The notes under the pieces were generated by a model. That model was given only the letters and a program-made list of their open reading frames with translations, was not told the origin of the DNA and ran no database searches. A stretch of DNA of 64,000 nt from Carettochelys insculpta (lineage: Eukaryota; Chordata; Testudines; Carettochelyidae): the NCBI RefSeq assembly GCF_033958435.1, contig NC_134158.1:9550337-9614336 (forward strand). Reading direction: 5' to 3'. A program made the position numbers and the translations under genes. The stretch's first letter is position 1. Every line of letters starts with the position of its first letter. This document shows positions 1 through 64,000 of this stretch, piece after piece.

Positions 1-462
1 CCTCCGCTGAACCTGCTCCAGCACATCCACATCCTTTTTATACTGGGGGGTCCAAAACTGGATGCAATATTCCAGATGTGGCCTCACCAGTGCCGAATAG
101 GAGGGAACAACCACTTCTCCAGATCTGCTTGAAATGCTCATCCTAATGCACCCTGCTATGCCGTTAGCCTTCTTGGCTACAAGGGCACACTGTTTACTCA
201 GATCCAGCCTTTCATCCACCAGAACCCCTAAGGTCCCTTTCCACCTTCCTGCTGCTGAGCCAGGCAGTCCCCAGCCTATAACAATGCTTGGGATTCTTCC
301 ATTCCAAGTGCAGGACTCCGCACCTCTCCTTGTTGAACCGCATCAGTTTTCTTTTGGCCCAACCCTCACATTCATCAAGGTCACTCTGGGTCCTATCTCC
401 ACCCTCCAATGCATCGACCTCACGCCCTGGCCTGGAAGGAGCCTGGGCCCTAGTTGGTGACA
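1..462 (-). mobile_element. CR1 LINE fragment, end of reverse-transcriptase ORF
   Basis: The minus strand encodes the familiar CR1 segment after the reverse transcriptase core ([20 protein letters not shown], then [12 protein letters not shown], about 462 to 212), with further 3' ORF sequence down to base 1. Several stops and indels break it, so it is a dead copy cut by the window edge. Confidence 0.85.
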
Positions 463-1325
463 CCAGGAAAGGAAGGAAACGCGTGTTCCCTGTTGAGCTC
501 CAGTTGCAATGTGTGGCTTTCTTGGGGCTGTATCATTTTCCACTTCAGTTCCCAGAGCAGCGTTAACCGCCCCTGGTCTCCTCATTCTCTCAGCGTGGAA
601 CTCCCAACCCCTTCACCAACACACACACGCACGCGCTCTTCCTCCAGCTCCCGGGGGAGCTAATCAACCTCACACGCCAGGGCTGTGCCTCCGGGCTGAA
701 TTGGCTTTAATGCATGAAAGGTGGAGGAATTTCAGAGGGAGAGTCAATGCATGGAGGTCCAGTGCCTTCGTTACCAGGAGCCTCGTTAATGACGTGGTAG
801 GTGGCACCAGGAACTGGGTGAGCTTGTCTGCCGGGAGGGTTTCCTCAGCCGGGGACTGAACTAGCTCAGCTCTTCGGTCATGGCCCCCCAGGCTACATAA
901 ATCCAGAGATGGCTCCCGCAGGGCTCACTGAGATGACAGCGATGGAGGCTGAGCTCAGACTGGGCAGAGTTTGAGCTGCTTGCCAATGGGTGGGGAGGCT
1001 GGCAGGGGCTGCACGGGGTAAGGGCGGATGGCTCACCCTGTACAGGCAGTGCTAAGGGCACCCTCCTCCCCGCCTGAGTCATCTCCCCAGTGTGATATTT
1101 AACCAGTAGGGGGGTAATGTGCTGATGGAGGTCCCTTGTTTCTGGCATCGGCAAACCCCAAGGCCCAATACACGAGGGTCTGTTCTGCCCCCTCTAAGAC
1201 CTCCCCGCCTTTGCCCATAATTCCCAGCAGAGACTGGATTCTTCAGCCCCTGTGCTGCAGTTACACAAGGGCCGCGCCTCTCCCCAGAGCCAGCTGCACG
1301 TCAGTCTTCCGTCCACTCCTGTGTC
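463..1325. other. No gene recognised
   Basis: No exon, RNA gene or clear repeat is visible here. Short open frames have no recognisable protein character. It lies 3' of the minus-strand esterase paralogue A. A possible downstream exon of that gene, as seen in its paralogues, was looked for and not found. Confidence 0.4.
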
Positions 1326-2300
1326 TTCTCTGCCACTAGGGGCCACGTCCCCTCAGCCGCCAGTGTTCCCAGACCCACCCCTCCGCCCCCTCCTGGGAAC
1401 CTGTCTCTCTGAGCTCAGGCCTCCTGCCCAGAAAGGGGTCTCCATGGGATGACCTTGGCGGGGGAACAGAGTTGTCATCCTCCTGACCCCCCAGGGTCCA
1501 AGTGCCGATGGGGCAGAAGCTCTGGCTTCCCCACAGCAGATGGGTTCTGGAGTTCCCAGCGTTCTCCCCGCCCCACCCGCCCCCCCGGGCAGAAGACTGG
1601 GGCATCTCCAGGAGGCCAGAAGATCCCATGGGCATGGGAACGCAAGCTGGGATAAATTGCTTCTGCAGGGAAGCCATCTCCAGACCAGCCCCAGGGGCGA
1701 GGCACTGGCTGGAGCAGGGGGCTGGAGAGATTCAAGGTCTTCCCTCTTGGTCCGCGGATGCTCACCTGGGGCTCTTGGTTTGTCTGAGAGCAGCGAGGCC
1801 GGGGCAGCACAGTACCACTTCGTCTTCTGTGCCTCTGTGAGTCACACCCCCTCAGCCACCAGCGCTCCTGGATCCACCTCCTGGGAATCCCGCTCCCTGA
1901 GCTCACGCCTCCTGCCCAGAAATGGGAGCTATGTGGGATGACCTTGGAGAGGTAACGAAGTTGACCTCCTCCCTGCCCAGAAGATGCAAGAAAATGAAGA
2001 TGGGGAAGAAAGCGCCTTTGGGTTCTGGAATTCTCAGGGGGCGCAGGGTCTCCCTGGAATAGGAGAATGCGGCACCTCTAGAAGGCCAGAAAACCCCCAG
2101 GGAGAGGAGAAGGAGACCTGGGATATTGTGCTGCTGCTGGAAAGCAATCTCCAACCCACCCCCCTGTGGTCTGGGGACTCAGAGGGGTGGGGAGACACAG
2201 GGCCTTTTCCTCAGGGCTGCTGCTTGCTCAACCCACTGATCTCAGCCGGGACACTCGGTTTCTCTGAGAGCAGCGAGGCCAGGACAGCGCAGTAGGAGGC
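1325..2300 (-). repeat. Diverged tandem duplication (~485 bp unit) that includes the end of a paralogue A exon
   Basis: Copy 1 is about 1325-1815 and copy 2 about 1820-2300. Shared landmarks include GGGATGACCTTGG at about 1446 and 1936, TGGGTTCTGGA at 1540 and 2023, and CTGAGAGCAGCGAGGCC at 1784 and 2265. The last landmark lies in the terminal coding exon of paralogue A, so copy 1 holds a partial copy of that exon. Confidence 0.75.
1755..1815 (-). pseudogene. Partial copy of the 3' end of esterase paralogue A terminal exon
   Basis: Read on the minus strand, this piece encodes YCAAPASLLSDKPRAP. It resembles [16 protein letters not shown] in the real exon of paralogue A. It ends in a good splice donor, AG|GTGAGCATCC, as the homologous exons of paralogues B and C do. 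Upstream homology to the rest of the exon is missing, so it is an exon fragment carried by the tandem duplication, not a usable exon on its own. Confidence 0.6.
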
Positions 2301-2412
2301 ATGCGACATCCTCTCAACTCGGACCGGCTTCAGGCCAATGTGTTCAAAGTTCTGCTTTCCGGGGTCGTAACTGGGCCATTGCTTGGAACCCTCTTCTCCC
2401 AGTATGGGTTTC
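2211..2412 (-). CDS. Terminal coding exon of esterase paralogue A
   Basis: The acceptor ATGCAG lies at 2418-2413 and the phase (one base completing a Gly codon) matches the preceding exon. It encodes [20 protein letters not shown] followed by a conserved Cys in [13 protein letters not shown]. This is the equivalent of the 167-nt exon of BCHE and of paralogues B and C. Reading through the lost donor adds the tail [10 protein letters not shown] before TGA. No AATAAA was found downstream on this strand. Confidence 0.8.
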
Positions 2413-5400
2413 CTGCATGAAAAATAAAAGAGCCAGTATGGAAATGTGGTCAGATGCTCTTCACTGGCATGGGAACAAATGAAATGCCGGAGGTAGGGGT
2501 GAGGATGAGCCAGCCTGAAAAAGTTTGGACCCATCCCTGAAATGGCTCCCACACCATTTTGTTCTGAATGAGGGTGAAGCTGGTGACTGCCACCAGGTCT
2601 TTCCATGTGGGGTTACCTCTTATGAACATGGCAACTTTTTCCATTGGTCTCCCAGGGGTTCCTCAGCCAGCTCTAAAAACTCTTGGGCTCAAATGATCTA
2701 GAGCGGATGATTTAATAACCTGCAACTTCAGCAGATTCTGGTTAGCACCCTCCAGAGATACAGAAAGCCATAGAAGCACACAACGCTAGGACTGGAAGGG
2801 ACTTTGAGAGGCCATCAAGTCCAGGCCCCTGCCCTCATGGCAGGACCAAGCACCGTCTAGACCAATCCCTCACAGACATTTATCTAACCTGCTCTTAAAT
2901 ATCTCCAGAGATAAAGATTCCTCAAGCTCCCCAGGTTCTAGCCCTGGGGCTGGCAACCCGGGTCTGTCAGCGTTACAACTGGCACGTTGGCCGGGAAGAA
3001 CTGATGGAAGGTCTCAGAAGCTTGGGATGCACTTCCTCAGCCCAGGGACGCATGTAGTACCCAGAGGCACTGAGACCTCATCTGGGGTGAGTGAAGTCCC
3101 TGCTCTACAGCCTTGGGTGAGAGCCAGCTGGCCTTTAGCTCATGTGGTAGAGTGCAGGGCTTTAGACCCTCTGCTTGCGGGTTCTATCCCTGGGGCTGAC
3201 AACCTGGGCCTGTTGGCATTACCCTACAGAAGGGAATTTTCAGGTGAGAAAATGGGGGGTGACAGGATAGAGGTTGATAAAATCATGACTGGCCAGGGAA
3301 AAAAATGAGTAAGGATAAGTTATTGACTTGTTCCCATTACGTAAGGATTAGGGGTTACCCAATGAAACAGAAGGGCAGCAAGCTTAAAACTCAGCAAGGG
3401 AGGCTTCTCTTCACAGGGTGTGTGTTCGGCCAGTGGAACTCCTGGCCAGAAGAGGCTGGAAAGACTAGGGCTTGACCAGGGTGAAAAAAGAACTAGATAA
3501 ATTCATGGAGGTTCTTTCCATCAATGGCTGTTAGCCAGGATGGGCAGGAACGGTGTCACCCAGCCTTTGTCAGAGGCTGGGAATGAGTGTCAGGAAAGGG
3601 ATTGCTTGATGATTCCCTGTCCTGTTCGCCCCTGCTGGGGCACCTGGCGTTGGCCTCTGTCAGAAGACAGGACACTGGGCTTGATGGACCTTTGGTCTGA
3701 CCCAGTCTCGCTGTTCCTATGTCCCGTTAAAAGGCTGCTGCTGTCCAGGGCAGCTGGCCACTTCCACCCCGCCATCGGTGGCACTGAGTTCATCTCTAGA
3801 CCAAAGGCTTCAGCCCAAGAGAGCCAGCCAGCTGTTGTGGACACCTAGTCTGAGGTTGCAGCAGCTTCTCTCTGGGTGAGTGCCAAAAGGAGACGCTGCG
3901 GGACTCACTTACCCACTCCGAGCAAAAGTCCCTAGGTACCGCATCCCCGTGCGGCTTAGCATCGCCTCGGCCTCTGTGTAGTTGGTGCCTACCACAGACC
4001 CCAGGGTCCCAAAGATGTAAGGCAGCTCAGTGCCGTGCCCCACCCCTGTCCATGCAGGCGTCGACAGGCCGCTGGTACGATGGGCGAAGTAGGCGGTATA
4101 GACGGGATTTCCAGCCTTTGCCTCCAGCCTGGACAGTTCCAGTAGCGGACACACCACAAAATAGTCCCCAAGAATTTCTTCCATGGCCCATCGGTATCGT
4201 GCCTCGCCCTCCTCTTCCCCGGCTTGGCCGTACAGCCGCGCCACGGCCTGGATGGCCATTTCTGGGGCCTCAGGCGCAAGCAGCCTCAGCATCTGCAGCA
4301 GCTTGTCCCAGCTGATGAGGCTGCCGTTGTCATGGTTCAAGGCGTGGGCGAAGAAGAGTAACAAGTAGGAGCCTTCGTTGGCACTGAAACCAACTCCAAT
4401 AGTTTTAGGTGGGCCCTGCTGGGCCTGCAGGAGCCGTGGGGGTGTATCAGAGAGAAAATCCCCATCTACAGTTGGAAGAAAGGGCAGCTGCATCAGGGCC
4501 TTGTGGTCCAAGACAGAAAACTGGTGGAGGGGGAACTCTCTGGGTTCCTTCCCCCGCAGGCAGCCCACCAGGGCAGTGCTGGTACCATTGGAGCAGCCCA
4601 TCAGCTGGCCCAGCCTCTGTGCTCTCTCCTGTGACTCCTCGGATGAAAGCCAAGCCCCCGGGGCATTGGGAGCTCCACCCACCAGAGAGGCTCGGGCAAA
4701 GAGAGGCCGGCTCCATGGGGAGAGGAGGTGGAAGCCAACAGAGGCAGCCCCAGCGTCCTGGCCGAAGAGCATTATTTCAGCTGGGTCCCCTCCAAAGGCG
4801 GCTGCATTGTCCTGCAGCCAGCGTAGGGCCAGGTGTTGATCCCACAGGCCGGCGTTCCCTGGAGCAGCCGGGGGCAGGCACAGGAAGCCCAGGGCCCCCA
4901 GCCGGTAGTTTATGGAGGACACAATCACATTCCCAGTGGTGGCCAGCAACCGCCCATCATAGACATCAAGGGAGGCTGCACCTGAGACGTACCCGCCACC
5001 GTGGATCCAGACCATGATGGGGGCCGTCCCGTTGGGCCGGGGATGGGGCACCCAGAGGTTGAGGAAAAGACAGTCCTCGGACTGCGGCGTTTTGGGGGTG
5101 TATATTTCAGCCAGAGGGAGGCCAGTCGGTGGAGATTGGAAACAGGCGTGGCCAAAGTTGGTGGCCTCCAGGACGTGTCTCCAGGGCCGGTGGGGAACTG
5201 GCTTCTGGAAGCGCAAGGTGCCCACAGGGGGCTCAGCATAAGGGACTCCCAGGAAGGCTGTCACGGTGTCAGAACCGGCCGGGAGGCGCTTGCCCCGGAT
5301 GGGGCCGCTGGTGGTGAGCACCCTGGTGTCATCATCATCATCATCAGAGGCAAAACCATGGCCTGGCAGGGAGAGGAGCAACAGGCAGGGGAGAGCAGGG

Positions 5401-5414
5401 AGGACTCTCAGCAT
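2211..5414 (-). CDS. Cholinesterase-like type-B carboxylesterase, paralogue A (probable pseudoenzyme)
   Basis: Seen: two coding exons, 5414-3913 (1502 nt) and 2412-2211 (202 nt), join in frame through AGTGG|GTAAGT and ATGCAG|G to give 567 residues. The start at 5414 lies nine bases after the acceptor CCCTTCCAG. Residues 1-22 form a signal peptide, followed by an Asp6 run. The COesterase fold is recognisable: [21 protein letters not shown], oxyanion hole HGGGY, and paired cysteines. Catalytic Glu347 and His460 are present, but the nucleophile motif reads GQDAG, so Asp220 replaces Ser. Four N-X-S/T sites suggest a secreted glycoprotein. Known: in this family, members without the Ser (neuroligins, glutactin) bind ligands instead of cleaving esters. 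Inferred: hydrolysis is lost but the fold kept, because the frame is open throughout. The donor found after the second exon in B and C is mutated here, so translation runs eight more codons to TGA. A CR1 LINE sits in its first intron. Confidence 0.85.
2755..2945 (-). mobile_element. CR1 LINE 3' end
   Basis: The phrase CTAGGACTGGAAGGGAC, then GTCCAGGCCCCTGCCC and TAACCTGCTCTTAAATATCT, is the reverse complement of the CR1 3' untranslated end. The copy is short and 5'-truncated. It lies in the intron between the two coding exons of paralogue A. Confidence 0.85.
3057..3222 (+). repeat. tRNA-like interspersed repeat, copy 1
   Basis: This ~165-bp sequence is about 90% identical to 55496-55664. Its 3' half looks like a tRNA: TTTAGCTCATGTGGTAGAG resembles an A box and GCGGGTTCTATCCC a B box. 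A third, short 3' end lies at about 2945-2980. It is most likely a tRNA-derived SINE, not a working tRNA gene. Confidence 0.6.
3235..3725 (+). mobile_element. CR1-type LINE 3' part
   Basis: It carries the degenerate end of the ORF (TGGAACTCCTGGCCAGA, AACTAGATAAATTCATGGAG) and the characteristic 3' tail GCACCTGGCGTTGGCC, then GATGGACCTTTGGTCTGACC. It belongs to the same subfamily as the long copy at 5464-7110. It lies within the paralogue A intron. Confidence 0.85.
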
Positions 5415-5463
5415 AGCAGCAGCTGGAAGGGAAACAGCCAAGAGCAAGTTATCGCGAATGGGA

Positions 5464-7112
5464 TATGGAGCCTTTCTCCTCTAGGTGAAATTGTGAAATG
5501 TGAAATTGCGGAGTTAACAACAGTGGTTTGTAACCTATCCTTTAAATCCACTTTGGTACCAAATGACTGGAGGACGACCAATATAACACCAATATTTAAA
5601 AAAGGCTCTAGAGGAGACCCTGGCAATTATAGACCGATAAGTCTAACATCAGTACCAGGCAAATTAGTAGAAACACTAGTAAAGAATAAAATTGCAAGGC
5701 ACGTAGAAGAGCACGAATTGTTGGGCAAAAGTCAGCATGGTTTCTGCAGAGGGAAGTCATGTCTAACTAATCTATTAGAATTCTTTGAAGGGGTTAATAA
5801 ACATGCGGACAAGGGGCACCCAGTGGACATAATATACCTAGATTTCCAGAAAGCCTTTGACACGGTCCCACACCAAAGGCTTTTATGTAAATTAGGTGGT
5901 CATGGGATAGGAGGAAAGATCCTTTCATGGATCGGGAATTGGTTAAAAGACAGAAAACAAAGGGTGGGAATAAATGGTAAATTTTCACAATGGAGGAGGG
6001 TAACTAGTGGTGTTCCCCAGGGGTCAGTCCTGGGACCGATCCTGTTCAACTTGTTCATCAATGATCTAGAAAATGAGGTAAGCAGTGAGGTGGCAAAGTT
6101 TGCAGATGACACCAAGTTGTTCAGGACAGTCAAAACCAAAAGGGATTGTGAAGAACTACAAAAAGATCTCAGCAAACTGAGTGATTGGGCAGCAAAATGG
6201 CAAATGAAATTTAATGTGGGTAAGTGTAAGGTAATGCATGTTGGAAAAAAATAACCCAAATTACACGTACTACATGATGGGGTCAAATTTAGCTACGACA
6301 GATCAGGAAAGGGATCTTGGAGTTATAGTGGATAGTTCTCTGAAGACATCCACGCAGTGTGCAGCGGCAGTTAGTAAGGCAAATAGGATGTTAGGAATTA
6401 TTAAAAAAGGGATCGATAATAAGACAAAAGATATCATACTTCCCCTATATAAAACTATGGTACGCCCACATCTTGAGTACTGCATGCAGATGTGGTCTCC
6501 TCACCTCAAAAAAGATATATTGGCATTAGAAAAGGTTCAGAAAAGGGCGACTAAGATGATTAGGGGCTTGGAACGGGTCCCATATGGGGAGAGGCTAGAG
6601 AGACTGGGACTTTTCAGTTTGGAAAAGAGGCGATTGAGGGGCGATATGATAGAGGTATATAAAATCATGAATGGTGTGGAGAAAGTGAATATAGAAAAAT
6701 TATTTACCTTTTCCCATAATACAAGAACTAGGGGACACCAAATGAAATTGATGGGTAGTAGGTTCAAAACTAATAAAAGGAAATTTTTCTTCACACAGCG
6801 CACAGTCAACCTGTGGAACTCCTTGCCCGAGGAGGCTGTGAAGGCCAGGACTCTATTAGGGTTTAAAAAAGAGCTTGATAAATTTTTGCAGGTTAGGTCC
6901 ATAAATGGCTATTAGCCAGGGATAAAGTAGGGTGCCCTGGCCTTCAGTACAAGGGCAGGAGATGGATGGCAGGAGATAAATCACTTGATCATTGTCTTCT
7001 GTTCTCCTTCTCTGGGGCACCTGGCATTGGCCACCGTCGGCAGATGGGATGCTGGGCTGGATGGACCTTTGGTCTGACCCAGTATGGCCATTCTTATGTT
7101 CTTATGTTCTAG
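5464..7112 (+). mobile_element. CR1-type LINE, long copy with reverse transcriptase nearly intact
   Basis: The plus strand encodes most of a non-LTR reverse transcriptase: KKGSRGDPGNYRPISLTSVP, DIIYLDFQKAFDTVPHQRL, GVPQGSVLGPILFNLFINDL and the catalytic FADDT box, to about 6254. The C-terminal part, 6238-6915, includes [20 protein letters not shown] and [11 protein letters not shown] seven-A run at 6244-6251 shifts the frame by one base between the two parts. The 5' end is truncated and no endonuclease is present. The 3' end is a TTCTTATG-type short repeat at about 7095-7110. It was inserted about 40 bp upstream of the splice acceptor of paralogue A, in the opposite orientation to that gene. 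Confidence 0.92.
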
Positions 7113-7754
7113 GTGAAGCCAGCTCCCACCAAGTCCCAGCCACGTAAACTCAGACAGCAGGAGCCTGGAACCCAGGTAGCAAATCAAGCCCCCTGCTCTG
7201 GTCCAGCCATGCTCTGGCTCCCTGCTTGGCATTGTCAGCCACTGTTCTAATTCTCTGTGGAGGGGAGTGGCATCTAGCGGTCAGAGGTGGAGGCGGGCTG
7301 GAGACAGGTGGGTTTTCTCTTGAATCTTTATTGGGGAGTCTTGTGTAGCGAATGAGAGTGCAGACAAGGGAACCGGGGCTCCAGGTACCTGGCTGTGGTT
7401 ATGGCGTGGTTGGTTGGGACCCTGTAAACCTAGGCCTGGGAAGGAACCGATGTGTGGTCAAGTTTGTCGGTGGTTTTCAGCCTCTCTTGCAGGGCCTCTG
7501 GGATCTGTTAAGCCTGGTGGGGTTTGAATTTGTTAGGGCTCCCTGTACACAGCCAAAGCCCCACTATGCAGGGCTGCAGCCCCAAAGCCTAAGCAACTTA
7601 TTTTCCACAACGGTGCCTGTGGCACAGGACCCTGGGAAGTTGCTCTTGAGTTTTATGCACAGAAAAACGGCTGTTTGGGCACAGTTGGGCCGTGGTGTTG
7701 GTACTAGGGGAGCTCCAGGGGGGAAAAAAGTTTGAGACCCCCTGAGTTTGAGCA

Positions 7755-7890
7755 TGGTGGGATGGGAGCCAGGATGGCCCAGTTCTATCTCCAGCTCTGG
7801 AAAGGCCGTGAGGACTCGTGAGTTAAAGCAGCGGGGGCGGGGAGGCTAAGAGCCAGGACTCCTGGGTTCTCTCCTTGGCTCTGGGAATGG
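7755..7890 (-). repeat. One or two copies of the CCAGGAGTCCTGG unit in intron 1 of paralogue A
   Basis: GAGCCAGGACTCCTGGGTTC at about 7850 and a degraded copy at about 7767 lie just downstream of the predicted first exon of paralogue A. The same unit sits at the same place in paralogues B and C. Confidence 0.6.
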
Positions 7891-7999
7891 GGTCTATGGA
7901 CAGGGTGTTAGGTGGGTCCCCAATCCAGCTGTATTTCATTCCCTCCCTGGACTCCTCTGTCCCTATCTCTGTGGTCCCAGGTAGCACAGACTCACCCAC

Positions 8000-8093
8000 C
8001 TTTCTTTGCACCGTCCTGGCTGTGTCGCACGGCTCAGAAGAAAGGGGCTCGGTCACTCTCGGTGCTGAACGGCTGCCTCAGAGGCTGAGAACA
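8000..8093 (-). other. Predicted non-coding first exon of esterase paralogue A
   Basis: About 30 bases below a TATA box, the minus strand runs through a leader ending AAAG|GTGGGTGAG, with the donor at 7999-7998. Splicing to the acceptor at 5423 would give a ~2.6 kb first intron. The transcription start is an estimate. Support comes from the same promoter, exon and donor arrangement in paralogues B and C. Confidence 0.5.
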
Positions 8094-8116
8094 ACACTCA
8101 AGGAGCAGCAACAGGA

Positions 8117-8149
8117 GCTTATTTATCCTCAGATCTGCGTCCTCATTGG
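8117..8149 (-). promoter_or_regulatory. TATA box and CCAAT box of esterase paralogue A
   Basis: On the minus strand, GAGGATAAATAAGC (8130-8117) is preceded about 15 bases upstream by CCAAT (8149-8145). The TATA context GAGGATAAATA is shared with paralogue B (21708-21720) and nearly so with paralogue C (33759-33770). Confidence 0.55.
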
Positions 8150-8199
8150 GCTACGCACACAAAGGCAGGAGGCGAGTTGGGGCCAGCTGGATGGGCCAG

Positions 8200-8960
8200 C
8201 TGGGGAGTAAACAAGGAGAAGTGCAGAGTCCTGCACTTGGGGCAGAAGAATCCCAAGCATTGTTACAGGCTGGGGACCGACCGGCTCAGCAGCAGTACAG
8301 CGGAAAGGGACTTAGGGGTTACAGTGGATGAAAGGCTGGAGATGAGTCGACCGTGTGCCCTTGTAGCCAAGAAGGCTGACGGCATATTGGAGTGCACGAG
8401 GAGGAGCATTTCCAGCAGACCTAGAGAAGTTGTTATTCCCCTCTATTTGGCCACATCTGGAGTGTTGCATCCAGTTCTGCCCCCCAGCATAGAAAGGGTG
8501 TGGACGCATTGGGGCAGGTTTGGTGGAGGGCAATGAAAATGATTAAGGGGCTGGAGCACATGACCCATGAGCAGAGGCTGAGGGGTTTGGGTTTATTTAG
8601 TTTGCAGAAGAGAAGAGTGAGGGGTGATTTAATAGCAGCCTTCAACCTCCTGAAGGGGGGGCTCTAACGAGGGTGGAGAGAAGCTGTTCTCAGTGGTGGC
8701 AGACGGCAGAACAAGGAGCAATGGGCTGAAGCTGCAGAGGGGAAGGTGTAGGCTGGATATTAGGAAAAACTCTTTCCCCAGGAGGGTGGTGAAGCACTGG
8801 AGTGTGTTACCTAGAGAGGTGGTGGAATCTCCATCCCCAGAGGTTTTTAAGTCCCGGCTTGACATAATCATGCCTGGGGTGATTTAGTTGGGGTTGATCC
8901 TACTTTGGAGAGGAGGGCTGGACTCAATGACCTCCTTCGATACCAAGCCTGGAGGGGTTG
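8200..8960 (+). mobile_element. CR1 LINE fragment
   Basis: The frame reads [20 protein letters not shown] and LSSSTAERDLGVTVDERLEM, and 3' ORF pieces continue to EVVESPSPEVFKSRLD before the 3' end at about 8960. Frameshifts are frequent, so it is inactive. Confidence 0.88.
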
Positions 8961-8999
8961 CAAGTGCTTCGGAGGACAGGGTCAGAATTCAAATGCTCA

Positions 9000-9775
9000 G
9001 GACAAACTGGAGAAATGCTCTCAGGCAAATAGGATGAAGTTCAGTGCGGCCGAGGAGCAATGAGATTCACACGTACAGACAAGGAAGTGGCACCGTAGGA
9101 TGGAGTGCTGCTGACAGGGCTCTAGGGACCATAGTGGGCCACATGCTGAGCATGAGTCGACAGTGTGATGCTGTTGCACAAAAAGCAAACCCGACTGTGG
9201 GATGCATTAACCAGAGAGTTGTGAGCAAGACATGAGAAGTCGTTCTTCGGCTCTCCCTGTGCTGATTTCGCCGCAGCTGGAGTACCGTGTCCAGTTCTGG
9301 ACCCCACACTTCAGGAAGGATGTGGAGAAATTGGAAAGGGTCCGGCGAAGAGCAACGAAAATGATTAAAGTTCTGGAAAAGAGGACCTATGAGAGATGCT
9401 TAGAAGAACTGGGTTTGTTTAGTTTGGAAAAGAGAAGGCTGAGAGGTGACACGACAGCAGTTTTCAAGTGCCTAAAAGGGTGTTACAAGGAGGAGGGAGA
9501 AAAATTATTCTCCCTAGCTTCTGCAAATAGGACAAGAAGCAATGGGGTTAATGGGTTTAGGCTGGCCACTAGAAAAAATGTCCTCATTGTCAGGGTGGTC
9601 AATTACTGGAACGAATTGCCTAGGGAGGTTGTCGAATCTCCATCATTGGAGCTATTTAAGAACCAGTTAGATAAATATCTAACATGGATGGTCTTGATGG
9701 TTCTTGGTCCTGCTGTGAGGGGACGGTACTGGACTTCATGACCTCTTGAGGTCCCTTCCAGTTCTAGTTCCACGT
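9000..9775 (+). mobile_element. CR1 LINE fragment
   Basis: Bases 9232-9741 keep an open frame with LEYRVQFWTPHFRKDVEKLE and [20 protein letters not shown]. It ends with the typical GACCTCTTGAGGTCCCTTCC tail. Upstream pieces from about 9000 are frameshifted. Confidence 0.88.
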
Positions 9776-10504
9776 CAAGGCCACAAGATATAAAGCTTGA
9801 GCCTTGACGGGCTTCTCCAGCTTCACTGGCAGGCGTGGGCCATGGCCAGACCTTTCCCCCGTGCAGCCAGATGACAGATTCACAGAGTAATGTGCACCTA
9901 GGAGTGAGTCTGTAGAGCTACTTCTGAAGCCTGGGAATGCCCCCGGGCGGCTACTTCCCACCGAGGGACCATACAGAGAAAAGGTCAGTAGCTGGTTTGG
10001 ATAAACAGGAGAACAAACAGGATGAGAAGAAATGAAAATAGCTTCAGAAAAAAGTCATCTGTCACCCAGCCACGCTGGAGCCACAGCCTCCGGCTAAGCT
10101 CTCACGGCTGAAGAATCCCTCCAGAACCCCTCAGTCCTCACTCACAGACCCTTCAATCCAAGCTCTGGGCTCCAGGGAGTCAGGGGACAGAGCTCCCCTG
10201 CTCTTTCCTTGCCTGGCTCTCACCCAGAGCACCCTGTGGGCAGCTGACGGTCTAGTTGGACACGCATAGGATTCCACTGCAAAATCTAGCCTTATCAGCC
10301 CTTGTTGTCGCAAAGACAGCAAGCTGCTTCATCTCTGGAGAGGCAGCCTGGATCCTGCTGCTTCAACTGGAGCCTCAGGCCTATGGAGAGACTATTCGCT
10401 CATAGGAGAGCAGTTCTTCAAGCAGAAGCTTCCATGTAACAACATCTGATCGCCTCTGAATCTGCCCAGATAACCCCAACCTTTTTGAAAAGAAAATTGC
10501 AGTG

Positions 10505-10612
10505 AATCTATCTTCTCATGGGATGACTCAGTGGAGGTTGGTCCTGCTTTGGGCAGGGGGCTGGACGCGATGATCTCCTGAGCTCCCTTCCAAACCTATG
10601 AGTCTATGATCA
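10505..10612 (+). mobile_element. CR1 or SINE 3' tail
   Basis: GGTTGGTCCTGCTTTGGGCA, GGGGGCTGGACGCGATGATC and a TCTATGA end are the tail shared by CR1 elements and the SINEs that use them. The body is missing. Confidence 0.65.
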
Positions 10613-10904
10613 ATACGTGTCACTAAACATCCATGTCACCAGACACGCACAACCTGGCTGAAAAGTATTCCTTGCAGAAGTCACTGAAATTGACAAAGCA
10701 AGGAAAACCATCCGAGTTCGGTTTAAAGCACTGGGCTCTGTCTCTTCTGACACAGGACGGTGATTTCAGAAAACTTTAGTGGAGTGACTTTCACCTACTA
10801 CTCAATATTTGTCTGCCCCGTCCTTGGGATTTCCCAAATGGTAAAATTCATCAAAACGTTCCAAACTCCCTTAGAATGAATAACAGATATTTTGGAAACA
10901 AAAA

Positions 10905-11135
10905 AGCCGTCCAGTAGCACTTCAAAGGCTAACAAAATAATATATTAGGTGACGAGCTTTCGTGGGACAGACCCACTTCTTCAGATCAGAGCCAGACCAC
11001 AACAGACTCAATATTCTCTTCCGGTCTGGCTATGATCTGAAGAAGTGGGTCTGTCCCATGAAAGCTCATCACCTAACAAATCATTTTGTTAGTCTTTAAA
11101 ATGCTAGGGGGCTGCTTTTTTGTGTCGATAGTATA
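10905..11135. repeat. Foldback repeat family A
   Basis: The left arm (about 10910-10990: CGAGCTTTCGTGGGACAGAC, CCACTTCTTCAGATC) is followed after a short loop by its inverted right arm (about 11033-11110: GAAGAAGTGGGTCTGTCCCA). The long imperfect palindrome would fold on itself. Other copies lie at 54125-54240 and 56215-56390. Confidence 0.8.
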
Positions 11136-11320
11136 TAGACTAGCACAGTTTTCGCTCTGTTAGATTGTTTGGAGCATAAGCTTTCGTGGACAAAGACCCA
11201 CATCATCAGTGGTCTTTGCCCATGAAAGCTGATGCTCCAAAATATCTTTCAGTCTATAAGGTGCCACCGGACTTCTTGTTGTTTTTAAAGATACAGACTG
11301 ACTCGGCTGCCTCTCTGATA
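11136..11320. repeat. Foldback repeat family B
   Basis: GGAGCATAAGCTTTCGTGG and its inverse CCCATGAAAGCTGATGCTCC flank CAAAGACCCACATCATCAG. It ends in AGACTGACTCGGCTGCCTCT. This is a second foldback family; related pieces lie at 14105-14235, 28845-28915, 49735-49955 and 55230-55435. Confidence 0.75.
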
Positions 11321-11324
11321 CTTC

Positions 11325-11960
11325 AAATCATAGAATCATAGCATACTGGGACTGGAAGGGACCTCGAGAGGCGATCGAGTCCAGCCCCCTGCCCCAATGG
11401 CAGGACCAAGTACTGTCTAAACCATCCCTGACAGACATCTATCTAACCTGTTCTCAAATATCTCCAGCGATGGAGATTCCACAACCTCCCTCAGCGACTT
11501 GTTCCACTGTTTGACCGCCCTGACAGTTAGGAACCTTTTCCTAACGTCCAACCTAAACCTCCCTTGCTGCAGTTTAAGCCCGTTGCTCATTATTCTGTCC
11601 TCAGAGGCCAAGAAGAACAAGTTTCCTCCCTCCTCCTTATGACACCCTTTTAGATACCTGAAAACCGCTATCATGTCCCCCCTCAACCTTCTCTTTTCCA
11701 ATCTGAACCAATTCCTTCAGCCTTTCTTCAAAGGTCACATTCTCTAGCCCTTTAATCATTCTAGTCGCCCTTTTCTGGACCCTCTCTAGTTTCTCCACCT
11801 CTTTCTGGAACTGCGCTACCCAGAGCTGGACACAATACTCCAGCTGAGGCCGAACCAGCGCAGAGGAGAGCAGAAGAATGACTTCTCGTGTCTTGTGCAC
11901 AACACACCTGTGAACACATCCCAGAAGAATGTGATTATGAATGGGATTATCCATCACGGA
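11325..11960 (-). mobile_element. CR1 LINE fragment
   Basis: The 3' tail is at 11325-11400 (GACTGGAAGGGACCTCGAGA in reverse sense). Open pieces cover 11957-11637 and 11701-11417 with LEYCVQLWVAQFQKEVEKLE and [21 protein letters not shown] frameshift separates the two pieces. Confidence 0.9.
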
Positions 11961-12459
11961 TAATGTTTCTCAAGAAACGAGCCGTGAGTTCGTCCAAGTC
12001 AAAGAAATATGGGCTCCGCGGTCTGCTCTCTCTCCCAATTTAGATCAGCGGTGACTGACTTGTGACCAACGGTGGAAATGTGGAAAAAAAAAACAAACCC
12101 ACAAGCCCTCTTTCTGGTTAACTATGAGAAACAAGACAAGGACCTTACGCCCTGGAGGAACAATCATGCCTGGAGCTGTTAATAACGTTCATGATTCAAT
12201 CCCATGCTGTCAGAACCAGGATCTGGCCTGGAGCAGTTCTCATGCGCTAACAGGGCCACAGCATGGGCAGGATTTAAAAAGGAGATGGTGATGGGGTGCT
12301 GGCACAGAAGACCCCTCGGGGTGTTCCCCGATGTGCTGCTCCTGCCACTGGTACCCCCTCTTGCTCTGTGGGACTCCCCGCCATCCTGTCCTGCTGCGCC
12401 AGATCCTCGGGTCTTCCCCGGCCCCATCTTTCTTCTGGGCAACCTCTGTACTATTTCAA

Positions 12460-12930
12460 GCAGAAGGAGGCCATCTTAACTGAGGGCAGCCTCTGGTGTT
12501 TGCTGTCTTAAGAACTATGGCCGGCGGTGGCCATCTTTTCTTGGGACAGCCTGGCTGCCACCTGCTACGGCTTGTGGTCGCTTGTGTCTTCAGTCTCACT
12601 GAGCACACTTAGGGCAGCATGGGCCTCATCCTAGCTGAAAGGGCAAGTGAAAGAAGCCATCTTAAATGAGGGCAAATGGTGGCCGTTCCCTCTCAGGGCA
12701 GCCATGCTTTAGACAGGGCCAAAGACCAAGAGCAGCAGTCGTAACCCAGGGCAGCCCATGACCTGTGTGTGCCTCAGAGACAGCAGCCATCTTTATACAG
12801 GGCAACCTGTCGGGTCACCCCATATGAGAACAAGAGGGCAGCAGCCATCTTCACTGAGGGCAGCCTCTGGCTTCACTCTCATTGGGAACAACAAGGCATG
12901 GCGGCCATCTTGGAAAGGGACCGAGTTCTA
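12460..12930 (+). repeat. Degenerate GCCATCTT-type tandem repeat
   Basis: GGCCATCTTAACTGAGGGCA, AAGCCATCTTAAATGAGGGC, AGCCATCTTTATACAGGGCA and AGCCATCTTCACTGAGGGCA recur at irregular intervals. The same repeat, better preserved, lies in introns of paralogues B and C (27240-27720 and 37940-38200). Confidence 0.65.
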
Positions 12931-13179
12931 CAATTTGGTTCCTGACGACGCCTGAACTTGGGGCGTCAAAGTCAGGCCAGAGCACGCGCCCATCTCCGCC
13001 CAGGCTTGGTCCTAACCTCTGAAGCGTGCCTGGAATTTCCCAATGGGGACCCCACGGGGTAGAAGGCAGCAGGAAACAGTGTCCCAATGACATCCCCACC
13101 AAGCAGAACTTTTCCCGCACTTATTTATTAGGTAACGAGCGCTGGCAGATAAGGCGGTGCGTCCGCCAGCTACCCCGCC

Positions 13180-13275
13180 ACTCCCCGGCTGCAGTTTAAG
13201 CCCATTGCCTCTTGGCCTCTCCTCGGAGGCCAAAGAGAACCATTTTTTTCCCCCTCCCTGTTGTAACGGTAATGG
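13180..13275 (-). mobile_element. CR1 LINE fragment
   Basis: GCTGCAGTTTAAGCCCATTG and CCTCGGAGGCCAAAGAGAAC are the reverse complement of the conserved CR1 ORF segment encoding L-A-S-E-E-R and N-G-L-K-L-Q. Confidence 0.75.
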
Positions 13276-13289
13276 TGACAGGGACCTCC

Positions 13290-14060
13290 CGGCACTGCTG
13301 GGGCGCAAACAGACACAGAGGGGCAGTCCGAGAGATGGAGACAGAAAGCTGCAGGGAGGAAGACGTAGCCACCCTAAATAGCTCAGTATATTTTAATAGA
13401 AGTTTGTATTATTATGCATCTCGGTATCACCCTGTATCTTTTTAATAAGCCACAGACTTTTGCGTTACTCTTTAGATTTGTTATTTCATGTACTACTTTC
13501 TCCTGTCGTATTATCCTTTCTATTGGTGATTTTAGATTCATCAGACGCTTTGTATTGGCTTCCATATTGGACCTAAAACTCTATTTTACTCTTGTATGAG
13601 CCTGTAAACCTTGTGCTGCCTGCGGGAAAGGGTGTGGGTGAGAGCCAGCTGGAAGCGTGAATGGGGATGTTTAGAGAGTTGCCCTCTGGAGCCGCCTGCC
13701 TGGACAACAAAGACTTGGAGGCTGAAGTACAATGGGAACTGGACGCTACAGCAGTGACCCACCTGGAGAGGAAGATGAAGTCCCATCTGGAGGTGAGTAG
13801 CACAGCAAGCTGGGGCAGCAGGAAAGGATCAAACCCATCCGCCATTGACTGGTGCCTCGTGGTGCCTGGGGCCGCGTGGACGAAAAGCAAGAAAAGACGT
13901 GTGCACCGCCACAAGGTTGGGTTTTTCTCGTCTTGTCAACATCGGCACATTGATCCGGATCAACAAAACCTCCACACTCGCCACTAATCCACCTGGCCAA
14001 TGGATTAAAGTGAGCAACCTCTGGTAACTACAAGCAACCCCAAGATGGGGTGTGTGTGTG
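13290..14060. other. No gene recognised
   Basis: No coding exon, RNA gene or assignable repeat was found. A short GT-rich run lies at about 14046-14067. Confidence 0.35.
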
Positions 14061-14104
14061 TATGTGTGATGGAGTGGGGGGCTAAGGATGACCCCCCTGG
14101 GGCT

Positions 14105-14235
14105 AAGTATCAGAGAGGTGGCCGTGTTAGTCTGTAGCTTCAAGAACAAGCAGTCCTGTGGCACCTTATAGACTAACAGATATTCTGGAGCATCAGCTTT
14201 CATGGGCAAAGACCCGCTGCGTCAGATGCATGAGT
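14105..14235 (+). repeat. Repeat family B, single arm
   Basis: TCAGAGAGGTGGCCGTGTTA, GTGGCACCTTATAGACTAAC and CATCAGCTTTCATGGGCAAA match the family B arm. The opposite arm is absent. Confidence 0.75.
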
Positions 14236-14703
14236 TGGGGGGGGGGGGTTTCAGAGGGGTATTTAAAGAGTGGGGTCCCAGTAAGAGTGAGGGCCAGAGC
14301 TGACAAGGTCTATTCAGCAAGGTGGAAATGGCCCAGTATCAACAGCACTTATCAAAAGAGGAAAAAAGTCAGCTCAGACAGGGGGATGTGAGCCATTGTC
14401 AGAGTCTAATGGGGAGCTATCAACACCCAGAGCTGAGAAACTGCCTTTGAAAGCTGCGAGCCACTCCCAGTCTCTGTTCAATCCTTGGTTAATGGAGTCA
14501 AATTTGCAAATAAATTGCAGCTCAGAGATTTCTCTCTCCATTTGATTCTTGAAATTTTTTTGTTTCAGAATTGTCACCCTTAAATCAGCCACTGAGTGTC
14601 CAGGGAGATTGAAGTATTCCCCACAGGCTTCTGTATATGACCATTCCTGATGTCTGATTTATGTCTATTTATTCTTTTACAGAGAGACTGTCCAGTTTGG
14701 CCA

Positions 14704-15424
14704 ATATAGGCTACGTCTACACGTGAAGCCTACATCGAAGTAGCCTATTTCGATGTGGCGTCATCGAAATAGGCTATTTCGATGAATAACGTCTACACGT
14801 CCTCCAGGGCTGGCAATGTCGATGTTCAACATCGACGTTGCGCAGCACCACATCCAAATAGGCGCTGCAAGGGAACGTCTGCACGCCAAAGTAGCACACA
14901 TCGAAATAAGGGTGCCAGGCACAGCTGCAGACAGGGTCACAGGGCGGACTCAACAGCCAGCCGCTCCCTTAAAGGGCCCCTCCCAGACACAGTTGCACTA
15001 AACAACACAAGATCCACAGAGCCGACAACTGGTTGCAGACCCTGTGCATGCAACATGGATCCCCAGCTGCGGCAGCAGCAGCCAGAAGCCCTGGGCTAAG
15101 GGCTGCTGCACACGGTGACCATAGAGCCCCGCAGGGGCTGGAGAGAGAGCGTCTCTCAAACCCTCAGCTGATGGCCGCCATGGCGGACCCCGCTATTTCA
15201 AAGTTGCAGGACACGCAACGACTAGACGGTCCCTACTTCGACGTTGAACGTCGAAGTAGGGCGCTATTCCCATCCCCTCATGGGGTTAGCGGCTTCGACG
15301 TCTTGCCGCCTAACATCGATGTTAACATCGAAATAGCGCCCAACACGTGTAGCCGTGACGGGCGCTATTTCGAAGTTAGTGCCGCTACTTCGAAGTAGCG
15401 TGCACGTGTAGACACGGCTATAAA
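14704..15424 (+). mobile_element. Non-autonomous DNA element, family D, copy 1
   Basis: The ends are inverted: GCTACGTCTACACGTG on the left and the reverse complement of CACGTGTAGACACGGC on the right, with TATA on both sides as a possible target duplication. The interior is rich in TTCGAAGTAG and ATCGATG motifs and holds a perfect hairpin at 15233-15262. An internal open piece at 15033-15200 begins MQTLCMQHGSPAAAAAARSP and has a counterpart in copy 2. No transposase is recognisable. Confidence 0.65.
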
Positions 15425-16502
15425 TTGCAGTGGGGCATTGCTGGCACATATTGTATTAGTAGATGTGCAGGTAAAGGAGCCCCTCATGGCATAGTTACGG
15501 TTAGGTCCTGTGACCTAACCTAGCTGTAACCTAAGCTGGCAGGTAACACCTCTGACCCGAACACAGAGCAGGGAGGAGCCGAGCAGGGTTTGAATCAGAG
15601 GCAGCAGTTAGAAGCAGTGGGGAGAGAGAGTTGGAAGGCAGCCAGCCCAGCTAGGGGGGAAGCTGCACCCCAGAGGGGCCCCCCTCGGGCTCCTCTCCCC
15701 AGGACGGGTTGGAATGACTGTCTCCGCCGGCTGTACTGACCCCTCTGCGCTGAGCTGGGCCTCTGTCGCCTCATAAACTTCCTGTTCTACCTGCTGAGTG
15801 AGAGTCACTCCTGCCTGCGGACGGGGTGCAGAGCTTGGGGACCCCGAACCCCATCACAGTGCGCCTGTGAGTAAACTCTGTGTAGTATTTGCATATAATA
15901 TAATGGTGCTGTATTCTCAATAAATGCAGAGCTCTTGCCTTATTCCTGTGAGAAGATCCCCTGTGCTTCTCCTAAGCATAACAAAGATAACTGGGGGCCC
16001 ATCTCCCTGCAGCCTCCTCCCTGGCACAGCCCTCTCAGGTACAGGCTGCAGCAGAATCCCCCCTGCTAGCTGTTGGGGCCACACCAGCCAAAGCTGTCCC
16101 CCAGTCTCTGCATGGGCCAAACCCACCCCCCAGCACAAGGCATGGCCTCTCTGAGTGGCAGGCAGACATTGGGCTCAGGAGAGGCAAAGAGACAAATGCT
16201 TCCTGGTGAAACCAGCACCCATGGAGCAGCAGTTTAAAGTTGAAGTTTGGGGACCCACCCCCAGGTGGAGATTCACTAAGTAAAGGGGCCACTGGCTTAT
16301 TTGGGTGAACAGGGAAGCATTCAACAAGCCCCAGGCTGGAACTCAGGTGAGACAGTCACACAGCCTGGGGGGAGTCCCTCCCAGTTACCCACAGAAAGTC
16401 AGGTCTACAGCCACATAGCCGGCCCTGGGTCCTTCAGTCCCAGCCAGCCTCCACAAGCAGGACCATCCTTCCTTGAGGCATAGAGATATACTGCTCTCAT
16501 TG

Positions 16503-17130
16503 GGTGTGCCTACACTAGCCAGCTACTTCGAAGTAGCCGGCACAACGTCACGTGCTATTTCGACGTTGAAATCGGCATTAGGCAGTGAGACATCGAAATC
16601 GCTCTTGCCTATCCGAAGATGGGAATAGCGCCCTACTTCGATGTTCAACGTCAAAGTAGGGCGTGTCTAGACGAGCTGCATCCTGCTACTTTGAAATAGG
16701 GGAGTCCTCCATGGTGGCCATCAGCTGAGGGGTCGAGAGACGCTCTGTCCAGCCCCTGCAGGGCTCTATGGTCACCATGTGCAGCAGCCCTTAGCCCAGG
16801 GCTTCTGGCTGCTGCTGCGGGTCCAAGCTGCATGCACAAGGTCTGCAACTGGTTGTCAGCTCTGTGGATCTCGTGCTGTGCAGGTCAACTGTGTCTGGGA
16901 GGGGCCCTTTAAGGGAGCAGCTTGGGACTTTGCTGGCCCCTTATTTCAGGAGGGAGTGCTTGTGTGTGTGGACGCTCCACATTTCCTTCCAGGGCGGCTC
17001 CTTTTGATGTTCCCCGTCGCTATTTCGACAGCACCAGCCCTGGAGGACGTGTAGATGTTATGCACCAAAGTAGCCTATTTCGATGTCCTTACTTCAAAAC
17101 AGGCTATTTCAACATACTGTGCGAGCGTGG
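16503..17130 (-). mobile_element. Non-autonomous DNA element, family D, copy 2, inverted
   Basis: Its interior (about 16690-16870) is the reverse complement of 15033-15190 in copy 1, including the piece beginning MQTLCMQLGPAAAARSPGLR. The ends carry GTGCCTACACTAGCCAGCTA and TTCGAAGTAG motifs. The two copies lie about 1.1 kb apart in opposite directions. Confidence 0.65.
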
Positions 17131-17194
17131 ACATCACCATAGAGCTGGAGAAGACAGCAGGAGCAACCACCATCCCCGGCAGACGTTTATTAAC

Positions 17195-17290
17195 CCAACC
17201 TGTCCCCAAAGGCCCCTTCAGGGATTGCACTCATAACCCCGAGGTTACAAAGCCAACACACTAACCACTGAGCCATCCAGCCCTTCCCAC
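17195..17290 (-). mobile_element. tRNA-derived SINE fragment
   Basis: The reverse complement reads GGATGGCTCAGTGGTTAGTG (A-box like), then GGGGTTATGAGTGCAATCCC (B-box like) and AAGGGGCCTTTGGGGACAGG. This is the head of a Cry-like turtle SINE without its tail. Confidence 0.6.
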
Positions 17291-17439
17291 ATTCCTTGCC
17301 CAGCCAGCCAGGGGAAGTTTTTGACGTACCATGAACTCCTCTGCCCCCTGTGGCTTGTTCACACAGTGGCCCAGCATTCTCTGGTAGCCAAGCACCGGGA
17401 GGGGCAGGAAGCCTTCCCAGAGCAATTCAAACCCTATCT

Positions 17440-18055
17440 GGTGGATTAACAAAGCGCCAACAGCCGGCAGCCTGTGTGTCCATGGGTGGTGCCACATTTA
17501 TTCCGCGCATGCAGGGAAAGTTAGACGGCACCCTGCCAGGGGCCGAGGCTGGGAACCGGCCGTTACAAAGCCCCTATTGCTGAGTGACTGTGGGAAGGAA
17601 CCCTGGGGTATCAGTGAGATTTCAGCTCCAGGAGGAACAAGCTTTCCCACGGCCGTGACTTGGAATCAAGCCCCAGCCCCATGTTGCCAAAACCAGGATC
17701 TCACCCAGAGGGGTTCTCACCCTCAAACAGGGTCACGACGCAGGCAAGATTCCTGAAGCAGCCTGGTGCGCGCCCGCAGATGGTCTGGGGGGCAAGAGAG
17801 AGGCGCTGTCCCCTCTCCATCAGCTCTGTCCCCCGCAGCCCAGGGGCAGATACGGATACAAGAGTTAGGACAAACATTCCCCATTAGCTGAGAACTTGGG
17901 TGGCTGCCCAGGGACAGATTTGGGTGCTGCCCAGCTGATTTTCAGAGCGCTGACAACTGGAAGCCTGTGTTCCCATGGGTCATACAGATCTACATGTGGC
18001 TGGTGGCATGAAACAAAATACGTCTGCCCGTGGGTGAGAAAAATGAGCAGAAACG
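17440..18055 (+). repeat. Two copies of repeat family C
   Basis: Copies at 17440-17525 and 17887-18035 carry GCCGGCAGCCTGTGTGTCCA, TGGGTGGTGCC, CACATTTATTCCGCGCATG and GTGCTGCCCAGCTGATT. The complete family has short inverted ends of the type GTYCCCTSTAA; see 51385-51565. Confidence 0.6.
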
Positions 18056-18119
18056 TTGCTTAGGGAGGCTTGATTTTTTATCAGGAAGCCTCCGTCGACT
18101 TCACCCCCGTTGCAGACTG

Positions 18120-18520
18120 GAGAGGAAATATTTCTGCTGAAAAGAGAAGACTGAGGGGGGACATGATAGCGGTTTTGAGGTATCGAAAAGGGTGTCCTGA
18201 GGAGGAAGGAGAATACTGGTTCTTCTTGGCCTCTGAGGATAGAACAAGAGGCAACGGGCTCAAACTGCAGCAAGGGAGGTTCAGGTTGGACATTAGGAAA
18301 AGGTTCCTAACTGTCAGGGTGGTCAAACAGTGGAATAAATTGCCTGGGGAGGTTGTGGAATCTCCATTGCTGGAGATATTTAAGACCAGGTTAGGTAGGT
18401 GTCTATCAGGGATGGTTTAGACAGTGCTTGGTCCTGCCATTGGGGAAGGGGGCTGGACTCGATGGCCTCTCGAGGTCCCTTCCAGTCCTAGTGTTCTATG
18501 ATTCTACGATAATCAGGGAG
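18120..18520 (+). mobile_element. CR1 LINE 3' part
   Basis: An open piece to 18420 encodes [20 protein letters not shown] and KLQQGRFRLDIRKRFLTVRV. The usual 3' end GGACTCGATGGCCTCTCGAG, TCCCTTCCAGTCCTAGTG and TCTATGATTC follows. Confidence 0.9.
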
Positions 18521-18559
18521 ATTTATAGACAGGTCCAACGTCAGAAGAAACAGAAATGA

Positions 18560-18740
18560 GGGCCCGAGAGGGGCCTTTGAGAAGGCATCTGCTGTAGCTT
18601 CCCGTGCTGAGGCAGGTCTAAATAGACCTAAACCAGCCCTGATGAGTGTTTGTCCAGCCTGTTCTTAAAACCCTCCCAGGATAAAGATCCCACAAACTCC
18701 CCTGGAAGCCTGTTCCAGAGTTACCCCACACTGTAGGCCC
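18560..18740 (-). mobile_element. Old CR1-like fragment
   Basis: CCAGCCTGTTCTTAAAACCC, CCAGGATAAAGATCCCACAA and GAAGCCTGTTCCAGAGT match the reverse complement of the CR1 3' ORF end. It is strongly diverged. Confidence 0.55.
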
Positions 18741-19739
18741 GGGATCCAGAGCAGAATGTCCCTGCTGCTCAACTGCCATGATGTCCAGTACGCTAGCCAC
18801 TAGCTACAGGTGACTGTCGAACCAGGTGCGTGTGGCCGGTGGAGTGTTTGCTTGAACAATAAATCTATTTTCAGACTAATGTGGCTGAAACTAATTGGCG
18901 ACTGGGGTGCCAGAGGATGAGGCAGAGGCAGATTAAGAACAGGTGGGGCCCTGGGATAACAAAGTACAAGTCTACGCTAGACCTTAGAGTCGATTCTAGA
19001 TACACAATTCCAGTGCTGGCAATTGCACAGCTGGAATTGACACATCTGCGATCGACTTATGTGTCCTTCCTCACTGGGGGAGGTTGATGGGAGAAACTAT
19101 CCTACCTCCCTTACTTCCCGCGAGAATGAGGAGTACGGGGCTCGGCTGCCGATCCCACAGAATTCGATTTCGTGCCGTCCCCGCTAGGCACACAAAATCA
19201 AACCCCGGCAGATCGACTGTGACGGGGTCGATCTCCCAATAAGCATAGAGGTGCCCTCAGTCCCAAAGGGTTCCTTCAGTTTATTGAAAACTAGGCATGT
19301 TGTTATTACTCATGGTGCATCATAAAATGACTCTTCAATTAAGTTTAAGAGCAGAATGACCGGGCACATTTCTTTTGTTCCATGAAAGTGAATTGTTTAA
19401 ACAAAATCAGGTTATGGAGCCCGGGGGCCCTCGTTCCTGGGGACCCCGGAGCAACCATCCTGTTCCCCCTTACGTTAATCCGCCACTGCCCGAGTGGCCG
19501 TCTGTTTTGCCCTGTGACGTTGCCCTTTTGTGTTTTAACTGTTTACAAGTCTTTGCCTTCTTCAATCTCCACAGCTGCTCTCCTTAACTAAGCGCTCTCT
19601 GGTGCACACAAACCCCATCAGGCGAAATGCAACCCCATAATTCTGTGGGGACGTTTAAAAGGCCAGAAATAGAAAAATCTGACTGAAGTAAAGATCTGTC
19701 TATTTAGCCCCATCTGTTTCTTCTAGCTCACTAGCTAGC

Positions 19740-20475
19740 TAGCTGTCTGTCTATCCCCATCCACCTTATATATCTAGATATAGGTATATTATGTATATTT
19801 AATATATAAAACTGTGTCTATATCTATACATAAAATAAATATATATATTTCTTATATCAAATATATTTATGTATATTTAATATCTCATATATATATTGTA
19901 TATATCGCTACATAAAATATTTATATTATATATAGTATATATCTCTACATAAAATAAAGATGTATATTTAATATATATTTTTATATAATTAATTTATTAA
20001 AATATATGTTGGCTATATCTCTACATAAAATAAAGATCTATATTATATATAGTATATATCTCTACATGAAATAAAGATGTATATTTAATATATGTATTTA
20101 TATATAATTAATTTATTTAAATATATGTTGTATATATCTATACATAAAACAAAGATCTATATTAATATATGCAATATATTTATACTTATTTAATATATAA
20201 AATATATACTTATATGTCTATACATAAAAAGATCTATGTTTAATATATAAATATATTATATATAATTAATAAGCTAAAATATAGATTGCTGTATCTATGC
20301 ATAAAATAAATATCTATGTTGAATGTATAATATATATGTATTTCATATATGAATTATAGATTTTCTATAACTATACCTAAAATAAAGATCTATTTTAATA
20401 TACAAAATATTACATATCAAGTAGACCTTTTGTGTATCTGGATATGAAATAAAGATCTATATTTTCTATATCTGT
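19740..20475. repeat. AT-rich tandem repeat with recurring CATAAAATAAAGATCTATAT core
   Basis: This ~730-bp block is almost pure A/T. The core TCTCTACATAAAATAAAGAT followed by runs of TATA and AATTAATTTATT recurs at irregular intervals (about 19910, 19950, 20020, 20070, 20140, 20290, 20370). It is an AT-rich minisatellite with microsatellite runs and no coding potential. Confidence 0.8.
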
Positions 20476-20567
20476 ACATCATTTTTTTCAAGCTTGAATT
20501 GTGCCAGAGCTCGCAACAATCCAGTTGCTGGCCCTGCCTTGTCATTTAATGTCCCCTAGCAAGGGTT

Positions 20568-20680
20568 CCCTGTAAGGTGGGCCCTGAGGAGAGATTTAAA
20601 TGCTGCCCAGCTGATTAGCAGAGTGCCCCTGCGAAGTTTTTGTTGCTACTGATGGAACACACGGGTGGGAAAGGATAGAG
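20568..20680 (+). repeat. Repeat family C copy
   Basis: GTTCCCTGTAAGGTGGGCCC and AATGCTGCCCAGCTGATTAG, then AGAGTGCCC, match family C. The 3' part is degraded. Confidence 0.6.
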
Positions 20681-21002
20681 GGGACATTGCCCCAGCCCAT
20701 TCTCTTAGCGGTGAGTTACAAACCGTTCTCCTGGCTAAATACACCCTCTACATTCCATTCTGCCTGTTCCCCTGAAGTCCGCTTCTGCTTTATTTGGACA
20801 CAGTCAGTTCCTGGTCCCCAGCTGCTTCACCACAGACACAGCTGCCTCTCCGGGCTGGGCCAAAGGGTCGAGCGTGCAGCTGTTCTTGACTGCTCCGCCC
20901 TAGAGATGACTGCAATTCTGGGATCCCAGCCCGTATGGTTAAGATTTTGGCCTGAGGGTTACGCTTAACACTCACAGGCAGGACACAGGTAATGAACAAC
21001 AC

Positions 21003-21165
21003 ATCCCAGAGGTGGTGAAGCATTGGAATGGTCTATCCAGGGAAGTGGTGGAGTCTCCATCCCTGGAGGTGTTTAAGTCTCGCCTCGACAAAGCTTAGAG
21101 CAGGGGGCTGGACTCGATGGCTTTTTTAGGTCTCTTCCAGCTCTATTGTTCTATGATTCTATGAG
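21003..21165 (+). mobile_element. CR1 LINE 3' end
   Basis: GAAGCATTGGAATGGTCTAT, GTGGAGTCTCCATCCCTGGA and GGGGGCTGGACTCGATGGC lead to TTCTATGATTCTATGA. It directly abuts a second CR1 3' end in the opposite direction at 21166, so the two form a tail-to-tail pair. Confidence 0.85.
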
Positions 21166-21410
21166 GTCACCAAGTCCCTTCCCCTGCCCTCACAGCAGGG
21201 CCAAGCGCCATCTGGACCACACCTGGTAGGTGTCTATCTAACCTTCTCCTCAGGGTCTCCGGTGCTGGAGATTCCACAACCTCCCTGGATAATTTATTCC
21301 AGTGTTTAGCCCCGCCCCCGGGACAGGATGTTTTTTCTCCTAATGTCCAACCTAAACCTCCCTCACCGCAGTTTGAGCCCATTGCTTCTTGTTCCACGCC
21401 ATAAGACCCC
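21166..21410 (-). mobile_element. CR1 LINE 3' end
   Basis: The reverse complement carries the CR1 ORF end (NKLSREVVESPAPETLRRRL) and the 3' tail. It is tail to tail with the copy at 21003-21165. Confidence 0.85.
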
Positions 21411-21707
21411 CCAGCCAAGGTCCCCCCTGCTCTGGGGGGTGGAGGGGGACTTCTGGAGCCCCAGGGGAGCCTGATTCCCTCCAGCCTTGGTGGGCTCATA
21501 GTTGGATCCTCACCCCCTGGGGCTGCAGCTGAGGCTGGAAGTCGCCAAGCTCAGTTCCAGCTGCAGACCTCAGGAGTTCCGTGCCCGACTTGTCTCCTTG
21601 GGCTGTTTAGCACCTCCGAGGTCTGGGTTTCCAAACTCCTTGGCCCCAGCCCAGCATTGTGGTCCGGCCAGCCCCCATCTCCTCCCCCTGCGTGCACACA
21701 GCCCAGA

Positions 21708-21722
21708 GGAGGATAAATATTC
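21708..21722 (+). promoter_or_regulatory. TATA box of esterase paralogue B
   Basis: GAGGATAAATATTCAC lies about 30 bases before the predicted first exon. The string GAGGATAAATA is identical to the paralogue A box. Confidence 0.5.
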
Positions 21723-21747
21723 ACCGCTGGCTGGCTAGTGGCTGTTC

Positions 21748-21822
21748 TGAGACCATCCACCCACTCCAGCACTGGCTGATCGTCATACCCCAGGGGCGGC
21801 ACTGCAGCAGGGAGAGACGCAG
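21748..21822 (+). other. Predicted non-coding first exon of esterase paralogue B
   Basis: A short leader after the TATA box (GGCTGTTCTGAGACCATCC...) ends in the donor CGCAG|GTAAGATTG at 21823. Splicing to the acceptor at 25171 removes a 3.3 kb first intron. The transcription start is estimated from the TATA spacing. The arrangement repeats that of paralogues A and C. Confidence 0.5.
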
Positions 21823-22079
21823 GTAAGATTGCCTGGCCCCCACCCCCAACTCCAGCATGGCAGGACTGGGGGTAGAGGGTGAATGATGACTCCAGACAAT
21901 AGGGGGTCTCCTCTTGTAACTTCCCATTCATAACCCCTTCAGCGGAGCTGGGAATAGAAGCCAGAAGTCCTGGCTCTGAGCCCAGGGTGTTCTAACCACT
22001 GGACCCCACAGCCAAGGAGAAAAACAGGAGGCCTGGATCTTCCCCCCACCCCCCAAGATCACACTCGTCTCCCCAGGTT

Positions 22080-22300
22080 AGGGCAGAACCCAAGAGTCCT
22101 GGCTCCCAGCCCCCCCAGTCTAACCCTTGGACCCCACTGCCCTCCCAGAGCCATTGATAGAACCCAGGAGTCCTGGCTCCCAGCCTCCCCAGTCTAACCA
22201 TTGGACCCCACTGACCTCCCAGAGCCATTGATAGAACCCAGGAGTCCTGGCTCCCAGCCCCTGCCACCCAAACACACTGGACCCCACACCTCTCCCAGAG
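22080..22300 (+). repeat. Three tandem copies of the CCAGGAGTCCTGG unit, 74-bp period
   Basis: TCCTGGCTCCCAGCC recurs at 22097, 22171 and 22245, with conserved CCCAGAGCCATTGATAGAAC between. It lies about 260 bp after the first exon of paralogue B and is related to the 68-bp array in paralogue C. Confidence 0.75.
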
Positions 22301-22384
22301 CCAAGGAAGAGGGGAAATTCAGCTCCCCCTCTACCTGGGAGTGGTTCCCTGTGGCTATGCTGTGGAACGATGCTGGAAACATCC

Positions 22385-22664
22385 TTGTCAGAGAATCAGA
22401 GACTTCTAGGGCTGGGCTCGAAGACCTCCTGAGGTCCCTTCCTGGCCCCTGCTTCAAGAAGGATCAACTCCCACTAAGTCATCCCAGCCAGGACCTTGTC
22501 AAGCCGGGACTTAAAAACCTCTAGGGATGGAGATCCCACCACCTCTCTAGGTAACACATTCCAGCGCTTCCCACACCTCCACCACGAAACAGACTTAAAG
22601 AGTGCCCTCGGAGTCTAAGAAACTCGTTACATATCAGTTATTACCCTAAACCCTTGTTCTAACC
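22385..22664 (-). mobile_element. CR1 LINE fragment
   Basis: GAAGACCTCCTGAGGTCCCT, GGACTTAAAAACCTCTAGGG and TAGGTAACACATTCCAGCG match the reverse complement of the CR1 3' end. A hAT-type element at 22665 interrupts or abuts it. Confidence 0.75.
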
Positions 22665-22977
22665 CAGGGGTGGGCAAATTTTTTATGTTGGGCTCCGTTT
22701 ATCATCCCTGTGTTTAGCAGGGCCCCGTGGACGTCTCTAACATAATCCAAACCAAGAGAAACTTCAGTTATATTCATATGGAGAAGAAAAAAAGTTTCAG
22801 CCCATGTAAGAAAATAAGTCTATAGAATGTAAAAACGTTATTAATTGGTATATAAATGTGAATACTTGGAGAGGAAAACAGTAACATGGATGGATGAGCC
22901 TGAGACCCAGCAGCCAATCATGCTGTGCCCCCCTTATGAAATTTCCAGGGGGGGTTGCCCCCCACTTTTGCACCCTG
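22665..22977 (+). mobile_element. Small hAT-type element with 8-bp target duplication
   Basis: The left end is CAGGGGTGGGCAAATTTTTT. The right end is the reverse complement of CAGGGTGCAAAAGTGGG. The flanks TTCTAACC (22657-22664) and TTCTAAAC (22978-22985) match at seven of eight positions, as expected for hAT insertion. At 313 bp it has no transposase. Confidence 0.7.
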
Positions 22978-23484
22978 TTCTAAACATCTCTTTCACAAGC
23001 CAAGTGTAACCACCCACAGGTAGCTTTGAACCTGGGACCTCATGCAGGTGCCTCTATAGTTTGAGCTAAAAGCCACCTGGCTCAGAGCTAAGGCTGCAGG
23101 GGAAGCATTAGTTCTCTGTGAAGGTGGACTAGGTACCACTCGGTGGGACTGTGACCCCTACGCAGTAGATATGTGGGTTACGTAAGAAGCTTCCTAGCTT
23201 GAGCCAGATCCTGTTCAATCTTGTTCCTAGCAGATAACGGGCAGGAATTCTTTGTGTTCAGTTCCAACATTTCTCCCCGTGAGTGGGAAAGCCCCAGATC
23301 CAGAATGGGTTTCAGCATCAGGTGGCCTGGCCACACATCTTTCTAGGACCAACCACAGTTTGGGCTTACTGGACTCACAAGCTGGGGCATCATTTCAGGT
23401 TTTGGTAACAGGGGACAGTGGAGCTGACAGGCAGGCAGGGCCCCAGGACAAGATGGGAGAAGTCATGGCTCCCCGCCTCCAGAA

Positions 23485-23805
23485 GGTTTAAGCCCCTTGT
23501 TTCTTGTCCTATCCTCAGAGGCCAAGGAGAACAATTTTTTTCCCTCCTCCTTTTAACCCTCTTTTGGTTACTTTAAACCACTATCATGTTCTCTCAGAGC
23601 CTTCACTTTTCTAAACTAAACAAGCCCAGTTCTCTCAGTCTTCCCTCATCGCTCATGTTCTCTAGACCTTTCATCATTCTTATTACTCTTCTCTGGACCT
23701 TCTCCAGTTTCTCCCCATCTTTCTTGAAAGGTGGTGCCCAGAACTGGACGCAATACTCCAGCTGAGGCCTAAATAGACTTGTTTCCAGATGAACCTGGGT
23801 TCGGC
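23485..23805 (-). mobile_element. CR1 LINE fragment
   Basis: An open piece 23809-23603 encodes [20 protein letters not shown] and [20 protein letters not shown]. Downstream reverse-sense CCTCAGAGGCCAAGGAGAAC completes the match. It lies in intron 1 of paralogue B. Confidence 0.88.
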
Positions 23806-23809
23806 ACAT

Positions 23810-25170
23810 TACTGACCAGACTTTTGGACTAGGATCTGCTCCCAGAGCCCGATGGCAGTTTCGTTTGTCTTCTTAGGTGGAAAGAAAAAATGGGTAGAGA
23901 GATACCATAGGGTGTTTTACCCCTCACTTTGATAGTTCAGTCTCCCTTCGAAATGCATTTTCCTGAGCATGACCCCTAGATGGAAGTCTGGCTGGCTATC
24001 AGCAATAAGGCACGGAGTGTAGGGTGGGCTGTGAAGATGGTTTCATGCCGTTGCTTGCTGAGATACGTTCTGTTTGCTCCTGCCACGTGGAAGCTTGGAT
24101 GACACTTGGCTGGAAGGGGGTCACCTTGTCTTTTGAGAAATGGGCTTGTCCCCAGACTTGTCTGGGAAACAGTGGCTCTCTCCATAGGTTCGTAAGTGTA
24201 CCCGGAATGCTGCTATGGGCATTTCATCACGACATGTCTGACCAGTGACTTGTTCATTTTCATATGAAACCAACCTTAAACCCCGCAAACATGAACGCCA
24301 GGTAGCCATGTCATCCCTGCATTTGAGCTGGAGGTCCTAAGAAACCTGTAGACGGATAACTTTTCAGCCTCATGAGAACGCTAAGAGTGGCATTAAGCTG
24401 GCACACACACACTCCCAGTAGCTAAGGGATCAAATCACCACAAGGCTGCTCCCTGGGTGAGTCTTACAGGGGACTCCATCCTCGGGGTGCCCTGGATCCT
24501 TGCAGCTGAAGCCACGTTCACCGTGGCCCTGGTGCAGGGCACCCGGGATGGAACTCCCTGGGGCAGAAGGGATGTATGCATTACAAAGAGCCATTAAGCA
24601 TTGTCCTGCACTGCTTTCGTTTGCTAAAATGTACCTGTGGATGACAGTGGCAGTGGAGTAGTAAGCTTAATAAAGTACATTATTCCTAATTGGCCCTGTG
24701 TTCAAGTGAACCCATAAACCTGTCTGTCCTTGGCCCTGTGAGCTGACCGCAGCCAGCAAGTCCTTTTATTTCAACTTGCTGGGCCTTGATCAACCCTTTC
24801 CAACACACACACACCCTCCGGGCCTTTCTAGCTGCTGGAGGACCGGGTGTCTCTGGTTTCGCACTACAGCTGCCAGCAGGGAGGTTTCAAACTCGGTGCT
24901 CTTTTCCTCTTGGAAAGGCTGCTTCCTGGACCAGGGCGCAGCCAAGTAGCCAGAGCTCCAGACTGGCCTGGGAAGGCTTTAAGTTATGGTAAGAAGAACC
25001 TGCCTACCCAGTCTGGGAGTCTTACCATTTAGGAGGAGCTCTTGGATGGACAGAGGGGTGGATGGACAGACAGACAGGCACATCCACAGACAGACAAACT
25101 CTAAAACATATGGCACGTGTGGGGGACTGACATAGCTCGTTACACTGTTCCCTCCAACCTTTCCCTTCCA
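23810..25170. other. Rest of intron 1 of paralogue B; nothing recognised
   Basis: No coding exon, RNA gene or clear repeat was seen, apart from a short CA run at about 24402-24415 and again at 24802-24815. Confidence 0.35.
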
Positions 25171-25179
25171 GCTGCTGCC

Positions 25180-28100
25180 ATGCTGGGATCTCTCCCCTGC
25201 CTGTTGCTCCTCTCCCTGCTGGGCTCCAGCTCCGGCACCAAAGAAGACACCGTGGTGCTCACCACCAGCGGCCCCATCCGGGGAAAACACCTCCTGGCCG
25301 GCTCCAGCACCGTCATGGCCTTCCTGGGGGTGCCCTACGCCGAGCCCCCCGTGGGAGCCTTGCGTTTCCAGAAGCCAGTTCCCCACCAGGTCTGGAGCCA
25401 CGTCCTGGAGGCCACCAGCTTCGGCCATGCCTGCCACCAGCCTCTGCTCACCGGCTACCCCGATGCCGAAATGTTCTTTGTCAAAACGCCGCAGTCTGAG
25501 AACTGCCTCTTCCTCAACGTCTGGGTGCCCCATCCCCGGCCCCCTGAGCCGGTCCCCGTCCTTGTCTGGATCCACGGTGGGGGGTTTTATATGGGCGCCA
25601 CCTCTGTGGACCTCCACAGTGGCCGCTTTTTAGCCGCCACTGAAAAGGTGATCGTGGCCTCCATGAACTACCGGCTGGGGGCCCTGGGCTTCCTCTCCCT
25701 GCCCCCGGACGCTCCAGGCAACGCTGGCCTGTGGGATCAACAGCTGGCCCTGCGCTGGCTGTGGGACAATGCGGCCGCCTTCGGCGGGGACCCGGCCCGC
25801 TTGATGCTCTTCGGCCAGAGCGCCGGGGCCGCCTCGGTCGGCTTCCACCTCCTCTCCCCGAAGAGCCGCCAGCTGATCGCCCGGGCCGTGCTGCAGAGCG
25901 GAGCCGCCGTGGCCCCGTGGGCTTGGGTGTCAGCCGCGAAGTCCCAGGAGCGAGGCCGGAGGCTGGCCCAGCTGATGGGCTGCCCTCGAGGCAACAATAC
26001 CGCCCTGGTGGGCTGCCTGCTGGGCAAGGAACCCGAGGAGTTCCCCAAGGTGGAGTTCTCCGTCTCGCAAGGCCTGGACGCGGCACAGATACCTTTTGTG
26101 CCAACGCCAGATGGGGATTTCCTCCCTGACACGCCGCCGAGGCTCCTCCAAGACAGGCAGTCCCAGAGCATACCCCTCCTGATGGGCGTCACCGCCAACG
26201 AAGGCTCCTACTTGCTCGGAAGCGCCGTCCCTGGCCTCAACCCGGAGAACGCCAGCTCCATGGGCTGGGATGAGCTGCTGCAGCTGGTGAGGCTGCTGGT
26301 GCCCGAGGCCCCAGAAGACGCGGTCCAGGCTGTGGCAGTGCTGTACAGCCAAGAGGGGGTGGCCCAGGGGGAGGGACGGTACCGGTGGGCTATGGAACAG
26401 ATCCTCGGAGATGTCTTTGTGGTGTGCCCCGTCACCCAGATGGCCACGCGAGAAGCAGCGGCCGGCAGCCCCGTGTACACCTACTACTTCACCCACCGCA
26501 GCAGCCTCTTGTCGTCGGCTGCGTGGACCGGGGTGCCCCACAGCTCCGATCTTCTCTTCACCCTGGGGACCCTGGTGTCCGTAGGAGGAGCCAACCGCAC
26601 CAACACGGCAGCCGAGGAGACGCTGAGCCGCCGGGTGATGGGATACTGGGCGGAGTTCGCCAGGACCGGGTAAGCCAATCTCCCAGAATCCTCTTGTGCC
26701 CCTGAGCCGGATCCCAAAGCTGCCAAGAAGACCCAGTTCAAGGCCATGGCCATGGACGGGTCCCTCTGAAAAAGAGATCGCCTGTTTGGTGAAAGTCCTT
26801 GATCCGGAACGGCACAGATGTCAGGGAGGTAAAATTTGGACCTCCGTGGTCCTTCTTCCCTCCCCAGGAGATTGGCAATCCGAGGGGCTTCCCAGTTCTC
26901 ATTCAAGGAAATAAGTTTTTTAGGTGGCAGGTGATAATCGCAAAGCCCTGCCTGGCCTTTCCCAGCCCTTTCATGCTAACCCAAGGGATGTCTCCCCTGC
27001 AGAGACTATCTGGATGTGGCCACTGAACCATAGCTACATCCTCCTGTGTAGACATGGCCAACACCCCAAGCCATGGTCACCGCATCCACCGCAGCATCCT
27101 TCCACCCTCCATCCTCCAGCTACACTGGGAGAGGGGTCACTACAGCTTACACGGTCAGCTACGGTGGCCCGATTTTCACGCGTAGGCCCAGGCGTAGATC
27201 ATGGTCATTGTTCCTAGGGGCCGTCTTGCTTTAAACAAGAGTGGTGGGCCCATGGCAGCCTTCATAACCGAGGGCAGCCTGCGGCTTCAATTTCCAGAAC
27301 TGGAGACAACTACCATCTTTATAAAGGGCCACCTGAGGCACCACCTTTGTGAGGTGGACGGGTGACAGCAGCCATATTTACTGAGGGCAACCATGCCATC
27401 TAGTGGGGGGGGGGGGGGAAGGAGACAGTAGCCATCTTAACTGAGGGCAGCCTGTGGCTTCAATTCCCAGAACTGGTGATAGAAGCCATCTTTGAAAAGG
27501 GCAACCTGTAGCATCACTTCATGTGAGGAATATAGGAGACAGCCGCCATCTTAACTGAGGGCAGCCTGTGGCTTTCATTTCCAGGAGAGGCCATAGCAGC
27601 CATCTTTGTAAAGGGCAACCTGATGCATCCTTACATGTGCTCAGAACGGGAGGCAGCAGCCATCTTGACTGAGGGCAGCCTGTATCTTCACTCTCAGTGG
27701 GACCAACAAAGGGCGACAGGTGTTTTGGAAAGGCACTAACTGGGCGATGCTTGACCCCTGGGACCGGGAGGTCAGGCACCAGCGAGAGCATGTGGGAGTA
27801 CGTGGGCGTGGTGCTAACCAATCCGGGGCCTGCTGACTGTCCCCTCAGGAGCCCCACAGGGACAGGGGACAGCAAAGGGCAGTGGCCCCGCTTCGACGTC
27901 GTGGAGCAGAACTTTGTCCGCATTGGCATGGAGCCGCTGGCGGTCCAGGGGCCGTTGCCCGCCCGGCACTGCCGTCTCTTGGAATGGCTGCAAGGACAGC
28001 AGCCAAAGTTCACAAGTGAGCATCCGTGGGGTGAGCAGCCCTAGTGGGCAAAGGCCCCTTTGCCCCCGCCACCTCTGACCCACACCATGCCTCAGCCAGA

Positions 28101-31100
28101 TGGGAGCTGGTGCCCCCTCAAGGGCAACCATCCCTTCCCCACCTTCCTCCTCCAAGCTGACCAGTCCCTGCTCTGCACTGGGCCTGGCACTGAGCCAGCA
28201 CCCCGTGAAAGGGGAAGAGCCTCATTTCCGATTCCGCTCTTCCCCTGGGAACCTGCAGCGCTACTATAACTTTAGCACCCTTGTGGCTGCAGGCAGCTCC
28301 GGCCCGGAGAAGGCGCGTGCAGGAACGCAGCAGGGAATATCCCTCCCACCAGGGCCCAAGCTTCAGTGTTTGCACATGTACCACAGTTTGAGCCCCTGGT
28401 AAACTGCATCATGTTCTCCCCCCGGGAGAGAACCCTGCCAGCAAAGCCAAGGGAAGCTGGGCCAGCCCCCTCGAGCCACAGCCCTGAGCAAACATCTGCA
28501 CACCGGAAAAGCACAATGACTATACGAGAGGGAAATAGTTCTTGACCAAGAGGAGAAAACCAACAGGTGGGCACAGAGAAAGGGGGCAGTAAGGCAGGGT
28601 TGGAATCACTTTTCCCTGTAAGCTGAGCACATGGGGAGCTGCCCAGAAGAGCTTCAGGTGCCACCAAGCTGGTTAGCAGAGCACCCACAGCCGGCAGAGC
28701 AGATTTCTGTTTGTGGCGCTCGTCCGCCCATGCCTCAGTGAACAGACCACAATTTATCCCACACACGTGTGCGTCTACACTACAAAAATAACTTGGAAGG
28801 TGCTGACTTGGCAGTTGAGCGTCTACACGCCCCCGACAACGCCGGTCTTTGCCCACGAAAGCGGGTGCTCCAAAGTATCGGTTAGTCTATAAGGTGCCGC
28901 AGGATTTCTGGTGGATCCCCTTTATCGAAGTTAAACCTCGAAGAAGGGCCCTGCTCCGTTCCCGGGAATGGAGTAAGGACTTCGAAGTTGGGCTTTTTGT
29001 AACATCCGTGGGCGTGGCTACGGGAGGAACTAACTTCGAAGTGAGGGGAAACGTGTGCAGACTCTCTGCTGGCTACATCCCAGGTGACTTTGAAGTTAGT
29101 CCCTAGTGTAGCCACACCCATGGATGGAAAAAAATAGCAGGGACCCTGGGCAGGGGTTGAGCCAATTGTTATGTAACGGCAGGTAGATGTGGAGACTCTG
29201 AACATCCACGATTTAAACCCAGCTCGGGAACTTCCCCCGCAAAGTCTCCAGGCTCAGCAGCGTTCCCTGCAGGAGGAGCACCGGGGTGGCCACGCAGGAC
29301 AGCGTCACGAGCCGCCCAGCTGATGAGCAGAGTGCGCCCACAGCCAGCAGCCGGTGCTTCTACTGGTGGTGCGCAGGGGCCCATGCCGCGGTGCAGAGAA
29401 CATAACTTATTCCACACCTGGATAGAAAAAATTAGAGGGAAGCCAGAAGAGCCCATCCAGGTCCTGCAGCATAAAGGGACGCGAGAGCAGCGGGTCTAGG
29501 GACAGCGCCCCCCAATTGGGCCCCCATCCTGCTCGCTGCAGCACAGCGCCCCCTAGTGGAGCCAGCCTGGACTGACAGGGAACAGCGCCCCCTGCTGAGC
29601 CCCCTCCCTGATCCCTGCAGCACAGCGCCCCTCAGTGGAGCCAGCCTGGACTGCCAGGGAACAGAGCCCCCTGCTGAGCCCCCACCCCGACCCCTGCAGC
29701 ACAGCGCCCCCTAGTGGCACCACCCTGGACTGCCAGGGAACAGAGCCCCCTGCTGAGTCCCCACCCAGATCCCTGCAGCACAGCGCCCCCTAGTGGGACC
29801 AGCCTGGACTGCCAGGGAACAGCGCCACCTACGGAGCCCCCATCCTGATCCCTGCAGCACAGCGCCCCCTAGTGCCCCACTGGGACCAGCTCTGCCTGCC
29901 AAGGGACAACACCCCCTGCTGAGCCCCCACCCCGAGCTCTGCAGCACAGTGCCCCCTAGTGGAGCCAGCCTGGACAGCCAGGGAACAGCGCCCCCTGCTG
30001 AGCCCCCACCCCGAGCCCTGCAGCACAGCGCCCCCCAGTGGAGCCAGCCTGGACTGCCAGGGAACAGCGCCACCTACGGAGCCCCCATCCTGATCCCTGC
30101 AGCACAGCGCCCCCTAGTGGAGCCAGCCTGGACTGCCAGGGAACAGCGCCCCCTGCTGAGCCCCCACCCCGAGCCCTGCAGCACAGCGGCCCCTAGTGGA
30201 GCCAGCCTGGACAGCCAGGGAACAGCGCCCCCTGCTGAGCCCCCACCCTGATCCCTGCAGCACAGCGCCCCCTAGTGGGACCAGCCTGGATTGCCAGGAA
30301 ACAGCGCCCCCTGCTGAGCCCCCACCCTGATCCCTGCAGCACAGCGCCCCCTAGTGGGACCAGCCTGGATTGCCAGGGAACAGCGCCCGCTGCTGAGCCC
30401 CCACCCCGACCCCTGCAGCACAGCGCCCCCTAGTGGAGCCAGCCTGGACTGCCAGGGAACAGCGCCCCCTGCTGAGCCCCCACCCCCGAGCCCTGCAGCA
30501 CAGCGCCCCCTAGTGGGACCAGCCTGGACTGCCAGGGAACAGCGCCCCCTGCTTAGCCGCCACCCCGATCCCTGCAGCACAGCGCCCCCTAGTGGCACCA
30601 GCCTGGACTGCCAGGGAACAGCGCCTCCTGCTGAGTCCCCACCCCGATCCCTGCAGCACAGCGCCCCCTAGTGGGACCAGCCTGGATTGCCAGGGAACAG
30701 CGCCCCCTGCTGAGCCCCCACCCCCGAGCCCTGCAGCACAGCGCCCCCTAGTGGGACCAGCCTGGACTGCCAGGGAACAGCGCCCCCTGCTGAGCCCCCA
30801 CCCCGAGCCCTCCATCACAGCCCCCCCTAGTGGAGCCAGCCTGGACTGCCAGGGAACAGCGCCCCCTGCTGAGCCCCCACCCCGAGCCCTCCATCACAGC
30901 GTCCCTCAGTGGAGCCAGCCTGGACTGCCAGGGAACAGCGCCCCCTGCTGAGCCCCCACCCCGAGCCCTGCAGCACAGCGCCCCCCAGTGGAGCCAGCCT
31001 GGACTGCCAGGGAACAGCGCCCCCTGCTGAGCCCCCACCCCGACCCCTGCAGCACAGCGCCCCCCAGTGGGGCCAGCCTGGACTGCCAGGGAACAGCGCC

Positions 31101-32659
31101 CCCTGCTGAGCCCCCACCCCGAGCCCTGCAGCACAGCGCCCCCTAGTGGGACCAGCCTGGATTGCCAGGGAACAGCGCCCCCCTGCTGAGCCCCCACCCC
31201 GAGCCCTCCATCACAGCGCCCCCTAGTGGGACCAGCCTGGATTGCCAGGGAACAGCGCCCCCTACTGAGCCGCCATCCTGATCCCTGCAGCACAGCGCCC
31301 CCTAGTGGGACCAGCCTGGACTGCCAGGGAACAGCGCCCCCTGCTGAGCCCCCACCCCGAGCCCTGCAGCACAGCGCCCCCTAGTGGGACCAGCCTGGAT
31401 TGCCAGGGAACAGCGCCCCCTACTGAGCCGCCATCCTGATCCCTGCAGCACAGCGCCCCCTAGTGGGACCAGCCTGGACTGCCAGGGAACAGCGCCCCCT
31501 GCTGAGCCCCCACCCCGAGCCCTGCAGCACAGCGCCCCCCCAGTGGAGCCAGCCTGGACTGCCAGGGAACAGCGCCCCCTGCTTAGCCGCCATCCTGATC
31601 CCTGCAGCACAGCGCCCCCTAGTGGGACCAGCCTGGACTGCCAGGGAACAGCGCCCCCTGCTGAGCCCCCACCCCCGAGCCCTGCAGCACAGCGCCCCCT
31701 AGTGGGACCAGCCTGGACTGCCAGGGAACAGCGCCCGCTGCTGATCCCCCACCCCGAGTCCTGCAGCACAGCGCCCCCTAGTGGCACCAGCCTGGACTGC
31801 CAGGGAACAGCGCCCCCTGCTGAGGCCCCATCCTGATCCCTGCAGCACAGCGCCCCCTAGTGGGACCAGCCTGGACTGCCAGGGAACAGCGCCCCCTGCT
31901 GAGCCCCCACCCCGAGCCCTGCAGCACAGCGCCCCCTAGTGGGACCAGCCTGGACTGCCAGGGAACAGCGCCCCCTGCTGAGCCCCCACCCCGAGCCCTT
32001 CAGCACAGCGCCCCCTAGTGGGACCAGCCTGGACTTCCAGGGAACAGCGCCCCCTACTGAGCCGCCATCCTGATCCCTGCAGCACAGCGCCCCCTAGTGG
32101 GACCAGCCTGGACTGCCAGGGAACAGCGCCCCCTGCTGAGCCCCCACCCCGAGCCCTGCAGCACAGCCCCCCCTAGTGGGACCAGCCTGGACTGCCAGGG
32201 AACAGCGCCCCCTACTGAGCCGCCATCCTGATCCCTGCAGCACAGCGCCCCCTAGTGGGACCAGCCTGGACTGCCAGGGAACAGCGCCCCCTACTGAGCC
32301 GCCATCCTGATCCCTGCGGCACAGCGCCCCCTAGTGGGACCAGCCTGGACTGCCAGGGAACAGCGCCCCCTACTGACAGCCCCCCCCTTCCTGCACCTAG
32401 GATTCAGCTGCCAGTTCCCCCCTCCGACCCCCGCTTTCAGGCAGCCCAAGCCCCGCTCAGGCCGATCGTCTCCCTGCGGCGCGTCACCTCGCTCGCCCTT
32501 TGTCTCGCAGGGAGCAGCTTCAGACTTCGGGGCGCAGGAGGCGGCGGGCGGCGAGCTGAGCGATTCCAGCCCCCGGCTGGGGGGGTCCCTGCCGATGAGA
32601 CCATCCAGGCGCCTACGGCAGCTGCTGACACGTTCATCAGCCCGCTCGGGAATCCCTGA
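25180..32659 (+). CDS. Cholinesterase-like type-B carboxylesterase, paralogue B (triad intact)
   Basis: Seen: three coding exons, 25180-26669, 27849-28015 and 32511-32659, join in phase (2, then 1) to give 601 residues. The start lies eight bases after the acceptor CCCTTCCAG. A signal peptide covers residues 1-20. The fold markers are [21 protein letters not shown], oxyanion HGGGF, nucleophile GQSAG (Ser214), Glu341 in ANEGS and His454 in GVPHS. The conserved disulfide cysteines and sites such as NNT and NRT are present. The middle exon of exactly 167 nt, after a single ~1.5 kb exon, is the BCHE layout. The residue at the choline-binding Trp position is Phe (EMFF). Known: family members hydrolyse carboxylic or choline esters outside the cell or in the secretory pathway. 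Inferred: an active secreted esterase with substrate unknown and probably weak for choline. The last exon gives a Gly/Arg/Pro-rich tail with no tetramerisation helix and no clear lipid-anchor signal. AATAAA follows at 32681. Confidence 0.85.
27240..27720 (+). repeat. GCCATCTT tandem repeat (~57-bp period) in intron 2 of paralogue B
   Basis: GCCATCTT or close variants occur at 27311, 27371, 27431, 27485, 27545, 27599 and 27659. Spacings alternate near 54 and 60 bp, so the true unit is a dimer of about 114 bp: one half reads AACTGAGGGCAGCCTGTGGC and the other AAGGGCAACCTG. The copy at 27543 reads GCCGCCATCTT, a full YY1 consensus in reverse sense. Confidence 0.75.
27849..28015 (+). CDS. 167-nt exon of esterase paralogue B
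   Basis: The acceptor is CCCCTCAG at 27841-27848 and the donor ACAA|GTGAGC is at 28016. It encodes QWPRFDVVEQNFVRIGMEPL and the conserved Cys in ARHCRLLEWLQGQQ. Length and phases equal those of the paralogue C exon. Confidence 0.8.
28612..28775 (+). repeat. Repeat family C copy
   Basis: CCCTGTAAGCTGAGCACATG, GAGCACCCACAGCCGGCAGA and ACAATTTATCCCACACACG match the family. It lies in intron 3 of paralogue B. Confidence 0.65.
28776..29122 (+). mobile_element. Family D element carrying a nested family B piece
   Basis: It starts with GTCTACACTACAAAAATAAC and ends with CCCTAGTGTAGCCACACCC. TTCGAAGT motifs lie at about 28981 and 29034. The family B arm (about 28845-28915: TCTTTGCCCACGAAAGCGGG, AGTCTATAAGGTGCCGCAGG) interrupts it. 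Confidence 0.6.
29300..29445 (+). repeat. Repeat family C copy
   Basis: GCCGCCCAGCTGATGAGCAG, GCGCCCACAGCCAGCAGCC and AACTTATTCCACACCTGGAT, then AAAAATTAGAGGGA, match the family. It directly precedes the 79-bp array. Confidence 0.7.
29500..32378 (-). repeat. 79-bp minisatellite with two CTCF-like motifs per unit
   Basis: About 36 tandem units of 79 bp fill ~2.9 kb of intron 3 of paralogue B. A unit alternates CAGCGCCCCCTAGTGGGACC, then AGCCTGGACTGCCAGGGAA, with CAGCGCCCCCTGCTGAGCCC, then CCACCCCGAGCCCTGCAG. On the minus strand each unit carries CCACTAGGGGGCGC, which fits the CTCF core CCASYAGRKGGCRS at 14 of 14 positions, and TCAGCAGGGGGCGC, which fits at 13 of 14. A few units carry variants (CCCAGTGG, CCCTCAGTGG). 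The period is not a multiple of three, and open frames through the array appear on both strands, as expected for a low-stop GC-rich repeat. The motif match is seen; binding is inferred. Confidence 0.9.
32511..32659 (+). CDS. Terminal coding exon of esterase paralogue B
   Basis: The acceptor TTTGTCTCGCAG ends at 32510. The phase (two bases completing a codon) fits the previous exon exactly. It encodes a tail with RLRGAGGGGRRAERFQPPAG, ending FISPLGNP before TGA at 32657-32659. It is unlike known cholinesterase C-terminal peptides. The short distance to AATAAA supports it as the true last exon. Confidence 0.65.
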
Positions 32660-32680
32660 CCCCCGGCTGCCTCCAGGGGC

Positions 32681-32686
32681 AATAAA
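32681..32686 (+). terminator. Polyadenylation signal of esterase paralogue B
   Basis: AATAAA lies 22 bases after the predicted stop and is followed by TTTTGGGGCTG. Cleavage is expected near 32700. Confidence 0.7.
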
Positions 32687-32704
32687 GCATTTTGGGGCTG
32701 CAAA

Positions 32705-33545
32705 CGTCCCCCTGCTGTGGGAGGTGCATTCGCGCAGCGGGGCGGGAGCCGGCGTGTTGGGGGGGCGAGGACACACAGAGAGGTGCCCGGGGAGCCGGCA
32801 CTTCAGCAGGCAGCTGGCAAAGTCCAGTGACTGCATCTCCCCGCCCTGAGGCAGAAAAGGGACCGGGACGTCCTGGCTCCCAGCCAGCCTCCTTTAACCC
32901 CTAGACCCCACTACCATCTTCAGGGGTGCTCCGGGAGGCCCCCCCAGGTTTCTGCCCAGCCGGCTGTCCCCCGACACACGCCGGGGTGGGTGACCAGCCA
33001 TCTTGATTTTACAGGCACACGTCCCCCCTGATTTTTCACATTTCCTGCTGCTCACCCCTGGGCCCGGGAAGCTTGGGGTGTCTTTTTAGGCCAATATACA
33101 GAGCCAGGGGAACTGTGCGCCCTAGAGCCAGGCCAGCACCCCACGGGGTGGAAAGACCTCCAGAGCCAGAGCCAGAGCCAGAAGAGACCTCGAGAGGTCA
33201 CCCAACCCAGGCCCCGGCCTTCCCAGCAGCACTGAGCTCCGTCCCTGGCAGATGCTTTTCAGTCTAACCTGTCCCAGAGCGCTGGAAGGCTGAACCCGCA
33301 ACCTTGGCTTTCCAAGGCTCATGCGCTGACCACTGAGATCGCACCTCACCCCATCCACCCCCCAGCTGCCGGAGCAGGGAGCTGAGCCCTCACTCAGCTG
33401 CCAGTGGGGCAGGCGCTCTGCCAAACTTATAACCCCGAGGTCTTTGCAATGACACTCGCCCCCCACCCCCCGATTCTACCGTCCCCCTCCCGAGAGACAC
33501 GGGAGGCGAACCAGCTGTCAGTGCTCCGAGGCAATGCCTGACATG
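32705..33545. other. Intergenic region between paralogues B and C
   Basis: No gene was recognised. A diverged tRNA-derived SINE piece in reverse sense may lie at about 33285-33350 (GAACCCGCAACCTTGGCTTT, CATGCGCTGACCACTGAGAT). Confidence 0.35.
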
Positions 33546-33758
33546 CAAGTCACGACGTGATCTTCCTGTGTGCTCAAAGGCCCCCTCCCCAGAAGTGGCT
33601 GCATCTCGGCCGTCAGGAACTGATGGCCCTGCTGTGCTATGTGGATGTTATCTGCTGCCCCTCCCCAGAAGTGGCTGCATTTCAGCCAGCAGAGCCTTTC
33701 TGCTGTATCTGGAAACCTTTGGCTCCTGCTTTGCCCCCCCCTTCTGTCTGTGTGCCCA

Positions 33759-33772
33759 GAGGATTAATAAAC
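33759..33772 (+). promoter_or_regulatory. TATA-like box of esterase paralogue C
   Basis: GAGGATTAATAAACC lies about 30 bases before the predicted first exon. It is a one-base variant of the GAGGATAAATA box in A and B. Confidence 0.45.
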
Positions 33773-33789
33773 CGGGGGCTGTTAGTCTC

Positions 33790-33863
33790 CGCAGCTCTCG
33801 CAAGCTGACCTCAGAGCTGCTGTGAAAGCTAAGGAGCTGCAGCTGCCCTGGGGAGAAGGACAG
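33790..33863 (+). other. Predicted non-coding first exon of esterase paralogue C
   Basis: The leader after the TATA-like box ends in the strong donor GGACAG|GTGAGTTTG at 33864. Splicing to 35522 gives a 1.7 kb first intron. The start is estimated. Confidence 0.5.
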
Positions 33864-33984
33864 GTGAGTTTGGGCTGCCAGAGGGGGATCCCCCCCTCCC
33901 CAGCTGTGAGATGGGGAGCAAGGGACTGATTCAGCACTGAAATTGGCCCTCTGCTGGGAATCACCCACCCTATGAGCCGTTGCT

Positions 33985-34800
33985 CAGCTCCAGTGTCAAG
34001 AACAGGGGAGAGAACCCAGGAGTCCTGGCTCCCAGCCCCTCTGCTCCAACCCACCAGACCCTTCCCAGAGCTGGGGAAAGAACCCAGGAGTCCTGCCCCC
34101 CAGCCCTTCTGCTCCAACGCACCAGACGCCTCCCAGAGCTGGGGAGAGAACCCAGGAGTCCTGGCTCCCAGCCCCTCTGCTCCAACCCACCAGATGCCTC
34201 CCAGAGCTGGGGAGAGAACCCAGGAGTCCTGGCTCCCAGCTCCTCTGCTTCAACCCACCCGAACCCTCCCAGAGCTGGGGAGAGAACCCAGGAGTCCTGG
34301 CTCCCAGCCCCTCTGCTGCAACCCACCCAACCCCTCCCAGTGCTGGGGAAAGAACCCAGGAGTCCTGGCTCCCAGCCTCTCTGCTGCAACCCACCAGACC
34401 CTTCCCAGAGCTGGGGAAAGAACCCAGAAGTCCTGGCCCCCAGCCCCTCTGCTGCAACCCACCAGATGCCTCCCAGAGCTGGGGAGAGAACCCAGGAGTC
34501 CTGGCTCCCAGCCCCTCTGCTCCAACCCACCCTACCCCTCCCAGCGCTGGGGAAAGAACCCAGGAGTCCTGGCTCCCAGCTCCTCTGCTTCAACCCACCA
34601 GACCCTTCCCAGAGCTGGGGAAAGAACCCAGAAGTCCTGGCCCCCAGCTCCTCTGCTTCAACCCACCAGACCCTTCCCAGAGCTGGGGAAAGAACCCAGG
34701 AGTCCTGGCTCCCAGCTCCTCTGCTTCAACCCACCAGACCCCTCCCAGTGCTGGGGAAAGAACCCAGGAGTCCTGGCCCCCAGTCACCACACCGCCGCTC
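33985..34800 (-). repeat. 68-bp minisatellite in intron 1 of paralogue C
   Basis: The core GAACCCAGGAGTCCTGGCTC recurs with an exact 68-bp period: TCCTG at 34023, 34091, 34159, 34227, 34295, 34363 and 34431, and on to about 34771, about 12 units. Between cores lie CCAGCCCCTCTGCTCCAACC and CCCTCCCAGAGCTGGGGA. The unit is the reverse sense of a dispersed tRNA-like repeat (GGAGCCAGGACTCCTGGGTT). Units differ by only a few bases. Confidence 0.9.
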
Positions 34801-35212
34801 TAACCACTAGACACTACTCCCCTCTTTGCTGATTCTCGAGGAACAGCTGTAGGGTCCAGGTTTACTGAAGCCCTTTGCCGGGTATAACGCATAGGGACAG
34901 GTTCCTGTTGGGCCAGCTGGGAGAGACCTCGGGACACTTGACAACCACCCCACGCGCTCAGGGGGAGGTTGCTTCCGTGTACCCCAATGTGTGCAGACAA
35001 GGACCGAAACCAGCGCCCCCGGAAGGAAGAAACCCCCTGTCCCATTTCCTGCCCCAGGAGCCAGGCAGTTCCCCACCTTTGGCCTGGATCCTGTCTGGAC
35101 CCCTGCTCTGACCAGAGGCATTTCCAAAGAGGGTTTGGTGCTCCACATCAGCCTCTGTTTCCCACTCCCAGCCTCCCATGTTCTAACCCATAAGACTGGG
35201 AGGGGTGGGGGG

Positions 35213-35262
35213 GTCTAGTGGTTAGAGCAGAGGGCTGGGAGCCAGGACTCCTGGGTTCTACC
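35213..35262 (+). repeat. Dispersed tRNA-like SINE head
   Basis: GTCTAGTGGTTAGAGCAGAG, GCTGGGAGCCAGGACTCCTG, GGTTCTACC. TAGTGGTTAGAGCA fits a pol III A box and GGTTCTA a weak B box. It is the apparent parent sequence of the 68-bp array just upstream. Confidence 0.6.
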
Positions 35263-35530
35263 AGTCGGGGGTGGGGGAGCGTGCTGGTTGCCAGACTGGC
35301 CCTGCCGCGGGGAGCCAGGGCCTCTCGCCCGCGGGGTGAAGGACGCTCCTTGCTGAGCTCGGCCAAAGGCTCGGCTGCAGGGTAACTGACCCGTGGGGCT
35401 GTATTTGCTGAAGGGGATCAAGGACAACAGAGGGAATGGGACGGCTGGGCTCAGAGCAGGTCTGATGACAGCTTATTCCACAGTCCCTTATAACTCCCTC
35501 TGGGGTGGGGGTTCCCTTCCAGCTGCCACC

Positions 35531-38500
35531 ATGCTGGGCCTCCTCCCTGCGCTCCCCTGCCTGCTGATCCTCTCCCTGCCCAGCCCTGGCGCTGGCGCCG
35601 ATGATGATGGCACCGTGGTGCTCACCACCAGCGGCCCCATACGGGGGAAGCGCCTCCCGGGCGGCTCCAACACCGTGACGGCCTTCCTGGGGGTGCCCTA
35701 CGCCGAGCCCCCCGTGGGCGCCTGGCGCTTCCAGAAGCCAGTTCCCCACCGGCCCTGGAGCCGCGTCCTGGAGGCCACCAGCTTCGGCCACGCCTGTGTC
35801 CAGAGTCCGCTCACTGGTATGCCCATAGTTGATGTGTGGATGCCCCGAATGCCGCAGTCCGAGGACTGTCTCTTCCTCAACCTCTGGGTGCCCCATCCCC
35901 AGCCCCCTGAACCGGTCCCCGTCCTCGTCTGGATCCACGGCGGGGGGTACATGATAGGTAGCAGCTGCGTCAGCCTCTACGATGGCCGCTCCTTAGCCGC
36001 CACCGAGAAGGTGATCGTGGCCTCCATGAACTACCGGCTGGGGGCCCTGGGCTTCCTCTCCCTGCCCCCGGCCGCCCCAGGCAACGCGGGCCTGTGGGAT
36101 CAACAGCTGGCCCTGCGCTGGCTGTGGGACAATGCGGCCGCCTTCGGCGGGGACCCAGCCCGCTTGATGCTCTTCGGCCAGAGCGCCGGGGCCGCCTTGG
36201 TCGGCTTCCACCTCCTCTCCCCAAAGAGCCGGCAGCTGATCGCCCGGGCCGTGCTGCAGAGCGGAGCCGCTGTGGCCCCGTGGGCTTGGGTGCCACCTGC
36301 CACGGCCCAGGAGCGAGGCCGGAAGCTGGCCCAAGTGATGGGTTGCAGTGAAGGCAACGACACGGCCCTGGTGGGCTGCCTGCAAGGGATGGACCTCAAG
36401 GAATTCCCCAAACAAGAGCTCTTGGTCTTGGACCACAAGGGGCTATTTTCCATCGCCTTTGTGCCAACGCTGGATGGGGATTTCCTCCCTGACATTCCTT
36501 CGAGGATGCTGCACGCTGGGCCCCGCCAGCCTCTGCCCATCCTAACTGGCTTCACTGCCAACGAAGGGACCTTCCTGTTGAAATTCAGCCCTCTTGGCTT
36601 CAGCTTGGAGAACATCAGCAACATCAACCAGGAGCATCTGCTGCAGGTGGTCAGGCTGACACTGCCTGGGACTCCAGAAAACACCCTCCTGGCCCTGGCT
36701 GAACGGTACAGCCAGGAGAGGCGGGACGAGAACCGGTTCTTACAGGCCATGGACCATATCATCAGTGACCACAGCTTCGTGTGCCCGGTCGCCGAGGTGG
36801 CTGGGCAAGCGGCAGAGGCTGGCAGCCCCGTGTACACCTACCACTTTGCCCACCGCTCTCTCCACTTGCCTCTGCCGGAGTGGGTGGGGGTGCCCCATGG
36901 CGCCGAGGTGCCCTACCTCTTTGGCACACTACAAGTCATGCAAGGAGCCAATTACACAGTCCCGGAGGCTGATGCGAGCCTGAGTCGCAGGCTGATGCGG
37001 TACTGGCGGAGTTTGCCAGGAGTGGGTAAGGGAACCCCCCAGACCTCGCTTGTGCCCCTGAACCCGAACAGCCCCCAGGGTCAAACCATGCAAGCGAGGG
37101 TCCCCCTGGAGCCAGTGGGCCAGAACATGGTCTACCAGCCTCGTCTCCGAAAAGCTCCTTTTCCAATATATCTGGTATGTTTGTAGAAAGAGCCCAGACT
37201 AGAGGTTCAACCTGTAGCTAAGGGTATGTCTGGGCCACATCAACCTGGTCACGGTTGACGGACAACTTGTACAACACCTTGTACAATATTGCAAGTAGTA
37301 GAAGACCATCAACCTCTACAGAGACGGCCAGATTAGCTAGAATTGCATAGCTACCCACCTAGAGTAGACCAACCCTTAAACTGCAGCCACTGGCTGGTTT
37401 CTATGCCCCCATCTAGCCCCCCAAAAACCTTCCAATTCTTCCTTTTCCCATCTCCTCCCTGCAAAAAAGACAAAAGAAAGTCTTTGCGCGCCCCCCCCCC
37501 CCCATCATTGTTCTCAGAAATCTATTACAAATTGTGTCTGAGATGACCCAAGGTAGACCCATTCACTCCCAGGTTAGGGCGAGCCACTTTCCCTCTTGTC
37601 TCACCTGCCCAAGTTCTTGCCCGTTCCACCTCATTCATGTCTGTGCAGTCATCCATCCAACGGGGCACAGACTGTGAGAGCAAACATAGGGAAACCCCCA
37701 ATTGAGCAGCTTTGCAGCTTGACTCCCAATGACCCCTGCATGGCTCTCCTTGGATGGCTATGTAAATTAGCCCTGGAGCTCCTCCCACCTCCCCATATCA
37801 GTCCAGAGATTGGGAAGAAGGTAGCCTCCAGTCCCCTGCTTCCCCCCCTCAGGGGGAGACAAAGAACTGGGGTTACCACAGGCTGCCTCAGTCATCTTCA
37901 ACACAGGGCCAACATCACTTGGGTTCACCTTGGAGGCAGGCCAGCGGGAAGCCATCTTAACTGTGGGCAACCTCTGGCTTCTCCTTCCTTGGGAACATTG
38001 GGAGGTGCTGGCCATCTTTTCGACAGGCAGCCTGCCTTGCCAGTATGACAGCCATGATAACTCTGGGCAGCCTGTAGCTTCAATCCCTTTGAGACCATTA
38101 GAAAGAAGCGTCCATCTTTAGTGAGGGAAGCATATGGCTTTTCCCTGGGTGGAAGGACACCCAGCAGCAGATATCTTAACTGAGGGCAAAGTCTGGCTTT
38201 AGCCTCCTTCCCACCCCAGTGTCTCCTCTCTGGGCTCTCATGTTTCCACACTTCTATACATATCATATGATACATATCTCATGGACAGGACCTCCAGAGG
38301 ACATTGTGGCCGGCCTCTTACCCTCACAGCTAGACCTATCACCATCCCCGACAGATTATTTTTTTAAATCTAGTTGCCCCAGACTGCTAAAGCCCCCTCT
38401 CAAGGATTGAACACAGAACGCAGGCCGTGGGAAAGTAGCAGCCTGGTGAATAAGCCCATTGACCTGCTAGACCCAAGGTTGTGCGCTCAAGCCTGGAAGG

Positions 38501-41500
38501 GGCCCTTTAGGGATCTGGGGCAAATAAATCTGAAAACCAGTCCTGGTGGTGATAGGCCCTGCTATAGGGCAGAGGACTGACTTGATAACCTCTGAAGAGC
38601 TCTACAAGATTGGCATATCTCCCTGGGCTTGCAAGGCTGATGCTCTAACCATGGAACTGTGCTGCCTGCATGGTCTGAGAGCACCACCACTTTCCCCAAG
38701 GGTAGTATGTGGTACTGTACAGAGAGACACCCTGAGTAATAATCTGTCAAGGAGGAGGTGACAATTTTGACGCCTGCATTTGGGGCTCAGCCTATTCTCC
38801 TACCATCCATGGGACATGTTGAATTTCCCCTCAGGAGCCCCACAGGGTCGGGAAGCCAGGAGGAGGTGTGGCCTCTCTACAACTCCACTGAGCACAACTT
38901 CGCCCACCTCGCCACCGAGCCGCTCCGGGTGGAGGTCACGTCGCCTGTCCAGGACTGCGGCTTCCTGGCTTCGCTGCTGACAGAGGAGCCCAGCCCCGCA
39001 GGTGAGCATTGAGAAGGGAAAGAACTCAGCTCGTGCTTCCTGGGCCAACCAGGTCCTCCAACCTGGGGCAAGGTTAGAGTGGGCGCCTTCTAGGGGGGTG
39101 CTGTTCCCTGCACACTGCAGCCAGCCAGTCTTCTAGAGCAGGGGTCAGCAAACTTATGTTGGGCCCCGCTTTTTGGTCCTACCTTCCCCGCAACCTAGGA
39201 TGCAGCTGGGGGCGCGTGCTGGCCAGGGGCTCTTCCTGGCCGCAGAGGTGGCACAAGGGGCCTGGGACCACTGTGGACCCCATGTGCCATGCCAGGACTC
39301 TCCCCAGCTGGCCCCGTCTCCCGCGGCCGGGAACCAGCCGCCTGGGCCCAGCAGCCAGGCAGGTGCCACCGGTACACTGATTGGCTCCTCTCCGCCCCAC
39401 CCCGCGTTGTCAGGCCTCTGAGGCAGCGGCAGAGGGCTGGCAATGCAGCAGAAGCCGGGGTCGGAAGAATCCCGAGCAGTGTTACAGAAAAGGACCTGGG
39501 AGTTGTAGTGGATGAGAAGCTGGACGTGAGTCGACAGTGTGCCGGTGTAGTAGCCAAGAAGGCTAATGGCATATTAGGTTGCATCAAGAGGAGCGTTGCC
39601 AGTAGATCCAGAGAAGTGATCGTTCCTCTTTGTTCGGCTTTGGTGAGGCTGCATCTGGAGTACTGTGTCCAGTTCTGGGCCCCCAGTTACAGGAAGGATG
39701 TGGAGACACTGGAGAGGGGCCAGCGAAGGGCGACCAAAATAATTCGGGGGCTGGAGCATATGACTTATGAAGAAAGGCTGAGGGAATTGGGACTGTTTAG
39801 TCTGCAGAAGAGAAGACTGAGGGGGGGACTTGATAACAGCCTTCAACTCACTGAAGGGAGGCTGCAAAGAGGCTGGAGAGAGGCTGTTCACAGTGGTCAT
39901 GGATGGCAGAACACGGAACAATGGTCTCAAGTTGCGGTTGGGAAGGTCCAGGTTGAACATGAGGAAAAACTTTTTCACTAGGAGGGTGGTGAAGCATTGG
40001 AATGGTCCACCCAGGGCAGTGGGGGAGTCTCCATCCCTGGAGGTGTTTGAGTCTCACCTCGACAAAGCCCTGGCGGGGCTGATCTGATGGGTTTGGTCCT
40101 GCTTAGAGCAGGGGGCTGGACTTGGTGGCTTGTTAGGTCTCTTCCAGCTCTATTGTACTACGACAACATCCACATGCACAGAAATTTCGGTGAGGCTCCT
40201 AGGGAAGAAAAAAGTAAGAAAATGAGTCTGTAGAATGTCAGCCCTGGGCTAGTCCCTCGCCAGGCCAGCGTGATTGGGTCCCAGCTTTCGGCTCGTGGGC
40301 GAACACTCGTAAGAGGGACTCTAAACGCCCATTAAAAATCCATGTGAACATCTCGGAGAGGTCCCTGGGGCTCCTAACGCCGGGAAGAAGCAGCAGCCGG
40401 CAGTGCTGCTTTGGAAAGGTGAGCGAACCTTGGGTTGGGCAGAGTTAAAGGCTGGGGGCAGTCTGGGTCCGTGAGCGGGAGGGAGGGTTCAAATCTGGTG
40501 GCGGGTTGGGTCCGTGGGTGGCGGGGTCAGGCTGCTGCAGGCTGGGGTTGTGGGGCCGGCAGGGGGTCAGGCTGCGGGGGTCTGGGTGTGGGGCTGGCAG
40601 GGAGGTCTGGCTGTGGGGGTCTGGCTGAGGGGCCAGCAGGGGGGTCTGGGTTCTGGCTGCGGGCCAGCAGAAGGGTCTGGCTGTGGGGCCAGCAGAGGGG
40701 TCTGGCTGTGGGGTTCAGGCTGTGGGCCAGCGGAGGGGTCTGGCTGAGGGGCCAGCAGCGGGGTCTGGGTTCTGGCTGCGGGCCAGCAGAGGGGTCTGGC
40801 TGTGGGGCCAGCAGAGGGGTCTGGCTGTGGGGTTCAGGCTGTGGGCCAGCGGAGGGGTCTGGCTGAGGGACCAGCAGGGGGGTCTGGCTGCAGGGTTCAG
40901 GCTGCCGGCCGGCAGAGGTGTCTGGCTGTGGGGCCGGCAGGGGGGGCTGGCTATGGGGTTCAGGCTGCGGGCTGATGGAGGGGTCTGGCTGCAGGGTTCA
41001 GGCTATGAGGCTGACAGAGGGGTCTGGCTGCGGGGTTCAGGCTGCAGGCCGGCAGGGGGTTCTGGCTATGGAGCCGGCAGAGGGGTCTGGCTGTGGGGCC
41101 AGCAGGGAGGTCTGGCTGCGGGGTTCAGGCTGTGGGCAGGTGGAGGAGTCTGGCTGCAGCACGTTGGGGCTGCGGGGCTGGCTGGGGGTGGTCAGACTAC
41201 GGGGGGGTTGGAGCTGCGGGGAGGGGGTTACACTCATATCAGCAGGAGAGTTCACTCGTCGAGCGAATTAAGGTGGGTATGTGTGCCCCTCCTTTAACTG
41301 AGTGCTCAGAAATAAACTCCTGGTTTAAGGAGGAATTCATGTGTACCTGCAGCAAAAACAGTCCCAGGTGTCAACACTTTCAATGAGCCAGAGAGTGCTT
41401 CGTACACCCAAAGCCTTTTTATCTGGTTGGGCCAAGAGCCTGTCGCACCCCCAACCAAACACCCAGCAGCCCCCCTGCTGTTTAAAGAGCCCGCCCCCCT

Positions 41501-42813
41501 CCACCACTTCTCCGGCGCTCCCGGGCGAAGTTAAACGAAAGAGCAAACAAAAGACCAACATCGTTGCATGACAAGACAAAGCCGAACTCTCTTGCGAAGC
41601 TGAACAAAGGGGCTGGCCCGGTCAAAGCTCCCATCTCTTGCCCCCGCTCGGAGGTCTTAGCAAAAGTGAGTCCCAGCTTGCTCAGGCTGGGAGAGGCAGG
41701 TAGCATGAGTGGGACCCTGGAAATAACTGCAGTGCTCCTAGGGGACGGCAGACACCTAGGGGGCGGGAGGGCTGGCAGCACAGCTCAGCAGAGCCTAGAG
41801 AGGCTGTGGGGAGGCAGCGGAGGGCCACCGTGGGGGGAACTGATTGTGCTGCACCCCCCTCGGGGCGCGCAGCCCCCCAGTTTGTGCCCCGCTATTCTAG
41901 AGCGGGGGGTCCCAACCCTCAGTCACAGGGCACACTCCAGAGATGAGCCATCCCCCTTTTTACCGCTGTCGCGACTGCTCAGGAACAGCATGTTTCCTAG
42001 GGTGGTGCTCCTATTAGAGAGGTTTGCAGCACAGCAGGGCATGCAATGAGCTAAACGGGGAGCAAAGGCGTTAACATTTCCCACCCACCGCCGCCCAGGC
42101 CGCCTCGGACGGCAAGCACAGGCTCCTTTTCCAAAGCTGCTCAGCGCCCTGTGAGGGATGCTCGGTAAAGGAGTAACCGCGGGACGCAGCTTCCCTCCCT
42201 GACAGCCCGGTGGAGCCAGGTCATGGCCTTTAAACCGTGTCCCAGCTGCCCTCCCTCGCCCTTGCCATGGCAGGGAGAGGGGATGGGCTCCCCACCAGTT
42301 CCCACAGGCCTCCTGGAGCGAACGGGGCCCTGGGGGTTGGCATTTCCCCTTATGGGGGTGGGAAATTGAGGAACCCTGCACCCTCTGGGACTCAGGCAGC
42401 CTTGCTGCATGAGCCCCAGCTGGTGTGGGGTGATCAGTTTTGCCCCTTGGTGGCTCTGCCGAGAGCCCCGGGGAGGAGGAATTAATGAAATTTCATGGCA
42501 CACTCGGACAATTTTCACGGCCCACTCGCAGACAGCCGCTGTCCTAGCTCCCAGGAGGGACTACATCCTTGCGTCCCGTTCCCTCTCTTCCCAAGGGAGC
42601 GTGGGACCCTCCAGACCCCTGTGGGGAGCGCTCCCCTCCCTCCAAGTCTTCAGACCCCACCTGCTCTGGGTCAACCTCAGACTCGAGCCCACTTTGTGGT
42701 TGCTGGGACCTTTTTGGTGAGATAACGACATCTGTGTTTCAGCCCCAGCCGAGAGCCCCAGAACAGCCAACCACTCAAAGGAGAAGGAACAGGAGGATGA
42801 GAAGGAGAACTAA
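35531..42813 (+). CDS. Cholinesterase-like type-B carboxylesterase, paralogue C (triad intact, 3' frameshift)
   Basis: Seen: a large exon 35531-37025, the 167-nt exon 38835-39001 and a probable last exon 42743-42813. The start lies eight bases after the acceptor CCCTTCCAG, and residues 1-24 form a signal peptide. The catalytic set is complete: HGGGY, GQSAG (Ser218), Glu345 in ANEGT and His456 in GVPHG. Trp is kept at the choline-binding position (DVWMPR), unlike A (Tyr) and B (Phe). One G is missing at about 37006, where paralogues read TGGGCGG and this copy TGGCGG. The large exon therefore ends in phase 1 instead of 2, and the next exon is read out of frame to TGA at 38978-38980, giving 546 residues. 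With that base present all three exons would be in phase. Either the gene has lost its natural C-terminus or the base is an assembly error. Inferred: this is the most cholinesterase-like of the three, with function uncertain. Confidence 0.8.
37940..38200 (+). repeat. GCCATCTT repeat in intron 2 of paralogue C
   Basis: AAGCCATCTTAACTGTGGGC, TGGCCATCTTTTCGACAGGC, CAGCCATGATAACTCTGGGC and GCGTCCATCTTTAGTGAGGG recur about every 55-60 bp. This is the counterpart of 27240-27720 in the same intron of paralogue B. Confidence 0.7.
38430..38610 (+). mobile_element. tRNA-derived SINE (Cry-like)
   Basis: TTGACCTGCTAGACCCAAGG and TTGTGCGCTCAAGCCTGGAA form the tRNA-related part, then CCCTTTAGGGATCTGGGGCA. 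The tail GGCCCTGCTATAGGGCAGAG with CTTGATAACCTCTGAAGAGC copies a CR1-type 3' end. Confidence 0.65.
38835..39001 (+). CDS. 167-nt exon of esterase paralogue C
   Basis: The acceptor is TTCCCCTCAG and the donor CCGCAG|GTGAGC. In the frame used by the paralogues it encodes [20 protein letters not shown] and the conserved Cys in [11 protein letters not shown]. That reading frame is intact here, so the damage lies only in the previous exon. Confidence 0.75.
39139..39200 (+). mobile_element. Left end of a hAT-type element
   Basis: CAGGGGTCAGCAAACTTATG, then TTGGGCCCCGCTTTTTGG, resembles hAT ends. The right end was not found. Confidence 0.4.
39440..40165 (+). mobile_element. CR1 LINE fragment
   Basis: The frame runs [40 protein letters not shown] and [12 protein letters not shown], then shifts. 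The tail GGGGGCTGGACTTGGTGGC ends at about 40160. It lies in intron 3 of paralogue C. Confidence 0.9.
40500..41215 (+). repeat. G-rich minisatellite in intron 3 of paralogue C
   Basis: The phrase GGGGTCTGGCTGTGGGGCCA, then GCAGA, repeats about every 25-60 bp with variants (GGTTCAGGCTGTGGGCCAGC). G runs on the plus strand are frequent. Open frames rich in Gly, Cys and Trp through it are repeat artefacts. Confidence 0.8.
41903..42541 (+). mobile_element. hAT-like non-autonomous element, second copy
   Basis: It shares interior phrases with the element at 61350-62004: GGTGGCTCTGCCGAGAGCCC against CTCTGCCAAGAGC, and CATGGCACACTCGGACAATT against GTGGCACACTTTGACCATT. The left end GGGGTCCCAACCCTCAGTCA is similar too. 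The borders are approximate. Confidence 0.5.
42743..42813 (+). CDS. Probable terminal coding exon of esterase paralogue C
   Basis: The acceptor TCTGTGTTTCAG ends at 42742. In the ancestral phase the exon reads [20 protein letters not shown], then E-N and TAA, a charged tail. Its phase fits the donor at 39002. No AATAAA follows; AATAGA at 43066, followed by a GT-rich stretch, may serve as a weak signal. The tail is unlike that of paralogue B, so this exon is less certain. Confidence 0.45.
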
Positions 42814-43199
42814 GCACCACGGAGGAAGCCAGGACCTTCAGCAGCCAACACCAGCTGCCTTCTCAAGGGAATAATTCCCCCCGTCTGGCCACTAGATGGA
42901 AACATCAGCCTAGGCACTTCACATTAACTACCTCTCCTTGCAGTATGTCATTCACGCATTACGAGTCACTGTGGGATGTAGATCCCCTGCTAAGTCAACA
43001 CGGTGCTGCTGGTGAACGAGGGAGATCATGCTGGAACCCGAGCTGTGTGGAGGCCTGTTGGGGTCAATAGATGCTTTCTTTCAGAAACGCCAGTTGTTGT
43101 TATTATTGTTGGTTGTGTGGGTGACAAAGTGAGATCAGGGCCCCATTGTGCTAGGCTTCGGAGAGCAGTGGTGGCCAAAAGCAACTGAACAGATCGCCA

Positions 43200-43690
43200 C
43201 GTGCCCGCAACACCCCCTACAGCCTGGCCCCCTACGACCTCTTACACAGCCAGGAACCCTTCCCCCTCCCATCCCCTGCAGTCAGAAAACATCCCCCCAC
43301 CACGACTCCACAGCCAGGAAAACTATCCCCCTCCACAGCCAGGAAAATTCCCCCCACCCCACACCTAGGAACCCTTCCCCCAACCCCCTGCAGTCAGGAA
43401 ACGCCCCCTCCCCCACTCCACAGCCAGGAGAACTACCCCACAACAGCCAGGAACCCCACCCCCCTGCAGTCAGGAAAACTCTCCCCCACCCCACCCCACA
43501 GCTCGGAAAATTCCCCACCCACTCCACAGCCAGGAACCCTACCCCCCCAACCCGCAGCCAGGAAAACTCCTCCCCCATACTCCACACCCAGGAAAACTCC
43601 CCTCTGCCCACCCCACAGCTGGGAAAATTCCCCACCCACTCCACAGCCAGGAACCCTATCCCCCCATCCCCAGTGACTCACCAGAGCCAG
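43200..43690 (+). repeat. C/A-rich minisatellite
   Basis: CCACAGCCAGGAACCCTACC and CAGCCAGGAAAACTCCCCCC alternate with irregular spacing of about 25-45 bp. It lies between paralogue C and the Ly6 gene. Pro/Thr/Asn-rich open frames here are repeat artefacts. Confidence 0.8.
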
Positions 43691-43849
43691 ACCAGAGCCA
43701 CACCACTGGAGCCAAGGAGCTACCAATGGGAATAGACAAAGAATGGGGAAACTGAGGCACGGAGGGGTGCTCCAACTCGCCCAAAGCGAAGCAACAAGCT
43801 TGGGCTCAAGCTGCCAAACAATAGCGCGCCCAGCAGGAAGAGACACGGT

Positions 43850-44025
43850 GAAGAAAGTGGTTTGAGCATTGGCCTGCTAGACCCTGGGTTGTGAGTTCAA
43901 TCCCTGAGGAGGCTGTTTAGGGATGGCAGCATGTAAGTGTCAGGGCTGATGCTTGGCCCTGCTAAGAGGACAGGGGACTGGGCTAGCTGCCCTCCCAAGG
44001 CCCCTTCCAGCTCTAGGAGATGTGT
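43850..44025 (+). mobile_element. tRNA-derived SINE (Cry-like)
   Basis: GTTTGAGCATTGGCCTGCTA, GGTTGTGAGTTCAATCCCTG and GGCTGTTTAGGGATGGCAG form the body. The tail is GGCTGATGCTTGGCCCTGCT, GGCCCCTTCCAGCTCTAGGA. The B box GAGTTCAATCC is well preserved. Confidence 0.75.
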
Positions 44026-44209
44026 ATCTCCAATTATACATAAAACAGGAGGTGCCGCTAGAAGGGCTTTCAGGGGTCAGCCCAGGTGCCGAGAAGGCAA
44101 ATACACAGTGACTGAGCTGGGGAAAGCTGAGCCTCGGCCTCTGCGGCAGGGAGGGTGGATTACATCACAGCCGTCCTTACAGCCAATGCCTCCTGCTTTC
44201 GCCTACTCT

Positions 44210-44820
44210 GTTCCCAGCGCTGGGGAGAGAGCCCAGGAGTCCTGGCGCGTAGCCGGCTGCTGTGGCCTACAGGCATCCTCTCCCAGCACCACCGGAGCTC
44301 AGAAACCCACCAGAAAGGAGGCTCCCATTCCCAGGAGCCAGATTAAAGGCCCTCTTGGGCTAGCTCCGGACAGCTGGGTTCTATCCTGGGCAGTGGGGGC
44401 TGGTGGTTAGAGCAGGGGGCTGGGAGCCAGGACTCCTGGGCTCTCTTCCGAGGTGAAGGGGCAGCTGGGACTCAGGACTCCTGGGTTCTCGGGCCAGCTC
44501 TGGGAGCAGAGTGGGCCTAGTGGTTAGAGCAGGAGCCAGCCTGTCAGCATGCTAAGCTCCTCTGAGCAGGTGCTGGGAACGCAGAGGTCTCAATGGGGGC
44601 AGCCACACGCTCATGGCTGATCACAGAGGGGCTGGGGCTGATGTTATCATCAGGGACAGACAGAGCAGAGTTGTTCCAAAGCAGCTGCCCACACAGAGAA
44701 CAGGGCTTTCTGCAGCTGGGGGTTGGGAAGCCAGGACTCCTGGGTTCTCACCCAGGCCCTGGGAGGGAAGTGGGGGCTGGTGGTTACAGCAGGGGGCTGG
44801 CAGCCAGGACTCCCCCCTCT
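44210..44820 (+). repeat. Cluster of CCAGGACTCCTGG SINE-like units
   Basis: GGAGCCAGGACTCCTGGGCT (about 44423), GGACTCAGGACTCCTGGGTT (about 44469) and AAGCCAGGACTCCTGGGTTC (about 44730) lie with TAGTGGTTAGAGCAGG (about 44518) and GGTGGTTAGAGCAGG pieces. The spacing is irregular, unlike the ordered array at 34 kb. Confidence 0.6.
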
Positions 44821-44905
44821 GCCACCCCAGTCCCTGCAGCACAGCACCCCCTAGTGCCCCACTGGCTTCCAAGGGACAGCACCCCCTCCCATCTCCCCCA
44901 GCAGC
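44820..44905 (-). repeat. Lone relic of the 79-bp CTCF-motif unit
   Basis: CCCTGCAGCACAGCACCCCC, TAGTGCCCCACTGG and CCAAGGGACAGCACCCCCTC match a variant unit at about 29850-29930. It sits 13 kb from the array, on the other side of paralogue C. Confidence 0.6.
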
Positions 44906-45279
44906 AAAGCACCCCACAGCAAGGCATTGGGGTTGGCACTGTCTCCCTGCACAGCTCGAGCCGAACCCATTCAGGCGGAGGAGAACAAAGCGTTTGTCCT
45001 CGCTAATGCCGGTTCACCAGGATCCACCCCACCTCCGCGCAGGGTATTAATAGCTTGAAAGCTTCGCCGAGGCCAGAAGGAGTCATTGTGACTGAGCCTT
45101 GGCGGGACACAGGGCAGAGACCAGCCACCCCCATCGCCATTCCCAGAGGGCGAGAATATGGAGCCGAAACGTGTGTCATGATTTCATGCGCCACTGTCGA
45201 GCTCCATGGGGAAAATTCTGACCCAGAAACCAATGGCAGGCCTAGGACTAGAATGCCGAAGTCCTGATTCGTAGGGCTG

Positions 45280-45470
45280 CCTGCCAATCTTCCCTCTGTT
45301 TTGTTCCATCCATGTGCGGAATAAATTTATGCACCGAGGCAGGCGCGGATGTGAACCGCCATAGACACACACGCTGCCAGCTGTGGGCGCTCTGCTAATC
45401 AGCTAGGCAGCTCCTGAATCTCTCCTGGGTGGCTGCCCAAGCGCTCAGAGTACAGGGAACACGGCTGTCT
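45280..45470 (-). repeat. Repeat family C copy
   Basis: TTCCATCCATGTGCGGAATA, GGCGCTCTGCTAATCAGCTA and GGTGGCTGCCCAAGCGCTCA match the family in reverse sense. Confidence 0.7.
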
Positions 45471-45750
45471 TATTCTAACCACTAGACTCCTCTCCCCTGG
45501 CTCTCAACCTGCTCTCTCCCACTAACCTACTAGGTGCGACTCCACTCTCACCGTCAGGGAGAAAACCCAGCTCTGATTCCTGTCCCCTTCCCCACTTCTG
45601 CCTGCATGAGCGCGCCAGGATTTGCCTCAGGGCTGCATCCGTTCTCTGTGTGGGTGCCCACCTGGCCATCCGCCACAGCCCAGTGGCCACCTTCCGCCCA
45701 CCCCAGGGTGGGATCTGCAGAGGCTGGGCCCCCCAGGGCATTGTGGGAGA

Positions 45751-45757
45751 ATAAAAG
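45751..45757 (+). promoter_or_regulatory. TATA box of the Ly6/uPAR gene
   Basis: ATAAAAG lies about 104 bases before the start codon. A start of transcription near 45780 would leave a ~75-base leader. The box is well placed and no other candidate is nearby. Confidence 0.5.
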
Positions 45758-45854
45758 CAGCCCCAAGCCACCCGGCCGTCAGCCAGGAGTGTGTGTCTTC
45801 ACCGGCCGAGAACTCGCCTGAGCCAGCACCTGCCCCGCCGCAGAGAAGTCCAGC

Positions 45855-48002
45855 ATGGCCTGGGGACTGCTCCTCACAGCTTCCGTCCTGCTCTGCCTCC
45901 TGCCAGGAGGTAAGTTGCAGGTGGGGCTGTGGGGGAATAGACAAAGCCGGAGTTGCTTTCCTTCTGGGGATAGAATCTGCATTTCTCTGTGAGCTGAGGG
46001 CTTGGGCGGCCACCCAAGGGAGGTTCAGGGGCCACCCAGCTGATTAGCAGCATGCCCATGGCCTGTGTTGCCATGGATGGTGCACGGTCACACTGCCTCA
46101 GTGTGTGTCATAAAGTTTATTCTGCACATGGATGTGGGGGGGGAAAGAGAGGAAACATTAGACAGAGCTCAGGAGTCCTGACATCCAGTCCACCCGATCC
46201 CACCTCCCCTCCCCGAGCCACTCTTGAACCCAGGACTCCTGGCTCCCTGTCCCAGCTGCTTTTACCCTCGGCGTCCCAGAGCCAGGATAAAACCCTTGTG
46301 GCCTGGCTCCCAGGCCCCACTGCTCTCACTCTCCAGACCTCACGCCCCTCCTAGGGCGCAGGAGAGAACCCAGGAGTCCTGGCTCCTGCCCCACACCAGC
46401 ATATGATGAGCACTCCGACAGCTGCCAAGGACAGAGTCCGGCGGTGCCCAGCTGATTAGCAAAGCGCCCAAACCCATCAGCAGGCGCTTCTGCCTGTGGT
46501 GCTCATGTGTATTTCTTTGTTGGTGCACACAGAAAAATTTATGCCACACATGGACGAAAATAGCAAGAGGGAACCTTGCCCCCGGGCCCGACTCTGACCT
46601 CCCCCGCCCTCCTTGAGCTGAGACTAGACTAAGGAACCTTCCCCCCCCAGCTGTAAGCACTAGGCCCTTCTCCCCTTCCCGAGCCAAGCGATGGAGGCTG
46701 CAGCCGGGGAGGCCAAGGGCGGGTGCTGCTTTGGGAGGGGGCCAGGTTGGCTGGCCACAGCCTGATGGGTGCTCCCCTCTGGCATCCCTCCGCAGCTGAC
46801 GCCCTGCGATGCCGGGTCTGCAGATCCATGCACAGCGGGCAGCCCTGCCTGCCCCCCAGCGTGAGCTGCAACGCCGACCCTCCCAAGGAAGCTTGCCTCT
46901 CCCTCGCCATCTCCCACGGTAAGGACCCAGGCGTCCGGCTCCCTCCTCCCCACCCTCCCGCAGTGCCCCCCCAACACACCCCCCTTCACATCCCTCACCT
47001 TGTCTCCCACCCACGTGGGAGCTGAGGGGGCAGCCCCGCCCCTGTTGGCCACGCCCACCAGACTTGTCTTTCCCCGCCCTGTCTGGGTTAGCCCCGCCCC
47101 CTCAGTTGGCCACACCCACTTAGAGGCAGTGGACCACACACAACATTCCGTGACATCCCATTGGCCCCTCCCTCCCTCCCTCCCTCGCCCTTTCTTTATA
47201 GGCTCCCCTTGGCTCCAGCCCCTTTTGCCCCAGCCAATCAACACCTCTCCCTCTCTCCCCCCCCCCCCCCGGGGGCAATGGAATCCTGCTCTCCCCGCTT
47301 TTCCAACAACTTCCCCTCTCCCCCCCCACGTGCTCCCCACTTTAGGTCTCCAGGCACTTCCAGGGGCACCCTGTTTCCTACTCTCCGGCTGGGCGCGGGG
47401 CGATCTGTTGGGGGGCGGGGGCAGGGAGCTGGGGGAGTAAAGGCACCGCGGTTAGCAACTTCGAAGACCCCGTGGCACCCCCACAGCCTGAACTGGAAGC
47501 TCCCCGGCTGGAGGAGTGAGCTCCCCCAAGCGACAGCGACCCACACCGAGGCGTGGGGGCGGGGGCGTCAACCGTTGCCCCGGCTGCGGGAGGGCAAAAT
47601 GAGCGGCAAGCACCGCTGGTAACTACCCAGCAGCAGGCTCGAACCCGGGACCTCCCGGCAGACGTCGCTGCAGCAGGAAAGGACACGGGTCTCTCTCTGC
47701 CAGGGGGTCTGGGTGCCCCTACGTGGGCCAGTGACCCACACCTGGGTGTGTGGGTTACACCGGCTGCGGGCGGCGCGGGGCGGGTCCCCTTTCCTCCCCC
47801 AGGGGGAGGAGCCCACGTGGCGCTCCCCCCCCCCGGACTCACCCTCCCCCCGCCCCCGTTTGCAGGCGGCCAGGTGGAGCAGAAGATACTGGGCTGCATC
47901 CAGGCGGAGAGCCCGAAGTGCGGCCTGACCTGGGACGACCCCCACACGGGGCGACACGCCGAATACCGGTGCTGCACCAGCGGCGACTACTGCAACGAGT
48001 AG
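45855..48002 (+). CDS. Secreted Ly6/uPAR (three-finger) domain protein
   Basis: Seen: three exons, 45855-45909, 46796-46918 and 47866-48002, with GT-AG introns, both in phase 1, give 104 residues. Exon 1 encodes a signal peptide (MAWGLLLTASVLLCLLPGG). The mature part starts near LRCRVC and has ten cysteines spaced as in an LU domain, ending in the diagnostic CCTSGDYCN motif. One residue, Glu, follows before TAG, so no GPI-anchor signal exists. Known: secreted LU proteins such as SLURP act as ligands or modulators of receptors, often nicotinic ones; three exons with a signal exon is the family's usual gene plan. Inferred: a small secreted SLURP-like protein with partner unknown. AATACA at about 48079 may be the polyadenylation signal. 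Lying beside cholinesterase-like genes is suggestive, but no functional link is shown. Confidence 0.85.
45980..46580 (+). repeat. Two family C copies in intron 1 of the Ly6 gene
   Basis: Copies at about 45980-46140 and 46425-46580 carry GCCACCCAGCTGATTAGCAG or GTGCCCAGCTGATTAGCAAA, plus TTTATTCTGCACATGGATG or TTTATGCCACACATGGACG. SINE-like CCAGGACTCCTGG pieces lie between them at about 46180-46390. Confidence 0.7.
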
Positions 48003-48234
48003 GGGCCGGGCTCAGCCCCCCACCCCCGTGCTCCCGCCCCCCCCAGCTGTAACTCTCCCCCTCCCCGACCCCAGCAGCTCAATACAGCCCAGCCCAGCCC
48101 AGCGCCCCGGTCTCCCGAAGAGTCATTGCCGGCCGCCCGGGGCGCCCAGCCCGCCCACGTGGCAGGGGACAGGGGGTGGGCGGGACAACGCTGGCTCAGC
48201 TGGCCGTGGGCCACGTGGGAGGCGGGAAATGGGC

Positions 48235-49050
48235 ATTTGGTACGTTCCGCACGGGGGGAGGGTGTGGAACTGGTACGTTCCATAAGGGGGGGGGTATGAA
48301 ATTGGCACGTTCCACCAAGGGGGCGGGAGGAAGGAAATTGGTACGTTCCAGAAAGGCAGACATGACATTGAACCATCCCACAAAAAGGAGGGTTGTGAAT
48401 TTGGTACATTTCACCAAGGGGGCGGGGATTGAAATTCGTACGTTCCACAAAGGAGGGGGGGGGGCATGTAATTGGTACGCTCCATAGACGTGGGGGTGAA
48501 ATTGGTACGTTCCACACAGGGGTTGGTGTGAACGGGGTACAGGGCACAAAGGGGGTGGTATGAAATTGGTACGTTCCACATAGGTGGGGAGATGAAATTG
48601 GTACGTTCCACAGAGGAATAGATGACTTTGGTATGTTCCACAGAAGTGGGAGGGGGCGGGTATGAAAACGGTACGTTCCACCGGGGGTGGTTATAAACTT
48701 AGTACTTTCCACAAAGGGGGACGTGGAATTGGTATGTCCCACAGAGGTGGGAGGTTTGAAATGGGTACATGGCAGGGCAGGTATGAACTTGGTACAGCCC
48801 ACAAAGGGGAGGGAATATGAATTTGGTACAGCTCACAAAGAGGCGGGAATATGAATTGGTACAGCCCACAAAGGGGCGGGAATATGAATTTGGTACAGCC
48901 CACAAAGGGGCGGGAATATGAATTTGGTAGGCTCCACAGAAGGCCGAATGAAACTGGTAGGGAATTTTGTACATTCCACAAGCGGGATGGATTTGGTACA
49001 GTCCGTAAACGCGGGGGAAGGTGGGGGATGAATTTGGTACGCTCCATCAA
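48235..49050 (+). repeat. GGTACGTTCCA tandem array (~30-36-bp unit)
   Basis: About 26 units of the form GAAATTGGTACGTTCCACAA, then AGGGGGG, run from 48238 to 49045. Toward the 3' end the unit changes to AATTTGGTACAGCCCACAAA, then GGGGCGGGAATATG. It begins ~230 bp after the Ly6 stop and ends at the CpG-rich promoter. Confidence 0.88.
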
Positions 49051-49059
49051 GGAGCCGGC

Positions 49060-49300
49060 GGGCGGGGCCCTAACTTCCGGTCGGGGCAGGCCCCTTTCCC
49101 AGCCCCGAACGTCAACTTTCCGGAAGCCGGTGGCGCGCGCCAGTGACTTCCGCTTTGGGGCCGGAAATCCGTCCCCCCCCGTCCTACTTCCGCCTCCTTT
49201 CCGGGGAGGCGGGCTTGGGGCGGGGCGTTGTCAGCCTCTCGTGTTGTCACTTCCGCTGTGGGCCCGGACCGGGAGTCCCCGCCGGCAGCAGCGGCCGGAG
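49060..49300 (+). promoter_or_regulatory. CpG-rich, ETS-motif-rich promoter with non-coding first exon
   Basis: Within 240 bp there are about seven ETS-type cores (ACTTCCGG at 49072, TTTCCGGAAG at 49115, ACTTCCGC at about 49145, 49184 and 49251, CCGGAAAT at 49161, TTTCCGGGG at about 49198) and GC boxes (GGCGGGGC at 49061 and 49218). CpG density is high. The likely first exon ends GGCCGGAG|GTGAGTCGG, with the donor at 49301. It is the nearest upstream promoter of the TRIM gene, about 11 kb away. That link is inferred from order and strand only. Confidence 0.55.
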
Positions 49301-49734
49301 GTGAGTCGGTGGCGGGGGGGGGGGAGTGAATTATTATGTGACCCACCGTAATTAGCCCCTCCCCCAACGCGTCCTGTCACACCGCCGCCCCCCCCCCCCG
49401 CAGAGAGACCCCCTCCCCCCCACGGGGGCACCTCTGGTCCCAGGAGAGGCGCCCCTCCCCCCGCCGACAGCCCCCTCCCCGGGTCCCAGGAAACAGCCCT
49501 CCCCTCCCCCTTCCCAGGCCAGACCCCCCCCGCCCCGACTGCCTCCCGCCAAGGGGGGGGTAACTCCCCCCTCCCCTCCCCCAACAACCAGGGCTGAGAC
49601 TCTCCCACTGCCCCCCCAGCCCCGCCCCCGGCTCGCCCCCAGCAGGTGCCCGGCTGCGGCCCTGGCTTCATCGCTGCCCAGCAGAGAGGAAACCCTCCCG
49701 CGCCTGGAGGCTGGGAGCGACGTGGGCAGAAGCC

Positions 49735-49955
49735 AGGAGAAGTCCTGTGGCGCCTGACGGACTCGGAGAGGTTTCGTGGGCCGAGGCGAAGACGTGACCG
49801 AGTGGGCCTGCGTGGTCAGGTGCCGTTCTCGTTCCCACACCTGCCTCTGGCGTCTCCGCTCCGTGGCCTCTGATGAAGTGGACCTTTGCCCACGAAAGCT
49901 CGTGCTCTGTGCCCCTTGTCGTTTTTGCAGCTGCGGACGAACCGGGCTGCCTCCT
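49735..49955. repeat. Diverged foldback family B copy
   Basis: GAAGTCCTGTGGCGCCTGAC and GAAGTGGACCTTTGCCCACG, then AAAGCTCGTGCTC, match both arms of family B. The loop differs. Confidence 0.55.
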
Positions 49956-50167
49956 CCTGAGGCTTGCCAAGGAAACGTTCGCTCCTGCTCTCCCAGTCCC
50001 CAGCTTATCGCTTCCTCCCCAGCTCTCTGTTTGGCTTTTCACACAGCCGCAGAGCTCGACTGTAAGTTTCGTTCCCCGTCTTCCTGGCCTTGCGTACACC
50101 TGCTTCCCACGTGCAGCGGAGTGAGATACCATCCCCTTGGCCAATGTCTCTCAGCCTCTCAAAGAGG

Positions 50168-50335
50168 GACGGCATAGCTCAGTGGTTAGAGCATTGGCCC
50201 AGTTCTTGTGGGTGGCCTTTCAAGGTGCTCAGGCAGATTCAATTAAAAAAAATTGAGGGATGTTGACTGGTCCTTCTGTGAGCACAGGGGACTCAGCTGG
50301 ATGACATCTTGAGGTCCCTTCCAGTTCCTTGAGAT
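50168..50335 (+). mobile_element. tRNA-derived SINE (Cry-like)
   Basis: GGCATAGCTCAGTGGTTAGA, then GCATTGGCCCAG, form the tRNA-like head. The tail GGACTCAGCTGGATGACATC, then TTGAGGTCCCTTCCAG, is CR1-like. The region between is degraded, with an A-rich run. Confidence 0.75.
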
Positions 50336-50769
50336 ATGCAACCTTTCCAGAAGATGGTAACCCCTTCAGGAGTCAGATTTGCCTTGCCTGTCCTCTCATT
50401 TCACCTCCCTTTAAAAATGGCTGGCTTATGAAATCAGACGTGAAAATACGAACATGTCACAGCTGCTAGGACTGAAAAATAGCTTCCTGTCTTGTTTTTA
50501 ACCATAGAAGAAGCTGTTCCTCAAAGTGCTGACTTTCCCCTTCTTACAATGCATTTGTAAAGTAAATGAAATGAATATACGTATTATGTGTACATTTCAA
50601 CGGAGGGCAGTGTAAACAAGTCACATGAAATCTTAGTTTGTGCTGACTTCGCTAGTGTTTTTTTGATGGAGCCTGTTGTAAAGTTGGGTAGTTGATGGAT
50701 CTTTTGGAAGATCACTGCGTACCCCCACGGGTAGGTGTATTCGTGATCAGTGTTCAGGCTTAAATACTG

Positions 50770-51395
50770 TATACACATGTGGTCGCCTTATCTCAAAAGA
50801 GAGAGATCTTGGCACTGGAAAAGTTTCAAGAAAGGGAACAAAATGATTCGGGATTTGGAACAGGTCCCACATGAAGAGAGATTAAAAAGGCCAGGATTTT
50901 TCAGCTTAGAAGAGAAGTGAATAAGGGGTGAGAGGTCTAGAAAATCATGACTGGTGAGGAGAAAGTGAATAAAAAAAAGTTTTATTTACGTGTTCTCACA
51001 ACAAAAGAACAAGGGGCCGCCAAATGGAGTTAATAGGTAGCAGGTTTAAAACTAACAAGAGTAAGTTTATCTTCACACAGCACATGGTCGGCCTGTGGAA
51101 CTCCTGGCCAGAGGAGTTTGTGAAGGCCAGGACTTTAACAGGGCTCACAAAAGAGCTAGATAAATTCATGGAGGCGAAGCCCATCAGTGACCATTAGCCA
51201 GGATGGGTGGGAACAGTGTCCATGGCCTCTTGTTTCTCGGAGGCTGGGAATGGATGTCAGGAGAGGGATCACTTTGGTGATTCCCTGTTCTGTTCACTCC
51301 TGCTGGGGCACCTGGCATTGGCATCTGTCAGAACACAGGACACTGGGCTAGAGGGACCTTTGGTCTGAGCCAGTGTGGCTGTTCTAATGTTCCCT
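50770..51395 (+). mobile_element. CR1-type LINE 3' part
   Basis: It follows the same subfamily as 5464-7110: ACAAAATGATTCGGGATTTG, TGGAACTCCTGGCCAGAGGA and GGGGCACCTGGCATTGGC, then GAGGGACCTTTGGTCTGAGC. It is frameshifted. A family C element is inserted at its 3' end. Confidence 0.88.
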
Positions 51396-51565
51396 CTAAT
51401 TATTTCCATCAATGTGCTGAATGCATTTATGTGCACCAAGGCATGTGCGAATGTGCCCCACTAACAGAAGCGAAAAACCTAGCTGTGGGTGCACTGCTAA
51501 TCAGCTGGGCGGCCTTTGAATCTCTTCTGAGTGACCGCACAAGCACATGGCTTACAGGGGACGCT
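51385..51565 (-). mobile_element. Repeat family C, complete copy with inverted ends
   Basis: The left end GTTCCCTCTAAT and the right end, reverse complement GTCCCCTGTAAG, form short inverted termini. The interior holds GGTGCACTGCTAATCAGCTG and AAGCACATGGCTTACAGG. About eleven related copies lie in this window. It is a MITE-like family with no coding capacity. Confidence 0.65.
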
Positions 51566-51824
51566 GCCCGTGATTGAAAGGCGCTGATTTAAGGACCCTT
51601 GTTTCCTTTCCTGAGTATAGTGATTCCACCTTGCTTGTTGTTTCTCCGCAACTGCAGAGGCCTAAATCATGTAATTTACCCTGCTAACTCCCTTTCCAAG
51701 CAGCCTTCGTCATAAAGAAACAGTTGAAAGAATGGGCAGAAACCTAGTTCGGTTTGTCCTTCCTTGTTGGCTTCACAGGTCTTTGCTGTGGAGGTAGGAA
51801 AGCATGTAATGAATTACACCTTGG

Positions 51825-51958
51825 ACCGGAAGCTTAGTGCAGTGGGTAGGGTGCCTGGACCAAGAATCAGAGCTCAGCTCTCCTGCTTCTAGCTGTGCCA
51901 CGGTCTTTGGACAAGTCAGATTCCCTTGTTGTGCCTTTATTTCCCCTTCCAGTTGTGC
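51825..51958 (+). mobile_element. Old MIR-like (CORE) SINE
   Basis: GCTTAGTGCAGTGGGTAGGG, then CTTCTAGCTGTGCCACGGTC and TTGGACAAGTCAGATTCCC, with a TTTATTTCCCC end, follow the order of a MIR: tRNA-like head, then the CORE with TAGCTGTG and GGACAAGTC. Confidence 0.65.
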
Positions 51959-52149
51959 ACTGGCTGTTGTGATCTCTTGCTGTGAAAATATTAGTAGATG
52001 ACCAACACCCTTTTGCCTTTAGTGTAAGCAGGGAATTGTGAGCAGCTGGGGGCAGAGACCTTGTGTGTGTGTGTTTCTGTACAGTGCTTATGACAATGAG
52101 GCCTTTATTTTTAATAGTCTGTCTGACAGGGAAGTAAGAAGCCTAGCAC

Positions 52150-52480
52150 GACTCATTCAAATATAGGGATGGAAGAGCCCTCAAAAAGCCAGCCAGTCGC
52201 ACCCACTCTGCTGTGGCAAGGCCAAGTAAATCTAGGTCATCCCTGACCAGGGTTCATCAAGTGAAGGCTTAAAAACCTCCAGTCATTGGGACCCCGCAGC
52301 CTCCTTTAGCAGCCTCTTCCAGAAATCAACTGCCCTTTGCACTTCGGTGTTCTTAATATCTAACCCGAATCTCCCTTGAAGCAGAGCCCAGTTGGCCTCT
52401 CTTTAGCCGGCATAGAGAATAGCTGATCACGTTTGTCTAACAACCCTTAACGTATTTAAGGACTGTTAGCAGGTCACCCT
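52150..52480 (-). mobile_element. Old CR1-like fragment
   Basis: CATCCCTGACCAGGGTTCAT, AGGCTTAAAAACCTCCAGTC and TCTAACCCGAATCTCCCTTG match the reverse complement of the CR1 3' region with strong divergence. Confidence 0.65.
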
Positions 52481-52859
52481 TTTATTTTCTGTTCTCAAGG
52501 CTTAATAAGCAGAGTTTTGGTTTTGGGGTGTTTTTTATGTTAAGCTTGAGGCCTCACAGGCTGGGTTTTCTGAACCCTTCTTGTTCTTCTCTTGAACTTT
52601 GTTCCAGATAGCCCACTTCCTTTGTAAAGCGTGGGGTCCAGAAACGTACCTGCTAAGTAACCTCATCTGTGATGTCACTAGTCCACATTTCTGTGCTGTT
52701 CCTCATAGATGTGGTACTATGGGACCCAGAGTAACAATGCTGTAGGGTTTTAGAACAACTCTAAAACAATTGTCCTTAATCAAAGTCTGGCACCTAACTT
52801 TCCCAGGAGCACCGCAAGGGATGAAGACCGTCAGAAATCAAAATCTATCAGTTGTACGA

Positions 52860-52990
52860 AGGACTGTACAGACAGGGCAATCATGGATGGTTAGGGATTG
52901 TTTAGATGGTGTTTCGTCCTGTCGAGAGGGCCGGGAACTGAAGTCAACGACCTCTTGAGGTCCCTTCCAGTTCTATGATTCTAGAACGTA
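52860..52990 (+). mobile_element. CR1 LINE 3' tail
   Basis: GGATTGTTTAGATGGTGTTT, GAAGTCAACGACCTCTTGAG and GTCCCTTCCAGTTCTATGAT form the typical end. Confidence 0.8.
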
Positions 52991-53460
52991 TGGATGGTAA
53001 CGTCAGGCGGCCGTAACAGTGGTTAGCCCTTCGGGTTGTTTGCAGTTCATGCATTATGCTCTTCCGGGATGATAAGTAAATATCCTCCCAAGAAAAAGCC
53101 CCATAGTGGGGGAATGGGATAGGAAAAGACAGCCTGAAGCAGAGGTCTGGAGAAAGACCTGAACCACATTCAGCAAAAGTTATGTGATTGAATAAAAAAA
53201 ATCAGTGTGTGTGAAAACAAACCCTGGATACTTACTGGCAAGTTGTCTGTACAAGAAATTGGCACAGGTATTGCTGGCAGGGCTAAAACACTGAATACAT
53301 CAGCATATTCTGACACGCCGGCACAGGGACTCCCCAGCTTCAGCACAAGATGTTCTGACAAAGCAACGCACGGAGGACTTTGGCGCATCAGGAGAAAGGT
53401 AGAAGGGGAGATAACAAACGAGTCAGAAACTAACACGCAAGTTGCTTGCCTCCAGCCGTA

Positions 53461-53801
53461 AGGGTGTCTCTGCGTAGCAGTGTTGTTCCAGCTTATTCCG
53501 GAGTTATTCCAAAGTAAGCTATTCCGGAATCACACAGCCCCAGAACAATGCGTGTTCCAAACTGGTGTGTCTACCCACAGCAGAAGCTGTTTGGAAACTG
53601 AGCCATTGGCTGCCCTGTGCCTTATTTCCCAATAGGCTCTGTTCCATGTCTACGTGCTCTTCCTTGTACGGTGAGGTTAACCAGTTCCGAAAGAAGCCAT
53701 CCGCTGTTTCAGAGCAGTGGATGTGTTGCACAGATGCTCAAAGTTATGTCGAAAGAGCGTCCGTTATTTCGACGTAACTTTTCTGTGTTTGCACACCCTA
53801 A
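53461..53801. mobile_element. Family D-like element with AGGGTGT ends
   Basis: The left AGGGTGTCTCTGCG and the right TTTGCACACCCT are inverted. The interior has AGCTATTCCGGAAT-type and TTATTTCGACGTAAC motifs. No target duplication is clear. Confidence 0.5.
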
Positions 53802-54124
53802 AAGTTGTTACCTTGCCCTAACCCTTTGTCTGGTCAGTGGAAAGTGCCAACAGTAAGCTGTTCCACCGCCATAGGCGACCTCATCCAGAACTCTCAAATA
53901 ACCGGCATTTTAACCCTAAGTAAGTTTTAGTGACGTTTTCTGTAAGTACAGTAGAGCGAGTGTAAATACAGCAAATAGTGTAAGTTTACCGTGTACAATG
54001 CTGCTGTGGTTGGTAAGTAAAGTACTCAGCAGGCGTTTTTGTTTGTTGCTTAATATCTAATCTTCATTTTCTTTCATGTTATACATTGCTAGGTATGTCC
54101 CTCTATTTTCCAGAATGTATAAAC

Positions 54125-54240
54125 AAAAAAGCAGTCCAGTTGCACTTTAAAGGCTGACAAAATAATTTATTCGGTGATGAGCTTTCGTGGGACAGACCCA
54201 CTTCTTCAGATCATAGCCAGACCAAACCAGACTCCATATT
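54125..54240 (+). repeat. Foldback family A, one arm
   Basis: AAAGCAGTCCAGTTGCACTT, GATGAGCTTTCGTGGGACAG and CTTCAGATCATAGCCAGACC match the left arm at 10905-11000. Confidence 0.8.
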
Positions 54241-55229
54241 TAAGGCACAGAGAACCAAAAATAATAATCAAGGTTGAGAAATCTGAAAAATCATTATCAA
54301 GGTGAGCATATCAGAGAGCAGAGGGGGCAGAAGTGGGTGGGGGGAGGTCAAGAATTAGATAAAGCAAAGTATGGAAAAGAGCCGCGATAATGAACTAGAG
54401 AATTGTCATCCTGGTTCAAACCACGTGATAATGTGTCGAATTTGAATATAAAAGAGTTCGGTAGCCTCTCTTTCCAAACAGCTGTGAAACTTCTGTGAAA
54501 AATCGGTTATTATCCAGAATATTTGAATAGCTAGCAACCTCCTGGTCCCGGGGCTGCTGGATAGGAAAGAGTTTACTGTACTATGTAACTCTCATAAGCA
54601 GTATAAATAATTGCATCCATTTATTTTTCTCTCTTGCTGTCACGTTGCATGCTGCCATTCAGCAAACACAAATAAAAATTAAACTGAACAGTTTAGAGCC
54701 ACCATTACAAATGATGTCCTGTTTTTTCAGTAGCAGGCCCTTAATGTCATGAATTACAGGTTCAGAGACAGTGTCTTTTCCCTGGTAGTCAAAATAGTTT
54801 TTGATACATATGAGCGAGAGAGTTGTTTTATGTATCTCCATATGGAGAGAGATCTCCAGATTCGAATAATCTCGATGTGCAATTTATAATTCCATCTTGA
54901 TTTTGGAGTCTATTTTAAGCACTACCAGAGTGTGAAAGTCTTTTTTTTTCCCCCATGTCTTCAGTATTTTATCTTATCAGGAATGTGCACAAGTATATCA
55001 GCTAAAGAGTTAGGCAGCAATAGTATACTTACTTCCACACCCTAAAACCACCAGCACACAAGCTCACTTTGCTCAGTAAGGTACAGTTTAAATCAGGGTT
55101 TCCCAAACTTTATATAGTTGGAATCCCGTTTTTCGGTACCGTTTTTGTGGTCTAAAATATAAACACATACAAAAAAGAAGAATGAAAAATGAATGAATTT
55201 TCACTGTTTATTATTTATTTGCTATCATA

Positions 55230-55435
55230 ACAGTATCAGAGGGGTAGCCGTGTTAGTCTGGATCTGCAGAAGCAACAAGGGGTCCTCTGGCACCTTATAG
55301 ACTAGCAGAAATGTGTGAGCATCAGCTTTCATGGGCAAAGGCCCTGCATCTGACGAAGTGGGTCTTTGCCCAGGAAAGCTTATGGTCACACATTTCCGTT
55401 AGCCTATAAGGTGCCATAGGACCCCTCGTTTTATC
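55230..55435. repeat. Foldback family B, both arms
   Basis: TCAGAGGGGTAGCCGTGTTA and GGCACCTTATAGACTAGCAG, with CATCAGCTTTCATGGGCAAA, face the inverse GTCTTTGCCCAGGAAAGCTT and TAGCCTATAAGGTGCCATAG. It is nested in the hAT-type element. Confidence 0.85.
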
Positions 55436-55495
55436 ATGACGGTATGTCATAACACAAATCTTGATATAAAATACTTATGCGCCCAACTTATTTGT

Positions 55496-55664
55496 AGTAC
55501 CCAGAGGCACTGAGACCTCATCTGGGGTGAGTGAAGTCCCTGGTCTACAGCCTTGGCTGTGAGCCAGCTGGCCTTTAGCTCACGTTGTAGCGTGCAGGGC
55601 TTTAGACCTTATGCTCGCAGGTTCTATCCCTGGGGCTGACAACCTGGGTCTGTCAGTGTTACAT
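55496..55664 (+). repeat. tRNA-like interspersed repeat, copy 2
   Basis: It is the counterpart of 3057-3222 and shares its borders (CCAGAGGCACTGAGACCTCA to GCTGACAACCTGGGTCTGTC). The A and B boxes carry extra changes, so transcription from it is unlikely. Confidence 0.65.
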
Positions 55665-56214
55665 ATTGTTGTTACCTTAACTATGCACAAAAATACGAAA
55701 TCTGCCAAATTAATCGGATAGTGCATGATAATTTGTATATTTTCTAAGGACTGGTATTTTTTTCCCAAGGACCAGTACTGGGCCACGGGCCACACTTTGG
55801 GAGATGCCGGTTTAAATGGGCCAGCTAGTGGTCTGCTTAGCTGGGCAGTTACAGCAGACTGAGATTTGTTTGGTCAGTCTCTTGTTTATCAGGCACTTAA
55901 TTCTTCTCTCTTGAGTCCCAAGAGCTTTTTCACTGAATGCTAATATCTTCTGGAGTCTTTGGTCTGTGAGTTGCGCCCTTAAACTGCTGACGTGGGATAG
56001 CGTAATAAAGTTTTGCTTGTACGATCCTCGTGTTCAGTAACCCAGGTTTTAATTTGCATTAATTGGTTGTATTAATTCAGTAACATGGGCATTTCTCATG
56101 ACTTTACATTCTATTTTAACAACTCTGCTCTGTGGAAACGAGGGAAGATCTGTCAAGTATTTGGATTCCAAACTCAGTCTGCATTTCTGTTGTTTGGCAA
56201 CCATATCTTTAAGA

Positions 56215-56395
56215 AAAAAGCAGTCATATAGCACTTTAAAGACTAACAAAATAATTTACAAGGTGGTGAGCTTTCGTGGGACAGACCCCCTTTAAAGCTC
56301 ATCACCTAATAAATTATTTTATTAGTCTTTAAAGTGCTACATGACTGCGTTTTTGTGTTGAGAGAATACAAACTAACACAGCTATCTCTGTCACA
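56215..56395. repeat. Foldback family A, both arms
   Basis: GCAGTCATATAGCACTTTAA and GTGAGCTTTCGTGGGACAGA, then the inverse AAAGCTCATCACCTAATAAA and TTTAAAGTGCTACATGACTG, lie almost without a loop. Confidence 0.8.
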
Positions 56396-57019
56396 TATCT
56401 TTAAGGAAGTTAGTTAATTTCTGACCCTGAAGGGTTAAAATAGTTCAGTGGGCCTCTTTAAAGTTGTTACAGCAGTTTCTCTTTCTGTTTTGTTTTCAGT
56501 TGCTTCCTCTCTTTCAGTGATGCAGGTTTCTGTAATAACTCTAAGTTTTTTAAAAAAAAAAAAAAAATGAGAGGGTAGAAGTGAAGAGTGGAGGAGGGTA
56601 TGAACAACCTGGGACCGGAGGGAGGCCTGAACCAAGAGAGGTCAATTAACTCTGTGAGGTCATTTTAAAGGACAGACAACGGCCGCAAGCTTAGCAAACA
56701 GGATATAAAGAAAATGTAACTGGTATGTACAAATATTTGACAAAGCAGGTTCTGTTACTGGCTGTGAGCAGGGAAGGGGACTCTGAGCTGCAGCGGTTTG
56801 GGAATGGAGGGGTCTTTGCCTGCTCTTACGTGACCTGAGTTTGTGCTCCCAGTGCCCTGTTGCTTGTCTGCTTGCCAAGTGGATGACGTGCGGGTGCCTT
56901 TCTCTGCTTCGCTAACCATTTCTGGGCAATTCTACGTGTCCATGTGTCAATTCCTGGCCTTAGCTCACTGGCTCTCCGGTTTTCGCTTTGAAAAGCTTTT
57001 GTATCCACCCTTCTGTATC

Positions 57020-57160
57020 TTCATCCCTAGAGGTGTTGAAGTTCTGGCTTGACCAAGCCCTGGCTGGGATGGTTTAGTTGGGGTCGGTCCTGCTTTGGGC
57101 AGGGGGCCGGACTCGATGACCTCCTGAGCTCCCTTCCAGCCCTCGGATTCTGTGATTCTG
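57020..57160 (+). mobile_element. CR1 LINE 3' tail
   Basis: AGAGGTGTTGAAGTTCTGGC, TTGGGGTCGGTCCTGCTTTG and CCGGACTCGATGACCTCCTG form the typical end. Confidence 0.85.
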
Positions 57161-57254
57161 CAATCTAAGGTGCTCTATTTTCTCTACCGTTCTCTCCTTC
57201 ATCTGCAGTACCTATGCGGTGTAGTATTGTTTGCTGCTTTTTTTTGTCTTGTGA

Positions 57255-57650
57255 GATTAGAATCATAGAACACTAGAACCGGAAGGGACCTCGAGAGGTC
57301 ATCACGTCTTCTCCCCTGTCCCCACAGCAGGGCCAAGCACCATCTGGACCATCCCCGATAGGTGTTTATGTAACCTGCTCTTAAATATCTCCAGGGATGG
57401 AGATTTCTCGACCTCCCCAGGCAATTTATTCCAATGTTTAACCACCTGGACAGTTAGGAATGTTTTTCTAATATCCAACCGAAACCTCCCTTGCTGCAGT
57501 TCAAGCCCGTTGCTCCTTGTCCTGTCCTCAGAGGCCCAGGAGAACAAATTTTCTCCCTCCTCCTTGTAGCCCTCCCTCTTGGAGGTACTTGAAAACCGCT
57601 GTCACGTCCCCTCTGTCTTCTCTTTTCTAAACTAAACAAGCTCAGTTAAG
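57255..57650 (-). mobile_element. CR1 LINE 3' part
   Basis: Reverse-sense 3' tail (AACACTAGAACCGGAAGGGA) and an open piece 57547-57302 encoding NGLELQQGRFRLDIRKTFLT and [20 protein letters not shown]. Confidence 0.88.
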
Positions 57651-57654
57651 CCTA

Positions 57655-58600
57655 ACTTGGTCCTTCTGACACTTTTTGAGACCACAGAACACCACACGAT
57701 CATCATTTTTCTGCAGAACATCCATGAGAATTTTCTTCCAAAAAAAAAAAAAAATCAGTCAAAAAACCACCCAGACAGGCAGCACCATCTACCACACAAC
57801 CAAAAGAAGTCATTTAATCCGGTGTCCCGGCAAGGAAGAAGGAACGTTGGAGCTGGTTTTAATAGCAGAAAATAAAGGCCGTTGGCATGTGATTGCGAAA
57901 AAGCATCAGCCGCTCCCGGTACACCTGCGAGACGTTCATGGAGAGCGTTCTGCGGAATGTGGTTTAAGAAACATCCACTGAGATGGTGCTTGGGGCTGCC
58001 ATGAATGCAGGTACTGAACTGAATTTCCTCTTCAGTTACGGTTCACCAGTAAGGGCTGGAGCAGCCCCAGCAAAGGCAACAAGTTGCCCCGGCCCCAGCG
58101 TGCCGCAGGCTGGGGCTGGGGAGGCCTTTCGTGAGCACCACGCAGGGTCCACCGTGCAGGATTCTGGTAGGGATGTGGGAAATGGAGTTTCTCCCGTCGA
58201 CCTTCTTCAGCGAGGACGGCCGGGTAAGTTGATTGCGGATACATCGATTCTAGCTCTGCAGTTGCAGTGGCTACAATGGAGTCGGGTCTTCCTGGTGCAC
58301 TCTGATTTGTCTGCAAACTCCTGGGCACCGGGGGACCTAAAGAGGAAGCCGTCTCTTCGTTCGCAAATCCAGTCCCCTCTTCTGCCAGCGCTCTGCTCAG
58401 AAGCTCTCTCGTTAAGGCCCCATTCCTACTGCACTTTCTGGCTGGCCAGGGCCTTGAGAAATCAGGTAATCCACCCTCCCCCTTTATTCTTGCCGCTGTA
58501 CCTGTCAGCGGCACACATGGTTCCACCAAGCTGTCCACCCACGGAGCTCCCACTGTGTTCATTTGTTTTGGACCAAGACACCAGCCGGTGTTTTGGGCGG
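57655..58600. other. No gene recognised
   Basis: A 267-codon open frame (57983-58786) runs through part of this stretch. It has no recognisable domain, no conserved motif and no frame support from splice signals, and its end crosses a family C repeat. It is treated as chance. Confidence 0.35.
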
Positions 58601-58765
58601 TGGCCAGCGTTCCCCGTAGGCCAAACACTTGGGCGGCCCGCCCAGGAGAGAGGCAAATGCTGTTCCCTGCTCACGGCCGGCAGCCTGTGTTTCTGTGGGT
58701 GGTGCGCAGACTCCCATGCCGAACAAAATGTATTCCGCCCAGGGGTGGGCCGAAGTCGAGGCAAG
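58600..58765 (+). repeat. Repeat family C copy
   Basis: GTTCCCCGTAGGCCAAACAC, TTGGGCGGCCCGCCCAGGAG and GCCGGCAGCCTGTGTTTCTG, then AATGTATTCCGCCC, match the family. Confidence 0.75.
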
Positions 58766-58873
58766 GTTGGTGGTGGCTGCTATTGATTCCGTAAAGGAGC
58801 TTAATTGTTTCTGACGTTTACGCGAAACGCGCCCATTCATTTCCGTGTGGTTTAGCGCAACCCGTAATAAGGA

Positions 58874-59375
58874 ATGTGACACAGTGCAGGGGGTGGGAAG
58901 ATTTTATTCCCCTGGTTTGGTCGTGTGTGTTTCCTACTGTTCTGTAGCAACCCGAGGTGTGTGCCTCAGTTTCCCTAGGCACGGGATCAGTGCGTAGCCA
59001 TGTGGGGAGTTTCGGTGGGATGACTTCTCCCAGGTACTCCTGGCTCTTTGTAACCTACACAACCAGGTGACACCTTTCTGCCCCAGGAAACGGGACAGAC
59101 AAGGGCCTGGCTGGTTGGAATCAGAAGTGGGCGAGGGAGGGGGCAGTCTGATCTGGCTGGAGAGGGAGGACGGGGGGCCAGGCCCCGGCTCGGGGACCCC
59201 CCCGAGGCCTCTCTCCCCAAAACGGATTGTTGACGGCTTCTGGCATCTGTGCTGATAAATCTGTTCCACGCCGTGTCCCTGTCGCCTGAGAGACCTACTC
59301 TCCCAGCCAAACGAGAGTCACATCTGCCTGCAGATGAGGGGCAGGGCCTGGGGACCCCCACCCCGTGGCAGTGGT
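58874..59375 (+). mobile_element. Solo LTR-like element, second copy
   Basis: TGTGACACAGTGCAGGGGGT at the start and a tail with GAGAGTCACATCTGCCTGCA and CCTGGGGACCCCCACCCC resemble the ends of 14066-15858. Both have GAGAGTCAC and CTGCCTGC in the tail. No coding part is seen. Confidence 0.45.
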
Positions 59376-60415
59376 GTACACGCGAACTAGTTTTGACTGT
59401 GCTAGAATCTCTCCTGGCGCATAAACTAACTTTTAACGCCTGCGAGCTGAGGAAGACGTTTCTAGGCGCACGGGGGCTGATCGTTGGCTACGGATGGGCC
59501 ATTTATTTCAATATCCCCTCGATCCACGGTTCCGTGTCCATAAGTAGGTGTCTGCAAATCCCCCGACAATGGTTGGAAAACAGCCTGGGCATAAACCTCT
59601 GGTTGTGGTGGATCCAGTTGGACTTGCTTCGGATCCGTCGTAAGATTCTGCCAGTTCTCCAGTCTTCCATTGAGACTTCTGGGCTAGCCAGGACTTGGCT
59701 TCCTAATGGTGGGATGGGGGGGCTTGAGAGCCCAGTGGTCCTCAAAGTGTGGGATGGGAGCCGCAACTGAGTTTTGAGTGGGGTGAGTGGGACTGGCTTC
59801 GACTCGCTGGGCCCCAGGGCTCAAGGTACAGGCCCCCTCTGTGGGGCTGACACCCTAGTCTTTCAGCTTTGGCACCCTGCCCAACGGGTGGGGCTCAGGT
59901 CTCGGCCCCCTCGCCCTAGCGGCAATGACGTTTGAGACCCCCTTAGTCCTTTCAGCCCTCAGCTGCTCTTCGGGGGGGAAATGTGGCTACTTCTGGGGTG
60001 GAGTCTTGGCCCTGGTCACATGTATAACGCAGCAGTGCTCCAGCCCTCTAAACGCTCATCGATTTGTAACAAGTTGCTTCCCCCTCGCACAACGTCCATG
60101 TTTCCACACTCTGTGCCCCCAGCTCACCACTGACTGGATTGCGGGAGAGGGTTCTGCCTGCCCCGGGCCGCAGAGAGACCATGGAGCGTCGCCGCAGCCG
60201 GGTGTGAAGTCTCTACTCTTGTGGAGTAGAACCAAACAGTGAGTGGGATTTTCCCTCGCCGCACAACTGTTGGGAGAAAGGGTCCCATGTCGTGTTCACA
60301 ACCACCCCTCTGATCCCGTCACCCCTCTGTGCCTGGGCTGGACCAGAGCTGGTCGCCCCTAGAGGGAAAAGGTCCCCTGTCCCTTTCTGACACAGTGATT
60401 CTCCCCGGCTTGGCA
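59376..60415. other. Upstream of the TRIM coding start; nothing recognised
   Basis: No exon could be assigned. A region of TTTTGAGTGGGGTGAGTGGG and GTTTGAGACCCCCTTAGTCC character (59730-59960) resembles 7500-7750 and may be an old repeat. Confidence 0.3.
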
Positions 60416-60421
60416 GACACC

Positions 60422-63386
60422 ATGGCTACCACCAACCCCCTGGAGAACCTACAGGTAGAGGCCAGCTGCTCCGTCTGCTTGGAGTACCTGAAGGACCCGG
60501 TCATCATCGACTGTGGCCACAACTTCTGCCGGGTCTGCATCACCCGCTGGTGGGAGGAGCTCAACCGGGACTTCCCCTGCCCCGTCTGCCGCAAGACCTT
60601 CCGCCACCGCACCCTGAAGCCCAACCGGCAGCTGGGCAACATGGTGGAGATCGCCAAGCAGCTGCAAGCCACCAAGCGCAAGGTGCGGGACGAGAGCCTC
60701 TGCAGGAAGCACAACGAGGCCCTCAACCTCTTCTGCAAGGAGGACCAGGAGGCCGTCTGCCTGGTGTGCGAAATCTCCCACGACCACCGCTGCCACACCG
60801 TGGTGCCTCTGGACGACGCCTCCCAGGAGTACAAGGTGGGAGGCTGCCCGGAAGGGGACGCCTGGCCCCTTCCCTGGGGCCAGCGCTCTCCGGTCCTTGA
60901 GCTGGAGAAGGTCTTGTGGGTCCCCTTTAGCCGTTGTCTTCAGAGCTAGCCAAGGTTCTGAACCCTTCACCCCCGTTCGTACCTCGCTCCCAGGTACTGC
61001 TTTCACGCTGCACCTCTTGCGAGCTGGTCATCCTCCACCGCCTTTCCCCAGTGCCTTCTGTGTGCCCTGACGGGCAAGCCACCTCTGCCACAGGTCCCTG
61101 GGAAAGAATCTCTTCCAGCTGTGTGGGGGAGACCCCAGAAGTCCTAGCGGACAGGTGGAGGAGTACAGAACCCATGAGGTCTGGTGCAGGGGAGCAGAGG
61201 GGAGGGGAGAAGAGAGGAGGAGCCAGGACTCCTGGGTTCCACCCTTCATTCCAGGAGGGGAGAGGGGTCAGGCGTGTGGGAGCAGTGCAGGCCGGGAGCC
61301 AGGGCTCCTGGGTTCCACCCTTCGTTCTAGGAGGGGAGAGGGTCTGGCGCAGTGGTTCCCAACCTCTTCGGTAACACAACACACTTCACACGCAACACAC
61401 AAGCAATCCCAGGGCACAGCCGCTTTTCTCAGCTGAATCGAATGCTCCTCGGCACCCCGTTTCCCGACGCTGCGTTGGGGTTGCGGCCTGACGGGGGGGG
61501 GTTGCGACACAGCACCGCGTGCGACCAGCGAAACAAGGCTCCAGCGCGCTCCCGTTTCCGCCCCAGTGCAGGACGCACCGTGGGAGACAGCGAGCGCAGG
61601 CCTCGTTGAGTGAACAAGCAACCGCTGGAAGCAGCTCCCCTCCCCGCTGGCCTGCTGGAGCCCAGATGGGACATTTAAACCACGTCCCTCTCCCTGGCCA
61701 CAGCAGGGAGCGAGGCAGCCTGGCGGGGCCGGGAAGCAGCATTTCAGCCCCCCACCCACCCCCCTGTGGGGTCGGCGTTGCCCCTCTCAGCAGCTCTGCC
61801 AAGAGCCACCCCTGGGGGGAATTGACCAACCCAGAGCCAGCTGGGACTCCAGCATCCCCAGCCGAGGCGGGGTCGTCAGTTTCCCCTCCAGGGTGGCTCT
61901 GCCAAGAGCAGGGCAGGGAGGGGAAATTGACGATGGTTTGTGGCACACTTTGACCATTCTCAGGGTGCACCTGTGTACCACGGCACGCTGCTTGAAAACC
62001 ACTGGTGTGGTGTGTGGGAACAGCAGGGCTGGGAGCCAGGACTCCTGGGTTCTCTCTCTGGCTCTGAGAGGGGAGATGGGTCTGTTGGGTTAGAGCAGGG
62101 GGCCGGGAGCCCGGACTCTTGGGTTCTGTCCCTGGCTGTGGGAGGGCAGTGGGGTCTAGTGGTTAGAGCAGGGGGCTGGGAGCCAGGACTCCTGGGTTCC
62201 CTCCCCAGTTCTGTGAGGAGAATCAACTCTAGCGGTCAGATGAGGTAGAACTGAGACTGGACTATCCACAGGGGCCTGATCCCCGACTGTGCCACCCATG
62301 GCCCCATCCAAACCCCCCGGGAACTGCCCACCTGGTGCCTTGCAGATCTGAGCCTGCCTCTTGCGCCCAGCCCCTGCTCGTTACGTGTCCGTCCTCTTCC
62401 CAGGAGAAGCTGCAGCAGTGCCTGGCGCCGCTGGAGCGGAAGCTGCAGGACATTGCCTACTGCAAGTCCCAGGAGGAGAAGAAACCTGGCGAGCTGAAGG
62501 CAGGTGGTGCTGGGGGCTTGGTCGGCCCTCACGCGGGCTAGGTCCTGGCAGAGCTGCGGGGTCCTCGGTATGGGGTGCTCTGAGCTCTGGCCCCAGCGTG
62601 AAGCTGGGGGGCGCTGAGCCACTGGAATCTTTGAGCGGTGTCAGAAACCCCGACCGGGCAATAGGGGCGAAAATCTCCTGTGGCTTATCTGAGGTCAGAG
62701 CAGCTCGGTTCCGGGTCTGTCCTGCCTCCCTGTTCCCCCACACGGGCTGGTTTCGGGTGGATCCCGAGCTCAGGGCTGTAGCCTGTCCTGAAGCTTTCTC
62801 TGGTGGGCTCACGGCCGCCACGCCCCAGAGGTGGCTGCATTTTAGCAGCTGGTGGAGCAGTCTCTGTATGCACTCTGCAAAGCAAAGAACCACCTCTGCC
62901 CGGTTATCGACAGACCCCTCCTGGCCTCCTGCTGCACTCAGCCCCTCTCTGTGGAGATACCACACACGGACACGCCTGGGCTAATCCCTTTGGCTGGATC
63001 TGGGACTCCTGGGCTGGGGATACCCTCTTCCCCCTTTCTTTGTGGCCAGATCTGGGGGGGGAGACCCATGCTCACCCCAACCCCGGGGGTGGATCCGGGG
63101 CTAGAGGGGACCCGTGGGTGGGTGGCCCCTGCTGATTCTCCCCGTGCCCCTGCAGCGGAAGGTGGAGAGCCGACGGCAGCTGATCCTGAGCGAGTTCGAG
63201 GAGCTGCACCAGTTCCTGGAGGGGGAGCAGCAGGTGCTGCTCCGGCGCCTGGAGGAGGAGGAGAAGGACATCCTGCAGAAGCTGAAGGACAACGTGGCCC
63301 AGCTGGCCGAGCAGCGCCTCTCCCTCCACCAGCTCGTCACCGAGGTCGAGGAGAAGTGCCTGCAGTCTGGCATTGAGATGCTCAAG
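60422..63386 (+). CDS. TRIM/RFP-type E3 ubiquitin ligase, 5' part (RING, B-box, coiled coil)
   Basis: Seen: exon 1, 60422-60835 (138 codons), has a start in strong context (GACACCATGG) just after the acceptor GGCTTGGCAG. It encodes a C3HC4 RING at C16, C19, C31, H33, C36, C39, C53 and C56, and a B-box at about residues 93-127 (CRKHNEALNLFCKEDQEAVC, then EISHDHRCH). Exon 2, 62404-62499, is 96 nt and exon 3, 63156-63386, is 231 nt; both are coiled coil rich in Glu, Leu and Gln. The sizes 96 and 231 nt are the canonical ones for TRIM genes of the TRIM39/TRIM27/butyrophilin class. All boundaries are phase 0. The donors of exons 2 and 3 are GC, not GT. The following short exons and the PRY-SPRY exon lie past the window. 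Inferred role: RING-dependent ubiquitin transfer with target unknown. Confidence 0.85.
61350..62004 (+). mobile_element. hAT-type non-autonomous element in TRIM intron 1
   Basis: The ends CAGTGGTTCCCAACC and CAGTGGTTTTCAA (right end, reverse complement) match hAT termini. Flanks GTCTGGCG and GTGTGGTG agree at six of eight positions, a worn 8-bp duplication. It is related to 41903-42541. Confidence 0.65.
62025..62215 (+). repeat. Three tandem CCAGGACTCCTGG SINE-like units
   Basis: GGAGCCAGGACTCCTGGGTT at about 62031 and 62179 flank a diverged GGAGCCCGGACTCTTGGGTT at about 62106. GTCTAGTGGTTAGAGCAGGG precedes the last. The period is about 74 bp, as in intron 1 of esterase paralogue B. Two further copies lie at 61211 and 61300. 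Confidence 0.7.
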
Positions 63387-63734
63387 GCGAGAACCTCTGG
63401 GCGCCCGGCCCACCCCCAGCGCTCCCGCGAGAGAGGCTCAGCCGGGTCCCCTTTGCCACCTCCTTCCCGCCGTCGTTCCGCTTGGCATCGTGGGCTCACA
63501 GCCGCTGCGCCCCACCCCAGAGGTGGCTGCATTCTGACAGCCGGTGGGGCAGTCTCTGCATATGCACCGCGAAGAGAGTTAACTTTCTCTGCCTGGCCGT
63601 GGAGAGGACCAGACCTCCTCTGTCCAGCCCGGCAGAGATACACCCCCGCCCCCCAACACACACCTGCGATGTTTCCCTTCACAGCTGCCTCCAAAGCCGC
63701 TTCCACCTCTTACAGTGGGGAAGAGGCAGCCGGG

Positions 63735-63925
63735 GTTAACTGTAAGCTGAGCGCTTGGGTGGCCGCCCAGGAGAGAGAGAACTCCCACCCAGCTGATTAG
63801 CAGAGCGGCCACAGCCGGCAGCGTGTGTTTCTGCTGGTGGTTGCCCAGCTGCACCTGTTTTGGTAGCTAGGACAAAATTTATTTCACCCACACGGGGTGC
63901 GAGGGGAGCCAGCGGGGAGCCCTGC
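63735..63925 (+). repeat. Repeat family C copy
   Basis: AACTGTAAGCTGAGCGCTTG, GGTGGCCGCCCAGGAGAGAG, CACCCAGCTGATTAGCAGAG and AAAATTTATTTCACCCACAC follow the full family order. Confidence 0.8.
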
Positions 63926-64000
63926 CCAGCACCCTCCGGGGCACCGTCAGATGCCTCTGTGTGGGCACGGAGGGGGCTCTGGCTGGGTCCAACAAGAAAC

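Follow-up and report, generated by a model that had tools for sequence, protein, structure and literature searches.

CTCF-type motifs recur across the Carettochelys insculpta genome in one-direction tandem arrays, and the minisatellite at 29536–32376 of the window (the whole 64-kb stretch of DNA analysed here), which corresponds to C22:9579872–9582712 in the assembly, is one member of this genome-wide set. The 14-bp CTCF core is present in 1,899 copies in the genome, against 4 copies of its reversed sequence; head-to-tail pairs of cores at distances of 35–65 bp number 595, against 0 for the reversed control, and the same genome search yields no divergent pairs, that is, none in the divergent order of the two inverted ones. 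Three copies of GCGCCCCCT in a row at 34–64 bp are seen 1,274 times, versus 22 times for the reversed sequence, 99 times (in 12 loci) for a 9-mer with the same bases in permuted order, and 156 times for the reversal of the latter; base composition alone is ruled out by these controls. The first-pass annotation had described the array as a single feature; it is real, but it is not alone, and the recurrence of such arrays throughout the genome is of greater interest than the single array. The titles and abstract openings of the literature searched mention no CTCF-motif minisatellites in turtles.

The array in the window was delimited by TRF, a matrix scan, unit alignment, and genome placement. 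TRF, applied to the 64-kb window, gives a 79-bp unit repeated 35.8 times with 91% match, and splitting the minisatellite at its start motif produces 36 units, in agreement with the approximately 36 tandem copies noted at first. The unit size falls within the range of minisatellites and VNTRs (~10–100 bp); since 79 is not divisible by three, a coding repeat is rejected. Each unit contains one box A (CCACTAGGGGGCGC type, 29544–32340) and one box B (TCAGCAGGGGGCGC type, 29583–32379), which makes 36 boxes of either type and 72 CTCF-like boxes in total, all on the minus strand. The gaps between consecutive boxes are 39–41 bp in 70 of 71 cases and 47 bp in the remaining one.

The boxes were scored with the JASPAR MA0139.1 matrix, assuming a uniform background and a threshold of p<1e-5. 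Box A passes the threshold in 29 of 36 units, with a median score of 18.0, and matches CCASYAGRKGGCRS at 14 of 14 positions in 26 of them; box B passes in 24 of 36 (only one reaching p<1e-6), has a median score of 14.7, and matches at 13 of 14 positions in 25 units. Hence, the 14/14 and 13/14 matches that had been ascribed to the units hold for 26 and 25 of the 36 boxes, respectively, and the predicted array of about 70 sites in one direction stands as a set of motifs, while half of them, the B boxes, are clearly weaker. Altogether the array has 53 minus-strand and 0 plus-strand sites at p<1e-5, fewer than the approximately 70 high-scoring sites expected; the other part of that expectation, few sites elsewhere, is borne out by only three sites in the remaining window (42886, plus strand; 1381 and 44842, minus strand). 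To the left of the array, the matrix scan of the window finds no plus-strand sites at this threshold. A greedy count leaves 32 of the 53 sites if a spacing of at least 60 bp is required. With the GC content of the window as background, the numbers of array sites are 28 at p<1e-5 and 59 at p<1e-4, the decrease presumably being due to the loss of box B. The longer CAGCGCCCCCTAGTGG is found in 47 copies in the 2.18-Gb genome, 25 of them in this array, while the reversed control has 0 copies; therefore, the array motif does not result from chance.

Three cholinesterase-like loci were identified in the window, their coordinates being the limits of BLAST matches and open reading frames. Gene A is on the minus strand, with exons at 5414–3912 and 2438–2262; just upstream of its exon, at 5601–6240 (plus strand), there is a reverse transcriptase domain (RVT_1, E 6e-36), probably a LINE fragment. 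Gene B is on the plus strand, with a large coding exon (COesterase) at 25180–26670, 74.7% identical to the Pelodiscus protein P0001, and a last coding exon found at 27850–28044, which ends with an in-frame stop; its best-scoring protein relatives are acetylcholinesterase-like proteins of turtles (75% identity for the first and 76% for the third). Gene C, on the same strand, has a large coding exon at 35531–37036 and a second one at 38836–39033. The array begins 1.5 kb downstream of the gene B stop codon and ends 3.2 kb before the first of these gene C exons; hence, by the coding evidence, it is intergenic. Its initial assignment to an esterase intron is thus corrected, an intron of the esterase coding region being ruled out by the exon mapping, while its placement between esterase paralogues is retained. 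To the right of the array (window 32500–32700), an AATAAA signal near 32682 on the plus strand follows a splice-acceptor-like stretch near 32510; an unannotated 3′ exon is therefore possible there, and the array may lie in an unannotated 3′ non-coding intron.

A TGGCAGTCCA stretch precedes box A, and in 19 of the 36 units its 30-base context is an exact match; by eye, it resembles the published upstream motif of CTCF (PMC12885311), which is read by fingers 9–11 and sits 2–7 bp from the core, compared with ~8 bp here. Lamprey, chicken, and human have almost the same core and upstream motifs for CTCF (PMC5504073); hence, the CTCF matrix should hold for the turtle as well. Orthologues of CTCFL have been reported in turtles (PMC7471279). 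The gene for CTCF itself was not located, the genome matches listed being other zinc-finger exons. Binding to the motifs is predicted, and we consider it likely.

We propose, with about even confidence, that the array is a minisatellite binding CTCF (possibly CTCFL) and acting as a one-way cohesin barrier between the paralogues. A good fraction of the units would be occupied by CTCF and, in germ cells, perhaps by CTCFL/BORIS; since the boxes are so closely spaced (39–41 bp), neighbours may hinder one another. Many sites of the same direction would together form a strong one-way stop for cohesin. As the 3′ side of the minus-strand motif faces lower coordinates, the array would halt cohesin arriving from the side of gene B, thus setting gene B apart from gene C. 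We further infer that tandem duplications around sites of the CTCF type may have given rise to such arrays repeatedly, more often near chromosome ends, as the counts on C1 given below suggest.

Banks of CTCF sites are known in several other settings. At the Pcdh and Igh loci, CTCF sites are spread over gene clusters. There, tandem directional sites among paralogues serve as insulators (PMC7087399); unlike the turtle array, they form no minisatellite. DXZ4/Dxz4, which directs long-range contacts, is a tandem bank of CTCF motifs that in mouse all point the same way; human DXZ4 is X-linked and has a 3-kb unit and two motif sets in opposite orientation (PMC5899087, PMC3218863). The turtle array has in common with DXZ4-type macrosatellites a one-direction bank of CTCF motifs; in place of their kilobase unit, it has a 79-bp unit with two sites, and it lies between esterase genes. 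The RE1/CTRL1 element of HSV-1 is a short CTCF-bound repeat and, like the turtle array, has many predicted sites (14 in the RE1 construct), but it is viral and consists of CT-repeat units of another sequence (PMC2789235). Repeats of variable copy number linked to CTCF are represented by the VNTRs of SLC6A4, with units of 16–23 bp (PMC2848977), and by the tRNA VNTR at 1q23.3, with a unit of 7.3 kb (PMC4041453); their sequences are unlike the turtle unit.

In its motif layout, the turtle array resembles the published human tandem repeats bound by CTCF and BORIS. This class comprises 171 repeats co-bound by CTCF and CTCFL/BORIS, with at least fourfold ChIP enrichment for both proteins; most of these are simple tandem repeats that contain duplicates of a shorter CTCF signature inside a 40-nt window, forming staggered clusters (PMC5007689). 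The turtle array is also a simple tandem repeat with CTCF signatures staggered within ~40 nt, and the prevailing distance between its boxes is close to the 40-nt staggering of the human repeats. Two differences are that binding to the human repeats has been shown by ChIP (PMC5007689), whereas the turtle arrays are known from sequence, and that in the turtle, unlike in the human class, the perfect 14-bp core is found in arrays with unrelated spacers, which are concentrated at one end of C1.

Outside the window, similarity to a two-unit query is seen at many places: there are at least 239 genome matches, many of them beyond the window array. Each of the 20 loci fetched around such matches contains two or more CTCF sites (p<1e-5) in a tandem array, a proportion that gives no rate since the loci were chosen by similarity; a single one of them (L021) has sites on both strands. 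Of eight loci selected among the listed hits of the 9-mer pattern, seven have at least four sites at p<1e-5. Locus L033 (C1:380778000–380779999) shows 0 sites at p<1e-5 and 11 at p<1e-4; it is a 53-bp array of 23 copies, in which a degenerate CTCF core stands after TGCAGTGCC, a sequence resembling the published upstream motif. At least two loci of the same listing (C1:381006588 and C2:1565857) are plain C-rich repeats that lack the other part of the CTCF core. The array on C31, which extends from 13711768 to ~13722031 (loci L029, L022, and L030), consists of a 40-bp monomer, covers ~10.3 kb, and contains 35, 125, and 16, in total 176, plus-strand sites at p<1e-5; it exceeds the window array by far in size. 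At C2:5674876–5719340, one 44-bp CTCF-motif array recurs every ~5.7–7 kb across 45 kb, an arrangement like that of a macrosatellite or of genes clustered in tandem.

The 79-bp unit is a dimer whose halves have diverged: one matches the C31 40-bp monomer at 36 of 40 bases, and the other shows a weak match, still above that of shuffled sequences (P 0.0015). More generally, 12 families are distinguished among 18 array spacers at z≥4, and therefore the arrays seem to have arisen repeatedly; one family, with five members, unites the box B spacer and the C31 monomer. A single dispersed family is not enough as the sole source, given these 12 families. Some deep kinship between spacers is possible, since 17 of 153 spacer pairs have p<0.05 (7.65 expected) and ten spacers carry TGCAG or CTGCA in common.

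Within the window array, the boxes keep their CpG in 66 of 72 cases (33 of 36 for box A, and the same number for box B), versus 22 of 35 for the CpG in the spacer; the spacer losses go along with one unit subtype, and hence are not independent. Box cores are less variable than spacers, but not significantly so (permutation P 0.16, with 26 of 79 circular shifts performing as well), and thus no selection on the boxes is demonstrated. This lack of significant constraint agrees with a neutral origin: a GC-rich minisatellite, formed by duplication of a stretch that happened to include the core, would have spread through slippage, to which its G-rich strand contributed, and CTCF binding, if any, would be inconsequential; we consider such an origin somewhat doubtful. 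The minus strand of the array indeed contains 20 non-overlapping G-quadruplex patterns, and tandem repeats lacking CTCF motifs occur frequently: sampling 15 pieces of 5 kb (75 kb) from C1, C2, C6, C8, C22, C29, C30, and C31 retrieved 15 repeats with a period of at least 20, along with 5 solitary CTCF sites. However, 0 of these 15 repeats have two or more sites, in a sample that is small and includes one piece from the C1 end, and the same core is common to the 18 spacers of 12 families. The distribution on C1 also speaks against the neutral account. This contig has 45 perfect cores at 25 loci, of which 18 are solitary and 7 are same-strand arrays that hold 27 cores. In the last 5 Mb, 6 of 8 core loci are arrays (binomial P 8e-6, even taking as reference the 8.4% of sampled bases that belong to repeats), versus 1 of 17 elsewhere on C1 (Fisher P 0.001), the bias towards the chromosome end having been counted on C1 only.

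The same distribution bears on a mutational explanation. If sites of CTCF/cohesin, or of topoisomerase, are points of breakage or fork stalling that repeatedly seed tandem duplications, the arrays would record past breakage and would represent no selected insulator. The diversity of spacer families speaks for this explanation, as do the head-to-tail layout without divergent pairs and the strong bias of arrays to the end of C1, along which solitary cores are spread; on the other hand, away from that end core loci are seldom arrays, so that regional growth of repeats should be at least equally important. We consider this explanation unlikely; it is not exclusive, however, and is compatible with a CTCF-binding barrier.

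Base preferences next to the core point to a further candidate. At position 3 of the matrix, C is found in 12 of 16 arrays or boxes compared with 5 of 20 solitary cores (Fisher P 0.006), its frequency in the JASPAR matrix being 6%; at position 18, T is found in 16 of 16 and 10 of 20, respectively (Fisher P 0.0008). The comparison covers 16 of the 18 spacers, the C31 monomer (of the box B spacer family) and the array at C1:380.78 Mb (with its degenerate core) having been omitted; the 16 motifs partly share families, and so not all of them are independent. Outside the searched core, the array motifs are therefore more uniform than the solitary ones, which does not fit plain CTCF binding, as the latter would not predict it. 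Either the arrays are of old common ancestry, or a longer sequence is favoured by the underlying protein or process.

The protein in question might be another zinc-finger protein, e.g., PRDM9 at recombination hot spots or a finger protein silencing repeats, that reads CCCAGCAGGGGGCGCTS, which contains the CTCF core. Array motifs do have common bases beyond this core that are often absent from solitary cores; many zinc-finger gene matches are found on the same contigs as arrays, and there is a PRDM9-type SSXRD match at C30:15765886. Among the matches listed, zinc-finger genes on array contigs are located at C22:0.7–9.5 Mb and C6:122–125 Mb; a finger exon is situated 51 kb from the SSXRD match, with no connection between the two established. 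The finger arrays of PRDM9 turn over fast, whereas here many divergent arrays have one motif in common, and we consider this possibility quite improbable.

Returning to CTCF as the reader of the arrays, a broader view may be tentatively advanced, which we regard as possible, with less than an even chance. In this turtle, and perhaps in turtles generally, CTCF-type sites near chromosome ends and on small chromosomes would have given birth to arrays repeatedly, so that a large share of the best cores would now reside in one-direction minisatellites, exemplified by 27 of 45 cores on C1 and by the 176 sites of the C31 array. These would constitute a new class of copy-number-variable one-way barriers, read by CTCF/CTCFL or by a related protein preferring CCCAGCAGGGGGCGCTS. 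If bound, the arrays would provide a natural dose series of one-way CTCF sites, with which one may ask how many sites in succession make a full cohesin barrier and whether genes nearby respond to the copy number. As arrays seem to have been born repeatedly around one core, a connection of CTCF sites with tandem duplication also becomes directly testable in long reads. Liver Hi-C and HiFi data have been produced for the Carettochelys insculpta assembly (PMC10960847).

Two further repeats were observed in the window. A solitary decayed copy of the unit is located at 44822–44887 on the minus strand; both of its boxes have GCACCCCCT instead of GCGCCCCCT, with GCA for GCG, which is consistent with CpG loss. 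A different minisatellite family (AACCCAGGAGTCCTGGCTCCCAGCC), in which no CTCF site reaches p<1e-5, is present at 34005–34783, 22085–22303, and 62026–62223, and units similar to it are also seen in the fetched loci L011 and L017.
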